Source of the DNA: Victivallis vadensis
Lineage (GTDB): Bacteria > Verrucomicrobiota > Lentisphaeria > Victivallales > Victivallaceae
NCBI RefSeq assembly: GCF_003096415.1
Contig: NZ_QEKH01000002.1
Coordinates: 62,001-126,000 of the forward strand
Reading direction: 5' to 3'
Length of the DNA: 64,000 nucleotides
A program made the position numbers and the translations under genes. The notes beneath the pieces are model-generated. The model did not search any database. It was not told the origin of the DNA and worked only from the letters and a program-made list of their open reading frames with translations. Every line of letters begins with the position of its first letter. Positions within the stretch are counted from its first letter, which is position 1. Below are positions 1 through 64,000 of this stretch, piece by piece.

Positions 1-961
1 TGATCCGGTCGGCGTCCACGCCCTCGGATTTCGCGCGGAAGTTCAGCAGCAGCCGGTGGCGCATCACCGGCGGGGCCGCTTTCAGGATGTCCGCCTCGGA
101 AACGTTGAACCGCCCGTCCAGCGCCGCGAGCGCCTTGCCCGCCAGCGCGAGATACTGGCAGGCGCGCGGCCCGGCCCCCCACTTCACATATTTCTCCACG
201 AATTCAAGTTGTTCCGGCGAGCCCGGACGGCTGGCGCGGACCAGCCGCACCGCGAACTTCGCGACCGACTCCGGCACCGGAATACAGCGGATCGCATTCT
301 GGAACGCGATCAATTCGGCGGCGGTGATCGCCTTTTCCGGCTTCTGCTGCGCGGAACCGGTGGTTTCGCACATCACGCGCAGCTCCGAATCGAAATCGGG
401 GTAGTCGATCCGCAGCGAGAACATGAAGCGGTCCTGCTGCGCTTCCGGGAGCTGGTAGGTGCCCTCCTGTTCGATCGGATTCTGGGTGGCCAGCACGAAG
501 AACGGCTCCGGCAGCGGATAGACTTTGCCGTCCGCCGACACCTGCTGCTCCTCCATCGCTTCGAGCAGCGCGGACTGGGTCTTGGGCGGAGTGCGGTTGA
601 TCTCGTCGGCGAGCAGCAGCTGGGTGAAAACCGGCCCCTTGACGAATTCAAAGCGCCGCCTGCCGTCCGGCAGCTCCTCGATGATCTGGCTGCCGATGAT
701 GTCGGCGGGCATCATGTCCGGAGTGAACTGCACGCGGGTGAACTGGAGTTCGGAAGCCTCCGCCAGCGTTTTGATCAGCAGCGTCTTGGCGAGGCCGGGC
801 ACACCGGTCAGGATGCAGTGGCTGCGGCAGAGCAGCGCGAGCAGCAGCTCGTCGATCAACTGCTGCTGGCCGAAGATTTTCTTGCCGATTTCGCGCCTGA
901 GCTGTTCGAGCTTCGGCGCGATGGCCTGGATGGTCCCCCGGATGTCGGCTGATTCATTCAT
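1..961 (-). CDS. MoxR-family AAA+ ATPase (3' end outside the window)
   Basis: Reading leftwards from the ATG at 961, at least 320 codons are open and the stop lies beyond the window edge. The start has a GGGAGG ribosome site about 8 bases upstream. The protein opens MNESADIRG. It has a Walker A of MoxR form (GVPGLAKT, about residues 48-55), a Walker B with LLADEINRTPPKTQ, and a C-terminal run RHRLLLNFRAKSEGVDADR typical of the family's lid. MoxR ATPases act as chaperone-like assembly factors, usually with VWA or DUF58 proteins; such partners could lie just left of the window. It follows the transglutaminase gene by 22 bases on the same strand, so they are probably cotranscribed. The usual family length is about 330 residues, so little is missing. 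Confidence 0.93.
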   Translation of the reverse strand, partial: MNESADIRGTIQAIAPKLEQLRREIGKKIFGQQQLIDELLLALLCRSHCILTGVPGLAKTLLIKTLAEASELQFTRVQFTPDMMPADIIGSQIIEELPDGRRRFEFVKGPVFTQLLLADEINRTPPKTQSALLEAMEEQQVSADGKVYPLPEPFFVLATQNPIEQEGTYQLPEAQQDRFMFSLRIDYPDFDSELRVMCETTGSAQQKPEKAITAAELIAFQNAIRCIPVPESVAKFAVRLVRASRPGSPEQLEFVEKYVKWGAGPRACQYLALAGKALAALDGRFNVSEADILKAAPPVMRHRLLLNFRAKSEGVDADRI

Positions 962-983
962 CTCCCGTCCTCCCTTGTTTTTT

Positions 984-3428
984 CTATCGAAATTGAGCGG
1001 TAATTGCCTGATCTGAACGCAGCGCCTTCAGCAGCAGCCTGCGTACCGCCGGATAGTCGGCGGGGGCGACCTCTCCGGCGGAAAACCGGATGACCATATC
1101 TGTTTTATAGCGGCCGTTCTCCCCGGCGGAGCGGGTCACTTCGACCGTCAGCGGCCCGGCGCTCTCTTTCCAATCGGCGGCCTGTTCCAGTTTGCCGTAT
1201 CCCTGAATGGAAACGGTCCGCCGGAAAGTGAAAGGCTGGCCGTCGTTCAGCGCGACCGGCAGGCTCCGGGCGGGCAGCGCGAAGGGCTTCCACAGGAAGC
1301 CGGGCAGCAGCACGGCGGGCGGCGTTCCGGCCGGTTCCAGTGTGCCGGAGGTGTCCGCGCCGCCGAGCCGGAAGGTTTTCAAACCGGCGCCGGGGATCAG
1401 CTCCGCCAGCTCCGATTGCAGCAGATAGCCGAGCTGTTCGGCCGGTTTGAGCTTGAAGGCGTGCCGCTCGCGGTATTTGAAGATGCCCTGCGCATTGAAT
1501 GTGAACTGCCCGTCCCTGCCTCGTTCAAAGATGAAATTCTGGGTCAGTTGATTGGCCTCGGGGCGGCCCGGCTTCACGGTGCGGAAGGCTCCGCCCGCCG
1601 GAGTCAGCACCAGCGCCGGGCGGTTTACATCCCCCGGCGGCAGGGTCGGGAACGGGGTTTCGGTGTCGGTCGCGTCGAGCCACAGCCCCTCCGGGAAGCC
1701 CTCCAGCTCCGGGAAGTACGCAAGCATGTGGTTGAACTGCCACGACGGGAAATTCGGGTCCGCCGCCCCGGCGCGGTTCAGCAGCGCGGTATATCCCTCG
1801 ATGCCGAGCTTCCCTGCCAGCGCGACCAGCAGCGTCGCCTTGTCCTTGCAGTCGCCGTAGCCGGATTCGATCACCTGCCCGGGCAGGCGGGGACGCAATC
1901 CCCGGATGCCGATCGGCGTGGTGTCGTAGCGCAGTGCATTCACATAGTCGTAGAGTTTTTCGAGCTTTTCCGCATTGGAGTTCGCCCCCTGCGCCAGCCG
2001 GACGGCGAGCTGCTCCACGTCGCTCCCGGCGATGTCGGAGCCTTCGATCAGCTTCGCGTACCAGTCGGTGAACTCCTGCCACTCCTTCAACGCCGACATC
2101 CGCAGATAGGGGTGGAAAAGCCGGTCGGCGGGAAGCCACGGCACCGGAACGTAGCCGGGGAGTTTGGCGAATTCCAGCACATAGGCGCGGTTGTACGGCC
2201 CCGTCTCCTCCCTGAATTGCGGGACGGCGGGCAGATTGCCGTATTTGAAATTCAGCCGCAGCGCCTTGGGAACGCTTAAAGTGAGTTTCAACTTCTGCTG
2301 CGGATAGTTGAGTGCGAGCGTGAGCAGCCTGCTGAAGGCCCCGAGTCCGTTTCCGGCCCGGTAACGGCGGCGGTACGCGTACTCGATCCGGCTGCCCGGC
2401 TCCAGCCCGGAGAAGCGGACCGAGCCGGTCGCTTTCGCGATTTCACCGTCGTTCACCTTGCCGGTTTTATCCAGGCTGCGGGCGGTGAGCACCTCGAATT
2501 CCGTGCTGCCCGCGCGCGGCAGATAGAGCACTGTGAACTGCCGCGCCGCATCGGGGGTGTTCAGCTCGATCACATTGCGTTCGGTTTCGGTGACGGTGCC
2601 GTTGGGGTCGAAGATCAGCTCCACCTCCCGCTCCCGGCTGAAATAGGGGACGCCGGGCAGGGGCGCGGCCTGCTTCCCGGCGGCGGCCCGGAACGAATCG
2701 GGTCTGGCCCGGCGGGCCGGAAGCTCGGCGTCGGTCAGCGCGGTGAATGGATAGGCGTCCGCCTTGTTTCCGGCGGTGATGCGCGGGGATTCGGCCTGAT
2801 AGAGGCCGGCCTGTCTGGCGGCCGCGCTGTTTTCCAACGCCGCCTGCCGGACGGGGTCGAGCCAGCCCTCTCCGGGCACGGAGAGCTTTTTGAGCAGGAA
2901 GTCGGGCAGTTTCGGCGGGTTGCTCTCTCCTTCGGCGGAGGCGGAGGCGATCACGGTGCGCTCCGGCTTCTTCAGCGCCTCCTGCAGCTCGTAGCTGTAC
3001 GGCGTGAACACGAAAACCAGCTGTTCACCGGAAATGCGGTCGAGCCTGCGGGCCAGCTCCGTGATGTTCAACACTCCTTTGGGCAGCTTGAGCCACTGGG
3101 TGAGCCGCCCGGACTGGGCATGGCCGAACAGGAAGACCCACAGCCGGTCGGAAGGTCCCTGCGCCGCGGCGATTTTATCCAGTTCCGCCAGCACCGCCTG
3201 CCGGTCGTAGGGAGAAGCCTCCGTGAAAACACGGATCGCCTCTTTCCCGAACCCGAGCCGGGGCAGTCCGGCTTCGAGCTGCCGCCGGTATGTGTCGAAT
3301 TTGCGGAACATCGCCTCGTCGCCCGCCTTGGCGAACAGCAAAAGCGCGTGGTCTGCGGCGGCAAGATACGCCGTCACTCCCGACAGCAGCAGTGCGGTCA
3401 GGAGCCGTGAAATTCCCCGTTTCCCCAT
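984..3428 (-). CDS. Secreted DUF3857/transglutaminase-like protein with caspase-like N-terminus
   Basis: 814 residues. An N-terminal signal-like segment (about residues 8-25, SRLLTALLLSGVTAYLAAA) suggests export. Residues about 27-170 look like a caspase-type alpha/beta domain: a strand ending in FLFGHAQSG (H103) and a later ASASAEGESN segment. The place where a catalytic Cys would be expected reads FVFTPYSY, so this part is probably inactive. The middle (about 260-440) fits DUF3857. The C-terminal half is a transglutaminase core with an apparently intact triad: C527 (YGDCKDK), H567 (FNHML) and D585 (WLDATD). Such proteins are periplasmic or envelope-associated with unknown substrates. It lies 48 bases after murE and 22 bases before moxR on the same strand, which suggests a wall or envelope role. 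The caspase assignment is inferred by eye. Confidence 0.85.
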   Translation of the reverse strand: MGKRGISRLLTALLLSGVTAYLAAADHALLLFAKAGDEAMFRKFDTYRRQLEAGLPRLGFGKEAIRVFTEASPYDRQAVLAELDKIAAAQGPSDRLWVFLFGHAQSGRLTQWLKLPKGVLNITELARRLDRISGEQLVFVFTPYSYELQEALKKPERTVIASASAEGESNPPKLPDFLLKKLSVPGEGWLDPVRQAALENSAAARQAGLYQAESPRITAGNKADAYPFTALTDAELPARRARPDSFRAAAGKQAAPLPGVPYFSREREVELIFDPNGTVTETERNVIELNTPDAARQFTVLYLPRAGSTEFEVLTARSLDKTGKVNDGEIAKATGSVRFSGLEPGSRIEYAYRRRYRAGNGLGAFSRLLTLALNYPQQKLKLTLSVPKALRLNFKYGNLPAVPQFREETGPYNRAYVLEFAKLPGYVPVPWLPADRLFHPYLRMSALKEWQEFTDWYAKLIEGSDIAGSDVEQLAVRLAQGANSNAEKLEKLYDYVNALRYDTTPIGIRGLRPRLPGQVIESGYGDCKDKATLLVALAGKLGIEGYTALLNRAGAADPNFPSWQFNHMLAYFPELEGFPEGLWLDATDTETPFPTLPPGDVNRPALVLTPAGGAFRTVKPGRPEANQLTQNFIFERGRDGQFTFNAQGIFKYRERHAFKLKPAEQLGYLLQSELAELIPGAGLKTFRLGGADTSGTLEPAGTPPAVLLPGFLWKPFALPARSLPVALNDGQPFTFRRTVSIQGYGKLEQAADWKESAGPLTVEVTRSAGENGRYKTDMVIRFSAGEVAPADYPAVRRLLLKALRSDQAITAQFR

Positions 3429-3476
3429 GTAGAAGCCTCCATCTCCCCCCGGAAGGTCGGCCCCGTTCCGTTCCGG

Positions 3477-4952
3477 CTATTTTCTGGCCGGATCGGAGAT
3501 CAGGGTCTTGATCAGTTTGCGATCGTCCAGACTGCGCCGGACGCCCTGTATTTCCTGATAATTCTCGTGTCCCTTGCCGGCGATCAGCACCACGTCTCCC
3601 GGACGCGCGACTGCCACCGCCCGGCGGAGCGCCTGCGCCCGGTCCGGCTCCGTTTCAAAGCTGGTTCCGGCCGGGATGCCGGCGGCGATTTCATCGATGA
3701 TTTTCTGCGGCTCCTCGGAGCGCGGATTGTCGCTGGTCAGGATCAGGTGGTCGGCGTACTGCGCGGCGGCTTTTCCCATGCGCGGCCGCTTGGAACGGTC
3801 GCGGTCGCCGCCGGCGCCGAACACCGCGATCAGCTTGCCTTTCGTGATTTTGCGCAGGATTTCAAGCACGTTTTTAAGTGCGTCGTCGGTGTGCGCGTAG
3901 TCGACGTAAAAGACCGGCCCCTCCGGGGAGGCGCGGAAAGGTTCGAGCCGCCCCGGCACCCGGATCGGGCGATTGAGCGCATGGCTGATCGCCTCCGGCT
4001 TGAGTCCGTAATCGAGCGCCGCGAGAATCGCTCCGGTCAGGTTGTGGATGTTATGCGTGCCGATCAGGTTGGTGGCGACGTCGAACGCCTGCTCCTCGCC
4101 GGTCAGGCGGAATTTCGAGCCTTCCGCGCCGAGTTCGACGTCGGAGATCACCCAGTCCGCCGCCGGGGTCATGCCGAAAGTGACCTGCTGGCGGCCCGAG
4201 ATGTCCCGCGCCAGCCGTTTGCCGAATTCGTCGTCGATGTTGATCACCGCGGTGCCGTCCAGTCCGAGCAGCCGGGTGAAGAAGAGCTTCTTGGCCTGAT
4301 AGTAGTGCTCCATGTCGCCGTGGTAGTCGAGGTGGTCGCCGGTGAGGTTCGTGAAGATCGCGGTGCGGAACCGCGCGCCGTTGATCCGCCCCTGCTGCAA
4401 AGCGTGGCTGGAAAGCTCCATCGCAGCGGCCCGCATGCCGTTCCTGCGCATCGTGGCCAGCAGCGGAAAGAGGATTCCGGCTTCGGGCGTGGTGTGCGTG
4501 GCGGGCGCGGTGATCTTGCCGTCGCGGTATTCGACCGTCGAAATCAGCCCGCACGGTTCGCCCGCGTTGCGGAAAATGTGTTCGACCAGAAAGGCGGTGG
4601 TGGTTTTGCCGTTGGTTCCGGTGACGCCGATCAGTTTCACGTATTCATCGGGGCAGTCGCAGAACTCCCGCACCAGCCGCGCGTAGGCCCGCGACGAGTC
4701 GGTGACCCGGATGTAGGTCGGCTTTTCCAGATAGTCGGTGAGTTCGCGCTCATGCACGATCACCTGCGCTCCGGCGGCGGCCGCCTTGGTGATGAAGTCG
4801 TGCCCGTCATATACCGCGCCGGGAATCGCGACGAAGATATCGCCGGGCAGCACCTTGCGCGAATCGTTCCGGACCTGCCCGCGGGTGTGGCCCTCCAGGC
4901 CGTGGCGGGAAATGAACAGCTCGCCGAGCGTTTTTTCAAATGATGTGATCAT
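3477..4952 (-). CDS. murE: UDP-N-acetylmuramoyl-tripeptide synthetase (MurE)
   Basis: 491 residues, the usual MurE length. This cytoplasmic Mur ligase adds the third amino acid to UDP-MurNAc-L-Ala-D-Glu, using ATP. The ATP-binding loop GTNGKTT is at residues 112-118. The motif DNPR (in TSDNPRSEEP, near residue 410) is the signature of enzymes that add meso-diaminopimelate, so the wall is predicted to be of the DAP type. An IFTNLTGDHLDYHG segment gives the Mur-ligase central-domain motif. The ATG at 4952 follows an AGGAGG-like site in the 18-base gap after murF, which supports cotranscription with murF. Confidence 0.97.
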   Translation of the reverse strand: MITSFEKTLGELFISRHGLEGHTRGQVRNDSRKVLPGDIFVAIPGAVYDGHDFITKAAAAGAQVIVHERELTDYLEKPTYIRVTDSSRAYARLVREFCDCPDEYVKLIGVTGTNGKTTTAFLVEHIFRNAGEPCGLISTVEYRDGKITAPATHTTPEAGILFPLLATMRRNGMRAAAMELSSHALQQGRINGARFRTAIFTNLTGDHLDYHGDMEHYYQAKKLFFTRLLGLDGTAVINIDDEFGKRLARDISGRQQVTFGMTPAADWVISDVELGAEGSKFRLTGEEQAFDVATNLIGTHNIHNLTGAILAALDYGLKPEAISHALNRPIRVPGRLEPFRASPEGPVFYVDYAHTDDALKNVLEILRKITKGKLIAVFGAGGDRDRSKRPRMGKAAAQYADHLILTSDNPRSEEPQKIIDEIAAGIPAGTSFETEPDRAQALRRAVAVARPGDVVLIAGKGHENYQEIQGVRRSLDDRKLIKTLISDPARK

Positions 4953-4970
4953 ATTTTTCTCCTCCTCTGA

Positions 4971-6350
4971 TTACCTCGCCGCCTCCGGCAGTGCGAGCTC
5001 GACCGCGATGCCGCGGGAGCCCTTCGCAAAGACGAGATCGCCGTCACGGACAAGTTTTGCAAGCGTCTCCCCGACTTCTTCCGAACGGTCGAAGCGGAGC
5101 GCTCCGGGACATTCACCGAAAGCGCGGCCGACGGTCAGCAGCCGGACTCCCGGAAAGGTCTGCAGCGCGTTTTCCACCAGCGCACGGTGTTCGGCGGCTT
5201 CGCTGCCGCCAAGCTCGCGCATTTCGCCGAGCACCAGCACCAGCCGGGCCGGATCGGCGAACTCTGCAAGATTGGCCAGCGCCGCGCGCATGCTGCCCGG
5301 ATTGGCGTTGTAGGCGTCGTTCACATAGGTGACGCCGTCGAGCCGGGTCACTTTGGAACGCATTCCCGGCAGCCGGGCATGCACGGCCCCGGCGGCGATC
5401 GTTTCGGGCGGGATGCCGATCGCGACGGCGAGAGCGGCGGCGGCGGCGGCGTTCCGCGCCTGATGACGCCCGGTCAGCGCCCACTCCAGTGTAAAGCGTT
5501 CCCCGGTGCGGAATGAAAGCTCGAACCGGCTCCCTTCCAGTGTGCCGCCGAGATAACGCGCGGCGGCGTCGCATCGGGAAACATCCTCGCCGAACCGGAA
5601 TACGCGGTAGGATTCTGCCGCCGTTTCGAGCACCTCGACCGCCGGACCGTCGGCGGGGATCACCGCCGCGCCGCTCTCCGGCAGGCCGCAGAAAATATGG
5701 GACTTCTCACGCGCCACCCCTTCGAGGCTGCCGAGGAATTCCAGATGGCAGGGGGCGATGGAGTTGACCAGCGAAGCGAGCGGCTCCGCCATCCGGCTCA
5801 GCGGCTCGATTTCGCCGTGGTGGTTGGTGCCCATCTCGATCACCGCGTACCGGTGGCGGCTGTTGAGCCGCAGCAGGTTCTGCGGTACGCCGATCTGGTT
5901 GTTGGTGTTCCCCTCGGTGTAGAGCACCGCCTCCGGAGATGACGCCGCCGTCAGGATTGCGCGGACGATCTCCTTGACGCTGGTCTTGCCGACGCTGCCG
6001 GTGACCGCGACGAGCTTCAGCTCCGGGAACCGGCGGCGGTGAAAATTGGCGATTTTCTGGTAAGCGGCCAGGGTGTCATCGACTTCCAGCACCGGAACCG
6101 GACACGGTTCCGGCAGTTTCTCCGCCCGGTCGCGGCGGATGCAGAGCCCCCCGGCTCCGGCGGCGACCGCCTGGGCGAGATAATCGTGCGCATCGAACTT
6201 TTCACCGGGAAGAGCAAGGAATAACCGCCCTTCACCGGCGACGCGGGTGTCGGTGTAGACCGCAACGGCCTCCGCCGGCAGCCGGCCGTCCCGCCAGCTG
6301 CCGCGGGTTGCTTCGGCCAGCTCTTTTCCGGTGAAAGTCGGGTTCTTCAT
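4971..6350 (-). CDS. murF: UDP-N-acetylmuramoyl-tripeptide--D-alanyl-D-alanine ligase (MurF)
   Basis: 459 residues from the ATG at 6350 (MKNPTFTGKEL). It joins D-Ala-D-Ala to the UDP-MurNAc tripeptide in the cytoplasm. The P-loop reads VTGSVGKTSVKE, followed by TNNQIGVPQNLLR and VNDAYNANPGSM, all MurF hallmarks. An in-frame TTG at 6368 overlaps the stop of the upstream lipoprotein gene. I prefer the ATG because the conserved N-terminus begins there, although the ribosome site (GAGGCGG about 11 bases upstream) is modest. It is the second gene of the murF-murE-transglutaminase-moxR run. Confidence 0.96.
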   Translation of the reverse strand: MKNPTFTGKELAEATRGSWRDGRLPAEAVAVYTDTRVAGEGRLFLALPGEKFDAHDYLAQAVAAGAGGLCIRRDRAEKLPEPCPVPVLEVDDTLAAYQKIANFHRRRFPELKLVAVTGSVGKTSVKEIVRAILTAASSPEAVLYTEGNTNNQIGVPQNLLRLNSRHRYAVIEMGTNHHGEIEPLSRMAEPLASLVNSIAPCHLEFLGSLEGVAREKSHIFCGLPESGAAVIPADGPAVEVLETAAESYRVFRFGEDVSRCDAAARYLGGTLEGSRFELSFRTGERFTLEWALTGRHQARNAAAAAALAVAIGIPPETIAAGAVHARLPGMRSKVTRLDGVTYVNDAYNANPGSMRAALANLAEFADPARLVLVLGEMRELGGSEAAEHRALVENALQTFPGVRLLTVGRAFGECPGALRFDRSEEVGETLAKLVRDGDLVFAKGSRGIAVELALPEAAR

Positions 6351-6364
6351 GGATGCAGGCCGCC

Positions 6365-6946
6365 TCAATCGTTGATGTTCCAGACATTCCGGACCTTGTC
6401 GCCGCGGAAGATCACGCGCACGGTTTCGGTGGGCGTCAGCCAGTAGAGCCAGGTGTCGAGGCGCGGATTCGGGGTGCGGATCGCCGGAGGCGGCCCGTAG
6501 GCGAGCAGCACGTCGCGGCGGTTCATGCCGGCGACGACCTCGCCGCGCCGGATGCGTTCGAGCGTCTTGGGCGGAATGTCTTTCAACAGTTCATCCGGCG
6601 GCGTGGTGGTGAAGGTGTAGCCGATGAAGTCCCGCATCGTGCAGAGCCGGGTGCCGGAGTCGAATTTGATCACGTAATTGTGCCCCGCCGTGTCCTTGAA
6701 GCGGATCGCGCCGAAACTGCCGGTTCCGACCGGCTCGATTTCGGTGCCGACCGGGATGAAACTGCCCTGCTGGATGTTCAGGCAGCTGATCTCCTCCGGG
6801 TCGGTGTACCAGATGTTGTATTGGGTATAGATTTTCTGGCCGACTCCCTGCTGGAGCGCCTCCGAAAACACCACCGGGTCGGCGCAGCCCGCACCGACCA
6901 GAACTCCAATTGCGGACATCAGCAAAGCCAACAGGCGAAAACGCAT
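6365..6946 (-). CDS. Putative lipoprotein with SmpA/OmlA (BamE-like) C-terminal domain
   Basis: 193 residues. The N-terminus is a lipoprotein signal ending in a lipobox (VGAGC, Cys 21), so the mature protein is predicted to be lipid-anchored. The C-terminal 60 residues contain GMNRRDVLLAYGPPP, then WLYW and VIFRGDKVRNVW. That is the pattern of BamE/SmpA folds (a 'G(M/L)..eeV...lGpP' helix followed by two strands). The central part (about 30-120) is not recognised. BamE itself belongs to the outer-membrane beta-barrel assembly complex, but this protein is longer than typical BamE (about 110 residues), so a direct equivalence is not claimed. It is the first gene of the mur operon; a promoter lies at 6990-7018. 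Confidence 0.75.
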   Translation of the reverse strand: MRFRLLALLMSAIGVLVGAGCADPVVFSEALQQGVGQKIYTQYNIWYTDPEEISCLNIQQGSFIPVGTEIEPVGTGSFGAIRFKDTAGHNYVIKFDSGTRLCTMRDFIGYTFTTTPPDELLKDIPPKTLERIRRGEVVAGMNRRDVLLAYGPPPAIRTPNPRLDTWLYWLTPTETVRVIFRGDKVRNVWNIND

Positions 6947-6989
6947 CGTAAAATCCCCTTCCCGAAAAATATTGAACAGTAACCTTTAT

Positions 6990-7018
6990 AATCTATAATC
7001 CCGAAGCGGTTTTCGCAA
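6990..7018 (-). promoter_or_regulatory. Promoter of the lipoprotein-mur-moxR operon
   Basis: On the minus strand, TTGCGA (7013-7018) is followed after 17 bases by TAGATT (6990-6995), about 40 bases before the lipoprotein ATG. The stretch is AT-rich compared with its surroundings and is the only plausible promoter between the terminator at 7029-7055 and the gene. Confidence 0.55.
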
Positions 7019-7028
7019 GTGTCCGCAT

Positions 7029-7055
7029 GAAAAAAGCGGACGGTTTTCCGCCCGC
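7029..7055 (-). terminator. Intrinsic terminator of the Lrp-like gene
   Basis: On the minus strand, an 8-bp stem (arms 7048-7055 and 7036-7043, one G-T pair, AAAA loop) is followed by six T residues (complement of 7030-7035). It starts about 20 bases after the Lrp-like stop and separates that gene from the mur operon. Confidence 0.9.
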
Positions 7056-7074
7056 TTTTCCTCCAACTGTTTTT

Positions 7075-7350
7075 CTATTTGCCCAGAAACACCTTTTCGA
7101 GGTCCACTTTGGCATAGGAATTCAGCGTGACCATGGTCTTGGTGTGGATGATCCCGCGGATGTCGTGGGTCATTTTCGTGGCGATGATGTCGGCGAGTTC
7201 GACGTTGTTGTTGACGCGGATCATCACGACCAGGTCGTATTCCCCGGCGACCGCGTACACCTCCGAAACGCCTTCGATCTTCATCAGGTCTTCGATCACG
7301 GTGCGAATCATCGCACGCTCCACATTGACCAATACAATGCCGGTAACCAT
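7075..7350 (-). CDS. Stand-alone Lrp/AsnC ligand-binding (RAM) domain protein
   Basis: 91 residues that match only the effector-binding/oligomerisation half of Lrp/AsnC regulators (VYAVAGEYDLVVMIRV, then IRGIIHTKTMVTL). There is no room for a helix-turn-helix. Such single-domain proteins are known in several phyla and may bind amino acids or modify full-length Lrp proteins; the role here is unknown. The start ATG has AAGGAGG 10 bases upstream. Its own promoter (7415-7442) and strong terminator make it a monocistronic unit. Confidence 0.9.
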   Translation of the reverse strand: MVTGIVLVNVERAMIRTVIEDLMKIEGVSEVYAVAGEYDLVVMIRVNNNVELADIIATKMTHDIRGIIHTKTMVTLNSYAKVDLEKVFLGK

Positions 7351-7414
7351 TTTGATCCATCCTCCTTATGCGTCAGTCGTTGCCGTTTCCGGGGAAAGCA
7401 TCCCCGCCGATTAC

Positions 7415-7442
7415 AGTATAACCGGACATCGCCGGAATGCAA
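7415..7442 (-). promoter_or_regulatory. Promoter of the Lrp-like gene
   Basis: On the minus strand, TTGCAT (7437-7442), a 16-base spacer, then TATACT (7415-7420), leaving a leader of about 58 bases before the ATG at 7350. Confidence 0.6.
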
Positions 7443-7488
7443 ATTGTTTTTTCAGGAATTCCGAAAAAAATCTCCGCTTTCCCGGCGG

Positions 7489-8793
7489 TCACGCCTTGAG
7501 TTCGCGGGTGCGGAAGCCGTACAGCGCGACCACCGCGAAACAGATCAGCGGCAGCACGAACGACAAATTCACGGCGGGCATGCCGAACAGTTCGCCCCGG
7601 TCGATGATCGCCGCCTGCAGCGGGGGCAGCACCGACCCGCCGAGAATGGCCATGATCAGTCCCGCCGCCCCGAACTTCGCGTCATCCCCGAGTCCTTCGA
7701 GCGCGATGCCGTAGATGGTCGGGAACATCAGCGACATGCAGCCCGAAGTCGCGACCAGACAGTACATGCCGAGAATATTCCGGAACAGGATGGTTCCGAC
7801 TGTGAAGGCCCCTCCGGCGACCGCGAGAATCAGCAGCAGTTTGCCCGGATTCAGATAACGCAGCAGGAAGGTGCAGATGAAGCGGCTGAAGCAGAAGATC
7901 ACCATCGCGAGGATGTTGTATTTCTGCGACAGCACCTCGGCGGCCTTTTCGTCCATGCCCTGCGACATGAAAAGGCGCGTGCCGTACTGGATGATGAAGG
8001 TCCAGCACATGATCTGCACTCCGATGTAAAAGAACTGCGCGACCACGCCTTCGCGATAGCGTGGAATGGAGAAGATGCGTTTCAGGGTCGGCACGAGGTT
8101 GATGGTGTGGGACTGGTCGTGGCTGGTCGGCATCTTCGTGAATCTGATCAGCAGGAACATCGCGAAAATCACCAGCCCGATCAGCAGATAGGGGCCGATC
8201 AGGATCGACAGGTCGGAGTCGCGGACCGCCGCGAACTCCGCGTCGGTGAGCGCCTTGCGCCCGGCGGTGTCCAGCGGGTTCAGCCGGGCCTGGATGAAGG
8301 TCATCGCGACATACATGCCGAGCAGCGAGCCCATCGGGTTGAAGGACTGCGCGAGGTTCAGCCGCCGGGTGGCGGTCTCCTCCGGCCCCATCGACAGGAT
8401 GTACGGGTTGGCGCTGGTTTCAAGGAAGGATAGCCCGCAGGTCAGTATGAAGTACGCCAGCAGAAAGGGATAGTAAGCGCCGGTCATCTTCGCCGGGTAA
8501 AAGAGCAGCGCGCCGAACGCGTACAGGCCCAGTCCGAGCAGGATGCCCGCTTTATAGGAAAATTTGCGGATGAACATCGCCGCGGGCAGCGCCATCGCGA
8601 AATAGCCGCCGTAAAAAGCGACCTGGACCAGGGCGCCGTCGGTCACGCTGGTCCGGAAAATCTTGGAGAACGCCTTCACCATCGGGTTGGTGATATCGTT
8701 GGCGAAGCCCCACAGCGCAAAACACGCGGTGATCAGGATGAACGGAACCAGATAGCTGACTCCATCCTTGCTCAACAGTGATTTCTTCTCCAT
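7489..8793 (-). CDS. FucP-type MFS sugar:proton symporter
   Basis: 434 residues from the ATG at 8793 (MEKKSLLSKDG), chosen because GGGAGG lies 6-7 bases upstream. About 12 hydrophobic segments are visible. The start VPFILITACFALWGFANDITNPMV and the later SFLETSANPYI and LNLAQSFNPMGS stretches are characteristic of the FucP branch (L-fucose, glucose/galactose and related sugars), inner-membrane proton symporters. The actual sugar cannot be told from sequence. It is divergent from the LacI-type regulator at 9025 and shares a compact promoter/operator region with it, so regulation by that repressor is likely. Confidence 0.9.
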   Translation of the reverse strand: MEKKSLLSKDGVSYLVPFILITACFALWGFANDITNPMVKAFSKIFRTSVTDGALVQVAFYGGYFAMALPAAMFIRKFSYKAGILLGLGLYAFGALLFYPAKMTGAYYPFLLAYFILTCGLSFLETSANPYILSMGPEETATRRLNLAQSFNPMGSLLGMYVAMTFIQARLNPLDTAGRKALTDAEFAAVRDSDLSILIGPYLLIGLVIFAMFLLIRFTKMPTSHDQSHTINLVPTLKRIFSIPRYREGVVAQFFYIGVQIMCWTFIIQYGTRLFMSQGMDEKAAEVLSQKYNILAMVIFCFSRFICTFLLRYLNPGKLLLILAVAGGAFTVGTILFRNILGMYCLVATSGCMSLMFPTIYGIALEGLGDDAKFGAAGLIMAILGGSVLPPLQAAIIDRGELFGMPAVNLSFVLPLICFAVVALYGFRTRELKA

Positions 8794-8844
8794 ATCATCC
8801 TCCCTGATTTCGGTGAACCGGCAATTTCTCCAACTTCTGTCGGC

Positions 8845-8873
8845 AATATAATTGTACAACGCTTTTTTGTCAA
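8845..8873 (-). promoter_or_regulatory. Promoter of the FucP-type transporter gene
   Basis: On the minus strand, a consensus TTGACA (8868-8873), 17-base spacer and TATATT (8845-8850). The spacer holds the 8-bp palindrome TTGTACAA (8852-8859), a possible but weak operator half. Confidence 0.8.
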
Positions 8874-8941
8874 GCGGTGAGCGTGACGGCGCTGTCTGAA
8901 ACGCAGTCCGGCAGAAAAATACATTTTTTTCGTTTTCGCTC

Positions 8942-8970
8942 TTGACATTTTACGGGATTTGATCTATAAT
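8942..8970 (+). promoter_or_regulatory. Promoter of the LacI-type regulator gene
   Basis: TTGACA (8942-8947), 17-base spacer and TATAAT (8965-8970) match the sigma-70 consensus exactly. Transcription should start near 8977, which rules out in-frame starts upstream of that point for the regulator. Confidence 0.85.
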
Positions 8971-8973
8971 ATT

Positions 8974-8989
8974 GATAAAGCGGTTTATC
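8974..8989. promoter_or_regulatory. Candidate LacI-family operator
   Basis: A 16-bp inverted repeat with perfect 6-bp arms (GATAAA-GCGG-TTTATC) sits over the predicted start of transcription of the regulator gene. The size and CG-containing centre fit LacI-family operators; autorepression is inferred. Confidence 0.5.
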
Positions 8990-9024
8990 TCATGTCGTTC
9001 AATCCGGGAGGCACAGCGGGAGAC

Positions 9025-10002
9025 ATGGTTAGAATGATTGATATTGCCGAGCGGGCCGGAGTTTCGCTCGGTACGGTTTCCGCCGTGTTGAGCGGCCGCG
9101 GAAAGAGTATCCGTTTTTCCAAAGAGAAGGCGGAAAAGATCCGTGCCATCGCCCGTGAAATGAACTATATTCCGAATTTTTCGGCGAAGATGCTGAGCGG
9201 ACAGTCCTCACATACGCTCGGTGTGCTGGTCGACAGCGAGGACGTGGCGGTTCGGTTCGAACAGCTTGCCGCAATCGAACGCGAGGCCGAGCAGTGCGGC
9301 TACCGGCTGCTGGTCGCCGAAGCGCACCGCAATCCGGAAAAACAGCTGATGAACTACCGCACGCTCCGTCAGTACGGCGTGGATGGTGTGATCTGCCATG
9401 TGAACAGCATCCATGACGAGCTGCGCGGCGAATCCGGTGTGGTGCTGTACGGAGCCGAACCGGTGGAAGGTTTTTCCACGGTCTGCTATGATGTGCGGAG
9501 CGGATATGCCGAAGCGCTGGCCGCGTTCGAAGCGGAGGGGAGGCGGAATGTCGCGCTGGCAATCCGGGAACAGCCTGAATTCGATTCGATCCGGGCCCGC
9601 CGCCGCGCTTTTCGGGAACTGTGTCCGCACGGACAGATTTATGCGTTGCCGGAGGCGGATTGCGATATGCGCGAGGCGGCGGAAAAGCTGGTCAGGACCT
9701 TCATCCGGCCCCGGGAAATCGATGCGGTGATTCTGCAGAATGATGTGTGGGCGTTGGCGCTGCTGTTTGAGCTGCTGCATTGCGGAGTCCGGGTGCCGGA
9801 GGAAATTTCGCTGGTCGGGCAGGATAATTCGCAGTTCTGCCGCTGCACGCGTCCGGCGCTTTCGACGATCGATTCAAACCTGAACGGTCTGGGAAAGGCT
9901 GTGATGGAATCAATGCTTGAACGGATTGCGGAACCGGATGCGCCGCTTCGCGCGGTAAGCGTCGGAACCTGGCTGATCAGACGTGAAACAACGCTGGGAT
10001 AA
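9025..10002 (+). CDS. LacI-family transcriptional regulator
   Basis: 325 residues from the ATG at 9025 (MVRMIDIAERAGVS). The N-terminal helix-turn-helix reads IDIAERAGVSLGTVSAVLSGRG, followed by a hinge (IPNFSAKMLSGQ) and a periplasmic-binding-like effector domain (about 60-325) that ends with the usual SLVGQDNSQFCRCTRPALSTI segment. Upstream in-frame starts are excluded (8959) or disfavoured (8992, no ribosome site) by the promoter at 8942-8970; ATG 9034 is an alternative. It probably controls its own gene and the divergent FucP-type transporter, and perhaps the GH36 gene downstream. The inducer is unknown. Confidence 0.93.
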   Translation: MVRMIDIAERAGVSLGTVSAVLSGRGKSIRFSKEKAEKIRAIAREMNYIPNFSAKMLSGQSSHTLGVLVDSEDVAVRFEQLAAIEREAEQCGYRLLVAEAHRNPEKQLMNYRTLRQYGVDGVICHVNSIHDELRGESGVVLYGAEPVEGFSTVCYDVRSGYAEALAAFEAEGRRNVALAIREQPEFDSIRARRRAFRELCPHGQIYALPEADCDMREAAEKLVRTFIRPREIDAVILQNDVWALALLFELLHCGVRVPEEISLVGQDNSQFCRCTRPALSTIDSNLNGLGKAVMESMLERIAEPDAPLRAVSVGTWLIRRETTLG

Positions 10003-10132
10003 CAAGCTGTGAAACGGGAGCGTCCGGGCTGAGTCGGTTAGAATGGCATCAGCTGGGGGAATTCGGTATTGTGAATATCTTCGAGCCGGTGTATCCATTG
10101 TTTACAAGCGGGGTGTAGGGAGGATGGAAAAA

Positions 10133-12043
10133 ATGATGAATCTCAAATATGGCGCGATCGTATTTTCTGTCGATCAAGGCGGTAATTTGGGCTTCCGGTG
10201 CGGAAACGTGGTTGTGACCGGTTGCCGTCCCGAACTGATAATTGACGATGCCAGGGTTGTATCCGATGTCCGAATTTGCCGGACGGAAGATGGGATTCGC
10301 TTGGAAGGTCTTGCGTTTCAAGGGAATTGGATGCTCGATATCCGTGCTGCAGAAACGCCTTCCGGACATAAGGGAATCGCGCTTCAGATGGAGGTTCGGC
10401 TTGCATCATGCGCTCGGGCATTTTCCTTTGCGCCTTTTGCCGGAGGAAATGTCCGTCTTGAACACTATCTGGGATCAGGACGGGCGGGAGGCCATGCTGA
10501 ATCCATTGTTTTTCCCGCTCTGAAGCGCCGTTTTATCAGCTATTATGCTGCGATGTTGAGTCGGGGAGGTGATCATCTTTATTGTGCGGCACCGTTGAGT
10601 GGAGCTGCGTTGCCTGAATTTCACGGGGAAAGCGGTGAGTTGCTGACGGGTTTTTCGCTGCGTTTCTCTTTTTTGCATGAGACTCTCACGAATGTCGATT
10701 CCGGGAATATTTTGATTCTTGGCGGAGACGATCCGTTTACATTGATGGAGGAGTATGCCGGAATCAGTTGTACTCGGCGCCCGGATTTTTCCACTCCGCC
10801 CGCTTGTGGTTGGAACAGTTGGGATTATTACCGGTGGACCATCACTGAAGAAGAGGTTCTCGCCAATGCGGATTTTATTGCACATGACCCCGTGCTTGCA
10901 CGCAGAATCCGTCGGATTGTCATTGATGACGGCTGGCAATACTGTTACGGAGAATGGGAAGCCAATCCGCTTTTTCCGCATGGTATGGAATATCTGGCAA
11001 GGGAATTGACGAAAATGGGTTTTGAACCCGGACTTTGGTTTGCACCGATTCTCGCCGAACCACAGAGCCGGATTGCACAAAAAGAGACTCAGATGCTCGG
11101 AATGAGTGAGGGAGGACAACCTTGCCTGGCGTTTGAATGTATGCGGCGGAACGCTTTTATTCTTGATCCGACCCGGCAGGAAGTTTGCAACTGGATCAGC
11201 GCGCTTTTTGACCGATATGCAGCGATGGGTTACCGTTATTTCAAGCTTGACTTTATGCAGCGCGTACTGAATATACGGAAATTTCACAATCCGACCATTC
11301 CGCGTGCTGATCTGCAGCGGCGGATTATCGAAGCAGCGGCGCACGGCATCGCCGGACGGGCTCAATTGCTGGGGTGCAATTATCTTTTTGCCAGCGGCAA
11401 TGGAGCAGTTGATCAGGTGAGGATCGGAGCAGATATTCATGCACGTTGGGATCATATTTGCCAAAACGCCGTTTCCATTGCGGCAAACTGGCATTTGAAC
11501 CGGATTTTATGGTGGAACGATCCCGATTTTGCCCTTGCCCGCACTGTATGCAACCATCGTGACCCGGAACTGAACAGACTTCGGGCTCATGTGGTTTATG
11601 TTGAACCGGATGACCCATTGACTCCGGACAAGGACCGGGCACTGGTGACGATGGAGCCGGCGCAGGCGGAAGTTCTGCTGTCGCTGGTGCTTGTTTCCGG
11701 CGGCGTCTGCAATCTTTCGGATAAATTGCCCGCATTGGAGGAAAGTGAACTTGCCATGCTTTACAGGATTCTGCAAGCAGAACCCGGCGGTGCCGGACGG
11801 CCGCTCGACCTCTTCTCCGCGGAAATCCCTTCGCTCTGGCACCAGAAAACACAGCATGGAAATCGATTGCTTTTCATCAACTGGGGTGATGAATCGGCCA
11901 CGCGATTTCTGGAACCGGGCCAATTCGGCATCTGCTCTCGAAAAGCACACGATTTCTGGAGCGACGAATATTTTTCTCCTGTTCCGAAAATGTTGACGAT
12001 TGCTCCACGCAGTTGCCGTTTGCTGGAGTTTCCGTATATCTGA
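10133..12043 (+). CDS. GH36-like alpha-galactosidase (melibiase-type glycoside hydrolase)
   Basis: 636 residues from the ATG at 10133; GGGAGG lies 9 bases upstream, and ATGs at 10124 and 10136 are alternatives. No signal peptide is seen, so it is probably cytoplasmic. The barrel opens with CGWNSWDYYRWTITEEEV and IDDGWQ. The expected nucleophile is D373 in FKLDFMQ and the acid/base D434 in RIGADIHARWD. These fit clan GH-D retaining enzymes that release terminal alpha-galactose or related residues. The gene follows the LacI regulator by 130 bases and precedes the duplicated secreted-protein genes. A weak promoter-like pair (TTGTGA 10069, TATCCA 10092) and TTGTTTACAA near 10099 could mark LacI-type control. 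Substrate is uncertain within GH36. Confidence 0.88.
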   Translation: MMNLKYGAIVFSVDQGGNLGFRCGNVVVTGCRPELIIDDARVVSDVRICRTEDGIRLEGLAFQGNWMLDIRAAETPSGHKGIALQMEVRLASCARAFSFAPFAGGNVRLEHYLGSGRAGGHAESIVFPALKRRFISYYAAMLSRGGDHLYCAAPLSGAALPEFHGESGELLTGFSLRFSFLHETLTNVDSGNILILGGDDPFTLMEEYAGISCTRRPDFSTPPACGWNSWDYYRWTITEEEVLANADFIAHDPVLARRIRRIVIDDGWQYCYGEWEANPLFPHGMEYLARELTKMGFEPGLWFAPILAEPQSRIAQKETQMLGMSEGGQPCLAFECMRRNAFILDPTRQEVCNWISALFDRYAAMGYRYFKLDFMQRVLNIRKFHNPTIPRADLQRRIIEAAAHGIAGRAQLLGCNYLFASGNGAVDQVRIGADIHARWDHICQNAVSIAANWHLNRILWWNDPDFALARTVCNHRDPELNRLRAHVVYVEPDDPLTPDKDRALVTMEPAQAEVLLSLVLVSGGVCNLSDKLPALEESELAMLYRILQAEPGGAGRPLDLFSAEIPSLWHQKTQHGNRLLFINWGDESATRFLEPGQFGICSRKAHDFWSDEYFSPVPKMLTIAPRSCRLLEFPYI

Positions 12044-12056
12044 AATTATTAAAAAG

Positions 12057-12712
12057 TGAGGAGCTGTCATGAGGTTTTTTTCAGTAAGTTTGTTCAGTGT
12101 CGCGCTGGTCGTGCAGTGTGCCGGCAGTACGCTCGATATTGACCGGCGCGGCGCGCTTTCCCTCGGCGGGAAACGTTTTGAGATGGTATTCTTCAATCCG
12201 AAATGGGTTGCCTATCCGCAATATACTCCGATGCCGGGGTATTATCGGATCGAAAATAAGAATGCGGAATATGTGAAAATCGCCTTGAATTTTCCTGAAG
12301 CGAAAAACGGCACGCTTGTGCATCGGCTTCAGAAAACGGCGCCTTCCCATTGGACGCTCCGCAGCGAAGTCGATTTTCCGGAACATATCGAGTTACCCGG
12401 AGTGATGTCGCTCCGGCTGCCCGGCGAAGAATATCGGGGAGTCAAACTGAAAGCCGATGGAACGGAGTTGCTTTGCCCGCCTGTTCCTCCCGGTGATAAA
12501 AAAGCGATTATTTTCAGGCGGCAATGCCGGGAACTGCGGATTCCCGATCAGAACGGCGAGTGGATTCTGAAAGGCGACTTCCATCTTCTGCTCCAGGACA
12601 ACCGCTGTTTCAGGAACGGAAAGGATTTCGAGCTGCGGCTGTCATTCACACGGCTGAAGCCGCCGGCGCGTTACCCGGCAGTTCTTGACCTTGCCATTGA
12701 ATACTGGACTGC
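12057..12712 (+). repeat. Partial duplication, copy A (N-terminal segment of the 13450 gene)
   Basis: About 656 bases that match 13438-14106 from just before the ATG, including the GAGGA ribosome site, to a breakpoint around 12703-12712. There the copy drops about 13 bases and then diverges. Both amino-acid and synonymous differences are present, so the copies are not identical. Confidence 0.93.
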
Positions 12713-12776
12713 ACAACAGCCATCGGATCATTCTCAAACAAATCTGCAACAGGACAAGGTCTCTGATGAAAAATAG
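12069..12776 (+). CDS. Truncated copy of the N-terminal domain of the downstream GH-A enzyme
   Basis: 235 residues. A signal peptide ([17 protein letters not shown]) is followed by about 195 residues nearly identical to the start of the 1074-residue protein at 13450. I count 7 amino-acid differences over about 210 shared positions. After EYWTA the reading frame runs into unrelated sequence and stops, so the catalytic part is missing. The stop overlaps the start of the pseudopilin gene by 11 bases, which suggests translational coupling. It may be a secreted stand-alone beta-rich domain or a decaying gene fragment. The open frame and ribosome site (GAGGAG) argue that it is still translated. Confidence 0.75.
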
Positions 12777-13437
12777 AAATGCCTCTTTTACGCTTATTGA
12801 ATTGCTTATTGTAATTGCGATCATCGCAATACTTGCCGCCCTGCTTCTTCCTGCCCTCAATAAGGCTCGCAGCTCCGCCCGGAACATCCAATGCGTGAAT
12901 CAGCTTAAACAGGTCGGTTTGACTTTTTCTATCTATCTCAGCAATTCAGATGACCGGTTGCCGAATGTCTACAAATACGCAACCGGAGAGAATTGGGCGA
13001 AGACTCTGGTTGACTGCGAAAATCTCGAACCGAAAATTCTGGTTTGCCCCGAGGCAATCAACAGCGAGTATGACAAGATCCGCCGCGGCATGACCTTCTA
13101 TAACTGGCAACTGCTTCCTTATGGCATGAATTGGAGTTTGGACGGAGTCAGAAACAGCCGTATCAGGAACTGTTCGGAGAAAGTGCTGATTGTTGAAAGT
13201 GTCAATTGCTCTGAAGCATTTCCGTCACCGGCGAGTACAGGTCATATCAGAGTCAGCAAACAACGCGAAAGTACCGGTTTCGGTGTCCCGTTTCCGCGCC
13301 ATGGAAACGGGAGAGGTTGCAATGTGTTGTGGGTGGACGGGCATGTCAGTTCGCTTCAGGCACCTGTCATCGGCAGGGCCGCAAGTGATTTTTTTTATCA
13401 GTCGCGTTTGGATACGGAATTTCATTGGGAACCATAA
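12766..13437 (+). CDS. Type IV pilin-like pseudopilin with C-terminal H..DG motif
   Basis: 223 residues from the ATG at 12766. The N-terminus is a class III prepilin signal: a short basic leader (MKNRNAS) then [20 protein letters not shown], with the Glu at +5 after the cleavage site. The C-terminus reads [18 protein letters not shown], the prepilin-associated 'H-X9-DG' type motif, here with 11 residues between H and DG. Such pseudopilins are abundant in Lentisphaerota and Planctomycetota, often next to secreted glycosidases; their function is not settled, possibly surface display or secretion. The gene lies between two copies of the N-terminal domain of a secreted enzyme. Confidence 0.93.
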
Positions 13438-14106
13438 AGAGGAACTATCATGAGGTTTTTCTCTGTAAGTTTGTTTAGTGTCGCGATGATCGTGCAGTGT
13501 GCCGGCAGTACGCTCGATATTGATCGGCGCGGCGCACTTTCCCTCGGCGGGAAACGTTTTGAGATGGTGTTCTTCAATCCGAAATGGGTTGCCTATCCGC
13601 AATATACTCCAATGCCAGGGTATTATCGGATTGAAAATAAGAATGCGGAATATGTGAAAATCGCCTTGAATTTTCCTGAAGCAAAGAACGGTACGCTTGT
13701 GCACCGGCTTCAGAAAACGGCGCCTTCCAATTGGACACTCCGCAGCGAAGTCGATTTTCCGGAACATATCGAGTTACCTGGAGTGATGTCGCTCCGGCTG
13801 CCCGGCGAAGAATATCGGGGAGTCAAACTGAAAGCCGATGGAACGGAGTTGCTTTGCCCGCCTGTCCCTTCCAGTGATAAAAAAGCGATTATTTTCAGGC
13901 GACAATGCCGGGAGCTGCGGATTCCCGATCAGAACGGCGAGTGGATTCTGAAAGGCGACTTCCATCTTTTGCTCCAGGACAACCGCTGTTTCAGGAACGG
14001 AAAGGATTTCGAGCTGCGGCTGTCATTCACACGGCTGAAACCGCCGGCGCGTTACCCTGCAACTCTTGACCTTGATATTGAATATCGTACTGCGGTTTGG
14101 ACTGCG
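13438..14106 (+). repeat. Partial duplication, copy B (intact gene)
   Basis: Counterpart of copy A at 12057-12712. Copy B continues into the full-length gene. Copies A and B are direct repeats separated by the pseudopilin gene, an arrangement expected from a tandem duplication followed by loss of the rest of copy A. Confidence 0.93.
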
Positions 14107-16674
14107 CTTGACCTGCGGGAAGCAATGAATATGGGAGTTGCCGATGAGGTCGCCAATGATGGAAGCGGGGGATGGACCGATCAGGGAAGCGAAAACGACC
14201 TGCGGATGCTCTGGCAGGCGCCGGAGAAACATCCCCGGGAATTTACCCTGACTGATCCCGCAAAGAATGGCGGCAAGGGGTGCATCATGCTGCGTGGCAA
14301 GGCTCGGCCTTATTTTCCGGAATCCGCTTCCGTGGAATTGACAGGAAAACCTCATGGGAATTTCCTTTATCTTCTGCATGCATTGGCATGGCGGGGAACT
14401 GCAGCCGACCTTGGAACCGTCACGCTGATCTATGCTGATGATTCCGAGCAGGATATTCAGGTCTGTTCGGGGCGTGAAGCGGATAACTGGTGGCAGCCGT
14501 CTCCGCTGGCGAATGGCTCAGTTGCCTGGATTGGAGAAAATACCAGCAGTTACGTCGGCTTGTACCGTTCCATGTTTCCCATTCAAAACAAACCGATCGC
14601 CAAAATCATATTTCAATCTGCCGGAAATGCAGTCTGGGGGATTCTTGCAGCGACCGTTGGTGATTTCGAGATCCCGCGCAAACTTGAGAGCCCGAGTTAT
14701 ATTCTGGAAAATAGCGAATGGAAGAAACTTTCGTTCGATAAGGATATTCTAAAAGGGTCCGTGCTGGATTTTTCGGCGCGGCTTGATGCGCCGGCCGGTA
14801 AGTATGGTCCGGTTGTGGTTCGGAACGGACGGTTTGAATTTCGCGATCGCCCGGGCCAGCCGGCTCGTTTTTACGGTACGAATCTTTGTTCCCAGGCGGT
14901 CTATCCCGAGCGGGAGTGGGCGGAGCGTCTTGCCGACAGGATTGCAAGGGCAGGATTCAATGCGATTCGACTGCATCATCATGACGCTCTTATGGTCAAC
15001 CGCCAAAAGACGACTGAATTGGAGCCTGCCGCGATGGAACGGCTTGACTATTTCCTTGCCTGCCTGAAGAAACGTGGCATTTACGTTCAGACTGATCTTT
15101 TCATTTCTCGGCGCCCGGCTGCGGGAGAAATTCCCGGTTATAACAGGAAAATGGATAATTTTGACCTCTATAAAGCACTTTTTTATCTTCAGGAACCTGT
15201 ATTTGAAAACTGGAAAGGTTATGTGAAGAATTATCTCAATCACATGAACCCTTATACCGGTTCGATCGTCAAAGATGATCCAATGTTCATTTCATTGGGA
15301 TTGATTAATGAAGGAAACATCAATAAAAAATGGGATGCCGATCCTTTTTCCCGCAAACTCTATCTGGAGCGATTCAAGGAATATCTGGCGGAACATGATG
15401 TCATCAATCCCGAACCGGCGCTTCGCAATCGACTTTTTGATGATTTTTTGACGGAGATCTATTTCGCGCGGTACGCCCGGATGGTTGATTTTGTCCGTTC
15501 GCTCGATTGTCATAAGCCGCTTTCCGACCAGAATATGGGCAGCTCCCCCAAACTGGCGTCCATGCGCTCCTCTTATGATTTTGTCGATAATCATCTCTAT
15601 TTCAACCACCCGGAATTCGCGGGAAAATCCTGGGGGCTACCTTCATTCTCCCGTAATCATTCAGTTTTGCAGGAGTATGTTTCTGTACCCGCCTGGCTTT
15701 TTCAGAGCCGGATTTTCGGGAAGCCTTTCATCGTGACGGAGTTTGATTTCGCACGCCCGAATCCGCATCGCTCGGACGGAGCGCTGCTTTTCGGGGTTTA
15801 TGGCGCTTTGCAGCAGTGGGATGGCTTGTTCCAGTTCGCCTATGCACATGGGATGGACAAAATCAAATATGTCAGCAGAACAGACGGCTATTTTGATTTG
15901 GCAACGGATCCGGTTAAACTGTTATCACAGTATCTCGGAGTTGCATTTTTCCTGAATGGGGAGTTGGAAAACGGCAACAAAGACACATATTATTTCATGA
16001 TTCCTGAAAAAACATCGGAATCTTTTGAAAAGCTCTATCCGGCTGAGTATGCTAAAATCGGACTTTGCGCCCGGATCGGCGGAGTACCCGAAGGACAGGC
16101 TATTCCTGTCGCCGGAAACATGCCGGCATCTCGGGAGGAGTTGCGAAAACTGGTTCGGGTCATTTCGCCCGACGGGTGTTTCCGGACTGCCGATGGAAAT
16201 GTTGTTTTTGATTCCGCTGCCGAAACTTTTGAGGCCGTGACTCCGCAAGCCGAAGCGTTCATTCTGCCGGCTGGCGAAACGGGAACGGGCAGGTTTTGCC
16301 GTGTCGGCAATCACGTCGGCAAGGCGGTTGTGGGCGTGATTTCAGTCGATTCAAAACCTCTTCGGGAATCCGGCAGAATGCTGGTGCTTCACCTTACGGA
16401 TTCGGCGGCGACCAAAATGCGTTATGCGGATCAGGATCATCGGAAATTGGAAGAGTGGGGGACGACTCCTTTTCTCGCCGCCCGCGGAGAGGCGGTGCTG
16501 ACCTTCTCGCCGGCCGCCGGCAGGAACTACCGCCTTTTCGCGGTCGACACCGCCGGGAAAAGGTTGGCGGAGCTGCCGCTGAACCGTACGGAAACGGGCG
16601 GGCTCTCCGCTCTGCTCAAGGTGTTCAATCCATTCGGATCGGTATTCGCGTATGAATTGGAAGCGCGGCCTTGA
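13450..16674 (+). CDS. Secreted multidomain glycoside hydrolase, clan GH-A (GH5-like)
   Basis: 1074 residues with a signal peptide ([17 protein letters not shown]). Residues about 20-215 form the N-terminal domain that is duplicated upstream. Residues about 220-420 form a second beta-rich domain (VADEVANDGSGGWTDQGSEN), probably carbohydrate-binding. Residues about 450-850 form a TIM barrel beginning FRDRPGQPARFYGTNL. The likely acid/base is E621 (GLINEGNIN) and the nucleophile E764 (IVTEFDFA), both at strand ends as in clan GH-A. A C-terminal beta domain follows. It should act outside the cytoplasm on a beta-linked glycan; family and substrate cannot be fixed by eye. The ribosome site GAGGAA precedes the ATG. 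Confidence 0.87.
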   Translation: MRFFSVSLFSVAMIVQCAGSTLDIDRRGALSLGGKRFEMVFFNPKWVAYPQYTPMPGYYRIENKNAEYVKIALNFPEAKNGTLVHRLQKTAPSNWTLRSEVDFPEHIELPGVMSLRLPGEEYRGVKLKADGTELLCPPVPSSDKKAIIFRRQCRELRIPDQNGEWILKGDFHLLLQDNRCFRNGKDFELRLSFTRLKPPARYPATLDLDIEYRTAVWTALDLREAMNMGVADEVANDGSGGWTDQGSENDLRMLWQAPEKHPREFTLTDPAKNGGKGCIMLRGKARPYFPESASVELTGKPHGNFLYLLHALAWRGTAADLGTVTLIYADDSEQDIQVCSGREADNWWQPSPLANGSVAWIGENTSSYVGLYRSMFPIQNKPIAKIIFQSAGNAVWGILAATVGDFEIPRKLESPSYILENSEWKKLSFDKDILKGSVLDFSARLDAPAGKYGPVVVRNGRFEFRDRPGQPARFYGTNLCSQAVYPEREWAERLADRIARAGFNAIRLHHHDALMVNRQKTTELEPAAMERLDYFLACLKKRGIYVQTDLFISRRPAAGEIPGYNRKMDNFDLYKALFYLQEPVFENWKGYVKNYLNHMNPYTGSIVKDDPMFISLGLINEGNINKKWDADPFSRKLYLERFKEYLAEHDVINPEPALRNRLFDDFLTEIYFARYARMVDFVRSLDCHKPLSDQNMGSSPKLASMRSSYDFVDNHLYFNHPEFAGKSWGLPSFSRNHSVLQEYVSVPAWLFQSRIFGKPFIVTEFDFARPNPHRSDGALLFGVYGALQQWDGLFQFAYAHGMDKIKYVSRTDGYFDLATDPVKLLSQYLGVAFFLNGELENGNKDTYYFMIPEKTSESFEKLYPAEYAKIGLCARIGGVPEGQAIPVAGNMPASREELRKLVRVISPDGCFRTADGNVVFDSAAETFEAVTPQAEAFILPAGETGTGRFCRVGNHVGKAVVGVISVDSKPLRESGRMLVLHLTDSAATKMRYADQDHRKLEEWGTTPFLAARGEAVLTFSPAAGRNYRLFAVDTAGKRLAELPLNRTETGGLSALLKVFNPFGSVFAYELEARP

Positions 16675-16698
16675 AAATCCGTCCGGGGCGGCTATTTT
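16671..16698 (+). promoter_or_regulatory. Promoter upstream of the 16744 hydrolase gene
   Basis: TTGAAA (16671-16676, overlapping the preceding stop), 16-base spacer, TATTTT (16693-16698). Confidence 0.45.
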
Positions 16699-16743
16699 GT
16701 AGTGTGGCAGAGTCGCCGGATCAATACGTCAGGAGAACTTGCG

Positions 16744-18666
16744 ATGAGTTTTTCACCTTATTCCGATCAGCTTCAGCGTTATTACGGTCGTATCGCGCGC
16801 GAGTGCGCCGAACGCCGCCGGGAGGAGCTTGCCGCCGTGGACACGCCGGAAAAGGCGCGGGAGTATGTGCGACGCGCCGCCGAACGGATTCGGACCGCCT
16901 TCGGCCCGCTGCCGGAGCGTTGCGTGAAATCCCCGGCAGTGACCGGCGTGACCGAGCGCGACGGCGTGCGGATGGAAAAAATCCTGTTTGAATGCGCTCC
17001 CGGCTTCCACCTGACCGGCGTCTTCTACCGCCCGGTTCGGCTGGACGGGGCCGCGCCGGGCGTGCTCGCGCTGCTCGGCCACAACGACAACGGCAAGGCG
17101 GCGAAGTACCAGCAGTACTGCTGCTTCAACCTTGCGCGCAAGGGGGCGGTGGTCTTCTGTCCCGACCCGTTCGGGCAGGGGGAACGCAAGCAGTATCTCC
17201 ACTCCGAGTTGCGCAGCGGCTGTGTGTGGGAACATAATATGGCGGGCAAACAGCTGCTGCTGTGCGGCGAATTCTTCGGCGCGTGGCGCACCGCTGACGC
17301 AAGGGCGGCGCTCGACTATCTGGTTTCCCGCCCGGAGACGGACCCGGCGCGTCTCGCGGTGACCGGCGCTTCCGGCGGCGGCACGCTTTCGAGCTACATC
17401 TATGCGCTCGACGAACGGCTGACGATGGCGGCTCCCGCCTGCTACATCACCACCTTTCGCCGCAATTTTGAAAACGAGCTGCCGGCCGACGCCGAGCAGA
17501 TTCCGCCGGGCCTGTGGGCGGCGGGCGGCGAGATGGCCGACTTCCTGATCGCGCGCGCGCCGCATCCGGTGGTGATCCTCGGCGAGCGGGACGACTTTTT
17601 CGATGTGCGCGGCGCGCGGGAGAGTTATGAGGAGGTCCGCCGGATTTACGCACTGCTCGGCGCGGAGTCCGAGGTGAAACTGGTGATTGGCGACGGCGTC
17701 CACGGCTACGGGCTGCAACTGCGCGAGGCGATGTACGGCTTTTTCACCAGGCACTGGTTCGGCCGCGAGGATGCGCCGGAACCGCCGTTCGAGGAGTTCC
17801 CGGAACCGGAACTCAGGGTTACGGAACCGGGGCAGGTCGTGCGGCTTCCCGGCGAACTCACGCTGCCGGGATGGCTGGCCCGCCGCGCGGCGGAGCTTGT
17901 CCGCAGCCGTTCGCCCGAACCGGCGCGGATTGCGGCATTCCTGCGCCGGGCGCTTCAGGTTCCGGCGGAGACGGCGGCGCCGGAGTTCCGTGTGCTGCGC
18001 GGTCGCCCCGGTGAAAACGCGGTCTCCTGCTTCGCGTTGCGGACGGAGCCGGAGTGTGAGGCGTTCCTGCACTGCCGGGGCGGACTTGCCCGGTTCAGCC
18101 TGCCGCGGGGGAAACGCTGTACGCTGTATGTTTCACATCTCGATGCGGAGACGGAGCTTGCCGCCGGGCTGCCGGAGGAGAGCGGCAACGAAGTGGTCTT
18201 CGCGCTGGACGTGCGCGGCGTCGGCAAGTCGGCACCGCTGACCTGTGACCGGGTGGAGGACTATTTCTATATGTACGGCAGCGATTATTTCTACGACTCG
18301 GCCGGTCAACTCCTGTCGCACTCCTTTCTTGGCGGCAAGGTGCGCGATCTTCTGGGAGCGCTGGCGCTGCTGCGGAGCGCGGGTTACCGGGAGATCACTC
18401 TGGCCGGGCGCGGCCTCGGCGCACTGGTCGCGCTGTACGCCGCCGGAACCGATCTGACCGGCGTGCGGCGCATCCGGTTGCGGAATATGCCGCGCTCGTG
18501 GCGGGAGCTGATCGAAGCGGGGATCTTCCTGTGGCCGCAGTCACACCTGATTCCGGGGATGCTCCGGGAGTTCGACCTGCCGGAGCTGGCCGGGATGCTG
18601 GAGCAGGGCTGCGACTTCGAGGCAGCGGAACCGTGGGACGGCTTCTTCCGGCCTCCGGAACGGTGA
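16744..18666 (+). CDS. Alpha/beta hydrolase of acetyl-xylan-esterase type, with extra C-terminal region
   Basis: 640 residues from the ATG at 16744 (MSFSPYSDQ), chosen for AGGAGA 7 bases upstream. The first ~370 residues fit an alpha/beta hydrolase: oxyanion-side strand GVLALLGHNDNGK, nucleophile elbow VTGASGGGTLSS, a later acidic strand VVILGERDDFFD, and the His in IGDGVHGYG. This resembles the large esterases that deacetylate plant glycans. The C-terminal ~270 residues contain a second hydrolase-like segment (VVFALDVRGVGKSAP, then LAGRGLGALVAL with no clear Ser nucleophile), perhaps a degenerate duplicate. No signal peptide is seen. It precedes an MFS transporter and another esterase, forming a sugar-ester uptake and processing set. 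Confidence 0.8.
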   Translation: MSFSPYSDQLQRYYGRIARECAERRREELAAVDTPEKAREYVRRAAERIRTAFGPLPERCVKSPAVTGVTERDGVRMEKILFECAPGFHLTGVFYRPVRLDGAAPGVLALLGHNDNGKAAKYQQYCCFNLARKGAVVFCPDPFGQGERKQYLHSELRSGCVWEHNMAGKQLLLCGEFFGAWRTADARAALDYLVSRPETDPARLAVTGASGGGTLSSYIYALDERLTMAAPACYITTFRRNFENELPADAEQIPPGLWAAGGEMADFLIARAPHPVVILGERDDFFDVRGARESYEEVRRIYALLGAESEVKLVIGDGVHGYGLQLREAMYGFFTRHWFGREDAPEPPFEEFPEPELRVTEPGQVVRLPGELTLPGWLARRAAELVRSRSPEPARIAAFLRRALQVPAETAAPEFRVLRGRPGENAVSCFALRTEPECEAFLHCRGGLARFSLPRGKRCTLYVSHLDAETELAAGLPEESGNEVVFALDVRGVGKSAPLTCDRVEDYFYMYGSDYFYDSAGQLLSHSFLGGKVRDLLGALALLRSAGYREITLAGRGLGALVALYAAGTDLTGVRRIRLRNMPRSWRELIEAGIFLWPQSHLIPGMLREFDLPELAGMLEQGCDFEAAEPWDGFFRPPER

Positions 18667-18742
18667 GACATTTGTGAAAGGCGCTTGATTTCCGTGGTTT
18701 ATATGCCATATTTCATCAATTGCATTTTCAGAACTTTTACGG

Positions 18743-19966
18743 ATGAGATTCATGGTGTTCCAGTTTCTGCGCGACCGGGCGAATTCGCTGGCCTTCGCCT
18801 GGACGATCAATTCGCTGGCGTATTCGATCGTCTATCCCTTTCTGCCGATCTATCTGCACAGCGAACGCGGCTACCCGATGACCACGGTGGGGTTGATTTT
18901 TCCGCTGATGGGAGCCGCGATCATCGTTTCGCCGCTGATTGCCGGAACCCTGACCGACCGGATCGGGCGGCGGCTGATGATGCAGTTCGGGCAGACCGGA
19001 CGGGCGGTGCTGTTCGCGGTGCTGGCGGTGATGGCATTCTGCCACGCGCCCTTCTGGCTGTTTGCGGCAGTGCTGATGGTCAACGCCGGAGTCGGGACCT
19101 TTTTTCAGGTCGGTTCGGACGCGTATCTTTCGGACATCTCCCGCCCCGAGGAGCGGCCGCGCATGTTCAGCCGCATCCGGATCGGCACCAACATCGGCTG
19201 GGCGCTGGGGCCGATGCTCGGCTCGTTCCTGATCGGTACGCCTTTCTGGCTGCTGTTTCTGCTGACCTGCGCACTTTGTCTCCTGGGAGCGTGGTACACC
19301 GGGCGCGTCTGCAAGCCGACGGTCCGCCATGCGGCTGCGGTTTCGGGGGCCGCGGCAAGGTTCACGGTGGGGCGGCTGCTTTCGGACCGGTGGCTGACCG
19401 GTACGCTCGGCTGCAGTTTCGTGCTGTTTCTGCTGACCAGCCAGCTCTATTCGGTGATGTCGGTGTACGCAACCGGGGTGGTCGGGATTTCGCCCAGCGC
19501 GCTCGGGCTGATCTATTCGCTGAACGGCTTCGCGATCATCGTGTTCCAGATGCCGATGACCTGGTTGCTGGAACGGTTCCGGCTGCTCTTTCCGGTCCGG
19601 CTGGTGGTCGGGGCGGCGCTGTATACCGCCGGTTACTTCTCGCTCGGCTTCGCGCAGAATGCCGGGATGATGGCCGTATCGGTGCTGACCATCACTCTCG
19701 GGGAAGCCGCGGTGATGCCGTCGGTCTACTCCGGCGTCAGCCGCCTCGCTCCCGCCGGCGGGACGGGGCGCTACATGGCGTCGCTGGAGCTGATCCGGGG
19801 CGTGGGGTACGCGGTCGGGCCGTTTCTGGGCGCGACGTTGTTCGATTGCTGGCCGGGGCGTCCACTGCTGCTGTGGGGGACGCTGTCGCTGCTCGGCGTC
19901 GCGGCGGCCTCCGGCTACGTGCTGCTCGCACGCAGGATGATTGCGACCAGATATTTACACTCATAA
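18743..19966 (+). CDS. Major facilitator superfamily transporter
   Basis: 407 residues with about 12 hydrophobic segments. The motif-A-like loop GTLTDRIGRRLMMQFG lies after the second segment, and a DISRPEERPRMFSRIRIGTNIGWALGP loop precedes segment five. This places it among the drug/sugar-efflux-like MFS proteins, but substrate cannot be read from sequence. Lying between two esterase-like genes on the same strand, it may move a sugar derivative or oligosaccharide. ATGs at 18743 and 18752 are both possible starts; neither has a strong ribosome site. Confidence 0.88.
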   Translation: MRFMVFQFLRDRANSLAFAWTINSLAYSIVYPFLPIYLHSERGYPMTTVGLIFPLMGAAIIVSPLIAGTLTDRIGRRLMMQFGQTGRAVLFAVLAVMAFCHAPFWLFAAVLMVNAGVGTFFQVGSDAYLSDISRPEERPRMFSRIRIGTNIGWALGPMLGSFLIGTPFWLLFLLTCALCLLGAWYTGRVCKPTVRHAAAVSGAAARFTVGRLLSDRWLTGTLGCSFVLFLLTSQLYSVMSVYATGVVGISPSALGLIYSLNGFAIIVFQMPMTWLLERFRLLFPVRLVVGAALYTAGYFSLGFAQNAGMMAVSVLTITLGEAAVMPSVYSGVSRLAPAGGTGRYMASLELIRGVGYAVGPFLGATLFDCWPGRPLLLWGTLSLLGVAAASGYVLLARRMIATRYLHS

Positions 19967-19987
19967 TTCAGGAAGGGTTCAGTTGTT

Positions 19988-20986
19988 ATGCGCATGAATG
20001 GATTCAAGGAGGTGCCGGAAGCCGTCGGGAAGTTCGCGTTTGAGAACTATCCGGACTACCCGTCGTGGCGCGCCGCAGCGCTGCCGGAACTGAAGCGGCT
20101 GCTCGGCTTCGACCGGTTGGAACGGTTGGAGCGCAAGCCGGTTGTGCCGGAGTCGCTGTGGAAGCGGAGGACTCCGCTCGGCACCATCGAAAAACTGCGT
20201 TTTTCACCGGAGGAGGGGGAGGAGGCCTGCATCTACATTTGTCTGCCGGAGCTGCCGCCGCCCTATAAAACCTTCATCTGTCTGCAGGGGCATTCCACCG
20301 GCATGCACAACTCCATCGCGGTGGAGTGGCAGGATGAAACCGTGCCGAAAGCGATCGAGGGCGACCGGGATTTCGCGATCGGCTGCCTGAAGCGCGGCAT
20401 CGCGGCGGTCTGCCTGGAGCAGCGCTATATGGGCGAACGCAGTTCCGATCCGGAACACCATCCCGCCTGCCTGCTGCCGACGCTTCAGAATCTGATGATC
20501 GGCCGGACCGCCATCGGCGACCGGGTCTACGACGTGGATCGCCTGATCGACTATCTGTACACGCGCGGCGACATCGACCGCACCCGGCTCGGCGTGATGG
20601 GAAATTCCGGCGGCGGGACGACCGGCATGTTCGCCGGGGCGGTGCTGGACCGGATCACCCATGTGATCGCGTCGTGCAGTTTTTCGTCGTTCCGGGGCAG
20701 CATCGGGTCGATGTTCCATTGCGCCTGCAATTACGTCCCCGGACTCCTGGAGTACGGCGAGAGCGCCGACGTGGTCGGCCTGACCGCCCCGAAACCGGTC
20801 GTGATCGTGAACGGCGATGCCGACGAAATCTTTCCGCTCGATGAGGCGGACCGCCAGTTCAGGCGGCTCGAAGCGGTCTACCGCGCCGCCGGGGCCGCCG
20901 GAAACTGCGTCCACGCGGTCGGCGGCGGCGGCCACCGCTTTTATGCGGCGGAGGCGTGGAGCGCGATGCTGCCGTTCTTTCAGTAG
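19988..20986 (+). CDS. Alpha/beta hydrolase (abhydrolase_7/acetyl-xylan-esterase-like)
   Basis: 332 residues. The motif GVMGNSGGGTTGMFAG gives the Ser nucleophile. PKPVVIVNGDADEIFPLDEA gives the acidic strand, and the final GGGGHRFYAAE gives the catalytic His. The strand FICLQGHSTGMH holds the oxyanion region. No signal peptide is visible, so it probably acts in the cytoplasm on an imported ester. It is 21 bases after the MFS gene, suggesting cotranscription, and its 3' end overlaps the convergent URO-D-like gene by 7 bases. It is a likely carbohydrate esterase; the exact family is uncertain. Confidence 0.85.
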   Translation: MRMNGFKEVPEAVGKFAFENYPDYPSWRAAALPELKRLLGFDRLERLERKPVVPESLWKRRTPLGTIEKLRFSPEEGEEACIYICLPELPPPYKTFICLQGHSTGMHNSIAVEWQDETVPKAIEGDRDFAIGCLKRGIAAVCLEQRYMGERSSDPEHHPACLLPTLQNLMIGRTAIGDRVYDVDRLIDYLYTRGDIDRTRLGVMGNSGGGTTGMFAGAVLDRITHVIASCSFSSFRGSIGSMFHCACNYVPGLLEYGESADVVGLTAPKPVVIVNGDADEIFPLDEADRQFRRLEAVYRAAGAAGNCVHAVGGGGHRFYAAEAWSAMLPFFQ

Positions 20987-22086
20987 ACGCACTCCTTGCA
21001 GGCGTCGGTGAAGGCTTTCAGGTTGGCGAGATCGCCGAAGAAAAAGTGATCCGACGGCGCGATGATGTAGCCGGCGTGGTCGCGGGTGGCTTCGAAGCAG
21101 TCGAACACCATCCGGCGGACCAGAGCCGGGTTGCCCCGCTCGAACCCGGCGTTCTGGTCGAAGCCGCCGATGAAAAAGAGCCGGTCGCCGACCCGTTTCG
21201 AGGCTTCCGCGAGGTTGCAGTCGCCGCCCATCGACGGCGGAGTCATGGTTTCGAGGCCGTCGGCGCCGGATTCCACGGCCAGTTCCAGCATCGGCATCAG
21301 GCCGCCGCAGAAGTGGTTGACCACCTTGAGGCCGATTTCATGGAAAAGCCGGTTCTGGGCGGTGTCGTAAGGGAGGCCGAACTCCCGGTAGAACTCCGGG
21401 CTGATCACCGTGCTCGAACCGGCTCCGCCGCCGACTTCGACCATATCGGTGCGGGCGCCTTCCCAGAAACGGGTCGCCTTCAGGGTTTTGGCGAGGATTG
21501 CGTCGAGGATGTGGTGCAGTGTTTCCGGCTCGTCCATGCCGAGCAGGATCGCCTCCTGGGTGCCGAAGAGCGTGCAGAAGCTCTGCCACGGGCTGCCCTG
21601 TCCCGGTGAAAACGGATGGGAACGGACGATGCCGAGGTCGCCGAGCTTTTCTCGGACTCGGGCGATTTCACTGAGGTCGGCGCCGGATGGCTCCGGGCTG
21701 TAACGGTCCCACAGCTCGAAATCCGCAATTGTTTTGAGCAGCGGCTCGGTGTCCCACGCGGTGAACGCATTGCGCGAAACCACCTTGTGCAACGTGCCGC
21801 CCGGCGTGGTGATGAACTCCTCGTGGGTGTGGTTGCCGTCGGCGTCGGTGCCGAGGTCGACGGTTTTGACCTGCCATTTTTCGAGCGTTTTCGGCTCATA
21901 GCGGTAGGTCGGGCTGACGTAGATCGCGTAGTCGAAGCCGAGGCGGCGGTTGGCTTCGTACCAGTCGGCGCCGCCGAGATAGGTTTTCAGGTAGTAATCC
22001 ATCCAGCCGTGCACCTGGCAGGGGAGACGGTCGGGCCGTTTGTTGTCGAGAGCGGTCAGCATTCGTTCACGCGAGGTCATTGCCAT
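20980..22086 (-). CDS. Uroporphyrinogen decarboxylase (URO-D) family protein
   Basis: 368 residues. It has the family opening MTSRERMLTALDNKRPDRLP, the VNHFCGG segment near residue 255, and a GGFDQNAGFERGNPALVRRMV stretch. URO-D itself makes coproporphyrinogen, but many family members in anaerobes act as methyltransferases or have unknown roles. This one lacks the conserved N-terminal Arg-rich PVWxMRQAGR motif of HemE, so it is not a haem-pathway enzyme. It stands among sugar genes, as such proteins often do in Lentisphaerota. The start has GGAG 8 bases upstream. Confidence 0.88.
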   Translation of the reverse strand: MAMTSRERMLTALDNKRPDRLPCQVHGWMDYYLKTYLGGADWYEANRRLGFDYAIYVSPTYRYEPKTLEKWQVKTVDLGTDADGNHTHEEFITTPGGTLHKVVSRNAFTAWDTEPLLKTIADFELWDRYSPEPSGADLSEIARVREKLGDLGIVRSHPFSPGQGSPWQSFCTLFGTQEAILLGMDEPETLHHILDAILAKTLKATRFWEGARTDMVEVGGGAGSSTVISPEFYREFGLPYDTAQNRLFHEIGLKVVNHFCGGLMPMLELAVESGADGLETMTPPSMGGDCNLAEASKRVGDRLFFIGGFDQNAGFERGNPALVRRMVFDCFEATRDHAGYIIAPSDHFFFGDLANLKAFTDACKECVY

Positions 22087-22281
22087 GATAACATCTCCTG
22101 AAATTTATGATATTCCGGAACCGCATATCGCTTCTTTTACTTTGAATATAGCAGGGTTTCAGTAAAAGTATACGCGGCGGCACCGGATATCGCGCATTTT
22201 TATAGACCCGGCGCACACGGCGTTAATTTGGATAAAAACAGGGTTAAAATAAAAAAAAGTGGTAAAATTGCAAATTCAGGC

Positions 22282-22309
22282 TTGATAATAAACCAAAATA
22301 GGATATATT
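22282..22309 (+). promoter_or_regulatory. Candidate promoter of a short transcript
   Basis: TTGATA (22282-22287), 16-base spacer, TATATT (22304-22309) in an AT-rich stretch, pointing rightwards to a 23-codon ORF and a strong terminator at 22522-22555. Confidence 0.5.
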
Positions 22310-22352
22310 GAAACTTAGAGGAGCTTTGTAAGTCTTGAGGAGGATTTATAAA

Positions 22353-22424
22353 GTGGAGAAATTGCATAAATGGGAACTGAGACTGGAGCATCCTGTCGAA
22401 GCGGCCAAAGCAGGCTTTGCCTGA
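22353..22424 (+). CDS. Possible 23-residue peptide in a short terminated transcript
   Basis: A GTG start at 22353 follows GAGGAGG with 9 bases spacing, one of the best ribosome sites in the window. The peptide would be MEKLHKWELRLEHPVEAAKA then GFA, charged and helix-like. A second frame from the ATG at 22370 would give 42 residues but has a weaker site. The unit lies between a promoter at 22282 and a terminator at 22522-22555, so the RNA would be about 240 bases. It may be a small protein, a leader peptide or simply part of a non-coding RNA. No known family is recognised. Confidence 0.35.
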   Translation: MEKLHKWELRLEHPVEAAKAGFA

Positions 22425-22521
22425 CTTCCGCAAGTATGACGTTGGAGGTTCCGGTTGAATGGCCGGCTGCGAAACCTGTTCCGCACGGGAACTGGTGAAA
22501 TGCGGTTCCGGCGCGTTCCCC

Positions 22522-22555
22522 GGGGGAGTCTGCATAGGACTCCCCCTGATTTTTT
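22522..22555 (+). terminator. Strong intrinsic terminator of the short transcript
   Basis: A 9-bp perfect stem (22522-22530 with 22538-22546) and a 7-base loop are followed by TGA and then six T residues (22550-22555). The T tract lies only on the plus strand. The terminator therefore serves a rightward transcript, not the convergent GH2 gene ending at 22579. Confidence 0.85.
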
Positions 22556-22578
22556 CCGGTACAGAGGGAGCGGGCGGA

Positions 22579-24870
22579 TCACTCCCTTTCAAAGCCGTCC
22601 GCCGCATAACCGAGCAGCTTGAGCCAGCGGCGGAAGCGCGGCAGCTCGAAGGGGCGCGGCCCGGCGATATAGTGGTTGCGGCCCACCTCCGCATCGCCGG
22701 AAAGCCTGGTTTCGCTGAGCCACAGCGCCGGAGCGGCAGGCGCCGGGATTCCGGGAAGGCGCGCCGGCTCTCCGGCGGCACAGCTGAAGTCGGCGCGGAG
22801 CAGCACCTCGCCGCTTTCCCCGTCGCGGATCGTGACGACGCCCGACACCGGGCGGGAGGTGTCGTTGACCACGACCGGCCGGTGCACGCCTTGGGCCGCC
22901 TCGGTCACGATGGTGCAGACGTCGCGCTGGGAGGCTTTGATATAGGCGTAGGCGAGTTTCCGGCGGCCGTACCAGTCGACGACCGCGTCGGAGAGGATCG
23001 GCCAGCAGTCCCGCACGTTCCACCAGAGCAGCCCGCCGCGCCACTCCTTTTCGGAACGCCATTTCTCGATGAAGAACTTGTCCGCTTCGGCCTGGCTGAT
23101 CTGCGACGCGAGACAGAACTCCTCAAGCGTCTGCGGTTCGGAGTCGAAGAGCACCGCGATCTGGCGGGCCATCAGCGGGATACGGTAGTTGTAACCGTCT
23201 TCGCCGGGCATCGGACGCACCGCGCGGGTCAGCCACTGGTCGTTCTCGCGCCACGGCCACACCGCTTCCGGGTCAAGCATGTCGCGCATGGAAGCCGGGG
23301 AGGGGCAGCCGTGATAGCCGATCTCGCTGACGAAGTGGGCGTTGGACTTCATGTAGAAGTCGCCTTTGAAATCGTTGCGCGGCCCCCACAGGTGATCTTC
23401 CGGCTTGCGGCCGTGCGGCGCTCCTTCCGCGATCAGTTCCGGGGCGTAATAAGGGGAGCTCGGCAGGTAGTCGCGCACCGGGTCGAACGTCTGCACCGCC
23501 TGTGCCAGCACTTCGCGGCTGAGTTTGTCCCACCGGTTCGGGTCGGATTTCAGCGGCCCCCAGTCGAAACCGGCCGAATCGATCTCGTTGTTGCCCGCCC
23601 ACAGCGCCAGCGACGGATGGTTGCGCAGCTTGCGGATGATGAATTCCGCCTCGGCGCGGATCGCGTCGCAGAATTCGCGGTCCTGCGGATACAGGAAGCA
23701 GGCCAGGGAGAAATCCTGCCAGACCAGCACTCCGTTCGCGTCGCAAAGCTCGAAGAAGGCATGATCCTCGTAGACGTTGCCGCCCCAGCAGCGCAACATG
23801 TTGCAGTTGAGGTCGAGCGCCATGGCAAAGGTCTCCTCAAGCCGCGCGGCGTCGCGGCTGTGCAGCGCGTCGAGCGGCACCCAGTTGCTCCCTTTGATGT
23901 AGATCCGGCGGTCGTTCACGTAAAAGGAGAAGTCCCCTTTGCCGGGGCCGCCGGTCACGGCGGTGCGGCTGAGGCGGACGGTGCGGATACCGATCCGCTG
24001 CCGGTCCTCCGCCAGTATCCGGCCGGATTCGTCGAACAGCCGCAGTTCGGCTTCGTAGCGGTCGGGACGGCCGGAGCCGCGCGGCCACCAGAACCGGGCG
24101 TCGGTCAGTTCGATCACCTGCTTGCCGTGGGTGGAGAACAGCGGCCGGACACTCTCGAAGGCGGTTTCCCCGTCATGGGAGAGCCGGATGGAGAGGCGGA
24201 ATTTTCGCCACTCGGCGCAGCCGGGAATCAGGTCCCACGCCAGCAGCACTTTGGCGCGGGACGAATCCGGGTCCGCTTCCAGCGTGGCCCAGTAGATGTC
24301 GCGGAATGCGGTTGCCGGGACGGTTTCGAGGCGGACGCCGCGCCAGATCCCCGCCGATACGAGCCGCGGCGCGATGTCCCAGCCGTACATGTGCGGCGCT
24401 TTGCGCACCCGCAGCGACTCCCAGTTTCCCGGAAAGGCGTTCTCCGACGGCGACGGCGGGAGCCGCCGTCCCTCCGCGACCGCCGGAGCGATCGCCACTT
24501 CCAGGCGGTTCTCCCCGGCGACGGCCAGTCCGGTCACGTCGAAGGCGTGCGCGATCAGCATATTGGCGGCCCGCCCCGCCTCGACGCCGTTCAGCCGGAT
24601 GGTCGCAAAACAGTCGATCCCGTCGAAGACCAGCCGGAGCCGTTCCGCCGGAAGTGCATCGAGGCGGAAAACGGTCTCATACAGCCATTCGCACTCCTCG
24701 AATTCAAGCGCCCGGTAGACGTTGTTGCCGCGCGTGAGGTCGGGGAGGACGCCCGCACGCATCAGGTCGAGTTCGACGTTGCCGGGGACTTCGGCGGGGA
24801 TTTCGCTCCATTCATCGCCGGGCTTGCGGTACTTCAGGCGCCAGGCGCCGTTGAGGTTCCATGTATTCAT
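22579..24870 (-). CDS. GH2 beta-mannosidase
   Basis: 763 residues. The N-terminal jelly-roll (WNLNGAWRLKYRKPGDEWSE, then VPGNVELDL) and the immunoglobulin-like domain lead to a barrel with the acid/base E429 in WAGNNEID and the nucleophile E516 in VSEIGYHG. The segment KGSNWVPLDAL and the WGGNVYEDHAFFE run are typical of GH2 beta-mannosidases, which remove terminal beta-mannose from mannan oligosaccharides or glycoprotein cores. No signal peptide is present, so it is cytoplasmic. It has its own promoter at 24912-24940. Confidence 0.92.
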   Translation of the reverse strand: MNTWNLNGAWRLKYRKPGDEWSEIPAEVPGNVELDLMRAGVLPDLTRGNNVYRALEFEECEWLYETVFRLDALPAERLRLVFDGIDCFATIRLNGVEAGRAANMLIAHAFDVTGLAVAGENRLEVAIAPAVAEGRRLPPSPSENAFPGNWESLRVRKAPHMYGWDIAPRLVSAGIWRGVRLETVPATAFRDIYWATLEADPDSSRAKVLLAWDLIPGCAEWRKFRLSIRLSHDGETAFESVRPLFSTHGKQVIELTDARFWWPRGSGRPDRYEAELRLFDESGRILAEDRQRIGIRTVRLSRTAVTGGPGKGDFSFYVNDRRIYIKGSNWVPLDALHSRDAARLEETFAMALDLNCNMLRCWGGNVYEDHAFFELCDANGVLVWQDFSLACFLYPQDREFCDAIRAEAEFIIRKLRNHPSLALWAGNNEIDSAGFDWGPLKSDPNRWDKLSREVLAQAVQTFDPVRDYLPSSPYYAPELIAEGAPHGRKPEDHLWGPRNDFKGDFYMKSNAHFVSEIGYHGCPSPASMRDMLDPEAVWPWRENDQWLTRAVRPMPGEDGYNYRIPLMARQIAVLFDSEPQTLEEFCLASQISQAEADKFFIEKWRSEKEWRGGLLWWNVRDCWPILSDAVVDWYGRRKLAYAYIKASQRDVCTIVTEAAQGVHRPVVVNDTSRPVSGVVTIRDGESGEVLLRADFSCAAGEPARLPGIPAPAAPALWLSETRLSGDAEVGRNHYIAGPRPFELPRFRRWLKLLGYAADGFERE

Positions 24871-24911
24871 TTCGTTCTTCTCCGGGATTGTGAAAATATG
24901 ATTTGTATTAT

Positions 24912-24940
24912 ATTATAATACATTTTATCGCAAATGGCAA
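24912..24940 (-). promoter_or_regulatory. Promoter of the GH2 gene
   Basis: On the minus strand, TTGCCA (24935-24940), 17-base spacer and TATAAT (24912-24917), followed by a leader of about 35 bases. Confidence 0.7.
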
Positions 24941-24968
24941 GAGCCGGAAGGAGGAAAAAGCGGAGTTT

Positions 24969-27900
24969 TTACGGAATATTCCGAGGAGGAGCTTCCTCCA
25001 CCCGTTCGAGGATGATGTGGAAGGTGCTGCCGCGGCCGGGGGCGCTGTCGAGTTCGATCCGGCCGCCCATCTTTTCCGCGAGGCGGCGGGAGATGGCCAG
25101 TCCGAGGCCCGCTCCGTCATGGCTCCGGGAGGCGGTGGCGCGGTGATCCTCTGCCTGTTCGAAGGGCTGGAAGATCCGCTCGTGCAAAGCGGCGGGGATG
25201 CCCGGCCCGTTGTCGGCGACGGAGATGCGCAACTGCCGGAAGCCGTCCGGCGCGGAGGTTGATTCGAGGCGGACGGCGATCCGCCCGTTGCGGGTGAATT
25301 TGACCGCATTGCCGACCAGGTTGATCAGGATCCGGCGCAACCGGATGCGGTCGAGCAGCAGCAGGGGCGGCGGCTCCGGGATTTCCGGCTCCAGCCGGTC
25401 GGAGCGTTCGAGCGCCCGCTGCCGGAACATATCCAGCACCTCGCCGATCAGCCTGCCCGCGTCGGTGGACTGCCGGCGGATATCGACCTGATCGGCTTCG
25501 AGCCGGGAGAGTTCGAGCACGTCGTCGACCAGCGTCAGCAGCGTGTTGCCCGCCGCGTGGATCGCCTTCACACCGGCGGAACGTTCCGCTTCGGGCAGGT
25601 CGGGGAAGCCGAGCAGTTCGCTGCAGCCGATCACCGCATTGAGCGGGGTGCGGAATTCATGGCTCATGGTGGCGAGGAAACTGCTTTTCGCGCGGTTGGC
25701 CGCCTGCGCCGCCTCCAGCGCCTGCTCCAGCTTGCGGCGGTTGGCGTTGAATTCGGTGATGTCGACCGCGCTTTCGAGGACGTTGGCGAAGTTGCCGTCG
25801 CGATCGAACAGCGCGGCGGCGGTGAACAGATACTCCCGGCCGCCGATGCGGAACTCCTTCTGGTGGGGCTGAAGGTCCCGGCGGCAGGCGGCGACCAGGC
25901 ACTCGCCGCCGACGCAGCCGCAGCCGCAATCGCAGCGGGAGGACTCGGCGGGCTGTTCGAGCATTTGCGACGCGCTCCGGTTGAGCCGCAGCCGTTTCCC
26001 CTGCGCGTCGAAAAACAGGATCGGGACCTGGATGTTGTCGAGGATCAGTTGCTTTTCATACTCGTTGTGTTCGAGTTCGCGGGTGTGCTCGCGGCGGATC
26101 AGCGAGAGTTCCACCAGATTGGCGGCGGCGCGCATGATCTGGCGGCTGGATTCGGTGAAAGCGTAAGGCTTGCGCAGATAATCGACCGCGATACCGCCCC
26201 ACAGCTCGCCACGGAACCGGATGCCGGCCACGATCACCGATTTCAGGCCGGTTTGCTGCAGGTAGCCGCGGACATCGGCGAAGGGGCCGCTCCCCTCCGG
26301 GGTGGAGAGGTCGTCGCCGCAGGCGATTTCATGGTTTTCGAGCAGTTTGAACCACTCGGTCTGCAGGAAGTCCGCCGGAAATGGATAGACGCCGTCGGGG
26401 TTGTGGAAATGTTCGATCCCGAAGTCGCAGTAGTCGAACCGGCGGCGGATCACCCCCGCTTCGCGGTCCAGCTTGAATACGCAGCAGCGGTCGGCGTGGG
26501 ACTGAGCCACGATGATCTGCAGAATCCGGTTCAGGGACTCCTGATAGTCGGTGTGCAGCACCAGCAGCGAGAGGCAGGAGTTGATGATCCGCTCCTGATT
26601 GATATGCAGCTCCAGCTCCGCGATCAGGTTGCGCCGTTCTTCCTCCAGCCGGGTCTGCTCGGTGATGTCCAGGAAAATGGAGAGCAGCAGCTGTCCGCCG
26701 TCGCCGAGTTCCACTCTGGTGCGGAAAGTCTTGAATTCATGGCGGACGCCCTCCCGGTCGGTATAGAAATCATTGGCGGTCACGACTCCGTCCGCCGCCA
26801 TCGCTTCGCGGTCGTGACGGTGGAAACTTTCGAGGTCGACGGTGTCGCCGAGCAGTTCGTCCGTGGTCCGTCCGATCGCGGCGGCGGCGGAGATGCCGGT
26901 GATACGCCCGGCGGCATTGTTCCAGATCCGGCAGCGGAATCCGTCGTCGGGGTCCTTGGCGATCACGCAGAGGGGAAGGTGGTTCAGCACCGCGTTGAGC
27001 AGGCGGTTGGCTTCAGAGAGCTGCTTGCGGCTGAGCTGCAATTCGCTGACGTCGACGCAGCTGCCGAGCAGCAGCCGCCTGCCGCTCCGGAGGGTCAGCG
27101 GGGATTTCAGCGTATGCACCCAGCGGAGCCGGTTGTTGCGGGTCAGGAACTGTTCGAACACATCCAGCGGCCTGCCGGATTCGATCACCTGCCGGTCCTC
27201 CTCCACGAACTTCCGGGCGAATTCGGGACGGTGGAACTCGAAATCGGTCCGGTTCAGGATCTCCTCCTCGCTGAAGCCGAGCATCCGGAAATAGGCCTGG
27301 TTGGCCATGATGTGGCGGTTGCCGTCGTCGTAGTCCTTCACGAATACCGCGCAGGGGAGGTTGTCGAGCACTCGCTGGAGCAGGCTGTTGCTGTCCATAT
27401 AGCGGATTTCGCTTTCGCGCGTGGCGGTCACGTCCTGCAGGATGCCGTAGATGCCCGGCTGGATGCCGTCGCCGGCGGGGATCCGCACCGCGTGCAACTG
27501 GAAGTAGCGCGGAGCGCCGGAGCAATCGGAGCGGACCAGCATTTTCAGCTCCGGCCGCCGTTCCGCCATGAAAACGCGCCACGCCTGCTGCTGGCGGTCG
27601 GCGTCCTCCGGGACCAGCCATTCCGCAGCGGGAACGGGCCTGCCGTCCCGTCGCGGCCAGTATTTTTCCGCGACCGGAACGGTGATCTCGCCGTCGGCGG
27701 TGCATTTGAAGTAGCCGATGTCGGCGATTCCGGCGGCGATGTTCAGCAGGCTGTTGCTGACATAGAGCTGCTGGCGCTGTTCGTATTCGCGGGTGATGTC
27801 GCGGAAGACCAATACCGCGCCGGTTACGGCGCCCTCCTTGTCGCGGATCAGCGAAACAGTGTCGGAGAAGTGAATCCGCCTGCCGTCCGGGGTCGCGAAC

Positions 27901-28628
27901 ATCGAATGTTCGGGCAGCGGGATGACCTTGCCGGTTTTCAGCGTCTCCAGCAATGGCGAGGGAACCGCCTTCCCGGTGAGGGCATTGAAGACCGGGATGA
28001 TTTCCGGCAGAAGTTTGCCGATAACTTTGGAAGTTTCGTAACCGGCCATGCGGGCGGCGGCCGGATTCATCAGGGTGATGCGTCCGGTCTCATCGGTGAC
28101 GATTACGCCGTCGCCGAGCGCCTCAAGGGTCAGCCGGGCGCCCTCTTCCATCCGGGCCAGCGTGGCGCGGGCCCGGTCCAGCTCTTCCGCCCGGAACACT
28201 GTCCAGAACACGGCTTCGACGCCGAAAACCGCCTGCGGCAGAGGCTGTAATTCCACTTGTACCGTTCCGCTGGCGCTTTCACAGCAAAAGGAGAGCGCCC
28301 GGCCGGAGAGGAAAACTTTGCCGAGTGCCGGGCTGAATTCAGTGGAGACGCTCCGGTCGAGATCAAAGAGGCGGTCGCCGGAGAGGGCGGCGCGCGCATT
28401 CCGGTTCCGGAACAGCAATTTGCCGGAACGGTCGACCACTCCGGCAAGGCCGGGAAGTTCATCGCAGAGCGCCGAAAAACGCCGCAGGGCGTTGGAGCCG
28501 GTGCGCTGCCGCCGCACGATGCCGCCGAGCAGCAGCGAAGTCAGCAGGAAAAAAAGAGCGAACCACCAGCCGGCGTCGGCCGGCGGGAGTGCGGCAGAGA
28601 TGGTTCCGGCCCAGACTGTTCCCGGCAT
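24969..28628 (-). CDS. Multi-PAS/GAF sensor histidine kinase
   Basis: 1219 residues from the ATG at 28628 (MPGTVWAG), preferred because GGAGG lies 8 bases upstream. One membrane segment (about 20-40, [18 protein letters not shown]) anchors it. Then come about five PAS-like domains (roughly 60-150, 170-290, 300-410, 420-535, 545-665) and a GAF-like domain (about 690-840). A sixth PAS (about 850-960) carries six Cys within 16 residues ([17 protein letters not shown]). The kinase core has the H-box [16 protein letters not shown], an N-box [10 protein letters not shown], and G-boxes DNGPGIP and GAGLGLAI. No receiver domain is present, so the partner regulator is elsewhere. The signal is unknown; the Cys cluster suggests redox or metal sensing (inference). 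It has its own promoter at 28685-28712. Confidence 0.9.
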
Positions 28629-28684
28629 AAATGGTTCCTCCGAATCTCCGGAACGGGGTTTGGCGTCAGATTGCAATCCGAATT

Positions 28685-28712
28685 AACATATCATCGCAAT
28701 ACGGAAATGCAA
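28685..28712 (-). promoter_or_regulatory. Promoter of the histidine kinase gene
   Basis: On the minus strand, TTGCAT (28707-28712), 16-base spacer and TATGTT (28685-28690). Confidence 0.55.
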
Positions 28713-28767
28713 GTTTTCCCCCGGTGAAAGGCCGGTGAAACGGCAAAGCGCCGCTGCCGGGGCGGTT

Positions 28768-28794
28768 CAGGCCGCGCGCTCCCGGCGCGGCCTG
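28768..28794. terminator. GC-rich hairpin after the FAD oxidoreductase gene
   Basis: A perfect 10-bp stem with a 7-base loop lies 6 bases past the FAD oxidoreductase stop (28800). There is no T tract, so it may act as an RNA-stabilising or weak termination structure. Confidence 0.45.
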
Positions 28795-28799
28795 CGCGG

Positions 28800-30119
28800 T
28801 TACTCCCGCCGTTGGCTGAAGCAGGCGCCCAGCTCCGCCAGACGCTGTTGCAGCACGGCGGTATCGACGGCGCGGACGTCGGATTGCCCGGCTGCGAGGG
28901 TTGCGGCGATTCCGGCGGCCTGTCCGGTCACGAAGCAGGGGGGCATGACCCGGATCGAGGACTGGATCGGGCGGTCGGAGGAGATGGCGCGCCCCGGCAC
29001 GAGCAAATTGGCGATTCCCGCCGGAATCAGCGCCCGGTAGGGGATGCCGTAGCTTTCGCCTTTTTTGAAGCGGGTGGCTTCGATGGTCTTGACCACCTGC
29101 GCCTGCTCCTCGGAATCCGTGGTGCTCGAATGGATATCCACCGGGTAGCAGCAGCGGCCGATTTCGTCCTCGAAGACCGCGCGTTTTTTGTAATCCTCGA
29201 TGGTGAGGCGGTATTCGCCTCTGATGCGGCGGGTTTCGCGCACGCCGAGCAGTGCGGCGGAGGAGATCAGCTCGACTTGTTCAAAGCCGGGCACATGACA
29301 GCGATAGTATTCTTCGAGGATGCGCAGGATGCGGCGTCCCTCGGTGTAGCAGCGTGACAGGTCGAATTCGTCGAGGCAGTCGGCTCCGTAGATGTGGCCG
29401 AGGTTGCTGCTGGCGCTGCGGCTGCTCACCGGCTTCATGCAGACGAAGTGCTGTTCCGGCAGCGGCGCGGTGCCGTTTCTGAGCATTTCAGCCCAGATGG
29501 TGTGGTCGTTGACGCCGGTTTTGCCGACCTCCGCGACTTTGTCCCAGTCGATGCCGCTGAACTGTCCGCACAGGGTGGGACTCATCGGGATGCCGTTGGC
29601 GTCGCCGTATTCGAACTCCGCGCCGGAGAGGGCGGCGAGCAGCCCGTCGCCGGTGGCATCGACGAAAACGCGGCCGGTAATCTTTTTCAGCCCCATCGAA
29701 GTCGCGGCCAGAACGGCCAGAATCCGGCCGCCGTCCATTTCGGCTTCGCAGAGCTTGGCGCAATAGAGCACGCGCACGCCGGCCTGCGCGATCTTTTCAT
29801 CGAGCAGCCGCTTCAGGATTTCCGGGTTGATCGCCTGCCAGGACTCCCGCCACGGCTCGACCTTCATGCGGCTGCACATCTCCAGGTTGATTTCGCGGAA
29901 AATGCCGCCGTAGATCATCCGTTCGCCGTCGGAGGTCGGGGCGAACATCGGCACCAGCCCGGTGGTGCCGAGTCCGCCGAGCGCGCCGAACTGTTCGACG
30001 AGCAGCACCTGTGCTCCGTTCCGGGCCGCCGCCAGAGCCGCCGCGACGCCGGAGGGACCGCCGCCGAGCACCACCACATCCGCATCCGCCAACACCGGGA
30101 GATTCAGTTTTCCGATCAT
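28800..30119 (-). CDS. FAD-dependent oxidoreductase (FAD_oxidored type)
   Basis: 439 residues from the ATG at 30119 (MIGKLNLPVLADAD), chosen for AGGTG 6 bases upstream; an in-frame GTG at 30128 is an alternative. The dinucleotide fold VVVLGGGPSGVAAALAAARNG is followed by GALGGLGTTGLVPMF. The C-terminus ends with the second FAD-binding run (GRAISSDRPIQSSIRVMP, then GQAAGIAATLAA). Family members are flavoproteins of unknown substrate, common in PVC bacteria beside sugar genes. There is no clear signal peptide. The gene is divergent from the PocR/AraC regulator at 30250, which may control it. Confidence 0.88.
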   Translation of the reverse strand: MIGKLNLPVLADADVVVLGGGPSGVAAALAAARNGAQVLLVEQFGALGGLGTTGLVPMFAPTSDGERMIYGGIFREINLEMCSRMKVEPWRESWQAINPEILKRLLDEKIAQAGVRVLYCAKLCEAEMDGGRILAVLAATSMGLKKITGRVFVDATGDGLLAALSGAEFEYGDANGIPMSPTLCGQFSGIDWDKVAEVGKTGVNDHTIWAEMLRNGTAPLPEQHFVCMKPVSSRSASSNLGHIYGADCLDEFDLSRCYTEGRRILRILEEYYRCHVPGFEQVELISSAALLGVRETRRIRGEYRLTIEDYKKRAVFEDEIGRCCYPVDIHSSTTDSEEQAQVVKTIEATRFKKGESYGIPYRALIPAGIANLLVPGRAISSDRPIQSSIRVMPPCFVTGQAAGIAATLAAGQSDVRAVDTAVLQQRLAELGACFSQRRE

Positions 30120-30249
30120 GTTTCGCACCTCGATTGTTCTGTTGATTCGGTTTGTGTGGAATATATGTGAAATTCACTGGATTTTATATGGGCAAACGGC
30201 TATATTTTATAAGGAATGTGCTGTTTTGTGGTTTGGAAACGATCGTATC

Positions 30250-31107
30250 ATGATAGAATTTGAAGATTCCATGCAGGACCTGGTCCGGCGGCTCTGCTCG
30301 CTGGCGGCGCTGGCGCGTACCGGATGCATCTGGAAAATCGGCGGCGAACAATTGCTGCCGGAGCCGGATCTGCCGCGTCCCGCGACGTATCACTGCTGCG
30401 AATTCTGCTGCCGCGTCAAGGAGCTGCCGGACGGGGTGGCGCAGTGCATGTTCAACGATTCGCACCTCCTTGCCGACCGGCTCCGCAAGGACTGCGCGCC
30501 GTTCGTGAACACCTGCCACGCCGGAACCGCTGAACTCGTGATCCCGGTCGTGACGGCGGAGGGGGAGGTGCCGGGAGCGGTGATCGTCGGCCCGTTCCGT
30601 TCGCCGGGAAGCGCCTGCCGGTATCCGGTGCTCCGGGAATTGTTCGAGCGGCTGCCGCCGCTGACCTGCGAGGTGACGCGGGCGTTGACGGAGTTCGTGC
30701 CGCTGCTGTTCGGCGAGGTGGTGCACCGCGCCTACGTCGAATATTCCGGGCTGCTGCCGCACCGCCCGGAGGACGAGAGGCTCAAGCCGGTGCTCGACCG
30801 GCTGCGGCGGAATTTCCGGGAGAATCTGTCGGCGGCGGACGCCGCCGCGATGATCTATATGAGCCCGTCGCGCTTCGTGCATCTGTTCAACAAGGAGTGC
30901 GGGATCGGGTTTTCCGAATATCTGCTCAAACTGCGGCTGCGCGAAGCCCGGCGCTATCTGCTGGCGGGCAACTGGCCGATCCACCGGATCGCCGGCGTCA
31001 GCGGCTTCCCGGACCAGAGCTACTTCACCGCGATGTTCAAACGGGAGTTCGGCCTGCCGCCGCTGCGCTACCGGCGCAAGTTCGGCCGCGGAGCCGGAAT
31101 TGTGTAG
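30250..31107 (+). CDS. AraC-family regulator with N-terminal PocR-like sensor domain
   Basis: 285 residues from the ATG at 30250. The first ~160 residues match the PocR ligand-binding pattern: a Cys-rich stretch (YHCCEFCCRVKELPDGVAQC), then CAPFVNTCHAGTAELVIPVV. The C-terminal ~100 residues form the double helix-turn-helix of AraC proteins (LSAADAAAMIYMSPSRFVHLF, then IHRIAGVSGFPDQSYFTAMFK). PocR domains sense small ligands such as propanediol; the ligand here is unknown. The start is placed here because upstream in-frame sequence lies in the promoter region of the divergent FAD oxidoreductase gene. Confidence 0.88.
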   Translation: MIEFEDSMQDLVRRLCSLAALARTGCIWKIGGEQLLPEPDLPRPATYHCCEFCCRVKELPDGVAQCMFNDSHLLADRLRKDCAPFVNTCHAGTAELVIPVVTAEGEVPGAVIVGPFRSPGSACRYPVLRELFERLPPLTCEVTRALTEFVPLLFGEVVHRAYVEYSGLLPHRPEDERLKPVLDRLRRNFRENLSAADAAAMIYMSPSRFVHLFNKECGIGFSEYLLKLRLREARRYLLAGNWPIHRIAGVSGFPDQSYFTAMFKREFGLPPLRYRRKFGRGAGIV

Positions 31108-31115
31108 AAGCCGTC

Positions 31116-31144
31116 TTGACTTTCGGGCTTCGCGGTGGTACTTT
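31116..31144 (+). promoter_or_regulatory. Promoter of holA
   Basis: TTGACT (31116-31121), 17-base spacer, TACTTT (31139-31144), just past the stop of the AraC-type gene. Confidence 0.55.
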
Positions 31145-31179
31145 ATCGGGATGAAACACAACGGTATGAAAGGGGCGGA

Positions 31180-32256
31180 ATGGGAAAACTCTATGTGATC
31201 TGCGGCGACGATGAATTCGCGGTCAAGGAGCGTTCCCGCGCACTGGCCGCCGAACTGGCCGGCGGCGCGCCCGAGGAGAGTCCGGCGGTCGAAATCATCG
31301 CCGGGGACAGCGACGAGCTGAAGCCGGATGCGATCGTCGGCAAGTTTCTGGACGCCGCGCGCACGCCCTCCTTCCTGTGCAGCGACAAGCTGGTCTGGCT
31401 GCGCCATTTTCCCGATTTCGAGCTGTTTTCCGCCAAGAGCGCGGCCCCGGTCTATCTGGAAACCGCCGCACTGCTCGGGCAGGAACTGCCGCCGGACCTG
31501 ACCGTGCTGCTCGACGGCTTCGGCTTCGATGTGCGCAAGGGGTTCGGCAAGGCGCTGAAAGCCGCCGGCGCGGTGATCGAAACGCTGAATGTGACCAAAA
31601 GTTCGGACAAACGCTACGCCGACGACCGCCGCCTGAACATCCGTGAAATCTGCCAGGCCGCCGGGAAATCCATCGAACCGGCCGCCGCCCAGTTCCTGAC
31701 GGAGACCCTCGGCGGCGATTCGGGGACGCTGCGCAACGAGCTGGAAAAACTCTTCAGCTACACCGGCGACGCCCCCGCGATCACTCTGAACGACTGCCGC
31801 GCGGTCTGCTGCCGTACCCCCGAAACCGTCAGCTGGGAGTTCACCGGCGCGATCGTGAGCCGGAATCTGCCGCTGGCGCTGCAATTGCTCAGCGTGCTGC
31901 TGCGGCAGGGCGAGCCGGAGATCCGGCTGATGGGATCGCTTTCCGGCGAATACCAGAAGCAGATCCAGACCAAGCTGGCGATGCAGCAGTTGAAGATTAC
32001 CCGGGTTTCGCCGCGGACGTTCGATTCGCTGCCGCCGTCGGTGAAGGAGGAGTTTCCGAACAATCCGCTGCTGAAGATTCATCCGTTCCGCGCCTACAAG
32101 GTGTGCGAAGCGGCCGCGAACTACACCGATGCGGAATTGATCCGCAACCTCGAACTGGTGCGCAACGCCAACCGCGCGCTGGTTTCCGGCGGAGGCGACC
32201 GCCGCATCATCCTCGAACAGCTGATCATCAAACTGACCCGCCGTTCCCAGCGCTGA
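31180..32256 (+). CDS. holA: DNA polymerase III delta subunit
   Basis: 358 residues from the ATG at 31180 (MGKLYVICGDDEFAVKE), preceded by AGGGG. The N-terminal domain has the HolA start pattern (Y.I.GdDEF..KE), a LVWLRHFPDF strand, and a DLTVLLDGFGFD strand. The C-terminal collar domain carries LNIREICQAAGKSIEPAA and LRNELEKLFSYTG. HolA is the clamp-loader wrench that opens the sliding clamp. Length fits the family (about 340). It stands alone, and repeat copy 1 begins soon after its stop. Confidence 0.9.
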   Translation: MGKLYVICGDDEFAVKERSRALAAELAGGAPEESPAVEIIAGDSDELKPDAIVGKFLDAARTPSFLCSDKLVWLRHFPDFELFSAKSAAPVYLETAALLGQELPPDLTVLLDGFGFDVRKGFGKALKAAGAVIETLNVTKSSDKRYADDRRLNIREICQAAGKSIEPAAAQFLTETLGGDSGTLRNELEKLFSYTGDAPAITLNDCRAVCCRTPETVSWEFTGAIVSRNLPLALQLLSVLLRQGEPEIRLMGSLSGEYQKQIQTKLAMQQLKITRVSPRTFDSLPPSVKEEFPNNPLLKIHPFRAYKVCEAAANYTDAELIRNLELVRNANRALVSGGGDRRIILEQLIIKLTRRSQR

Positions 32257-32286
32257 CGTTCGGGAATTGCCCCCGGCCCCCCGATC

Positions 32287-32297
32287 GGCAAGGTGCC
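32287..32297. repeat. REP-like short palindromic repeat, site 1 (GGCAAGGTGCC)
   Basis: The 11-mer GGCAAGGTGCC or its complement also occurs at 34096-34106, 43512-43522, 43567-43577 and 47804-47814, with a one-mismatch copy at 47778-47788. Most sites extend to a small hairpin of the form GCGGCA-CCT-TGCCGC or CGGCA-AGG-TGCCG. All lie outside genes, at or near the edges of the large repeat copies. Confidence 0.75.
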
Positions 32298-32414
32298 GGC
32301 GCCAGGTACGGTTTTGTATTGCATCAAGAACAGGCACAATGCCCGTAATGCCGAGCGGCCACCGTTGAGCTTCCGTGTCGGTCCGTGGGCACAACGCCCG
32401 TAAGGCCGCGCGGT

Positions 32415-32431
32415 AACCTTGGAGTGCGGAG
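32415..32431 (+). repeat. Terminal inverted repeat of copy 1, left
   Basis: 17 bases, AACCTTGGAGTGCGGAG, perfectly inverted at 32955-32971. Confidence 0.8.
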
Positions 32432-32954
32432 ATTCATCTCCGCTTTCCAGTCGCACGTGAGTTTTATACTCGGCTTTGCAGTGCATTAGAAACAGGCAGG
32501 GTGCCCGGAGGGTAACAATTTTTGAGTGCAAGCACAGGCAGGCTGCCCGGAGGGTAGTGAGCACGGGATTGGCGGCCTGCGGATGGCTCCGGGGGACGTT
32601 GCGCACGTCCCCCGGACCCCCTCGCCGGTGGCGGAGGCCGGTCTGGTTGCGGGGCACTTCCGCTCGCGGGCGCGGCTTCGCCGCTTACTTGTCCGCCTGG
32701 GGCGGCCAACCCTTCATCGCCCGCGTTGCGGGCTACGCCAGGGGGGCTTCGCTCACTACGTTCGGCTTCGTCACTATCGTTCCTCGTTACTTGCCGAAGG
32801 CAAGTAATTCCCTCACATGCGTTCGCGGCGCTGACCGCGCTTGCTGTGCGCCGCGTAAAAGGCGACGTAGCCTTACTTGTGCGCCGTGTAAGTGGTAATG
32901 CCGCACGGTTACCCTGGCGTGCGGAACTGAACTCGGCTTTGCTGCCCCTGCGGG

Positions 32955-32971
32955 CTCCGCACTCCAAGGTT
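32955..32971 (-). repeat. Terminal inverted repeat of copy 1, right
   Basis: CTCCGCACTCCAAGGTT, the exact reverse complement of 32415-32431. No convincing target-site duplication flanks the pair. Confidence 0.8.
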
Positions 32972-33069
32972 CCGAACTGGCCTTTCTTGTGAGTCGCGGC
33001 CTCCGATGAACGGGAGCATCCGGTAACACCGGTTTGTATTCTCAATCTTTACATTTTCCGCTTTCCGCC

Positions 33070-33098
33070 TTGATTTTTTCCGTAACCGTCGTTAAATT
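33070..33098 (+). promoter_or_regulatory. Candidate promoter for the orphan-gene leader
   Basis: TTGATT (33070-33075), 17-base spacer, TAAATT (33093-33098) in an AT-rich stretch. It lies at the head of a ~255-base leader before the ATG at 33361. Confidence 0.45.
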
Positions 33099-33204
33099 AA
33101 CGGTAACAACAGAGGATTTCGTAAAAATGTAGCAGAGTATCCGAGCTGAAAACTGAATAGTACCTGATTCGTGTTATTTTTCCTGCGAAACTTGCAAAAT
33201 TTCT

Positions 33205-33267
33205 GGAAGTGAGATTACACGGAATTAGGCGTACCCCTATTGGTACGTCCTTTTTTCGTACACTTCC
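33205..33267 (+). terminator. Attenuator-like terminator in the leader of the orphan gene
   Basis: An 8-bp hairpin (33228-33235 with 33242-33249, one G-T pair) is followed by six T residues (33251-33256), a good intrinsic terminator. It lies inside a larger possible stem, GGAAGTG (33205-33211) with CACTTCC (33261-33267). Either a short RNA ends here or the terminator regulates read-through into the gene at 33361. A partly similar sequence (GGCGTACC...GGGGACGTCC) recurs at about 33302-33330. Confidence 0.6.
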
Positions 33268-33360
33268 GGGCTTGCAAGTGCCTGCAGGGTTGCGTCAATG
33301 GGGCGTACCTCTTTTGTTGTGGGGACGTCCTGAACATCAACCATAGAGGAGAACGGAAGG

Positions 33361-33804
33361 ATGTTTGGGTGGTTGCATCGGAAAGCGATTGAGAAAACGG
33401 CGGTGCCGGAGTGCAGCGATAAGGCCGTTGACGCATGGATGCGGCGGCAGAACGGAGCGGAAAAGCTGCGGAAGGATGAATTCCGGGAAATCGGGAAACA
33501 CTGTTACCGTGATCCGGGTCAGGCGAAGGATGACGAGGAGCGGAACCGCTGGCTGCTGGACCGTGAAGTTGCTCTGGAATGGTACTGCCGGTGGAAGCGT
33601 ACCCTGATCCAATTGAATGACGAACGGTTTCAGGCTGATTTGCGTCGGCGGCGGGAGCTGCTGGAATTGGAACTTGCACGGCTGGAACATTACCGGAATG
33701 TGCCTGCTTCCGTGCTGTTTGCGACTATTCAGGAGCCGGAGCGCAGCCGCCGGTTCTACGAAATATGCCGGTATCAGCAAAACACGGCTTCACCGGCGGA
33801 ATGA
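33361..33804 (+). CDS. Orphan hypothetical protein, charged and helical
   Basis: 147 residues starting MFGWLHRKAIEKTA, with GGAGAACGGAAGG before the ATG. I do not recognise the family. It is rich in Arg, Glu and Leu. A long predicted helix runs across about residues 60-115 (DEERNRWLLDREVALEWYC, then RRRRELLELELARLEHY). It contains four Cys and many Trp/Tyr, and has no signal peptide or membrane segment, so it is probably cytoplasmic. It stands alone between repeat copy 1 and a hairpin-rich stretch, with its own leader containing a terminator, suggesting an accessory gene. Confidence 0.7.
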   Translation: MFGWLHRKAIEKTAVPECSDKAVDAWMRRQNGAEKLRKDEFREIGKHCYRDPGQAKDDEERNRWLLDREVALEWYCRWKRTLIQLNDERFQADLRRRRELLELELARLEHYRNVPASVLFATIQEPERSRRFYEICRYQQNTASPAE

Positions 33805-34154
33805 CCGCAAAGGGCCAATAAACGGTCTATCGGCAGCCTTGATTTAGAGCTTATCCCTAAATAAGCTCTTACGGAAATAATAAAAATCCGGGAGACGGCG
33901 GGGCTTCCGGCCTCCAGACCTTGTGCGGGCAGCGCACAAGTGTCTCAGCGCTTCGTCCGGTCACCAAAGCCGACGTTCATCCCCGACCGGCAACGTACCG
34001 GTGCGGTAAAACGCCCATAGAGCAAATAAACTGATAGGTAATAACCCCGGTTTTGAATTTTTACTGCGTAAAAATTCAAAACCGTACCCGGCGCCGGCAC
34101 CTTGCCGGTCGGGGGGACCGGGGAGCGAAGCGCCCCCGGCCGCCGGAGGCAACG
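33805..34154. other. Gene-free, hairpin-rich interval
   Basis: About 350 bases without a gene. It holds a 9-bp hairpin right after the orphan gene (33846-33854 with 33861-33869), an 8-bp hairpin (33920-33927 with 33933-33940), the 17-bp inverted repeat at 34048-34084, and a REP-like site (34096-34106). Its right end (about 34075-34133) resembles the inverted sequence at about 32268-32320, so the orphan gene is bracketed by related sequences in opposite orientation. Confidence 0.7.
34048..34084. repeat. Perfect 17-bp inverted repeat
   Basis: Arms 34048-34064 and 34068-34084 are exact inverted copies with a 3-base TGC loop. The centre is AT-rich and lacks a T tract that would make it a standard terminator. 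Confidence 0.85.
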
Positions 34155-34991
34155 TTACAGTTCGACGGTCAGGCCGTCGTAGGCGACCCGGATGCGGTGC
34201 GGCGCGAAGAAGGCTTCAAGGTCGGCGTGAAGCGCGCCGCCATTGTGGGAGAAGTGGTTCGCGTAGACAGGCGTTTCCGGCGTGATGCAGCCGAGTTCCA
34301 GCAGCCGGTCGCGGAAGGCCAGCACGGAATTGACTCCCTGGTGGCCGCGGTCGCAGTCGGGAGTGCGCAGCCCGCAGGTGCAGTCGATTTCGACGAGGTC
34401 GAGTTTCACGCCTTTCAGCAACTCCCACGATTCCTCGCGGAGAAAGCCGGTGTCGTTGGCGATGAAGAAGCGTTTGCCGTTTCTGCCGATCACATGGACC
34501 TGCGGTTCAAGGCCGGGGGCGTGGTCGGCGTTCAGAGTCAGCAGTTCGAAGTCGCCGTCGTCGGTGGTCTGCCCGTGGCGGACCTCGACCGGATCGATCA
34601 GCAGGTCGGAAAGCTGGTAGATGCTGCTGTCCATCGTGATTTGCGACAGCATCCGCGCGAAGATGGCCGGAGAACCGAACACCTTGATCCGGTGGCGGAG
34701 AGTGCTGAACCACGGGGTGCGCCGCCAGATGAATTCGATTCCGTTCAGATGGTCGGAGTGGGCGTGAGTGAAGACGATCCGGTCGATCCGGGTGAGGTCG
34801 ATGTTGAATTCGGTGCACTGCCAGAAGATGTCGGGGCCGAAGTCCACGAGCGTGTCGGAGTCGATCAGGTAGGCGCAGCGGCGCCGCAGGTCCCTGTCGC
34901 GCTGCTGTTGCGCCTTGCGGCACACTTCACACTCGCACCACAAGGCGGGGATGCCCTCCGCCGCCGCCGTTCCCAGAAACGTCACTTTCAT
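34155..34991 (-). CDS. PhnP-like metallo-beta-lactamase-fold hydrolase
   Basis: 278 residues from the ATG at 34991 (MKVTFLGTAAAEGIPAL), with AGGAGA 8 bases upstream. It has CECEVCRKA near the start (PhnP-type Cys pair region), the metal motif FTHAHSDHLNGIEF, then ADHAPG, ANDTGF and the final NHFSHNGG. The family contains phosphodiesterases acting on cyclic phosphates and nucleotides; no phn genes are nearby, so the substrate is unknown. In-frame sequence upstream of 34991 lies in the divergent promoter region and is unlikely to be translated. Confidence 0.88.
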   Translation of the reverse strand: MKVTFLGTAAAEGIPALWCECEVCRKAQQQRDRDLRRRCAYLIDSDTLVDFGPDIFWQCTEFNIDLTRIDRIVFTHAHSDHLNGIEFIWRRTPWFSTLRHRIKVFGSPAIFARMLSQITMDSSIYQLSDLLIDPVEVRHGQTTDDGDFELLTLNADHAPGLEPQVHVIGRNGKRFFIANDTGFLREESWELLKGVKLDLVEIDCTCGLRTPDCDRGHQGVNSVLAFRDRLLELGCITPETPVYANHFSHNGGALHADLEAFFAPHRIRVAYDGLTVEL

Positions 34992-35104
34992 TGCCGGTTC
35001 TCCTTGATGGTTGAAGATGGTTTCTCGTAATATGGCAGTTTCCGGGAAAAAATCCACCGGATGAACGGTTTTCTCCGAAAAATTTCCGATGCAATTCAAA
35101 CCGA

Positions 35105-35133
35105 TTGCAAATAATCCGGTGCGATATTATATT
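35105..35133 (+). promoter_or_regulatory. Promoter of the pyrophosphatase gene
   Basis: TTGCAA (35105-35110), 17-base spacer, TATATT (35128-35133). The leader of about 20 bases contains AAGGAAAGGG. Confidence 0.7.
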
Positions 35134-35159
35134 ATTTCGCAAGGAAAGGGAATGTTTTG

Positions 35160-36842
35160 ATGAATCGGACTGAGGGAAAAAATGATTATGTGATTCTGGT
35201 CAGCGGCCACCGCAACCCGGATATCGACAGCCTCGCGTCGGCGGTCGCTCTCGCGGAACTGCGCCGCCGCCAGACGAAACGGAAGGTGACCGCGCTCTGC
35301 CCGGGGGTGCTCTCCGATCGGGCGAAGCACCTGTTTTCGCGTTTCGGCCTGACGCCGCCGGAGAGCTGCAACGACGTGTATCCGCGGGTGCGGGACCTGA
35401 TGTGCGAGGTCCCGGCCATTCCGGGCGGCAGCACGCTGTTCGACGCGGTCGGCAGGCTGCGCGAATCCGGCTTGCCGCGGCTGCCGGTGATCGGCGGTGA
35501 CGGAAAATTCCTGGGGATGCTTTCCAGTTTGAATTTGCTTTCGGATCTGTTGAGCTCCGGCCGCGACGAGGGCAGGGGGTTGACCGGCCGCCGCGTACAC
35601 TCCTCGCTGGAGCTGATCGCCAAGGTTCTCGAGGGCGAATACCTGACCAGTTTTCAGCCGGAAACCGCGCAGGATTTCGAGGTCTACGTCGCGGCGATGG
35701 GGCTGGACAGCTTCGAGGAGCATCTGCCCGCCAACAACCGCGAACTGGCGGTGATCGTCGGCGACCGCCCCGAAATCCATCTGTATGCGGTGAACCGCAA
35801 GCTGCGGCTGATGATCGTGACCGGCAGCCGTCCGGTCGATCCGCTGATCCTGCAGGCGGCGAAAACCTTTGAGGTGTCGATTCTGGTCACGCCGCTGGAT
35901 TCGGCGACGGTGATCCGGCGGCTGAAATTCAGCGCCCCGGTCGAACAGACCCGCTTCCCGGAGGACCAGCTCGAACTGACTCCCTCCGACCGCATCCGCG
36001 ACGTGCGGAACCAGATTCTCGGCCACTTCGAGGACGTGGTCCCGGTGGTGGACTGCGACCGCCGCCTGACGGGGGCGGTGTTCAAGCAGCGGCTGAATGC
36101 GCCGCCGCCTTTCCGGATGATCCTGGTCGATCACAACGAAATCGAGCAGAGCCTGCCCGGCGTGGAGGAGATTCCGATCATCGAGGTGGTCGATCACCAC
36201 CGTATCGGCATGATGCCGACCGCCACGCCGATCAAATTCACCGGCGACGTGGTCGGCAGCACCTGCACGCTGGTTGCGGCGATGTTCCGCAGTTGCGGCG
36301 AAAGCCTCGGCGCGGATCTGGCCGGGCTGCTGCTCGGCGGCATCATTTCCGACACTCTGCTGCTGAAATCCCCGACCACGGCCGACCTCGACCGCAGGAT
36401 GGCGGAGTGGCTGGAAAAGGTCTCCGGCGTGACCGGCGAAACGCTGATGCAGGAGCTGATGAGCATCGACTCCGCGCTCGCGGTCAAACCGGCGGAGGAG
36501 GTGATCGGCGGCGACCGCAAGGATTACACCGACCATGAACTTCATTTCGCGCTCGCGCAGGTCGAGGAGACCAACCTCGAACTTCTGCATCAGCGCCGCG
36601 ACGAGCTGGCCGCCGAAATCCGCCGCGCCGTCGAACGGGACAAGCTCGACTTTTTCGGCCTGCTGGTCACCGACGCGGTCCGCGAAACCTCGCAATTGCT
36701 GGCGATCGGCAGGCCGGAGATCGTGCGCAGCCTGCCTTACCGCAAGATCGGCCCGGAGCTGTTCGACCTGCCCGGCATCCTGAGCCGCAAGAAGCAGCTG
36801 CTGCCGCAGATGCTGTCGATCACCGCCGCAGTCGGAAAATAG
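35160..36842 (+). CDS. Manganese-dependent inorganic pyrophosphatase, CBS/DRTGG type
   Basis: 560 residues from the ATG at 35160. It is a family II (DHH) pyrophosphatase: SGHRNPDIDSLASAVA at the start and VDHHRIGM with GGIISDTLLL later carry the metal ligands. A regulatory insert between them (about residues 70-300) contains CBS motifs (GLPRLPVIGGDGKFLGMLS) and a DRTGG-like part. Such CBS-containing enzymes are regulated by adenine nucleotides. The reaction hydrolyses diphosphate to two phosphates in the cytoplasm. It is followed by trmO after 10 bases. Confidence 0.92.
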   Translation: MNRTEGKNDYVILVSGHRNPDIDSLASAVALAELRRRQTKRKVTALCPGVLSDRAKHLFSRFGLTPPESCNDVYPRVRDLMCEVPAIPGGSTLFDAVGRLRESGLPRLPVIGGDGKFLGMLSSLNLLSDLLSSGRDEGRGLTGRRVHSSLELIAKVLEGEYLTSFQPETAQDFEVYVAAMGLDSFEEHLPANNRELAVIVGDRPEIHLYAVNRKLRLMIVTGSRPVDPLILQAAKTFEVSILVTPLDSATVIRRLKFSAPVEQTRFPEDQLELTPSDRIRDVRNQILGHFEDVVPVVDCDRRLTGAVFKQRLNAPPPFRMILVDHNEIEQSLPGVEEIPIIEVVDHHRIGMMPTATPIKFTGDVVGSTCTLVAAMFRSCGESLGADLAGLLLGGIISDTLLLKSPTTADLDRRMAEWLEKVSGVTGETLMQELMSIDSALAVKPAEEVIGGDRKDYTDHELHFALAQVEETNLELLHQRRDELAAEIRRAVERDKLDFFGLLVTDAVRETSQLLAIGRPEIVRSLPYRKIGPELFDLPGILSRKKQLLPQMLSITAAVGK

Positions 36843-36852
36843 GGGGCGGCAG

Positions 36853-37656
36853 GTGGAGTTCACGTTTGCGCCGATCGGTTTCGTGCGGGGCGGGGGAAAC
36901 TATCCGCAGGAGGCCCCCCGGCAGGGGGTGTTCGCCCGCAACGAAGGGGTGATCGAACTGCTGCCGGAGCGCAACTTCGAGACGGCGCTGGCCGACCTCG
37001 GCGGCTTTGAACGGATCTGGATCGTATTCGTGTTCGACCGCAACCGCAACTGGAAGCCGAAGGTGCGCCCGCCGGACGGGGCCGCCGACCGGCGGATCGG
37101 CCTTTTCGCGACCCGTTCGCCGCACCGGCCGAATCCGGTCGGGATTTCGGCGGTGGAGCTGGTCCGGGTCGAAGGACGGCGCGTCCATATCCGCAATTTC
37201 GATCTGCTGGACGGTACGCCGGTGCTGGATATCAAGCCGTACATCCCCGCCGCCGACGCGTTCCCGGATTCCGCCGCCGGCTGGCGCGACGAACTGGATT
37301 CGACGCGGCGCGAACTGTTTTTTGCAGAGGAGGCGCTTGGGGTGATCGGATTCATCCGCTCCCACGGCGGGCCGGACCTCGAAAATGCCGCGCGTGTCCA
37401 GCTGGCCACCCGCGCCCTCGATCCGCGCCGCCAGCGGTTGACCGAACTTGACCGTGCGGAACACCTCTGGCTGCTCGCATTCCGCACCTGGCGGATCGTT
37501 TTCACCGCGCCGCCGGTGCCGGAGCCGATCCGGGTTGAACGAATTTACGGCGGCTATTCCGCCGAAGAGCTTCAGCCCGGCGCGCCCGATCCCTATCGCG
37601 ACAAGGAACTGCACCGGCTGGTCCGGCGGGCTTTCCCCCCGCCGGAGGGAAAGTGA
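36853..37656 (+). CDS. trmO: tRNA (N6-threonylcarbamoyladenosine37-N6)-methyltransferase TrmO
   Basis: 267 residues from a GTG start 10 bases after the pyrophosphatase stop. The N-terminal domain is TrmO/TsaA-like: FAPIGFVRGGG, then FERIWIVFVFDRN, FATRSPHRPNPVGIS and LLDGTPVLDIKPYIP. TrmO uses S-adenosylmethionine to methylate t6A at position 37 of some threonine tRNAs. The ~100-residue C-terminal extension is within the usual size for bacterial TrmO (about 235-270). It is probably cotranscribed with the gene before. Confidence 0.92.
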   Translation: MEFTFAPIGFVRGGGNYPQEAPRQGVFARNEGVIELLPERNFETALADLGGFERIWIVFVFDRNRNWKPKVRPPDGAADRRIGLFATRSPHRPNPVGISAVELVRVEGRRVHIRNFDLLDGTPVLDIKPYIPAADAFPDSAAGWRDELDSTRRELFFAEEALGVIGFIRSHGGPDLENAARVQLATRALDPRRQRLTELDRAEHLWLLAFRTWRIVFTAPPVPEPIRVERIYGGYSAEELQPGAPDPYRDKELHRLVRRAFPPPEGK

Positions 37657-37729
37657 CCCGCCGGGATCGTTCCGGCTTTTGATCGGTGTGGGTGCGGCTT
37701 GAAAGAAGTCCCCGCACTCCTGCCGGAGA

Positions 37730-38401
37730 TCATTGGTGATTGTAGTCGAAACCGACGGCTTCGAGGAAGGCGCGGGCGAGGACGGTCGCTCCGTAGATGT
37801 TCGGGTGGACGCGGTCCCAGGTGATGTAGGAGGAGTGGCGGTATTTCAGCACCCGGTCGAAAGCGGCCTGCGTGTCCACCAGCGGGAGGTTTTCGCGCGC
37901 GGCGATGCGGCGGCAGACGTCGCCGTATTCGTCCATGCGGCGGCGCATCGCGTCCTGCCGGTCCGGTTCGATGAAGTACGGGGTCATCAGCACCAGTCCG
38001 CCCGAAAGCTGCGGGCGGGTGGAACTGACCAGTTCGCCGAGGGTTTTCTCGTAGAGTTCGGGAGAGACGTGCTGCTCGGGGAGCTGGGGGGAGTCGAACT
38101 GCCGCCATACGTCGTTGATGCCGATCATGATCGAGAGCCAGTCCGGCTTCAGGTCGAGCACGTCCTTCTGCCAGCGGTTCTTCAGGTCGAGCACATTGTT
38201 GCCGCTGTTGCCGACGTTGGTGATGCGGAGCAGCAGCTCCGGGTAGACCGCGTTCAGGAGCCCCGACACCACGTGCACATATCCCTTGCCGAGCGGCTCG
38301 AAAAGCCCTTCCGACGGGCCGTCCTGCGCGCCGCGGGTGCGTCCCATATCCGTGACCGAGTCGCCGATGAAAACAAGGCGCTGTCCATTCTGAAGCTTCA
38401 T
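37730..38401 (-). CDS. SGNH/GDSL-family esterase
   Basis: 223 residues. All four SGNH blocks are visible: FIGDSVTDMG (Ser), NVGNSGNNV (Gly/Asn region), IGINDVW (Asn), and WDRVHPNIYG (Asp-His). No signal peptide is seen, so it is probably cytoplasmic. Its many look-alikes near glycosidases in gut bacteria suggest a carbohydrate esterase. It has its own promoter (38446-38474) and lies downstream of the GH4 gene on the same strand, separated from it by that promoter. Confidence 0.93.
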   Translation of the reverse strand: MKLQNGQRLVFIGDSVTDMGRTRGAQDGPSEGLFEPLGKGYVHVVSGLLNAVYPELLLRITNVGNSGNNVLDLKNRWQKDVLDLKPDWLSIMIGINDVWRQFDSPQLPEQHVSPELYEKTLGELVSSTRPQLSGGLVLMTPYFIEPDRQDAMRRRMDEYGDVCRRIAARENLPLVDTQAAFDRVLKYRHSSYITWDRVHPNIYGATVLARAFLEAVGFDYNHQ

Positions 38402-38445
38402 CTCTCTGTTCCTTCTGTGGATTGATTGTGAAAATCAGGCCGTGA

Positions 38446-38474
38446 AATATAGCACCGGAGCTGATTTCCCGCAA
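38446..38474 (-). promoter_or_regulatory. Promoter of the SGNH esterase gene
   Basis: On the minus strand, TTGCGG (38469-38474), 17-base spacer and TATATT (38446-38451). It lies just past the GH4 terminator. Confidence 0.6.
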
Positions 38475-38494
38475 GGGAAACGGCCCGGCGGAAA

Positions 38495-38524
38495 TAAAAA
38501 AAGCTCCCGGAAAACTCCGGGAGC
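38495..38524 (-). terminator. Intrinsic terminator of the GH4 gene
   Basis: On the minus strand, an 8-bp stem GCTCCCGG/CCGGGAGC (38517-38524 with 38503-38510) is followed by a run of T (complement of 38495-38502), starting about 22 bases after the GH4 stop. Confidence 0.9.
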
Positions 38525-38546
38525 CGTCCAAATGCGCGAAGCCCGT

Positions 38547-39899
38547 TTATTTGTACTTGGGCAGCATATCGCCGTGGGCCTTGATCAGCGCGTCGCAGAG
38601 CTTGACCGTGTCGTCGATCGACAGCTCGGCGCTGGTGTGCGGATCGAGCAGCGCGGCGTGGTAGATGTGTTCCTTTTTCAGCGTCAGCGCGGCTTCGATG
38701 GTCAGCAGCTGCACGTTGATGTTGGTCATGTTCATCGCGGCGCACTGCGGCGGCAGGGCGCCTACGTAGGTGCCCTGGATGCCGTTGGCGTCCACGAGGC
38801 ACGGCACTTCGACCACCGCGTTGCAGGGCAAATTGGAGATCAGGCCGTTGTTCATCACGTTGCCGCCGATCTGGTACGGCTTGTTCGTGACGATCGCCTC
38901 CATGATGCCGGAGCCGTATTCGCGCGAAAGCGTGTGCGACAGGTGCGGATCCTGCGACAGCTCGGCGTACTGCTTTTTCCAGTCGGCGATCTGGCGGATA
39001 CAGCGGCGCGGATACTCGTCCAGCGGGATGTTCCAGTCGGCGATCAGCTCCGGATAGCGGTGCTTGATCCAGTAGGGCTGGTATTCGGCGTTGTGTTCGC
39101 TGGATTCGGTCACGTAGTAGCCGAAGCGGCGCATCATCTCGATGCGGATCATATTGCCGGACTTCTTGGCCGGGTCGGTCTCCTTGAGCCACTCCTTGAT
39201 CTTCTTGTCGGCGAGCTTTTTGATCTCCGGGTAGAGGTCCTTGCCGTTTTCGGTGATTTCGAGCAGCCACGCCATGTGGTTGATGCCGGCGATTCTGGTC
39301 TGGAGCCGGGCGGAACGCTCGTCGTTCCACTCCATGCCGAGGGTTTCGAGCAGGCTCTGGGCGCAGACCTGCACCGAGTGGCAGAGGCCGACGGTCTTCA
39401 CGTCGGTGGCCTGCAGCATCGCGCCGGTCAGCATCGCCATCGGGTTGGTGTAGTTCAGGAACCACGCGTTCGGGGCGACTTCCTCGATATCGTGCGCGAA
39501 GTCCAGCATCACCGGAATCGTGCGCAGCGCGCGGAAAATGCCGCCAATGCCGAGCGTGTCGGCGATGGTCTGGCGCAGGCCGAATTTCTTCGGAATTTCA
39601 AAGTCGATCACCGTGGAAGGCTCGTAGCCGCCGACCTGGATCGCGTTGACCACGAAGTCCGCGCCGCGGAGCGCCGCCTTGCGGGAGCGTTCGCCGAGGT
39701 GGGTGGTGATGGTGGCGCGGTTGTCGTTGATGTTCGCATTCAGCGTCTTGAGGATGAATTCCGACTCCTTGAGCCGTTCCCCGTCGATGTCGTACAGCGC
39801 GAAATGCGAATCCTTCAGCGCTTCCCGGCACATGCAGTCGCCGAGCACGTTGCGGGCGAAAACCGTGCTGCCCGCACCCATAAAAGTAATTTTGGCCAT
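38547..39899 (-). CDS. GH4 alpha-glycosidase (alpha-galactosidase/alpha-glucosidase type)
   Basis: 450 residues from the ATG at 39899 (MAKITFMGAGSTVFARN), with AGGAG 9 bases upstream. GH4 enzymes use NAD+ and a divalent metal in a redox mechanism. The NAD fold GAGST is at the start, NYTNPMAM follows, and the metal-binding CHSV and INHMAW motifs are present. The substrate may be an alpha-galactoside, alpha-glucoside or galacturonide. It is cytoplasmic. It is divergent from an AraC regulator, which probably controls it, and has its own terminator. Confidence 0.93.
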   Translation of the reverse strand: MAKITFMGAGSTVFARNVLGDCMCREALKDSHFALYDIDGERLKESEFILKTLNANINDNRATITTHLGERSRKAALRGADFVVNAIQVGGYEPSTVIDFEIPKKFGLRQTIADTLGIGGIFRALRTIPVMLDFAHDIEEVAPNAWFLNYTNPMAMLTGAMLQATDVKTVGLCHSVQVCAQSLLETLGMEWNDERSARLQTRIAGINHMAWLLEITENGKDLYPEIKKLADKKIKEWLKETDPAKKSGNMIRIEMMRRFGYYVTESSEHNAEYQPYWIKHRYPELIADWNIPLDEYPRRCIRQIADWKKQYAELSQDPHLSHTLSREYGSGIMEAIVTNKPYQIGGNVMNNGLISNLPCNAVVEVPCLVDANGIQGTYVGALPPQCAAMNMTNINVQLLTIEAALTLKKEHIYHAALLDPHTSAELSIDDTVKLCDALIKAHGDMLPKYK

Positions 39900-40105
39900 C
39901 CCGTAAATCTCCTGTTGGCGGACAGGACCCATTCCCCCGCCGTTGCTTGTCGCTGTTTATACAATAGCGCGCATTCCGTTGAAGTAAATATGAAAAACAT
40001 GCTTTTAATGGTAATTTTGTGCTGTTTTCGAAAAATGGTCATGCTTGCAAAAAATGCTCACAATGCTATTTTAATGGAGAAACTCATAAAAACGGCGGGG
40101 TAATC
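39900..40105. promoter_or_regulatory. Divergent control region between GH4 and AraC-type genes
   Basis: 206 AT-rich bases. Two related direct repeats are visible, ATGCTTTTAATGG near 39999 and ATGCTATTTTAATGG near 40063, spaced about 64 bases apart. Another ATGCTTGCAAAAAATGCT stretch lies between them. Paired direct half-sites of this kind fit AraC-family binding. A possible minus-strand promoter for GH4 is TTTACT, 16 bases, TATTGT (around 39960-39990). Confidence 0.4.
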
Positions 40106-40966
40106 ATGAGCCAGGATGAACCGGAACGCATCCACGAACACTATTCGTTGTTTTTCTCCGAGCGCACCGACCGGCTGCACGCGATGCTGACCAACTGCGG
40201 GCACGAACTGACCACCAGCCGCTCGTATGTGTGGGACGGGCTGAAGCGCGGACAGGCCGAACTGGTGATCTGGCAGTACACGCTCTCCGGGATGGGGCGG
40301 CTCCGTTTCGGGGAGAACGAGTATCCGATTCCGCCCGGCAGCGCGGTGCTGCTGGTGGTGCCGGAAAATCACTGCTATTACCTGCCGGAGGATTCCCCGT
40401 ACTGGCGGTTTCTGTTCGTCAGCGTCTACGGCTCCGAACTGGTGCGGCTGGTCACCGATTTCCGCCGCAGCCACGGTTTTCTGCTGCAGCACGGGACGGA
40501 TTCGCCGGTGGTGGCGTCGGCGTGGGAGCTGCTGAAGAAGTGCCGGGAAAAAAAGCTGGACAACCGCTACCGCGCCAGCGCCGCCGCCTATGATTTCGTG
40601 ATGTCGCTGTTTTCGGAACCGGCCGGCCGCGGCACCCACGCGCAGGACGATTTCCTGAAGCGAGTGCACGCCTACGCGCTCGCCAATCTGTCGAGGCCGC
40701 TGAGCGTCGGCGACCTGGCCGACGCCGCCGGGTGCAGCCGCTGGCACTTTTCCAGGCGGTTCCAGCAGCTGGAGGGCAAGTCGCCGCACGAATTTGTGAC
40801 CGACCTCAAGATGCGGCTGGCGGTCCGGCTGCTGCAGACCACCAACGGCTCGGTCAAGGAGGTCGCGGAAAACTGCGGCTTCGAGGACGCCAGCTACTTC
40901 TGCAAGGTGTTCCGGAACCACTACGGCGTGTCGCCCGCCGGTTTCCGTTCCGGAGCCGAGAGCTGA
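40106..40966 (+). CDS. AraC-family transcriptional regulator
   Basis: 286 residues from the ATG at 40106. The N-terminal cupin-like sugar-binding half (about 1-165) contains VIWQYTLSGMGRLRFGENEYPIPPGS. The C-terminal half has both AraC helix-turn-helices (LSVGDLADAAGCSRWHFSRRF, then VKEVAENCGFEDASYFCKVFR). It likely activates the divergent GH4 gene and perhaps the convergent DUF4091 gene. The effector is unknown. Its stop is one base from the end of the DUF4091 gene. Confidence 0.92.
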   Translation: MSQDEPERIHEHYSLFFSERTDRLHAMLTNCGHELTTSRSYVWDGLKRGQAELVIWQYTLSGMGRLRFGENEYPIPPGSAVLLVVPENHCYYLPEDSPYWRFLFVSVYGSELVRLVTDFRRSHGFLLQHGTDSPVVASAWELLKKCREKKLDNRYRASAAAYDFVMSLFSEPAGRGTHAQDDFLKRVHAYALANLSRPLSVGDLADAAGCSRWHFSRRFQQLEGKSPHEFVTDLKMRLAVRLLQTTNGSVKEVAENCGFEDASYFCKVFRNHYGVSPAGFRSGAES

Positions 40967-40967
40967 A

Positions 40968-42617
40968 TCACTCCGCCAGTCCGGCGTAGACGCGCGAGCG
41001 TACTCCGAGCAGCCATGCGTCGGTGCGCGGGTATTCGGTCATCGAGAGCGGTTTTTCCAGACCTTCGTTCAGCAGCGCGAGCACGGCGCCGCGGCCGATC
41101 CTGCTCTCCAGCAGTTTCAGCGCGCGCAGGTCCTGCAATCCCTCGCGGAACACCTCGTGCCGGATCGAATCCAGCGGCACGCCGTATTCGCCGGGGTATA
41201 CCATGAAAGGATCGCCCGCCGGGAACGCGCCGCCCGCATCCGTGCAGGCAAAGGGATCGATCAGCCGCTTGGAATACTGCGAGAAGTAGAAGTTGAATCC
41301 CCACTGCAGGAAGCCGGTCAGGTCGTAGACATACGCGAGCAGCCCCATGATCCGGTTGCGTCGCGACGGCATCGCCATGCAGCGGTTCGGCACGCGGTCC
41401 TCCTGACTGCAGCAATAGTAGGTCCACAGCTCCTTCACGTGCCCGACGAAAGGCTCGATGTGGTTGTTGCAGGGGACCGGATTTCTGACCAGCCCGTTCT
41501 GGTAGAAGTCGAAACTGGACAGCGCCTCGACGGTCGGGAAATCCTCCAGCAGCGGCACGATCCACTCCACCACGGAGCGGTAAGTTTCGAGATGTTCGAC
41601 GCTCGGCTCGTCGGAGATGGAGAAGAAGCAGCGGCCGGTCAGCCCGTGCCGGCGCAGCACCGCGAGCAACTGCGGCATCAGCGCGGTCAGGAACGCCTTG
41701 AACGCGGGATCATCGGAGCCGACGTGCCAGCCGAAGAGCTTCCGGTCGCGGCCGCCGCCGAGCGTTTCGACGATTTTCGGCGTGAACTCCGCTCCCCACT
41801 GGGTCACCAGGTGACTGATTCCGAACCGTTTGACACCGAGACGCTTCCCCATTTCCAGATAGCGTTCGAGCTTTTCGAAACCGAACCGGTAGGCGCCGTC
41901 GGCTTCCACATGTACGTCGAGCAGCTGGCAGGTGGGTCGTTCACCGCCGATTTCAGTGTCCAGCGGCGGCGTCCACAGCGGCACGTAAAGCACGTTGATG
42001 CCGTGGGAAACCGCGTTGTGCACGAAATTCTCCACGATCCGCCAATGTTCTTCGCTCCAGGCCGGAACCCGGTAGTAAGCGCTGAGGCAGTCGGCGTGGA
42101 ACCATTCGTAGCGCAGCAGCTGTTGCTCCGGCAGCGTAAAGGGCAGCACTTTCAGCTCGATTTCGGCGGTTGCGACCGTTTCCGGGCGCCACTTCCCCTG
42201 CCAGTCGATATCGGAAAACAGCAGTTTGACCGGATAGGTTCCGGCGGGGCAATCCTCCCCGATCCGGACTGTGACCCAGAGCGTCCGCCACTGGCGCGGC
42301 ATCACCCGGAAGCGGTCTTTGCATTCCAGTTCGTCGAGCAGATCGGGATAGAGTCCCGGAGTTGTGCGCAGGAAATCATCGTCCGGCCGATTGGCCGCAA
42401 GGTGAACCGGCACCGCCTCCACAAGACGGATTTGCGCATTCAGTTCGCTTTCGAGCGCGACGCGCAGATAATGGTTGTCCGTCTCCCGGAAGCGGACCGC
42501 AACCTGAAACGAATAAACTTCCCCGCGCGCGGCAACATCGCTCCGCAATTCCGGGCCATTCCAATCGGAATCCGGGAAAATCTTTTCCAGCGAACCGGCG
42601 ACTTTGACATCAATCAT
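40968..42617 (-). CDS. DUF4091-type glycoside-hydrolase-like protein
   Basis: 549 residues. The N-terminal ~160 residues are a beta-rich domain. The rest is a barrel-like domain with EHWRIVENFVHNAVSHGINVL, CFFSISDEPSVEHLETY and the C-terminal hallmark GDPFMVYPG...SIRHEVFREGLQD. This pattern is that of DUF4091 proteins, related to glycosidases. Cytoplasmic location is predicted since no signal peptide is seen. The SDEP motif may supply an acidic catalytic residue; activity and substrate are not known. It has a promoter at 42679-42706. Confidence 0.85.
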   Translation of the reverse strand: MIDVKVAGSLEKIFPDSDWNGPELRSDVAARGEVYSFQVAVRFRETDNHYLRVALESELNAQIRLVEAVPVHLAANRPDDDFLRTTPGLYPDLLDELECKDRFRVMPRQWRTLWVTVRIGEDCPAGTYPVKLLFSDIDWQGKWRPETVATAEIELKVLPFTLPEQQLLRYEWFHADCLSAYYRVPAWSEEHWRIVENFVHNAVSHGINVLYVPLWTPPLDTEIGGERPTCQLLDVHVEADGAYRFGFEKLERYLEMGKRLGVKRFGISHLVTQWGAEFTPKIVETLGGGRDRKLFGWHVGSDDPAFKAFLTALMPQLLAVLRRHGLTGRCFFSISDEPSVEHLETYRSVVEWIVPLLEDFPTVEALSSFDFYQNGLVRNPVPCNNHIEPFVGHVKELWTYYCCSQEDRVPNRCMAMPSRRNRIMGLLAYVYDLTGFLQWGFNFYFSQYSKRLIDPFACTDAGGAFPAGDPFMVYPGEYGVPLDSIRHEVFREGLQDLRALKLLESRIGRGAVLALLNEGLEKPLSMTEYPRTDAWLLGVRSRVYAGLAE

Positions 42618-42678
42618 ATTTTATTCCCCATTCTCTACTCTGCGAAAACTGAATTCAAACTCTGTAACAGCACATGCA

Positions 42679-42706
42679 AATATAGCCGCCCTCCTTGAAA
42701 AAACAA
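42679..42706 (-). promoter_or_regulatory. Promoter of the DUF4091 gene
   Basis: On the minus strand, TTGTTT (42701-42706), 16-base spacer and TATATT (42679-42684). Confidence 0.6.
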
Positions 42707-43257
42707 TGGATAATCCGGGAATACCTATGCATTTTTCGGCAATTGCCGGCCGATGAAGGCAAGTACATTTGACGCAAAGCGCCCTTGCACGTTACCGTTG
42801 GGCTTGTCCCTCCGACGCGAAGCGTCTTTGGAGTGCGGAGATTCATCTCCGCTTTCAAATCATGCGTAAGTTTTATACTCGGCCTTGCATTGCGTCAAGA
42901 ACAGGCAGAGCTGCCCGGAGGGTAACTACTTTTGAGCGCAAGCACAGGCGGGGTGCCCGGAGGGTAGTGAGCGCCGCGCCTTCGGCCTGCGGATGGCTCC
43001 GGGGGACGTCGCGCACGTCCCCCGGACCCCCTCGCCGGTGGCGGAGGCCGGTCCGGTTGCAAGGCACTTCCGCTCGCGGGCGCGGCTTTGCCGCTTACTT
43101 GCCGGGCTGCGCCCGTCAACCCCTTCAACGCCCGCGTTGCGGGCTACGCCAGGGGGGGCTTCGCTCACTACGTTCGGCTTCGTCACTACCGTTCCTCGTT
43201 ACTTGCCAAAAGCAAGTAATTCCCTCACATTCGTTCGCGGCGCTGACCGCGCTTGTT

Positions 43258-43422
43258 GTGCGCCGCGTAAGAGGCATTACGGCCTTATTTGTGCGCCGCG
43301 TAAGAGGTATTACGGCCTTATTTGTGCGCCGCGTAAATGGCATTGCGGCCTTACTTATGTGCCGCGTAAATGGCATTGCGGCCTTACTTATGTGCCGCAT
43401 AAATGGTTATTTGGCCTAATAT
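43258..43422 (+). repeat. 33-base tandem repeat, five units
   Basis: Units start at 43258, 43291, 43324, 43357 and 43390, each close to GTGCGCCGCGTAAGAGGCAT and continuing TACGGCCTTATTT. Neighbouring units are most alike, as in a slipping array. Copies 1 and 3 have about two units each. Confidence 0.92.
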
Positions 43423-43471
43423 AGTAAATGGCTTTGCTAACCGACCAATGCTCGCCTGTACAAGTTGCCCG

Positions 43472-43581
43472 CACGCCCCCCGGAGGGGCATTGGCGTGCG
43501 CACCCGGCAGCGGCACCTTGCCGCCGCACGCCCTCCGGAGGGGCATTGGCGGGCACACCCGGCAGCGGCACCTTGCCGCCG
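43472..43581 (+). repeat. 55-base tandem duplication with REP-like palindromes
   Basis: Two units (43472-43526 and 43527-43581) differ at only a few positions. Each ends in the GCGGCA-CCT-TGCCGC hairpin (11-mer at 43512-43522 and 43567-43577). The array ends beside the miaA stop, where it could act at the 3' end of the transcript. Confidence 0.9.
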
Positions 43582-43586
43582 TGGGA

Positions 43587-44447
43587 TCATTTATTTCCGT
43601 AATACGTGTCGCACATGCGCAGCACGGGCGCGGGGAGGGGAGCATTTTCCAGAAAAAGCCGGATCAGTTTTTCCGGTTCCGGCTCGCGGCCGGCCTTGAG
43701 CCAGTGGATCACATGTCCTTCCCGCTCAAGTTTGCGAAAGAAGATATCCTGTCGTTTGGCGAACTGCCGGATGCGGTACAAAAGCCGGTCGCGCATTTCG
43801 GCGCGGGTGCATTCCTGCTTCAGATAGCGGGAAACCTCGCGGTATTCGAGGCCGAAGAACTCCATCTTCTCATAGCTGACCTGCCGTTCGTCGTGGAGGC
43901 GGCGGACTTCGTCGATCATCCCGTCGGCGAGGCGGCTGTCGAGGCGGGCTTCGATCCGTTTGTGGACTTCGGCGCGCGGATAGTAGACGCCGAGCAGCAG
44001 CGGATCAAGCTCGAAGGGAGGCCGGAAAGAGTCCGCGCCGCCGGGTGTCTGGCGTTCGCGGGGAAGCCCGGAGTCCCGGTGCGGCAGTTCGCCGCCGGGC
44101 AGCCTGTAGCCGTCGAGCAGCGCCGCCAGATAGAGGGCGGTGCCGCCGCACAGGATCGGCAGTTTCCCGCGCGCGGCGATGCCGGAAATAGCCGGGTAGG
44201 CGTCGCGGCAGAAGCGGGCAAGATTATACTCTTCGGCGGCGGGATCGGCAACGTCGATCAGGTGGTACGGGATTTCGCCGTATTCGCCGAGATCCTTGCC
44301 GGTGCCGATGTCCATGCCGCGGTAGACCTGCCGGGAGTCGATGCTGACGATCTCGCCGTCGAAGCGGCGGGCCAGCTCCACGGCGAGGGCGGTTTTCCCG
44401 GTGGCGGTCGGACCGGTTATCACAACGGTTTTGATTTTTTCAGTCAT
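43587..44447 (-). CDS. miaA: tRNA dimethylallyltransferase
   Basis: 286 residues. The P-loop TGPTATGKTALAVEL is at the start. SIDSRQVYRGMDIGTGK, then CGGTALYLAALLDG and MDEV-like MIDEVRRLHDERQ follow; these are MiaA motifs. The enzyme transfers a dimethylallyl group to A37 of tRNAs that read codons starting with U. It is slightly shorter than E. coli MiaA (316). It is divergent from lpxC, with the lpxC promoter in the 90-base gap. Confidence 0.95.
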   Translation of the reverse strand: MTEKIKTVVITGPTATGKTALAVELARRFDGEIVSIDSRQVYRGMDIGTGKDLGEYGEIPYHLIDVADPAAEEYNLARFCRDAYPAISGIAARGKLPILCGGTALYLAALLDGYRLPGGELPHRDSGLPRERQTPGGADSFRPPFELDPLLLGVYYPRAEVHKRIEARLDSRLADGMIDEVRRLHDERQVSYEKMEFFGLEYREVSRYLKQECTRAEMRDRLLYRIRQFAKRQDIFFRKLEREGHVIHWLKAGREPEPEKLIRLFLENAPLPAPVLRMCDTYYGNK

Positions 44448-44463
44448 AAAGAACGATAAAAAT

Positions 44464-44493
44464 TTGTAAAAAGTACGTTTCGCGTACTATATT
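44464..44493 (+). promoter_or_regulatory. Promoter of the lpxC-fabZ operon
   Basis: TTGTAA (44464-44469), 18-base spacer, TATATT (44488-44493). The spacer contains the inverted repeat GTACG-TTT-CGCGTAC. Confidence 0.6.
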
Positions 44494-44537
44494 ATGACGC
44501 ATTAAATTTAATTTTCAATTGGAATCGGTTCGAAGAC

Positions 44538-45383
44538 ATGGAAAAACAGCAAACTTTGGTCAGATCGGCGTTTTTTTCCGGAATCGCACTGCACTCGGGC
44601 GCCCGGTGCACGGTCCGGATTCAGCCTGCGCCGGAAAACACCGGGATTGTGTTCCGGCGGGTTGACCTGCCCGGCAAGCCGGAGGTGCGGGCGCTGGCTT
44701 GCAATGTGGTGGACGTCCGCCGCGGCACCACCATCGCGGAAGGCAAGGCGGTGGTCTTCACGGTCGAGCATATCATGTCCGCGCTGAATGCGTGGCACGT
44801 CGATAACTGCATTGTTGAAATGGACGGCGGAGAACCGCCGATCGCGGACGGCAGTTCGCTCCCCTATTACCGGATGATCGAAGAAGCCGGGATTCAGCAG
44901 CAGGAAGCCGAGGCGAAGACCTTCACCCCGAAGCAGCCGCTCTACGTCGAGGGCGGGGCGACCAAAATCGTGTTGATTCCGGGACAGGAGAAGTTGAGCA
45001 TCTCCTGTCTGGCCTCGTTCAAAGGCTGTCCGGTGGACCCGCAGTTCCATGAATTCATTCTGAGCACCGAAGGCTATCGCGACGAGATCGCCGGAGGGCG
45101 CACCTTTGTGGATTACGGCGACCTGAAGCAGCTGCTGGCGATGGGGTTGTGCAAGGGCGGCAGCCTCGACGCGGCCGCGATCATCCATGACGGCGCGATC
45201 ATCTGCAAGGAGGAGCTGCGCTTCCGGGATGAGATCGTGCGCCACAAAATTCTCGACCTGATCGGGGATATCTATCTGACCGGCTGCCGGATCACCGGTA
45301 CGGTCATCGCGATCAGGCCGGGCCATCCGAAGAACGTCGAGCTGGCTGGAATGCTGCTCAGGGAGATTGCGGCGGCGCAGTGA
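44538..45383 (+). CDS. lpxC: UDP-3-O-acyl-N-acetylglucosamine deacetylase
   Basis: 281 residues. LpxC carries out the committed zinc-dependent step of lipid A synthesis. The zinc ligands are visible in VEHIMSAL (His) and RHKILDLIGD (His and Asp), and the catalytic His in RPGHPKN. The start FFSGIALHSGARCTV is typical. It shows that this organism makes lipid A and is Gram-negative. It is slightly shorter than E. coli LpxC (305). It is followed 45 bases later by the double FabZ gene; in Bacteroidota the two functions are fused, here they are separate. Confidence 0.95.
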   Translation: MEKQQTLVRSAFFSGIALHSGARCTVRIQPAPENTGIVFRRVDLPGKPEVRALACNVVDVRRGTTIAEGKAVVFTVEHIMSALNAWHVDNCIVEMDGGEPPIADGSSLPYYRMIEEAGIQQQEAEAKTFTPKQPLYVEGGATKIVLIPGQEKLSISCLASFKGCPVDPQFHEFILSTEGYRDEIAGGRTFVDYGDLKQLLAMGLCKGGSLDAAAIIHDGAIICKEELRFRDEIVRHKILDLIGDIYLTGCRITGTVIAIRPGHPKNVELAGMLLREIAAAQ

Positions 45384-45428
45384 CGGAAATTTGATGATTC
45401 ATTAACTAGTTTGGGAGATTTTTTTACG

Positions 45429-46349
45429 ATGGGACAGGTTTTCGGAACCCGTGAGATCAAGGCCGTGCTGCCGCAGCGTTATCCGATGCTGATGCTGGAT
45501 CGTGCCGAACAGGAGTCGGAACAGAAGTGGATTGCCGTCAAGAATCTGACGATGAATGAGATATTCTTTCAGGGGCATTTCCCGAATCACCCGATCATGC
45601 CGGGAGTGCTGCAGGTCGAGGCGATGAAGCAGCTCGGCGAGCTGGCGGTGCGTTCCACGCTCGACCCGGAAGGGAAGAACGACGTTTATATGCGCGTGGT
45701 GGAAAAGGTGAAGTTCCGCCGCCCGAACAATCCCGGCGACCGGATGAAAGTCGAAGCCGAGATCGTCGAAATCCGGGACAACTCCGAAGCGGTCGTCAAG
45801 GCGAAGACCATGAACAACGGCGGCGCGACCTGCGAGGCGACCATCACGCTGGCGGTGCGCCCCCGCAAAAGCGCGACGAAGATGCCGGAGCTTTACGGCG
45901 AATTCGACAAGCATGCGGAGACACCGCTGGATGTGCTGAAGATCATGTCGCTGGTGCCGCACCGCTATCCCTTTTTGCTGATCGACAACATCGCGAAGGT
46001 GGACGGCGATCACGTGCAGGCCGTGAAGAATGTTTCGGTCAACGAGGAAATTTTCTCGCACTGTCCGGATGACTACGCGGTGATGCCGGAGTCGCTGCTC
46101 TGCGAGATCGTCGCGCAGTCCGGCTGTGCGCTGGTGCTGTCGCGCCCTGAAAACGTCGGCAAGATCGGTTACTTCATGTCGATCGACCGCGCGGAAATCT
46201 TTGAGCCGGTGTTTCCGGGGGACCAGCTGGTGATCGATATCACCCTGCCGCCGGGTAAGTCGAAGTTCGGCAAGGGAACCGGTACGATCAAGGTGGACGG
46301 CAAGGTGGTGTTCGAAATCACTTTGATGTTCGCGATCGTCGACGCGTAA
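45429..46349 (+). CDS. fabZ: Tandem double-hotdog FabZ (3-hydroxyacyl-ACP dehydratase)
   Basis: 306 residues from the ATG at 45429 (MGQVFGTRE); an upstream in-frame TTG at 45411 is less likely. It contains two FabZ domains in one chain, about residues 1-145 and 165-306, where normal FabZ has one (about 145). Domain 1 has the standard active site, H50 (GHFPNHPIMPG) and E64. Domain 2 reads SHCPDDYAVMPESLLCE, with H211 and E226 kept but one extra residue in between and the Gly after MP lost, so its activity is uncertain. FabZ dehydrates 3-hydroxyacyl-ACP and shares its substrate with the LPS pathway, which explains the link to lpxC. Confidence 0.92.
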   Translation: MGQVFGTREIKAVLPQRYPMLMLDRAEQESEQKWIAVKNLTMNEIFFQGHFPNHPIMPGVLQVEAMKQLGELAVRSTLDPEGKNDVYMRVVEKVKFRRPNNPGDRMKVEAEIVEIRDNSEAVVKAKTMNNGGATCEATITLAVRPRKSATKMPELYGEFDKHAETPLDVLKIMSLVPHRYPFLLIDNIAKVDGDHVQAVKNVSVNEEIFSHCPDDYAVMPESLLCEIVAQSGCALVLSRPENVGKIGYFMSIDRAEIFEPVFPGDQLVIDITLPPGKSKFGKGTGTIKVDGKVVFEITLMFAIVDA

Positions 46350-46358
46350 AAGTTTCCG

Positions 46359-47756
46359 ATGCCGAATGATGGCGGCCGGACCGGAGCTGTCGGGGTCCGG
46401 ACGGCCGCGAATGTTGTATTGAGGCAGTGGCAGAGCGGGGAAGTATATTTGAGCAGGAAATATCGGGTCGTGACCGCGGAGGAGGCGGTGCAGTTTGTCG
46501 GTTCCGGGGACGCCGTTTACCTGTCCAGTGCCGGTTCGGTGCCGAAGAATCTGGTGGATGCGTTGTGCACCCGTGCCCGGCTGGGCGGGCTTTCCAATGT
46601 GACGCTCCGTCACATTCATACGGCCGAGACCACGAATTACGCGGGGGCGGAGTATGAGGGGGTTTTCCGTTCGGAATCCTTTTTCGTCGGCGGCAATGTC
46701 CGCCGGGAGGTGCACGCCGGATATGCCGACTACCTGCCGGTTTCCCTGCATGAAATACCGTTGCTGTTCCGCAGAGGCATTTTGCCGCTGGATGTCGCGA
46801 TGATTCAGGTTTCGCGTCCCGACCGCCACGGCCGGGTGTCGCTGGGAACCTCGGTGGATGTCGCGCTGGCGGCGATCGAATGCGCCCGGGTGGTGATCGC
46901 GGTGATGAACTGCCATGTCCCGTTCACGCTGGGGGATGCGGTGATTCCGCTGGACCGGATCGACTACATCGTTCCCCATGACGCTCCGATTGAAACCATG
47001 GCGTTCCAGCCGCCGGACGAGGTGGAGCGGATCATCGGCCGCCACTGCGCCGAACTGATCGAGGACGGCTCCTGTCTGCAGCTCGGCATCGGCGAGATTC
47101 CGAATGCGGTGCTGTCGCAGCTCTCGGACCGGCGTGATCTGGGAGTCCATACCGAAATGTTCGCCGACGGCCTGCTGCCGCTGGTGGAGGCCGGGGTGGT
47201 GACCGGAGCGCGCAAGAAGATCGACCGCGGCAAGATCGTCGCGTGTTTCCTGATGGGAACGCAGAAGGTCTATGATTTCGCGCATCGCAACCGGATGGTG
47301 CGCATGCGTGACGCCGCCTATACCAACGATCCGTTCATCATTGCGAAGAATCCGAAAGTGGTCGCGATCAATTCCGCGATTCAGGTGGATTTGACCGGAC
47401 AGGTGTGCGCCGATTCGATCGGTACGAAAATCTATTCCGGAGTCGGCGGACAGCTGGATTTCATCTACGGCTCCTCGCGCTCGGAGGGCGGCAAGCCGAT
47501 TATCGCGATGCCGTCCGCGACCCGCAAGGGGGTCAGCAAAATCGTGCCGACGCTGGAAGTCGGAGCGGGAGTGGTCACGCCGCGCAATCTGGTCCACCAC
47601 GTGATTACGGAATACGGCCGGGTGGACCTCTACGGAAAATCTTTGCAGCAGCGGGCAAAACTGCTGATCGGAATCGCCCACCCGGATCACCGCGAAGCGC
47701 TGGAACGCGCCGCCGTGGAGCGTTTCGGCACGCCTTTCCTGCGGGTGAAAGCCTGA
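46359..47756 (+). CDS. Acetyl-CoA hydrolase/4-hydroxybutyrate CoA-transferase family protein
   Basis: 465 residues from the ATG at 46359; an in-frame TTG at 46449 with CGGGGAAG upstream is a good alternative, and the conserved part begins just after it (RKYRVVTAEEAV). Family motifs are LGIGEIPNAV, HTEMFADG (the Glu that forms the thioester) and GVGGQLDFIYG. Such enzymes move CoA between short acids such as acetate, butyrate or 4-hydroxybutyrate, fitting fermentation. It starts 9 bases after the FabZ stop, so it may belong to the lpxC-fabZ operon. Copy 3 of the large repeat follows. Confidence 0.9.
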   Translation: MPNDGGRTGAVGVRTAANVVLRQWQSGEVYLSRKYRVVTAEEAVQFVGSGDAVYLSSAGSVPKNLVDALCTRARLGGLSNVTLRHIHTAETTNYAGAEYEGVFRSESFFVGGNVRREVHAGYADYLPVSLHEIPLLFRRGILPLDVAMIQVSRPDRHGRVSLGTSVDVALAAIECARVVIAVMNCHVPFTLGDAVIPLDRIDYIVPHDAPIETMAFQPPDEVERIIGRHCAELIEDGSCLQLGIGEIPNAVLSQLSDRRDLGVHTEMFADGLLPLVEAGVVTGARKKIDRGKIVACFLMGTQKVYDFAHRNRMVRMRDAAYTNDPFIIAKNPKVVAINSAIQVDLTGQVCADSIGTKIYSGVGGQLDFIYGSSRSEGGKPIIAMPSATRKGVSKIVPTLEVGAGVVTPRNLVHHVITEYGRVDLYGKSLQQRAKLLIGIAHPDHREALERAAVERFGTPFLRVKA

Positions 47757-47771
47757 CTTTCGATTGATCGC

Positions 47772-48490
47772 GCGCACGACAAGGTGCCGCTGCCGGGTGC
47801 GGCGGCAAGGTGCCGCTGCCTAGTGCGCCCGCCAATGCCCCTGCGGGGGGCGTGCGGGCAACCAGTACAGGCAAAGCATCGGACGGTCTGCATCACCACT
47901 TACGCGGCGCACAAATAAGGCCGTAATGCCTCTTACGCGGCGCACAACAAGCGCGGTCAGCGCCGCGAACGAATGTGAGGGAATTACTTGCCACTGGCAA
48001 GTAACGAGGAACGATAGTGACGAAGCCGAACGTAGTGAGCGTAGCGAACGATGAAGAGTTGACGGGCGCAGCCCGGCAAGTAAGCGGCGAAGCCGCGCCC
48101 GCGAGCGGAAGTGCTTTGCAACCGGACCGGCCTCCGCCACCGGCGAGGGGGTCCGGGGGACGTGCGCGACGTCCCCCGGAGCCATCCGCAGGCCGGAGAT
48201 CCGGTGCTCACTACCCTCCGGGCAGCCTGCCTGCGCTTGCGCTCAAAAGTTGTTACCCTCCGGGCATCCCCGCTTGTGCTTGTTGCAATGATGAGCCAAC
48301 CATAAAACTCACGTGCGACTGGAAAGCGGAGATGAATCTTACTCCCGCAGAGCGGGAGCAAGCCCTTCGGGCTCCGCACTCCAAAATCACCGCTCGGCCT
48401 TACGAACATTGTACCCACGGACTTCCATGGACTGGCACGGAAGCTCCAACAGTGACCGACCGGCATTGTATAAAACTCACGTGCGTCGCG
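47772..48490 (-). repeat. Large interspersed repeat, copy 3 (inverted)
   Basis: Read on the minus strand from about 48490 to 47772, it follows the same order as copies 1 and 2. It has the left arm (shared with copy 1), TTTTGGAGTGCGGAG at about 48385 with an extra inserted hairpin, the GCCCGGAGGGTA boxes, the 12-bp stem (48152-48163 with 48169-48180), the TTACTTGCC/GGCAAGTAA hairpin, and two 33-base units. The tail has REP-like sites (47778-47788, 47804-47814). Its right part is shorter than in copy 1 or 2 (the GCCCGCGTTGCGGGC hairpin block is missing). It fills the gap between two convergent genes. Confidence 0.9.
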
Positions 48491-48517
48491 GGAGCAGGGA
48501 CGTGCTGAGGCGGCCGG

Positions 48518-50395
48518 TCAATCGGCAGGAAACAATACGGCAAATGTATTTCGCGCTTTTGTTCCTCCGATATTCTTGCCGTCGTATTCGCAGGTGTAGA
48601 GGCGATAGCCGCGATGCGTTTCCTCCGGTTTGCCGGGCCGTTTGAATTTGAGGTCGCCGTGCTCGTAGCGGATCGGCAGACGGTTCATGCGATCGAGCGG
48701 GACGGTGGGGAGAAATTCGGGAACCAGTGCTTCGAGCGTTTCGGGCAGCTTGCCGTATTTGCGGCGGTAGCGTTCTACCTGAAACGCGGTGTCGGCAAGC
48801 AGCTTCGCGTCCTCGATTTCCGCTTGTTTGACGTGGATCATATTCAATGCGGGCAGCAGCATGCCGGAGAGCAGGAAGCCTTTCCGGCGCAGTTCTTTGT
48901 TTAAATCTGTGAATTGAGAGGCCTGTACCGTACCACTGGAGGCAGGAGCGGATTCCCGGAAAAGTCGGATTCCGAGCAGATAATAACTTTGTGCGAACCG
49001 CCAGTCCCGCTTGAGCCAGATTCCGACTTCCAGCGGCAGAAAACGTTGCACGGAAACAGGCAGGACGGTCGGGCGGTCGGAGAGGGCCTGAAGCGTTTGG
49101 GACTGGACAAAATTGATGCAGCTCTCAAAGGCTGTTGCTTCATCGGCGAAAGCGTCGATAAAAATATCGCCCCAGTTGGCTTGTTCGCTCGCCAGTGTTT
49201 TGAAGTCATCATCGGTCAGGCTGTCGGCTGTCAATGCAAAACGCAAGCTGTCCAGACGCATTTTTTCTATGGACATGGCTACCAGTTTGGCGATCAGGGA
49301 AAAATCGGCGGCACACCAGTTTCTCAGACGTATCAGAGCGGCGTTAAGGCGGAGCACGGCTTGCTGGTCGGCGGCGGCTGCGATCAGTTCTCCGGCCGTC
49401 AGGCGGCCTGCTTCCCGCAGGGAATTCAACTCTGAAAGATTGATGGAGGCGAGAAGGTCATCCGAAGGACGGATATGGCGGATTGGCTGGGGCGGCAGCT
49501 GCCGGAGTTCCCTGACTGCGGCTGCAAAGGCCGGGTTGGCCTCGCGGCGGGCGTGCAGGCGGGCCGGAAAATCGCCCGGAAGCGGCAGGACAGGAAGTTC
49601 AAGGCTTTCCTTCGGAGCAGAAGCGATCAGAGTCGCCAACGGCTCGGCTGTAAGCGGTATTCCCTTTTCCTGCTCTTGCCAGAAACCGGCGGGATCGACC
49701 GGCCGTCCGGTCAGGCGGGCCAGCATATCGCGCTGTTCCGCGATTTCGGCGGAAAGAGTCCGATCATAAATCAGGAGGCCTGTACTGTAGAGAAGCAATA
49801 AAAAGAGTGGCAGCAGGGAAGCCGGCCGGAAGCGGCGATTATCCCGGATCAAGGCCAATGCCGCAGTGAACAGGGCAATGCAGCCGAAGTTCAGTATCCA
49901 TGAACTGCCGAGTGGAATAGGAGAATTCCGGCTTCCGGTAAGAAAGAACAGTATCATCAATATGACTGCGGCACTTGCCAGACAGAGGGCCGTTTTTTGT
50001 TTCTGCTTCCACAATATCGGACCGATGACCAGAATTCCGGCAGGAATAAAGAGGGCGCAAATCGCCGCTGACTGTTGAAATACTTTTCGGGCGGAAAGCA
50101 CTTTGCGCACCAGCCCGGAATAAGCGAAGCCGAGCATGAACAGACCGTAGCAGTAGAAAAGCAGAAACAGGAAAAAGATGAGGCAAAGGACTCCGATGAT
50201 CGTATGAAAATTTGCTTTCGATACTGAAGCGAACCAGGGAAAGACCACCAGCAGCAGGAAGCCCGGCAACGATAAAAGGCAGAACAGCATCCAGCCGAAG
50301 CCGAAGACGGCGGCGTTGCACGGTGAACGTCGCAGGAAGAGGCGGTAAAAGAACTTCTTGCGTGAATAATGGCGTAACGGTTGAGCGTCTGACAT
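48518..50395 (-). CDS. Multi-spanning membrane protein with PVC-type C-terminal domain
   Basis: 625 residues from the ATG at 50395 (MSDAQPLRHYSRKK), with AGGAGT 6 bases upstream. The N-terminal ~260 residues contain about six to seven hydrophobic segments. A soluble middle follows. The C-terminal ~90 residues carry the run FQVERYRRKYGKLPETLEAL, VPEFLPTVPLDRMNRLPIRY and YRLYTCEYDGKN. That 'ERYR..hG.yPe.LeaLvPe.l..vP.D' pattern is one I know from Planctomycete and Verrucomicrobial proteins and from pseudopilin-like domains. Function is unknown. It has a divergent promoter pair with the Sel1 gene. Confidence 0.72.
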   Translation of the reverse strand: MSDAQPLRHYSRKKFFYRLFLRRSPCNAAVFGFGWMLFCLLSLPGFLLLVVFPWFASVSKANFHTIIGVLCLIFFLFLLFYCYGLFMLGFAYSGLVRKVLSARKVFQQSAAICALFIPAGILVIGPILWKQKQKTALCLASAAVILMILFFLTGSRNSPIPLGSSWILNFGCIALFTAALALIRDNRRFRPASLLPLFLLLLYSTGLLIYDRTLSAEIAEQRDMLARLTGRPVDPAGFWQEQEKGIPLTAEPLATLIASAPKESLELPVLPLPGDFPARLHARREANPAFAAAVRELRQLPPQPIRHIRPSDDLLASINLSELNSLREAGRLTAGELIAAAADQQAVLRLNAALIRLRNWCAADFSLIAKLVAMSIEKMRLDSLRFALTADSLTDDDFKTLASEQANWGDIFIDAFADEATAFESCINFVQSQTLQALSDRPTVLPVSVQRFLPLEVGIWLKRDWRFAQSYYLLGIRLFRESAPASSGTVQASQFTDLNKELRRKGFLLSGMLLPALNMIHVKQAEIEDAKLLADTAFQVERYRRKYGKLPETLEALVPEFLPTVPLDRMNRLPIRYEHGDLKFKRPGKPEETHRGYRLYTCEYDGKNIGGTKARNTFAVLFPAD

Positions 50396-50419
50396 TCTGT
50401 ACTCCTTTGATTTGCGGAT

Positions 50420-50448
50420 ACTGTAATTGTTTGACCGCCGTAATTCAA
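50420..50448 (-). promoter_or_regulatory. Promoter of the membrane protein gene
   Basis: On the minus strand, TTGAAT (50443-50448), 17-base spacer and TACAGT (50420-50425). Confidence 0.55.
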
Positions 50449-50469
50449 TGGAAATACAGATAAAATTGC

Positions 50470-50498
50470 TTGAAAAAGTTTTCGGGATATGGTATGCT
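50470..50498 (+). promoter_or_regulatory. Promoter of the Sel1-repeat gene
   Basis: TTGAAA (50470-50475), 17-base spacer, TATGCT (50493-50498), about 20 bases before the ATG. Confidence 0.55.
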
Positions 50499-50517
50499 GT
50501 ATCAGGAGGAACCGGAA

Positions 50518-51717
50518 ATGGCGGATGAACAGGATAAGTTCCAACAACTTTGGGAACGTGCTGAAGCCGGTGAGGCTGAAGCGCAGTTTGAGCTGGCGTG
50601 GAAGCTGGGAGAGGAAAAGACCGGAAATATTCCCACTGACCATATCGCAGAACGTTTCTGGTATGAGCGGGCGGCGGAACAGGGGCATCAGGGAGCAATG
50701 TTCAACCTTGCTTTTATGCTTTCCAATCACGAAGGTGGTGAAAACGATATTCCGCGTGCTTTGGAACTGTATCGGCGCTGCGGCGAACTCGGTGATCGGG
50801 AGGCTTTCTTCGATTACGGTGTGTTACTCGAAAAGCAGGGCGCCCCGGTTGAACAGGTGATTGCGGCTTACCGGCGGGCCGAGACTCCGGAGGCGTGGTT
50901 TAATCTGGCGCTGCTTTACGATTATGGGCGGGGAGTGCCGGTCGATCACCGGCGGGCGGTCCGGTATTACCAGCGTGCCGCCGATGCCGGCCACATTGAG
51001 GCGGCCTGCAACCTCGGAGCTTCTTATCATCACGGAACGGGTGTCCGCAAGGACGAGCATAAAGCATTTTTCTATATCCGCTTTGCCGCGGAAAATGGCG
51101 ATGAGCTGGCGTATTGCGGTCTGGCGGAAGGTTATTATTTCGGGGAGGGGACCCGGAAGAATTACCGGAAAGCATTCGAGTGGTTCCGGCGGAGTTACCT
51201 GCAAAGCCGCAGAGCGAAAGCCGCCGACTGGCTCGGCGCTCTGTATGCAGAGGGAAAGGGAGTCCGGCGGGATTTGCGCAAGGCTTTCCTGTGGCGTAAA
51301 AAGGCGGTCGCATCGGGAGATGAACCGGCTTTGTTTTCGCTGGCGCTGATGTATATTCATGGCGAAGGCACTGAAAAGAAGCCGGATGAGGCCCGGAAAC
51401 TGCTGGCGCGTTTTCTGGAACATAATCCCGATGATTGCGATGCCCGGTATTGGCTGGGGATGATCAGCCCGGCCGCGGAAGCGTTGCCGCACTTCGATTT
51501 TGTGTACCGGAGGGAACATGATCCGTGGAGCGCGTGGCAGATCGTCCGGCTTGGATTGAAAGGGGAGTGCCGGTTCCCGCCGGAACGATTCCGGGAACTG
51601 GAAAAGCTGTTGCATCTGGCGGTGCGTAAAAAGATTCCGGGGGCGTTGCGGCTGTTGCGGAGCAGGCGATGGCAGGCTGAAATCCGCCGGAAGTACATGG
51701 CGGAAACTTGCATGTGA
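50518..51717 (+). CDS. Sel1-like (TPR) repeat protein
   Basis: 399 residues from the ATG at 50518 (MADEQDKFQQ), with AGGAGG 8 bases upstream. At least seven Sel1 repeats are visible, such as AWFNLALLYDYGRGVPVDHR with AVRYYQRAADAGH, and ALFSLALMYIHGEGTEKKPDEA. Sel1 repeats form alpha-solenoids for protein binding. There is no signal peptide, so it acts in the cytoplasm. Partner and pathway are unknown. Confidence 0.9.
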   Translation: MADEQDKFQQLWERAEAGEAEAQFELAWKLGEEKTGNIPTDHIAERFWYERAAEQGHQGAMFNLAFMLSNHEGGENDIPRALELYRRCGELGDREAFFDYGVLLEKQGAPVEQVIAAYRRAETPEAWFNLALLYDYGRGVPVDHRRAVRYYQRAADAGHIEAACNLGASYHHGTGVRKDEHKAFFYIRFAAENGDELAYCGLAEGYYFGEGTRKNYRKAFEWFRRSYLQSRRAKAADWLGALYAEGKGVRRDLRKAFLWRKKAVASGDEPALFSLALMYIHGEGTEKKPDEARKLLARFLEHNPDDCDARYWLGMISPAAEALPHFDFVYRREHDPWSAWQIVRLGLKGECRFPPERFRELEKLLHLAVRKKIPGALRLLRSRRWQAEIRRKYMAETCM

Positions 51718-51736
51718 GGCGCCGGCAACGTATATT
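51708..51736 (+). promoter_or_regulatory. Promoter of pyk
   Basis: TTGCAT (51708-51713, overlapping the end of the Sel1 gene), 17-base spacer, TATATT (51731-51736), 35 bases before the ATG. Confidence 0.65.
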
Positions 51737-51770
51737 ATTGCAATTGACTTGATTCAGAAGGGGAATTGCG

Positions 51771-53174
51771 ATGAAATATACGAAGATCGTGGCGACGATC
51801 AATGCGTCGACCTGCACCGAGGAGCTGTTGCGCGGACTCTACAAGAACGGCATGGACGTGGTCCGGCTGAACACCGCCCACATGGAAATCGCGGATATGG
51901 ACCGGATCGTGGCGCTGGTGCGCAAGGTTTCGGATAAGCTGGCGATCATGGTCGATACCAAAGGGCCGAATATCCGCACCTGCAACCTCGATGCGCCACT
52001 CGCGCTGAAGATCGGAGACAAGCTCGACCTGACCGGCGAAACCGTGCCGCAGGAAAAAGCGGTTCAGGTGAACTACTCCAAATTCACCGCCGAAGTTCCG
52101 GTCGGAGCGCGGATCATTTTCGACGACGGCGCGATGGAACTGCTGGTGCTTGGCAAAAGCGGCGGCCTGCTGCACTGCGAGGCGAAGCGCGACGGCGAAC
52201 TCAAGAATCATAAATCGGTGAACGTTCCCGGCGCGGAGCTGAAAATGCCCGCGCTGACCCGTAAGGACCGGGACTTCATCGAATACGCGGTGAAGAACGA
52301 CCTCGATTTCATCGCCCACTCTTTCGTGCGCAGTGCGAACGACGTGCTGGCGGTGCGCAGCATCCTCGACACCGGCGACAGCGATATCCGCATTATCGCG
52401 AAGATCGAAAACCGGCAGGGGGTCGACAATCTCGACGAAATCCTGAAAGCCGCCGACGGCGTGATGGTCGCGCGCGGCGACCTCGGCATCGAAATTCCGC
52501 TTGAGGAAGTGCCGCTGATCCAGAAGAAACTGATCCGCGCCTGCATGGCGGCGGGCAAGTCGGTGATCACCGCGACCCAGATGCTGCAGAGCATGGAGAA
52601 CAGCCCGCTGCCGACCCGCGCCGAAATCAACGACGTCGCGAATGCGGTCTATGACGGCACCGACGCGGTGATGCTTTCGGGGGAAACCGCCGAGGGGGTG
52701 TATCCGGTCGAAGCGGTCAGCGTGATGAGCCGGATTCTGGAGGAGACCGAGAAGTCGCCGGATTATTATTTCACAAGGGTGCGCGAACAGATCAGCGATT
52801 CCGACGAAAACTCCGCTTTCCTGATCCATTCCGCGGTCGAAGCGGCCGAACGGCTGCCGGTCCGGGCGATCGTGTGCAATACCGCCAGCGGGCTTTCGGC
52901 GCGGCTCTGCGCCGCCTATCGTCCCCGCAAGCCGATTTTCGCCTTCAGCTACAATCCGGGCGTGGTGCGGCAGCTGTCGCTGACCTACGGCGTTTACGCC
53001 GGTTACAATGCATTCGCGGAGGATGTGATCGACCTGACCCGGCAGACCTGCCGGACCCTGATCGAAGAAAAGCGGCTGGCTCCGGACGACAAGGTCGCGA
53101 TGCTGGCCAAGAATTCGCAGTCGATGGAGCGCAACAACCTTTTCTGCCTCGGAGCGGTCAAAGACTTTATCTGA
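51771..53174 (+). CDS. pyk: Pyruvate kinase
   Basis: 467 residues, the usual size. It converts phosphoenolpyruvate and ADP to pyruvate and ATP. Motifs are IAKIENRQGVDNLDEI (catalytic Lys and Glu), MVARGDLGIEIP (metal Asp), TATQMLQSM and YDGTDAVMLSGETAEG. The N-terminus departs from the common form: KIVATINAST in place of KIVCTIGPAS, RLNTAH where the usual RLNFSH supplies a Ser to the potassium site, and DTKGPNIR with Asn where most enzymes have Glu. Bacteroidota enzymes show a similar KIVAT/MNSAH style, so this is probably lineage-related. Confidence 0.95.
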   Translation: MKYTKIVATINASTCTEELLRGLYKNGMDVVRLNTAHMEIADMDRIVALVRKVSDKLAIMVDTKGPNIRTCNLDAPLALKIGDKLDLTGETVPQEKAVQVNYSKFTAEVPVGARIIFDDGAMELLVLGKSGGLLHCEAKRDGELKNHKSVNVPGAELKMPALTRKDRDFIEYAVKNDLDFIAHSFVRSANDVLAVRSILDTGDSDIRIIAKIENRQGVDNLDEILKAADGVMVARGDLGIEIPLEEVPLIQKKLIRACMAAGKSVITATQMLQSMENSPLPTRAEINDVANAVYDGTDAVMLSGETAEGVYPVEAVSVMSRILEETEKSPDYYFTRVREQISDSDENSAFLIHSAVEAAERLPVRAIVCNTASGLSARLCAAYRPRKPIFAFSYNPGVVRQLSLTYGVYAGYNAFAEDVIDLTRQTCRTLIEEKRLAPDDKVAMLAKNSQSMERNNLFCLGAVKDFI

Positions 53175-53373
53175 TTGCGGCAGGTCATCATCTGAAATAT
53201 CTGAGGAATAGGAATATATTACTTTTGTTACCTGTCGGTTCTCTGGTGTTATGGAAAGATGTCCGGCGCCGTCCGGAATATTTCCATGCCGGCAGGATAG
53301 ACTGCGTGACGAAACCGGGAAGCGCGATGGGGATCATCATCCCGTTCCTGGCCGGATTTTGCCGGAAATCGTG

Positions 53374-54369
53374 TCACACGATATTGAAAAACTGTTCGGC
53401 ATTTTTATAAAACAGCATATTCCGTTCCTCGACGGTCATCGGCTGGCGGTCCAGGAAGGTCATGGATTCTTCCATGGTTTCATACGGATAATCCGAGCCG
53501 AACAGGATATGCTCCATTCCGAACGTCCGCTTCGCCGCCTCAAAAGCGATTGGAGCGAAGTTGCCGCTGGTCGTCATCCAGATATTGTTTTTGAAATAAT
53601 AACTGGGCTGATGCCGGCTTTTGACGGTCGGCGCGTTCGGAACCATGGACGCTCTGGCATCCATGCGGTCAAGCAGCACGGCCATCGCTTCGCCGTAATG
53701 TCCGAGGATCATTTTCAGATTCGGATTGCGGTCGAAAGTGCCGTTGTAAATCATCCGGGCGATCGTGATCAGGGTTTCAATGGTGAAGCCGAACGCGGCC
53801 GACCCGAGCTGCCAGCCGTAGCCGGAAAGCCGGTCGATCGACCCGCCGTTCGGATGCAGGTAAAACGGCACATCAAGCGCCCCCATGCAATCGAAAATCG
53901 GCGCAAAGCGTTCTTCGTCAGGATAACAGTCGCCATAATTGGAGTGAGTCATGACTCCGACAAAGCCGAGCTCCTGAATGCAGCGCTTCAGCTCCGCCGC
54001 GGCGGCCTCGGCGTCGCGCACCGGGAGGACGGCAAATCCGAGAAAACGGCCGGGAAACCGCCTGATCACTTCGGCGATGCGGGTATTGCTTTTACGGGCA
54101 AGCTCAACGGCTTCAGGGCCTGACAGCATTTCAATGCCGGGGGAACAGCCGAGAATCTGTTTGGTCACCCCGAAACGATCCATTTCACTCAACCGCTGTT
54201 CCGCAAAGTCGAACAGCCCTTTGTAAACATACGGCACTTTTCCCATGTCGAGGGGACAGTCCTTCCCCAAGCTCAGGACTTTGCTCTGCGGGTTCCACAT
54301 CCCGTTTTTTTCCAGAGCGGTAAAAATTTCCGGAGTGTAGTAGTGAGCTTCAAAGTCGATCTTTTTCAT
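53374..54369 (-). CDS. Amidohydrolase_2-type metal-dependent hydrolase/decarboxylase, likely separate start
   Basis: 331 residues if translated from the internal ATG at 54369 (MKKIDFEAHYYTPEIF). The fold is amidohydrolase 2, as in gamma-resorcylate and related decarboxylases. It has FEAHYYTP in the place of the ExH motif, FYLHPNG (metal His), LGHYGEAMAVLLDRMD (His/Glu) and LFGSDYPYE (Asp). It probably acts on a small aromatic or carboxylic acid; the substrate is unknown. It is in frame with tilS without an intervening stop. A promoter-like pair (54416-54444) and a ~35-residue low-complexity bridge suggest that it is also, or only, made from this start. Confidence 0.8.
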   Translation of the reverse strand: MKKIDFEAHYYTPEIFTALEKNGMWNPQSKVLSLGKDCPLDMGKVPYVYKGLFDFAEQRLSEMDRFGVTKQILGCSPGIEMLSGPEAVELARKSNTRIAEVIRRFPGRFLGFAVLPVRDAEAAAAELKRCIQELGFVGVMTHSNYGDCYPDEERFAPIFDCMGALDVPFYLHPNGGSIDRLSGYGWQLGSAAFGFTIETLITIARMIYNGTFDRNPNLKMILGHYGEAMAVLLDRMDARASMVPNAPTVKSRHQPSYYFKNNIWMTTSGNFAPIAFEAAKRTFGMEHILFGSDYPYETMEESMTFLDRQPMTVEERNMLFYKNAEQFFNIV

Positions 54370-55815
54370 AGCGCCGTTTCTTGTTGTAGATTTATTTTGC
54401 AGAACTGACAGTTCAAACTTATCATCGGAAGATGATTTTTTCAAGTCAGGAAAAGGCGACTGCTCATATTTTTCCCGTCCGGCACATCTTGCATGAATGA
54501 AACGGAGGCGCAGGATGCGCCGGGTTTCCGGCGTGACCGGCGCGTGGATGGTGTGGCGGATCAGCGGAGCCCACAGGATCGTCCCGTCCGGTGACGTGAC
54601 CACCGGGCAGGGCGTGGAGGCGGGAATCCCCCGGCCGGTTCGCAGTTTCTTCAACGAGACCGGTTTGCTTCCGCCGAAGGGGATCAGTGCGTCTCCGGCT
54701 TCCCTTGCGCGTACGGTCAGCGTTTCCGGCAGGCGGTCTGCGTCGAACAGCGCGACGGTGCAGTCCGGCGGCGGGCCGGGAAAGGTTTCCAGCCATTCCA
54801 CGCGGAGCCGGAACGGGCCGAAACCGATTTCCGTTTCCTGATCGAACTTCCAGGTGAGGCGGGGCAGGGCCGCCGCCGCCGCGATCTGCAGGGTATCGCC
54901 CTGCAATCGCAGGCTGATTCCGCTGTGCACCGGGATCAGGCGCGGTTCCGGCTTCGGGGCGTTCAGCTCGCTTTGCAGCCGCCTGACCAGTTCGGGCGGC
55001 GGGATCAGGTCGGTTCCGAGTTCGGCGCGGAACCAGAGCCGCAACACCCGCACCAGCAGCGCCGGATGCAGTTTTCGCCAGAATGCGGCGGAGCCGTCCA
55101 GCTCCCGGAAGCGCCGTTCCGCCTCCTGTTCCAGAAACTCCGCATCCAGCTCCAGCACGTCGAGCGAGTGGCGCAGGCCGGCCTCGGAGCCGGGGAGCTT
55201 CGCGTAAAATTCCGGCAGCAGCCGGTTGCGCAGCAGGTTGCGGCGGAAGCGGTTTTCGGCGTTGCTGGAGTCCCGCGCCCATTCGCTGATTCCGTTTTCA
55301 TGCAGGAACTCCTCGATTTCGGTGCGGGCAAAGCCGAGCAGCGGGCGCAGGAAAATCACGTTGTCCACCTCGGAACGGCTCCGCATTGAGGTAAGCCCGG
55401 TCGCGTTGGAGCCGCGCGCGAGCCGCAGCAGCAGGTTTTCGGCACGGTCCCCGGCGTGGTGTCCGAGTATCACCGCGGAACCGGGATTCTCCCGGACCAG
55501 TTCTTTCCACACATCGAGCCGGGCGGCGCGGGCGCGGCTTTCGAGGCCGGGGCCGGGAGAGAGCGCCAGGCGGACCAGCCGGAATTCGATGGCGCAATTT
55601 CGGGCGAACCGTTGCGCCGCCTCCGCTTCGGCGGCGGATTCCGCGCCGCGCAGGCCGTGGTCGAAGTGGATGGCGGTCAGCCGGTAGTGAAAGATTTCCT
55701 GGAAACGGCGGGCAACCAGCAGCGCGGCGGTGCTGTCGGCGCCGCCGGAAAAGCCGACGAACAGACGGCCGTGTTGAAAAGGGGCAAAAAGTTTGCCGCA
55801 ATCGTCAAGTTTCAT
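53374..55815 (-). CDS. tilS: tRNA(Ile)-lysidine synthetase TilS joined in frame to an amidohydrolase
   Basis: An uninterrupted 813-codon frame from the ATG at 55815. Residues 1 to about 450 are TilS: PP-loop SGGADS (23-28), HFDHGLRG, GHHAGDRAENLLLRLARGS, RPLLGFARTEIEEFL and NRFRRNLLRNRLLPEF. TilS adds lysine to C34 of the minor isoleucine tRNA so it reads AUA. Residues about 451-482 (EKYEQSPFPDLKKSSSDDKF...) look like translated intergenic DNA. From residue 483 an amidohydrolase follows. No bifunctional enzyme of this kind is known to me. Loss of the tilS stop codon, or an assembly error, is as likely as a true fusion. Confidence 0.85.
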   Translation of the reverse strand: MKLDDCGKLFAPFQHGRLFVGFSGGADSTAALLVARRFQEIFHYRLTAIHFDHGLRGAESAAEAEAAQRFARNCAIEFRLVRLALSPGPGLESRARAARLDVWKELVRENPGSAVILGHHAGDRAENLLLRLARGSNATGLTSMRSRSEVDNVIFLRPLLGFARTEIEEFLHENGISEWARDSSNAENRFRRNLLRNRLLPEFYAKLPGSEAGLRHSLDVLELDAEFLEQEAERRFRELDGSAAFWRKLHPALLVRVLRLWFRAELGTDLIPPPELVRRLQSELNAPKPEPRLIPVHSGISLRLQGDTLQIAAAAALPRLTWKFDQETEIGFGPFRLRVEWLETFPGPPPDCTVALFDADRLPETLTVRAREAGDALIPFGGSKPVSLKKLRTGRGIPASTPCPVVTSPDGTILWAPLIRHTIHAPVTPETRRILRLRFIHARCAGREKYEQSPFPDLKKSSSDDKFELSVLQNKSTTRNGAMKKIDFEAHYYTPEIFTALEKNGMWNPQSKVLSLGKDCPLDMGKVPYVYKGLFDFAEQRLSEMDRFGVTKQILGCSPGIEMLSGPEAVELARKSNTRIAEVIRRFPGRFLGFAVLPVRDAEAAAAELKRCIQELGFVGVMTHSNYGDCYPDEERFAPIFDCMGALDVPFYLHPNGGSIDRLSGYGWQLGSAAFGFTIETLITIARMIYNGTFDRNPNLKMILGHYGEAMAVLLDRMDARASMVPNAPTVKSRHQPSYYFKNNIWMTTSGNFAPIAFEAAKRTFGMEHILFGSDYPYETMEESMTFLDRQPMTVEERNMLFYKNAEQFFNIV
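54416..54444 (-). promoter_or_regulatory. Internal promoter before the amidohydrolase part
   Basis: On the minus strand, TTGAAA (54439-54444), 17-base spacer and TAAGTT (54416-54421), with a small hairpin (ATCATC-TTCC-GATGAT) in the spacer. It lies inside the bridge between tilS and the amidohydrolase. Confidence 0.45.
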
Positions 55816-55839
55816 TTGTAATCATCCGCTTTCGGTTAT

Positions 55840-55868
55840 AATATATGTGGCGTAACGTTTGAAATCAA
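55840..55868 (-). promoter_or_regulatory. Promoter of tilS
   Basis: On the minus strand, TTGATT (55863-55868), 17-base spacer and TATATT (55840-55845). A plus-strand pair for rdgB (TTGTAA at 55816, TAATAT at 55839) overlaps it, so the two divergent genes share a 68-base control region. Confidence 0.6.
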
Positions 55869-55883
55869 GGAGATGGATTGATT

Positions 55884-56489
55884 ATGGCTTATATTGTCGC
55901 CGCCACCGCCAATGCCCACAAGGTCGACGAGTACCGCAAGCTGCTTGAAGGGCAGAATGTCGAACTGAAGTCGCTGCTGGATTATCCCGGTTTCCCCGGG
56001 GTCGAGGAGAACGGCAGAAGTTTTATCGAAAACGCCGGGATCAAGGCGCTGGCCGCCTGCAAATACTGCGACGTGCCCGCGTTTGCGGACGATTCCGGGC
56101 TGGAGGTCGAGGCGCTTGACGGCCGCCCCGGCATCTATTCCGCCCGCTATGCGCCGACTGACAAAGAGCGGATCGCCAGACTGCTGGACGAGATGAAAGG
56201 GCAAACCAACCGGCGCGCCCGCTTCGTCTGCGCGATCGCGATCGCGATCAACGGCGAGGTGATCGAGAGCTTCGAGGGGGAGATCAAGGGCACGATCGTC
56301 GATGCGCCGCGCGGCGAAAGCGGCTTCGGCTACGATCCGGTCTTCCAGCCGGACGGGTACGACCAGACCTTCGGCGAGATGGCTCCCGAATTGAAGAACC
56401 GGATCAGCCACCGGGCGAATGCGTTCAAATTGGCGATGGAGTTCGTCGAGGATGAGATGTCGGTGCTGGACGACGAGTTCGACCTGTAA
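55884..56489 (+). CDS. rdgB: XTP/dITP pyrophosphatase (RdgB/HAM1 family)
   Basis: 201 residues from the ATG at 55884, with AAGGAGA upstream. The start IVAATANAHKVDEYRKLL corresponds to the family's 'T.N..K..E' motif; FADDSGLEVEALDGRPGIYSARYA and GFGYDPVFQPDG follow. The enzyme hydrolyses non-canonical purine nucleotides such as XTP and dITP and so protects DNA. It leads a plus-strand group that continues with plsC and envelope genes, although plsC has its own promoter. Confidence 0.95.
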   Translation: MAYIVAATANAHKVDEYRKLLEGQNVELKSLLDYPGFPGVEENGRSFIENAGIKALAACKYCDVPAFADDSGLEVEALDGRPGIYSARYAPTDKERIARLLDEMKGQTNRRARFVCAIAIAINGEVIESFEGEIKGTIVDAPRGESGFGYDPVFQPDGYDQTFGEMAPELKNRISHRANAFKLAMEFVEDEMSVLDDEFDL

Positions 56490-56512
56490 TTCCGGAATCC
56501 GGTTGCGTTGAT

Positions 56513-56541
56513 TGCAATTGCAGTGAAGCGGTGTTATATTA
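56513..56541 (+). promoter_or_regulatory. Promoter of the plsC-lptD-hldD-rsmB group
   Basis: TTGCAA (56513-56518), 17-base spacer, TATATT (56536-56541), the same form as at 35105-35133. Confidence 0.7.
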
Positions 56542-56588
56542 TCGGTTGATAATTTCCCGGTGTCCGGGAAGCACCACTTAATCAATGA

Positions 56589-57413
56589 ATGGCTTTTATG
56601 GAACAAAGCAGTTATTTGTTTGCCGGCGACAGCTACGATACGCCGCCGGATGCGCCGAAGTCGGTCTGGTACCGCCTTCTGCTGAAAAACCGCTGGTACT
56701 TCTATGTGAACAACTTCGGCATCTTCTGCCGCACCGGGCGCTGCGGCAGGCGCGGGGAGCTGACCAAAGAGCGGCAGATTTCCTACTCCAATGAAAACCT
56801 CCGGCTGGTGGAGCGCTGCGGCGGCAAAGTGCACCTGCGCGGCCTCGACAATCTGCGGGCGCTCGACGGCCGTCCGGTTGTGCTGATCGGCAACCATATG
56901 AGTTTATTGGAAACCGCTTTGTTTCATTCCGTGGCTCGCGGGTTGGTCGATTTCACCTTTGTGATCAAGCAGTCGCTGATGGAGGTGCCGTTTTTCCGGG
57001 ACATCATGACCAGCCTTGAAGCGATTCCGATCGGCCGCGCGAACCCGCGCGACGACCTGAAAGCGGTCTTCGAGGAGGGCGGAAAACTGCTTGCCTCAGG
57101 GCGCTCGATCATCATTTTTCCGCAATCCACCCGCAGCGAGGAGTTCGACCCGGAGAAGTTCAATTCGATCGGAATCAAGCTGGCGAAGCGGTCCGGAGTG
57201 CCGGTGCTGCCCTTTGCCCTCAAAACCGACTTCCTCGGGAACGGCAGGTATTTCCGCGATCTCGGCCCGGTGCGGCCGGAGCGGGAGGTCTGGTTCGAAT
57301 TCGGCGCGGCGCGCGAGGTGGCCGGGAACGGCCAGGAGTTGCAGCAGGAGATTATCGCTTTTATTCGGGAACGCCTGAAAGAGTGGCGCTCCCGGGAGAC
57401 CGGTCGCAAATAG
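56589..57413 (+). CDS. 1-acyl-sn-glycerol-3-phosphate acyltransferase-like protein
   Basis: 274 residues. The PlsC-type catalytic motif is NHMSLLET (His and Glu-type spacing), followed by IPIGRANPRDDLK and a motif III of FPQSTRSEEFD. The usual motif III is FPEGTRS, so Glu is replaced by Gln and Gly by Ser. Acyltransferases of this group make phosphatidic acid at the inner membrane or acylate related lipids. With lptD and hldD next to it, a role in envelope lipid synthesis is likely, but the exact acceptor is uncertain. Starts at 56589 and 56598 (second ATG) are possible. Confidence 0.85.
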   Translation: MAFMEQSSYLFAGDSYDTPPDAPKSVWYRLLLKNRWYFYVNNFGIFCRTGRCGRRGELTKERQISYSNENLRLVERCGGKVHLRGLDNLRALDGRPVVLIGNHMSLLETALFHSVARGLVDFTFVIKQSLMEVPFFRDIMTSLEAIPIGRANPRDDLKAVFEEGGKLLASGRSIIIFPQSTRSEEFDPEKFNSIGIKLAKRSGVPVLPFALKTDFLGNGRYFRDLGPVRPEREVWFEFGAAREVAGNGQELQQEIIAFIRERLKEWRSRETGRK

Positions 57414-57466
57414 TGTTCAACCTGGGGCGGCCGGGGGGCGTCCCGCTCAAATTGGAGTTTGATGTT

Positions 57467-60112
57467 TTGCTGTCGCATAAGGCTAAATACTTTGTCGCTG
57501 TCGCGGTGCTGGCGCTGATGCTGCCGGCTGCGGGCGCCCAGCTTTCGCGGATGAAGCTCAGCGATCTGAAGCGGATGCGGGCCGACAACATGAACTTCGT
57601 CGACAACAATATCGTGGTCTCCGGCAACGTCTATCTGCCTTTCGGCGATATGGAGGTGTACGCCGACAAGGCGGTGATCAACGCTTCCACCTGGGATGTG
57701 GAGGCGACGGGCAACATCCAGTTCTACCGCTGGGTCAGCATGACCGGCAACATCGACACGGATAAGCTCGCCCGGCTGGAGCGCGCGTCGAACATCCTGG
57801 TTTCCGTGAAAGGGATCATGGGGGATATCTGGGGTGACCAGCTGATTCAGGTGGAGGCTTCCGGGCTGACCGACAATATCCGCGCGCAGCGGATGGTCGG
57901 CAATATGGAGACCGGCTACTTCCAGTTCGAGAATTTTGAAGCGCAGTACAACACCTTCATCTGCAAGGCCGGGGTCGGCGAACGGCGTCCGGACGGCAAG
58001 ATCGTGGTGAAAAAGGCGGAGATCAGCGCCTGTAACTACCTGTTGAACGACAACGCCCACTATTCGATCAGCTGCGGCGAGGCGACCCTGATTCCGCAGA
58101 ACACCTCCTTCTACGGCTACGGGCTGGACAATCTGGAGTCGGACCTCGGCGAATACTCCGTGTTCGTGACCAACGGCTTCGCGAAGGTGTACGGTGTGCC
58201 GGTGCTGTGGCTGCCGGTCTTCTACAAGCCCAAGGACGAGTCCCCCGGATTGCTGAGCACCCAGTGGGGCAAGGCGAGCGACTGGGGATACTACGTGCTG
58301 CTCTCCAAACGGTTCAACTTCACCGACTATCCGTATTCCAAAGCGAAGCTGATGGCGGACTACTATGAGAAGCGCGGGTTCGCCGGCGGCGTGGAGGCCG
58401 ATTTCGGGACGGAGAATTCCAAGACGGAGATTTTCTTCTATACGATCCGCGACAAGGACCCCTATGAGAGCGAGGATTACTGGAAATACCGCATGGAGAT
58501 TCCGAACCAGCGCTACGACCTGCGGATCACCAATGTCACGCACATCACGCCCCGGCTGGATTTCCGCGGCGCGTTCGAGCTGCTGAGCGACCCGTGGTTC
58601 AACAACGACTTCTTCACCAGCCGCTACGACAGCGATCCGCAGCCTTCGACTTACGCGTCGCTGGAGCAGCAGTTCGACCACTTCAGCGCGTCGCTCTACA
58701 TCCGGGCCAAGGTGAACGACTTCTTCACCACGGTGCAGCGGCTGCCCAGCTTCCGGCTGGATTTCCAGCGTCAGGAGATTCTGGACACCAACATCTATTA
58801 TCAGGGCGACTTCTCGATGGATTACCTGAAGATGAGCTGGCTGAAGTTCGATATTCCGGGTTACTGGGGCAAGGAGTACGAGAAGCTCAAGAACTATGAG
58901 TCCTTCCGGCTGGACACCACCCATTTCCTGTACTATCCCTTGCGTTTCGACTGGCTGACGGTGGTGCCGCGCGCCGGCTTCAAGTTCACCGCCTATTCGA
59001 AATCGTCGAAGAACAAGGTGGATACCGACGACCTGATGACCATGTTCCGGGCCGCGGACCTGCAGAACATCACCAACATCGCTTTGAACAACTTCGACGA
59101 AAAAGGCGGCAGCCGCAGCCGGTTCATCGGCGAGCTGGGCATTGAGGCGTCGACCAAAATCTACAACACCTGGGAGAACGTGCGCAGCAGCTGGCTGCAG
59201 CTGGACGGGCTCCGCCACGTGATGCGCCCGTATGTGAACTACACGTTCATTCCCAAGCCCACGGTCAACCGGGAGCATCTTTACTACTTCGATGAAATCG
59301 ACCGGATCGACGAACAGAACTTCGTGCGGTTCGGCGTGCAGAACCGGCTGCAGACCCGCAGCGGAAACTCGGTCCGCACCTATTTCGCGATGGAGAACTA
59401 CTGGGATCTCTATTTGAACAAGAGCGAGGGCTTCAACAATATCGGCAATTTCTGCACGATGCTGACCGCGTCCCCGTTCAAGGGATTTTCGATCAACACC
59501 ATGTTTTCGATCGACGCGGGCAACAACAACGGAGACCTGCCGCAGGTGGTCCGCAACGGCCGCCGGATCGACAATCCCGGCATCAACCTGAAATGGCTGA
59601 ACCGCTGGAACATCAATGTGAGCTACACTCCGGCGGACGACTGGCGGTTCACGCTCGGTTACACCTATCACCGGCCGTATGGAACCCGCAGCGCCTATTC
59701 GATGGGGTCCACGCTGACCCAGTTCGACGCGGGCAGCTACTTCAACAACTACTTTTCGGAATATACCGAGGAAATCTATTTCGGGATGATGTTCCCGATC
59801 ACGCCCGACCGGCGCACGAAAGGGTCGTTCGGGATGAGCTACGATTTCCACGAAGGGTATGTCGATGCGTATGAATTCGGCGTGACCCGGAATTTCCATT
59901 GCTGGGAGCTGGCGTTTTCATTCATACTGGAATATGACCGCGGCGACGGCTGGCACAAGACCAACTGGTCGCCCAATTTCATGGTCTCCGCTTATCTGAC
60001 CGGGTTGGAAAATCCGCTGGCGGGACCGTCGAACAACATCCTGGTCGATGCCGACCGGGAAATGCGCCGTGGCGCGGGAAGCCGCACCTTCGGCTGGACC
60101 GGAGGAAACTAA
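57467..60112 (+). CDS. LptD/OstA-like outer-membrane LPS-assembly protein
   Basis: 881 residues from a TTG at 57467. I prefer it because GGAG lies 9 bases upstream and it places the signal peptide (LSHKAKYFVAVAVLALMLPA) at the N-terminus. The N-terminal ~200 residues form an OstA/LptA-like beta-jellyroll (NNIVVSGNVYLPFGDMEVYADKAVIN). The rest is a long beta-barrel with many alternating strands and aromatic residues, including the LptD-type segment (VPVLWLPVFYKPKDESPG). LptD inserts LPS into the outer leaflet. The barrel ends with AFSFILEYDRGDGWHKTNW. No LptE was recognised. The gene starts 54 bases after plsC. Confidence 0.85.
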   Translation: MLSHKAKYFVAVAVLALMLPAAGAQLSRMKLSDLKRMRADNMNFVDNNIVVSGNVYLPFGDMEVYADKAVINASTWDVEATGNIQFYRWVSMTGNIDTDKLARLERASNILVSVKGIMGDIWGDQLIQVEASGLTDNIRAQRMVGNMETGYFQFENFEAQYNTFICKAGVGERRPDGKIVVKKAEISACNYLLNDNAHYSISCGEATLIPQNTSFYGYGLDNLESDLGEYSVFVTNGFAKVYGVPVLWLPVFYKPKDESPGLLSTQWGKASDWGYYVLLSKRFNFTDYPYSKAKLMADYYEKRGFAGGVEADFGTENSKTEIFFYTIRDKDPYESEDYWKYRMEIPNQRYDLRITNVTHITPRLDFRGAFELLSDPWFNNDFFTSRYDSDPQPSTYASLEQQFDHFSASLYIRAKVNDFFTTVQRLPSFRLDFQRQEILDTNIYYQGDFSMDYLKMSWLKFDIPGYWGKEYEKLKNYESFRLDTTHFLYYPLRFDWLTVVPRAGFKFTAYSKSSKNKVDTDDLMTMFRAADLQNITNIALNNFDEKGGSRSRFIGELGIEASTKIYNTWENVRSSWLQLDGLRHVMRPYVNYTFIPKPTVNREHLYYFDEIDRIDEQNFVRFGVQNRLQTRSGNSVRTYFAMENYWDLYLNKSEGFNNIGNFCTMLTASPFKGFSINTMFSIDAGNNNGDLPQVVRNGRRIDNPGINLKWLNRWNINVSYTPADDWRFTLGYTYHRPYGTRSAYSMGSTLTQFDAGSYFNNYFSEYTEEIYFGMMFPITPDRRTKGSFGMSYDFHEGYVDAYEFGVTRNFHCWELAFSFILEYDRGDGWHKTNWSPNFMVSAYLTGLENPLAGPSNNILVDADREMRRGAGSRTFGWTGGN

Positions 60113-60113
60113 G

Positions 60114-61118
60114 ATGAGAAAAGGCAAATATATCGTGACCGGCGGGGCCGGTCTGATCGGCAGCGCTCTGATCTGGGAGCTGAACCGGGCGGGCATCGAC
60201 GACATTCTGGTGGTGGACCACCTCGGCAATACTACGGACAAGTGGAAGAACCTTGCTCCGCTGCGCTTTGACGACTATCTGGAAAAGGACGCGTTCCGCG
60301 AGAAGCTGGCGGCGGGCGGAATCAGGCCGGCCGAGATCGCCGGAGTGCTCCACATGGGGGCCTGTTCCTCGACCACCGAGCGCGACGCCTCCTATCTGAT
60401 CGACAACAATTTCAAGGCGACCTGCGAACTGGCGGAGTTCTGTGTCGCGAACGGTATCCGGCTGGTGTATGCTTCCAGCTGCGCGACCTACGGCGACGGC
60501 AGCCGCGGCTATGTGGACGACGAGACCGGGATTGAGCAGCTGCGGCCGATGAATATGTACGGCTACTCCAAGCAGATGTTCGATCTGTGGGCGAAGCGGC
60601 GCGGCTATCTCGCGAAGATCACCGGCTGCAAATTCTCTAACGTGTACGGGCCGAATGAGCGGCACAAGGGGGAGATGCGCAGCGTGGTCTGCCGGGCGTT
60701 CGAGCAGATTTCGGCGACCGGGAAGCTGAAGCTCTTTCGCTCCTACCGCCCCGAATATGCGGACGGCGAGCAGATGCGCGACTTCCTGTACGTGAAGGAT
60801 GCGGTGAAAATGGTGATGTTCCTGTTCCGCCGCTCCGACGCCGGAGGGCTTTACAATATCGGCAGCGGCCGGGCGGAGACCTGGAACGCGCTGGCCCGTG
60901 CCGCGTTTGCCGCGCTGGACAAGCCGGTCGATATCGAATATATCGAAATGCCGGAGCATCTGCGTGACCGTTATCAGTATTACACCAAAGCGGAAATGGG
61001 CAAGCTGCATGCGCTCGGGTTTACCGAAGAGGCGACGAGCCTGCACGACGCCATCGGCGACTACATCCGCAACTACATGGTTCCCGGTAAATTCCTGGGG
61101 GATGAATGCGCGAAGTGA
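60114..61118 (+). CDS. hldD: ADP-L-glycero-D-manno-heptose 6-epimerase
   Basis: 334 residues from the ATG at 60114, with GGAGG just upstream and only one base after the lptD-like stop. The NAD(P) fold TGGAGLIGSALIWELN, the pattern HMGACSSTTERD, the YSK catalytic pair (NMYGYSKQMFDLW) and KFSNVYGPNERHKG identify this short-chain dehydrogenase family. It converts ADP-D-glycero-D-manno-heptose to the L form for the LPS core. It shows that heptose is probably present in this organism's LPS. Confidence 0.93.
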   Translation: MRKGKYIVTGGAGLIGSALIWELNRAGIDDILVVDHLGNTTDKWKNLAPLRFDDYLEKDAFREKLAAGGIRPAEIAGVLHMGACSSTTERDASYLIDNNFKATCELAEFCVANGIRLVYASSCATYGDGSRGYVDDETGIEQLRPMNMYGYSKQMFDLWAKRRGYLAKITGCKFSNVYGPNERHKGEMRSVVCRAFEQISATGKLKLFRSYRPEYADGEQMRDFLYVKDAVKMVMFLFRRSDAGGLYNIGSGRAETWNALARAAFAALDKPVDIEYIEMPEHLRDRYQYYTKAEMGKLHALGFTEEATSLHDAIGDYIRNYMVPGKFLGDECAK

Positions 61119-62335
61119 GCGGCGTCTCCGCCAAGATCCTCGAAGAGGCCGTCGCCGGGTTGGCGGCGGTGGAGGCGGGGGAGGCGAACCTCGACGATTT
61201 TCTGGATTTCCGGCTGCAATACCCTGAATTGCGCCGGTCGATTTCCAATCTGCTGTTCCTGTGCTTCCGGCGGAAGCGTTTTCTGGAAGGGTGGATCGGC
61301 CGCCTGGCGGCGCGCCCGCCGCGCCCGGCGGTGCGGCGATTGCTGACTGCGGTGCTGGCGCAGATCACCTTTCAGACCGGCATCGCGCCGGAGTCGGCGG
61401 TCAACATCGCGGTCGGCCTGGTCAAGCACTCCGGCAAATTGCAGGAGGCGAAGTTCGTGAATGCGGTATTGCGCCGCGCCCTGGAGCAGCCGCAGCCGGT
61501 TCCGGAGGCCCCGGAGCTGGTGTTGCCGCCCGTATTGTTCAAGCGGTGGCGGAAACGGTATTCCGAGGCGGAGCTGGCGCAGCTGGCCGCCGCGCTGCTG
61601 GCGCAGCCGGAGTTCACCTTTCGGGCTGAACGCGGTTTCGAGCCGGGTGAACTGGCGGCGGAGGCGGTTCCGGCGTTCGGGGAGTTCCGCTTTTTCCGCG
61701 CCTGTTCCGCGGCGCGGCTGCTGGAATCGGCGGCATTGCGCGACGGCAGGATTTACATTCAGGACCCGGCCACCTCGCTGGCGCCGTCGTTGCCTGACTT
61801 CAACGGCGTTAAAAGTGTGCTGGATCTCTGCGCCGCCCCCGGCGGCAAGTCGCTGATGCTCGGAGAACGGCTGGCCGGGGAGGGGCGGCTGGTCGCGGCG
61901 GACCGTTCGGAGCGCCGCCAGCGGCAGACTGCCGAAAACTTCCGCCGCCGCGGTCTGGACTATCAGGTCACGGTGGCCGATCCGGCGGAACTGACGGGGG
62001 AGTTCGACGTGGTGCTGGTTGATGTGCCGTGTTCCAATACGGGGGTGTACCGCCGCCGCCCCGACGTGCTGTGGCGGTTTCGGCCGGAGGAGTTGGAAAA
62101 GATCACCGCGCTGCAGCGCCGGATTCTGGGTGAGGCGGCGCGGCTGACCGCTCCCGGCGGCCAACTGGTCTACAGCACCTGCAGCATTGAACCGGAGGAG
62201 AATCCGCTTCAGGTGGAGGCGTTCCTGAAAGAACACCCCGGGTTTGAGCGGCTCTGCGAACGGCAGCTGCTGCCTTCGGCGGAGATGGACGGTGCTTACG
62301 CCTGCCTGTTGCGCCGCAGGGCCAGCAGCATTTGA
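61106..62335 (+). CDS. rsmB: RsmB-like 16S rRNA (cytosine-C5) methyltransferase
   Basis: 409 residues; its start overlaps the end of hldD by 13 bases, suggesting translational coupling. The N-terminal NusB-like helical domain (about 1-135) is followed by a Rossmann methyltransferase domain. Motifs are SVLDLCAAPGGKSLMLGERL (SAM binding), DVPCSNTGVYRRRPDVLW (first catalytic Cys) and LVYSTCSIEPEENPLQVEAFL (second Cys). RsmB methylates C967 of 16S rRNA in E. coli. Its 3' end overlaps the convergent glycosyltransferase gene by 40 bases. Confidence 0.93.
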   Translation: MREVSGVSAKILEEAVAGLAAVEAGEANLDDFLDFRLQYPELRRSISNLLFLCFRRKRFLEGWIGRLAARPPRPAVRRLLTAVLAQITFQTGIAPESAVNIAVGLVKHSGKLQEAKFVNAVLRRALEQPQPVPEAPELVLPPVLFKRWRKRYSEAELAQLAAALLAQPEFTFRAERGFEPGELAAEAVPAFGEFRFFRACSAARLLESAALRDGRIYIQDPATSLAPSLPDFNGVKSVLDLCAAPGGKSLMLGERLAGEGRLVAADRSERRQRQTAENFRRRGLDYQVTVADPAELTGEFDVVLVDVPCSNTGVYRRRPDVLWRFRPEELEKITALQRRILGEAARLTAPGGQLVYSTCSIEPEENPLQVEAFLKEHPGFERLCERQLLPSAEMDGAYACLLRRRASSI

Positions 62336-63012
62336 AGATATTCGGCGGCCACGCGCGCGGTGAGCTTGCTTTCTCCGTGTTTGCGGCGGTTGAAGATGAT
62401 GCCGTGTTCCACGACCCGGACCGTATCGCCCTTGCGGTTGACGGCAAGGCAGAGCAGCTCCAGCATGATTTTGAAGCCGCGCGGCGTCAGGGCGGGGCGC
62501 AGTTCCTCAAACAGCTCCCGGCGGATTGCAAAAAAGCCGGACATCGGGTCCGCGACCTTGATTCCGAGCATCACGCGCGCCATCAACGTGGCGGTGCGGC
62601 TGATCAGAATCCGGCAGGGGTTCCATTTCTCCGCGAAGCCGCCTCCTTTCACATAGCGTGAGCCGATCACGAAATCCGCGCCGCCATTGAATTCGGAGAG
62701 CACTCCGGGCAGGCTGCCGACGTCGTGCTGCAAATCGCCGTCCATGCAGCAGAGGATTTCGCCCCGGGCAGTCTCAAACCCCTTTACGATGCTGGGGCTC
62801 AGGCCGGGGTCGCCGTCGTTGAGGACCGCCCGGACCTCCGGATGCCCGGCCGCGGCATAGGCGTTGACCGCGTCGGCGGTTCCGTCGGGGGAGTTCTCGT
62901 CGGCGACGATGATTTCGTAATTACTGAGGCCGCAATGCCCGATCTGTCCGAGGAGTTCGACGATATTGTCACGCTCGTTGAGCGTCGGTATCACGATGGA
63001 GTAAGTGACCAT
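62296..63012 (-). CDS. Family 2 glycosyltransferase, dolichyl-phosphate-mannose-synthase-like
   Basis: 238 residues from the ATG at 63012 (MVTYSIVIPTLNERDN). It is a GT-A fold enzyme with IPTLNERDNIVELL, VADENSPDGTADAV, MDGDLQHDVGSLP (DxD-type Asp pair) and a VADPMSGFFAIRRE run. This is the DPM1/polyprenol-phosphate glycosyltransferase pattern. It probably transfers mannose or a similar sugar to a polyprenyl phosphate; the C-terminal part lacks clear membrane segments. It is 2 bases after the HAMP-like gene, in an operon with a KtrA-like protein. Confidence 0.9.
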   Translation of the reverse strand: MVTYSIVIPTLNERDNIVELLGQIGHCGLSNYEIIVADENSPDGTADAVNAYAAAGHPEVRAVLNDGDPGLSPSIVKGFETARGEILCCMDGDLQHDVGSLPGVLSEFNGGADFVIGSRYVKGGGFAEKWNPCRILISRTATLMARVMLGIKVADPMSGFFAIRRELFEELRPALTPRGFKIMLELLCLAVNRKGDTVRVVEHGIIFNRRKHGESKLTARVAAEYLQMLLALRRNRQA

Positions 63013-63014
63013 GT

Positions 63015-63659
63015 TCAACGCTCGCCTTCGTGGTCGATGATTTCGTTGATGCCGGAGTAGATCCGCTCCACATCGCGGGGCAGCCCCGCCCCGGTGCAGC
63101 GGCGCAGCCGGTCGCCGCTGTGGCGGGCGTCGATCACCGCATCGATCTCTTCGAAGGGCTGGGCGAGGTTGCGCACGACCCGCCGCTTGAAAACCAGCCC
63201 GGCGAACAGCAGGATGATCGCCATGAACACCACGCCCCACGCGCCCGCATAGCCGAGCTGGCGCGCTTCATCCGCCGCCTTGATCATCGCGAGGCGGTTG
63301 GCTTCGGAGATGCGGTTGATCCCCTCAAGGGTTGCGGTCCGGGCTGTGATGTCGCCCCGGAAGGCGGCTTCATAGTTGGCGCGGATCTGCCGGAGCGCCA
63401 GCGGCTCCCCGGTTTCGGTGATGTTGCCGGAAGCCATATTGAGGGCGATCCGGAAGCGCTGCAGCGCGAGCGGGGCCGGCGGTTCGGCCAGCGCGGAAAG
63501 CATCTCCTCGCAGGCCTGCAGCGAACGGTTGTTCCGGGCGTTGATCTTGTCGATCACCGGCGCCATCCGTGTGAAAATCCAGATGCAGGCGAAAGACATC
63601 AGCAGATTGAACACGATCAGAATTGAGGCTCCGAACCGGACCGACTGCGTAACCTGCAT
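63015..63659 (-). CDS. Two-membrane-segment sensor-like protein with HAMP-like region
   Basis: 214 residues. One membrane segment is at about 10-30 (ASILIVFNLLMSFACIWIF) and another at about 138-158 (AWGVVFMAIILLFAGLVF). A ~105-residue helical periplasmic loop lies between them, resembling a four-helix-bundle chemoreceptor/sensor domain. A HAMP-like stretch (FKRRVVRNLAQPFEEIDAVI) follows the second segment. There is no output domain after it, so it is a truncated receptor-like protein or pairs with another protein. It lies 3 bases after the KtrA-like gene. Confidence 0.75.
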   Translation of the reverse strand: MQVTQSVRFGASILIVFNLLMSFACIWIFTRMAPVIDKINARNNRSLQACEEMLSALAEPPAPLALQRFRIALNMASGNITETGEPLALRQIRANYEAAFRGDITARTATLEGINRISEANRLAMIKAADEARQLGYAGAWGVVFMAIILLFAGLVFKRRVVRNLAQPFEEIDAVIDARHSGDRLRRCTGAGLPRDVERIYSGINEIIDHEGER

Positions 63660-63662
63660 GGC

Positions 63663-64000
63663 TTACACCCCCTTGACCAGTTTGGGCAGGGCGTTTTCGC
63701 CGCAGACGATCAGCAGCTTGTCGTCCCTGGAGAGCGGTTCATCGGGGATCGGCAGTTCCACCCGTCCGGTTTTACCGCGCCGGATTGCCGCGACAATCAC
63801 GCCGAATTTCTTGGGCAGCTGCAGTTCGATCAGCGTTTTGCCCGCCATCGAGGGCTGGATGCAGATTTCGGTCAGCTGCAGGTCGGTGCCGAGCGCGGTG
63901 TCCGCGAAAATCTGGCTGTACAGAATCCGGTTTGCGAATTTCTTGCCGAACTCGAATTCCGGGTTGATGATTTCGTGGGCTCCGACCAGCTGCAGGATGC
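63663..64000 (-). CDS. KtrA/TrkA-type potassium channel regulator (N-terminus outside the window)
   Basis: The C-terminal 112 residues are present; the frame is open to the right edge. It begins with the end of an RCK-N domain (ILQLVGAHEIINPEFEFGKK), then has an RCK-C domain (MAGKTLIELQLPKKFGVIVA, then LSRDDKLLIVCGENALPKL). These proteins bind NAD or nucleotides and gate potassium-uptake channels such as KtrB/TrkH, which should lie to the right of the window. It is cotranscribed with the HAMP-like protein and the GT2 gene. Confidence 0.88.
   Translation of the reverse strand, partial: ILQLVGAHEIINPEFEFGKKFANRILYSQIFADTALGTDLQLTEICIQPSMAGKTLIELQLPKKFGVIVAAIRRGKTGRVELPIPDEPLSRDDKLLIVCGENALPKLVKGV

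Follow-up and report, generated by a model that had tools for sequence, protein, structure and literature searches.

A continuous reading frame through tilS and an amidohydrolase gene in Victivallis vadensis: probable loss of the tilS stop codon between two neighbouring genes

Results

The window analyzed here is a 64,000-nucleotide stretch of Victivallis vadensis DNA (RefSeq assembly GCF_003096415.1, contig NZ_QEKH01000002.1, positions 62,001 to 126,000), and its source genome is a 5.2 Mb draft of 87 contigs. On the minus strand of the window, positions 53374-55815 contain 813 codons without a stop, spanning TilS and Amidohydro_2 proteins that are each complete. An earlier note on this DNA had described such a frame, and the ORF itself and the Pfam and NCBIfam matches in its two halves bore the description out. 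The 813-codon ORF occurs once in the genome, on contig C2. It is flanked by an rdgB/HAM1-like gene (55878-56489, plus strand) divergent from tilS and by a pyruvate kinase-like gene (51771-53174, plus strand) convergent with the amidohydrolase gene, both of which were named by eye. Comparison of gene order by tblastn showed the divergent tilS-rdgB pair to be constant across the family, and the genes downstream of tilS to vary among genus members (L046-L053). In none of the relatives examined did pyruvate kinase adjoin tilS, and in most of those where it was found it lay on another contig. The 3′ side of tilS in the genus (L046-L053) looks as if it were a frequent point of rearrangement.

The first part of the frame, codons 1-440 (54496-55815, minus strand), is the only copy of tilS in the genome; its product we take to be tRNA(Ile2) lysidine synthetase. 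ATP_bind_3 was matched at residues 18-197 (Pfam, E 2e-41) and lysidine_TilS_N above its cut-off (NCBIfam, E 1.6e-41, 142 bits against 93.6), and the SGGxDS pattern of the PP-loop is present as FSGGADS at residues 22-28. The TilS_C match at residues 366-427 was weak (16.9 bits, gathering score 22). Orthologs were found in 9 of 9 genus genomes, and in the other eight species the proteins are 45-54% identical to that of the window and 443-470 aa long, each ending at its own stop. Their alignment with the window protein extends through about residue 440, where conservation stops, and the tails beyond this point vary between species. A frameshift within the conserved part was rejected, because the alignment keeps to a single frame as far as residue 440 or so. 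A 740-codon tilS frame in genome G024 was also rejected as a fusion, its extra length arising where the open frame continues upstream of the gene.

The last part of the frame is a gene of 331 codons (53374-54369, minus strand) whose own ATG, at 54369, is M483 of the joined frame. Amidohydro_2 (PF04909) was matched at residues 537-811 of the joined frame (E 3e-39, 138 bits), and the protein is the only close relative of its kind in the genome. Over most of its length it resembles gamma-resorcylate and 5-carboxyvanillate decarboxylases of solved structure (PDB 3s4t, 2dvt, 4icm and 3nur; E down to 1e-49), with which it shares the ExH, H, H, D pattern of a metal site; the similarity is, however, only moderate, and the protein is a putative decarboxylase-type enzyme. 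The predicted metal ligands are E7, H9, H172, H224 and D293 in the 331-aa numbering, their roles being those known from 2dvt.

Stand-alone relatives of this enzyme, 38-41% identical to it, were found in three genomes from a different family within the order (G177, G216 and G348, the G348 gene being cut by a contig end). These proteins begin MKKIDCEFHYYLPE, in register with MKKIDFEAHYYTPE at M483, so that MKKIDCEFHYY in the window stands against MKKIDFEAHYY in the relatives, and counting from M483 the ExH motif falls at residues 7 and 9, as in enzymes of the gamma-resorcylate decarboxylase type. From this shared start register and the position of ExH, the amidohydrolase is complete from M483, and the bridge between the two parts belongs to neither conserved enzyme. 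The ribosome-binding sites of the relatives are good: a clear GAGGAG precedes the ATG in two of the three, and the third has AAGGAAGG. No clear Shine-Dalgarno sequence was found before the ATG at 54369, where the upstream sequence is aacaagaaacggcgctATG; in this genome only 74 of 213 sampled genes have one at their mechanically called start. The amidohydrolase and tilS genes are on different contigs in all three relatives, and the two were side by side in no other genome examined.

The bridge itself comprises codons 441-482 (42 codons, 54370-54495, minus strand) and gave no Pfam match. Its GC content is 0.41, compared with 0.67 in the first 440 codons (TilS) and 0.54 in the amidohydrolase part, and its GC3 is 0.31, versus 0.81 for TilS. 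With codon statistics trained on a 384 kb sample of the source genome, the bridge scored -0.32 per codon, where the mean is +0.36 for coding and -0.35 for intergenic windows, and lower scores were obtained by 0.11% of coding and 51% of intergenic windows; the intergenic sample may include missed short genes, the effect of which, if any, would be to bring its scores nearer to coding. In GC and codon score the bridge lies below 99.7-99.9% of coding windows, a composition unlike that of a coding linker, and no deeper internal trough was seen in the 162 sampled ORFs with 300 codons or more. The bridge therefore appears to be the former 3′ end of tilS plus an intergenic spacer, open in the tilS frame.

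Hairpins, terminators and promoters were looked for in the same 126 nucleotides. Two hairpins are present, ATCATC-ttcc-GATGAT and GAACTG-t-CAGTTC, but taken over its full length the bridge is hardly more prone to fold than shuffled copies (z -1.45); no intrinsic terminator was found within it on the tilS strand. The best promoter-like pair at spacing 17, TTGAAA-N17-TAAGTT, agrees at 8 of 12 positions, and a standard scan returned no promoter on the tilS strand of the bridge, where a strong sigma-70 promoter is absent. The earlier note had called the bridge AT-rich and low in similarity to either family, and had placed in it a promoter-like pair and a small hairpin: the GC content and the blank Pfam search agree with the first description, and of the elements the hairpins are present and the promoter-like pair is weak and was not returned by the scan. 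Two short palindromes before the amidohydrolase ATG, at 54402-54414 and 54421-54436 (GAACTGtCAGTTC and ATCATCttccGATGAT), are possible operator sites. Comparison of the bridge DNA with viral contigs found nothing.

The other two reading frames close early in the bridge, with a TGA at codon 450 in frame +2 (54466) and a TGA at codon 458 in frame +1 (54443), both positions lying inside the genus TilS length range of 443-470 aa. Nineteen of the 42 bridge codons are one substitution away from a stop, and shuffled versions of the bridge remained open in the given frame in 5.5% of cases. Accidental opening is hence unlikely at any single gene pair, though not across a whole genome.

Relatives were searched for the same join, as the earlier note had proposed, and none was found: it is present in 0 of the 8 other genus members, all of which carry tilS as a separate gene with its own stop. 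No other frame near 815 codons was seen among the tilS matches listed, whether from the family or from 388 genomes of the phylum, and a scan of genome contigs with the joined protein recovered only two distant relatives, one for each half. As far as seen among the relatives examined, the join appears peculiar to Victivallis vadensis. A literature search for TilS fused to an amidohydrolase returned nothing relevant.

A different TilS fusion is present outside the family but within the order. In genus g26 a NUDIX (MutT-like) domain is joined in frame to the C-terminus of TilS, with full-length proteins in 11 of the 13 species searched (for example L089:1326-3140(+), L090:1291-3141(-), L091:1348-3162(+) and L092:1302-3116(-)); the proteins are about 604-616 aa long and share 48-85% identity with that of G216, and their junction is short, conserved and almost linker-free. 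Since it is conserved in so many species and with such a junction, TilS-NUDIX is very probably a real, evolved fusion; a literature search for TilS fused to a NUDIX enzyme found nothing relevant.

Discussion

Known partners of TilS provide a measure for the joined frame. TilS and HprT are fused in some bacteria other than Bacillus subtilis. In B. subtilis the tilS and HprT genes have one nucleotide in common, and their products associate in a complex (PMC8152036). The locus in the window is like TilS/HprT of Bacilli in that a second enzyme is encoded directly downstream of TilS, and like TilS-NUDIX of g26 in that a second enzyme domain has been added in frame at the C-terminus, within the same order of bacteria. 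The TilS/HprT pairing recurs, however, whereas in the window TilS is paired with an unrelated amidohydrolase, in one species, across a bridge that looks non-coding; and unlike TilS-NUDIX, the join in the window has neither conservation between species nor a short conserved junction.

We consider it probable that two adjacent genes on the same strand became one frame when the tilS stop was lost, the open frame being accidental and the join serving no selected function. Recent loss of the stop had been among the suggestions of the earlier note, and it is supported by the separate tilS genes of all the other genus species and by the intergenic composition of the bridge. Because the stops in the other frames fall within normal TilS length, a single indel or substitution, whether biological or technical in origin, could be enough to join the two genes. 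By this account tilS and a metal-dependent, decarboxylase-type amidohydrolase would have been ordinary same-strand neighbours about 40 codons apart, the amidohydrolase occupying, in Victivallis vadensis only, the variable region that follows tilS. A single substitution or a small indel would have removed the tilS stop, either in the organism or, possibly, in the assembly alone.

If the sequence is right, ribosomes on the tilS mRNA must run on past the former end of the gene, as no intrinsic terminator was found in the bridge on this strand, and must produce an extended TilS of 813 residues whose tail is probably a by-product rather than a selected partner. TilS is essential in bacteria; given also that the gene is the sole copy, the extended form would have to work or be trimmed. 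The amidohydrolase retains its ATG at 54369 and is likely made as a separate enzyme from M483, with a weak ribosome-binding site and, if any, a weak promoter in the bridge; as no strong sigma-70 promoter lies there, its expression may depend on transcription of tilS. The earlier note's further suggestion, that both products are made, is plausible.

A special case of stop loss is that the join is unreal, a single-base assembly error, such as one in the runs of GGG or AAAAA near 54467-54476, having opened the frame, so that the true tilS would end at about codon 450 or 458. Both TGA codons would give a TilS of a length usual in the genus, the assembly is a draft, and with conserved TilS and the full amidohydrolase both intact any error would be confined to roughly 50 bases between them. 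Against this, the neighbouring genes are intact and no direct sign of an error was seen. A sequence error is nonetheless a real option, since the join hangs on one base within a short stretch, and we hold it to be quite possible, though somewhat short of an even chance.

The earlier note had also raised a novel bifunctional protein, a suggestion that gained no positive support: that the frame encodes a bifunctional TilS-amidohydrolase retained by selection, recently born and fixed in this species when the stop and spacer were turned into a flexible linker some 40 residues long, is improbable, very much so in our estimate, for although the frame is real as sequence and open, with catalytic motifs kept in both halves and each half the only good match in the genome, and although TilS tolerates C-terminal partners (as in the conserved TilS-NUDIX of a related genus) and some solved amidohydrolase relatives, e.g. 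4inf, have longer N-terminal ends, the join was seen in one species only among the listed matches, the linker is unconserved and has intergenic codon usage and composition where TilS-NUDIX is almost linker-free, and the ancestral start codon of the amidohydrolase is still at the exact homologous place. We know of no pathway linking lysidine synthesis to aromatic-acid decarboxylation.

The locus calls for caution, as automatic annotation of the frame would yield a new bifunctional TilS-amidohydrolase where the evidence favours stop loss, or a base error, between two ordinary genes. Of the two TilS fusions described here, TilS-NUDIX is the more interesting. If the sequence in the window is real, the joined frame would be a young fusion, arisen by accident, between a metabolic enzyme and a tRNA-modifying enzyme that is essential and present in single copy, and would show how fusions can begin.
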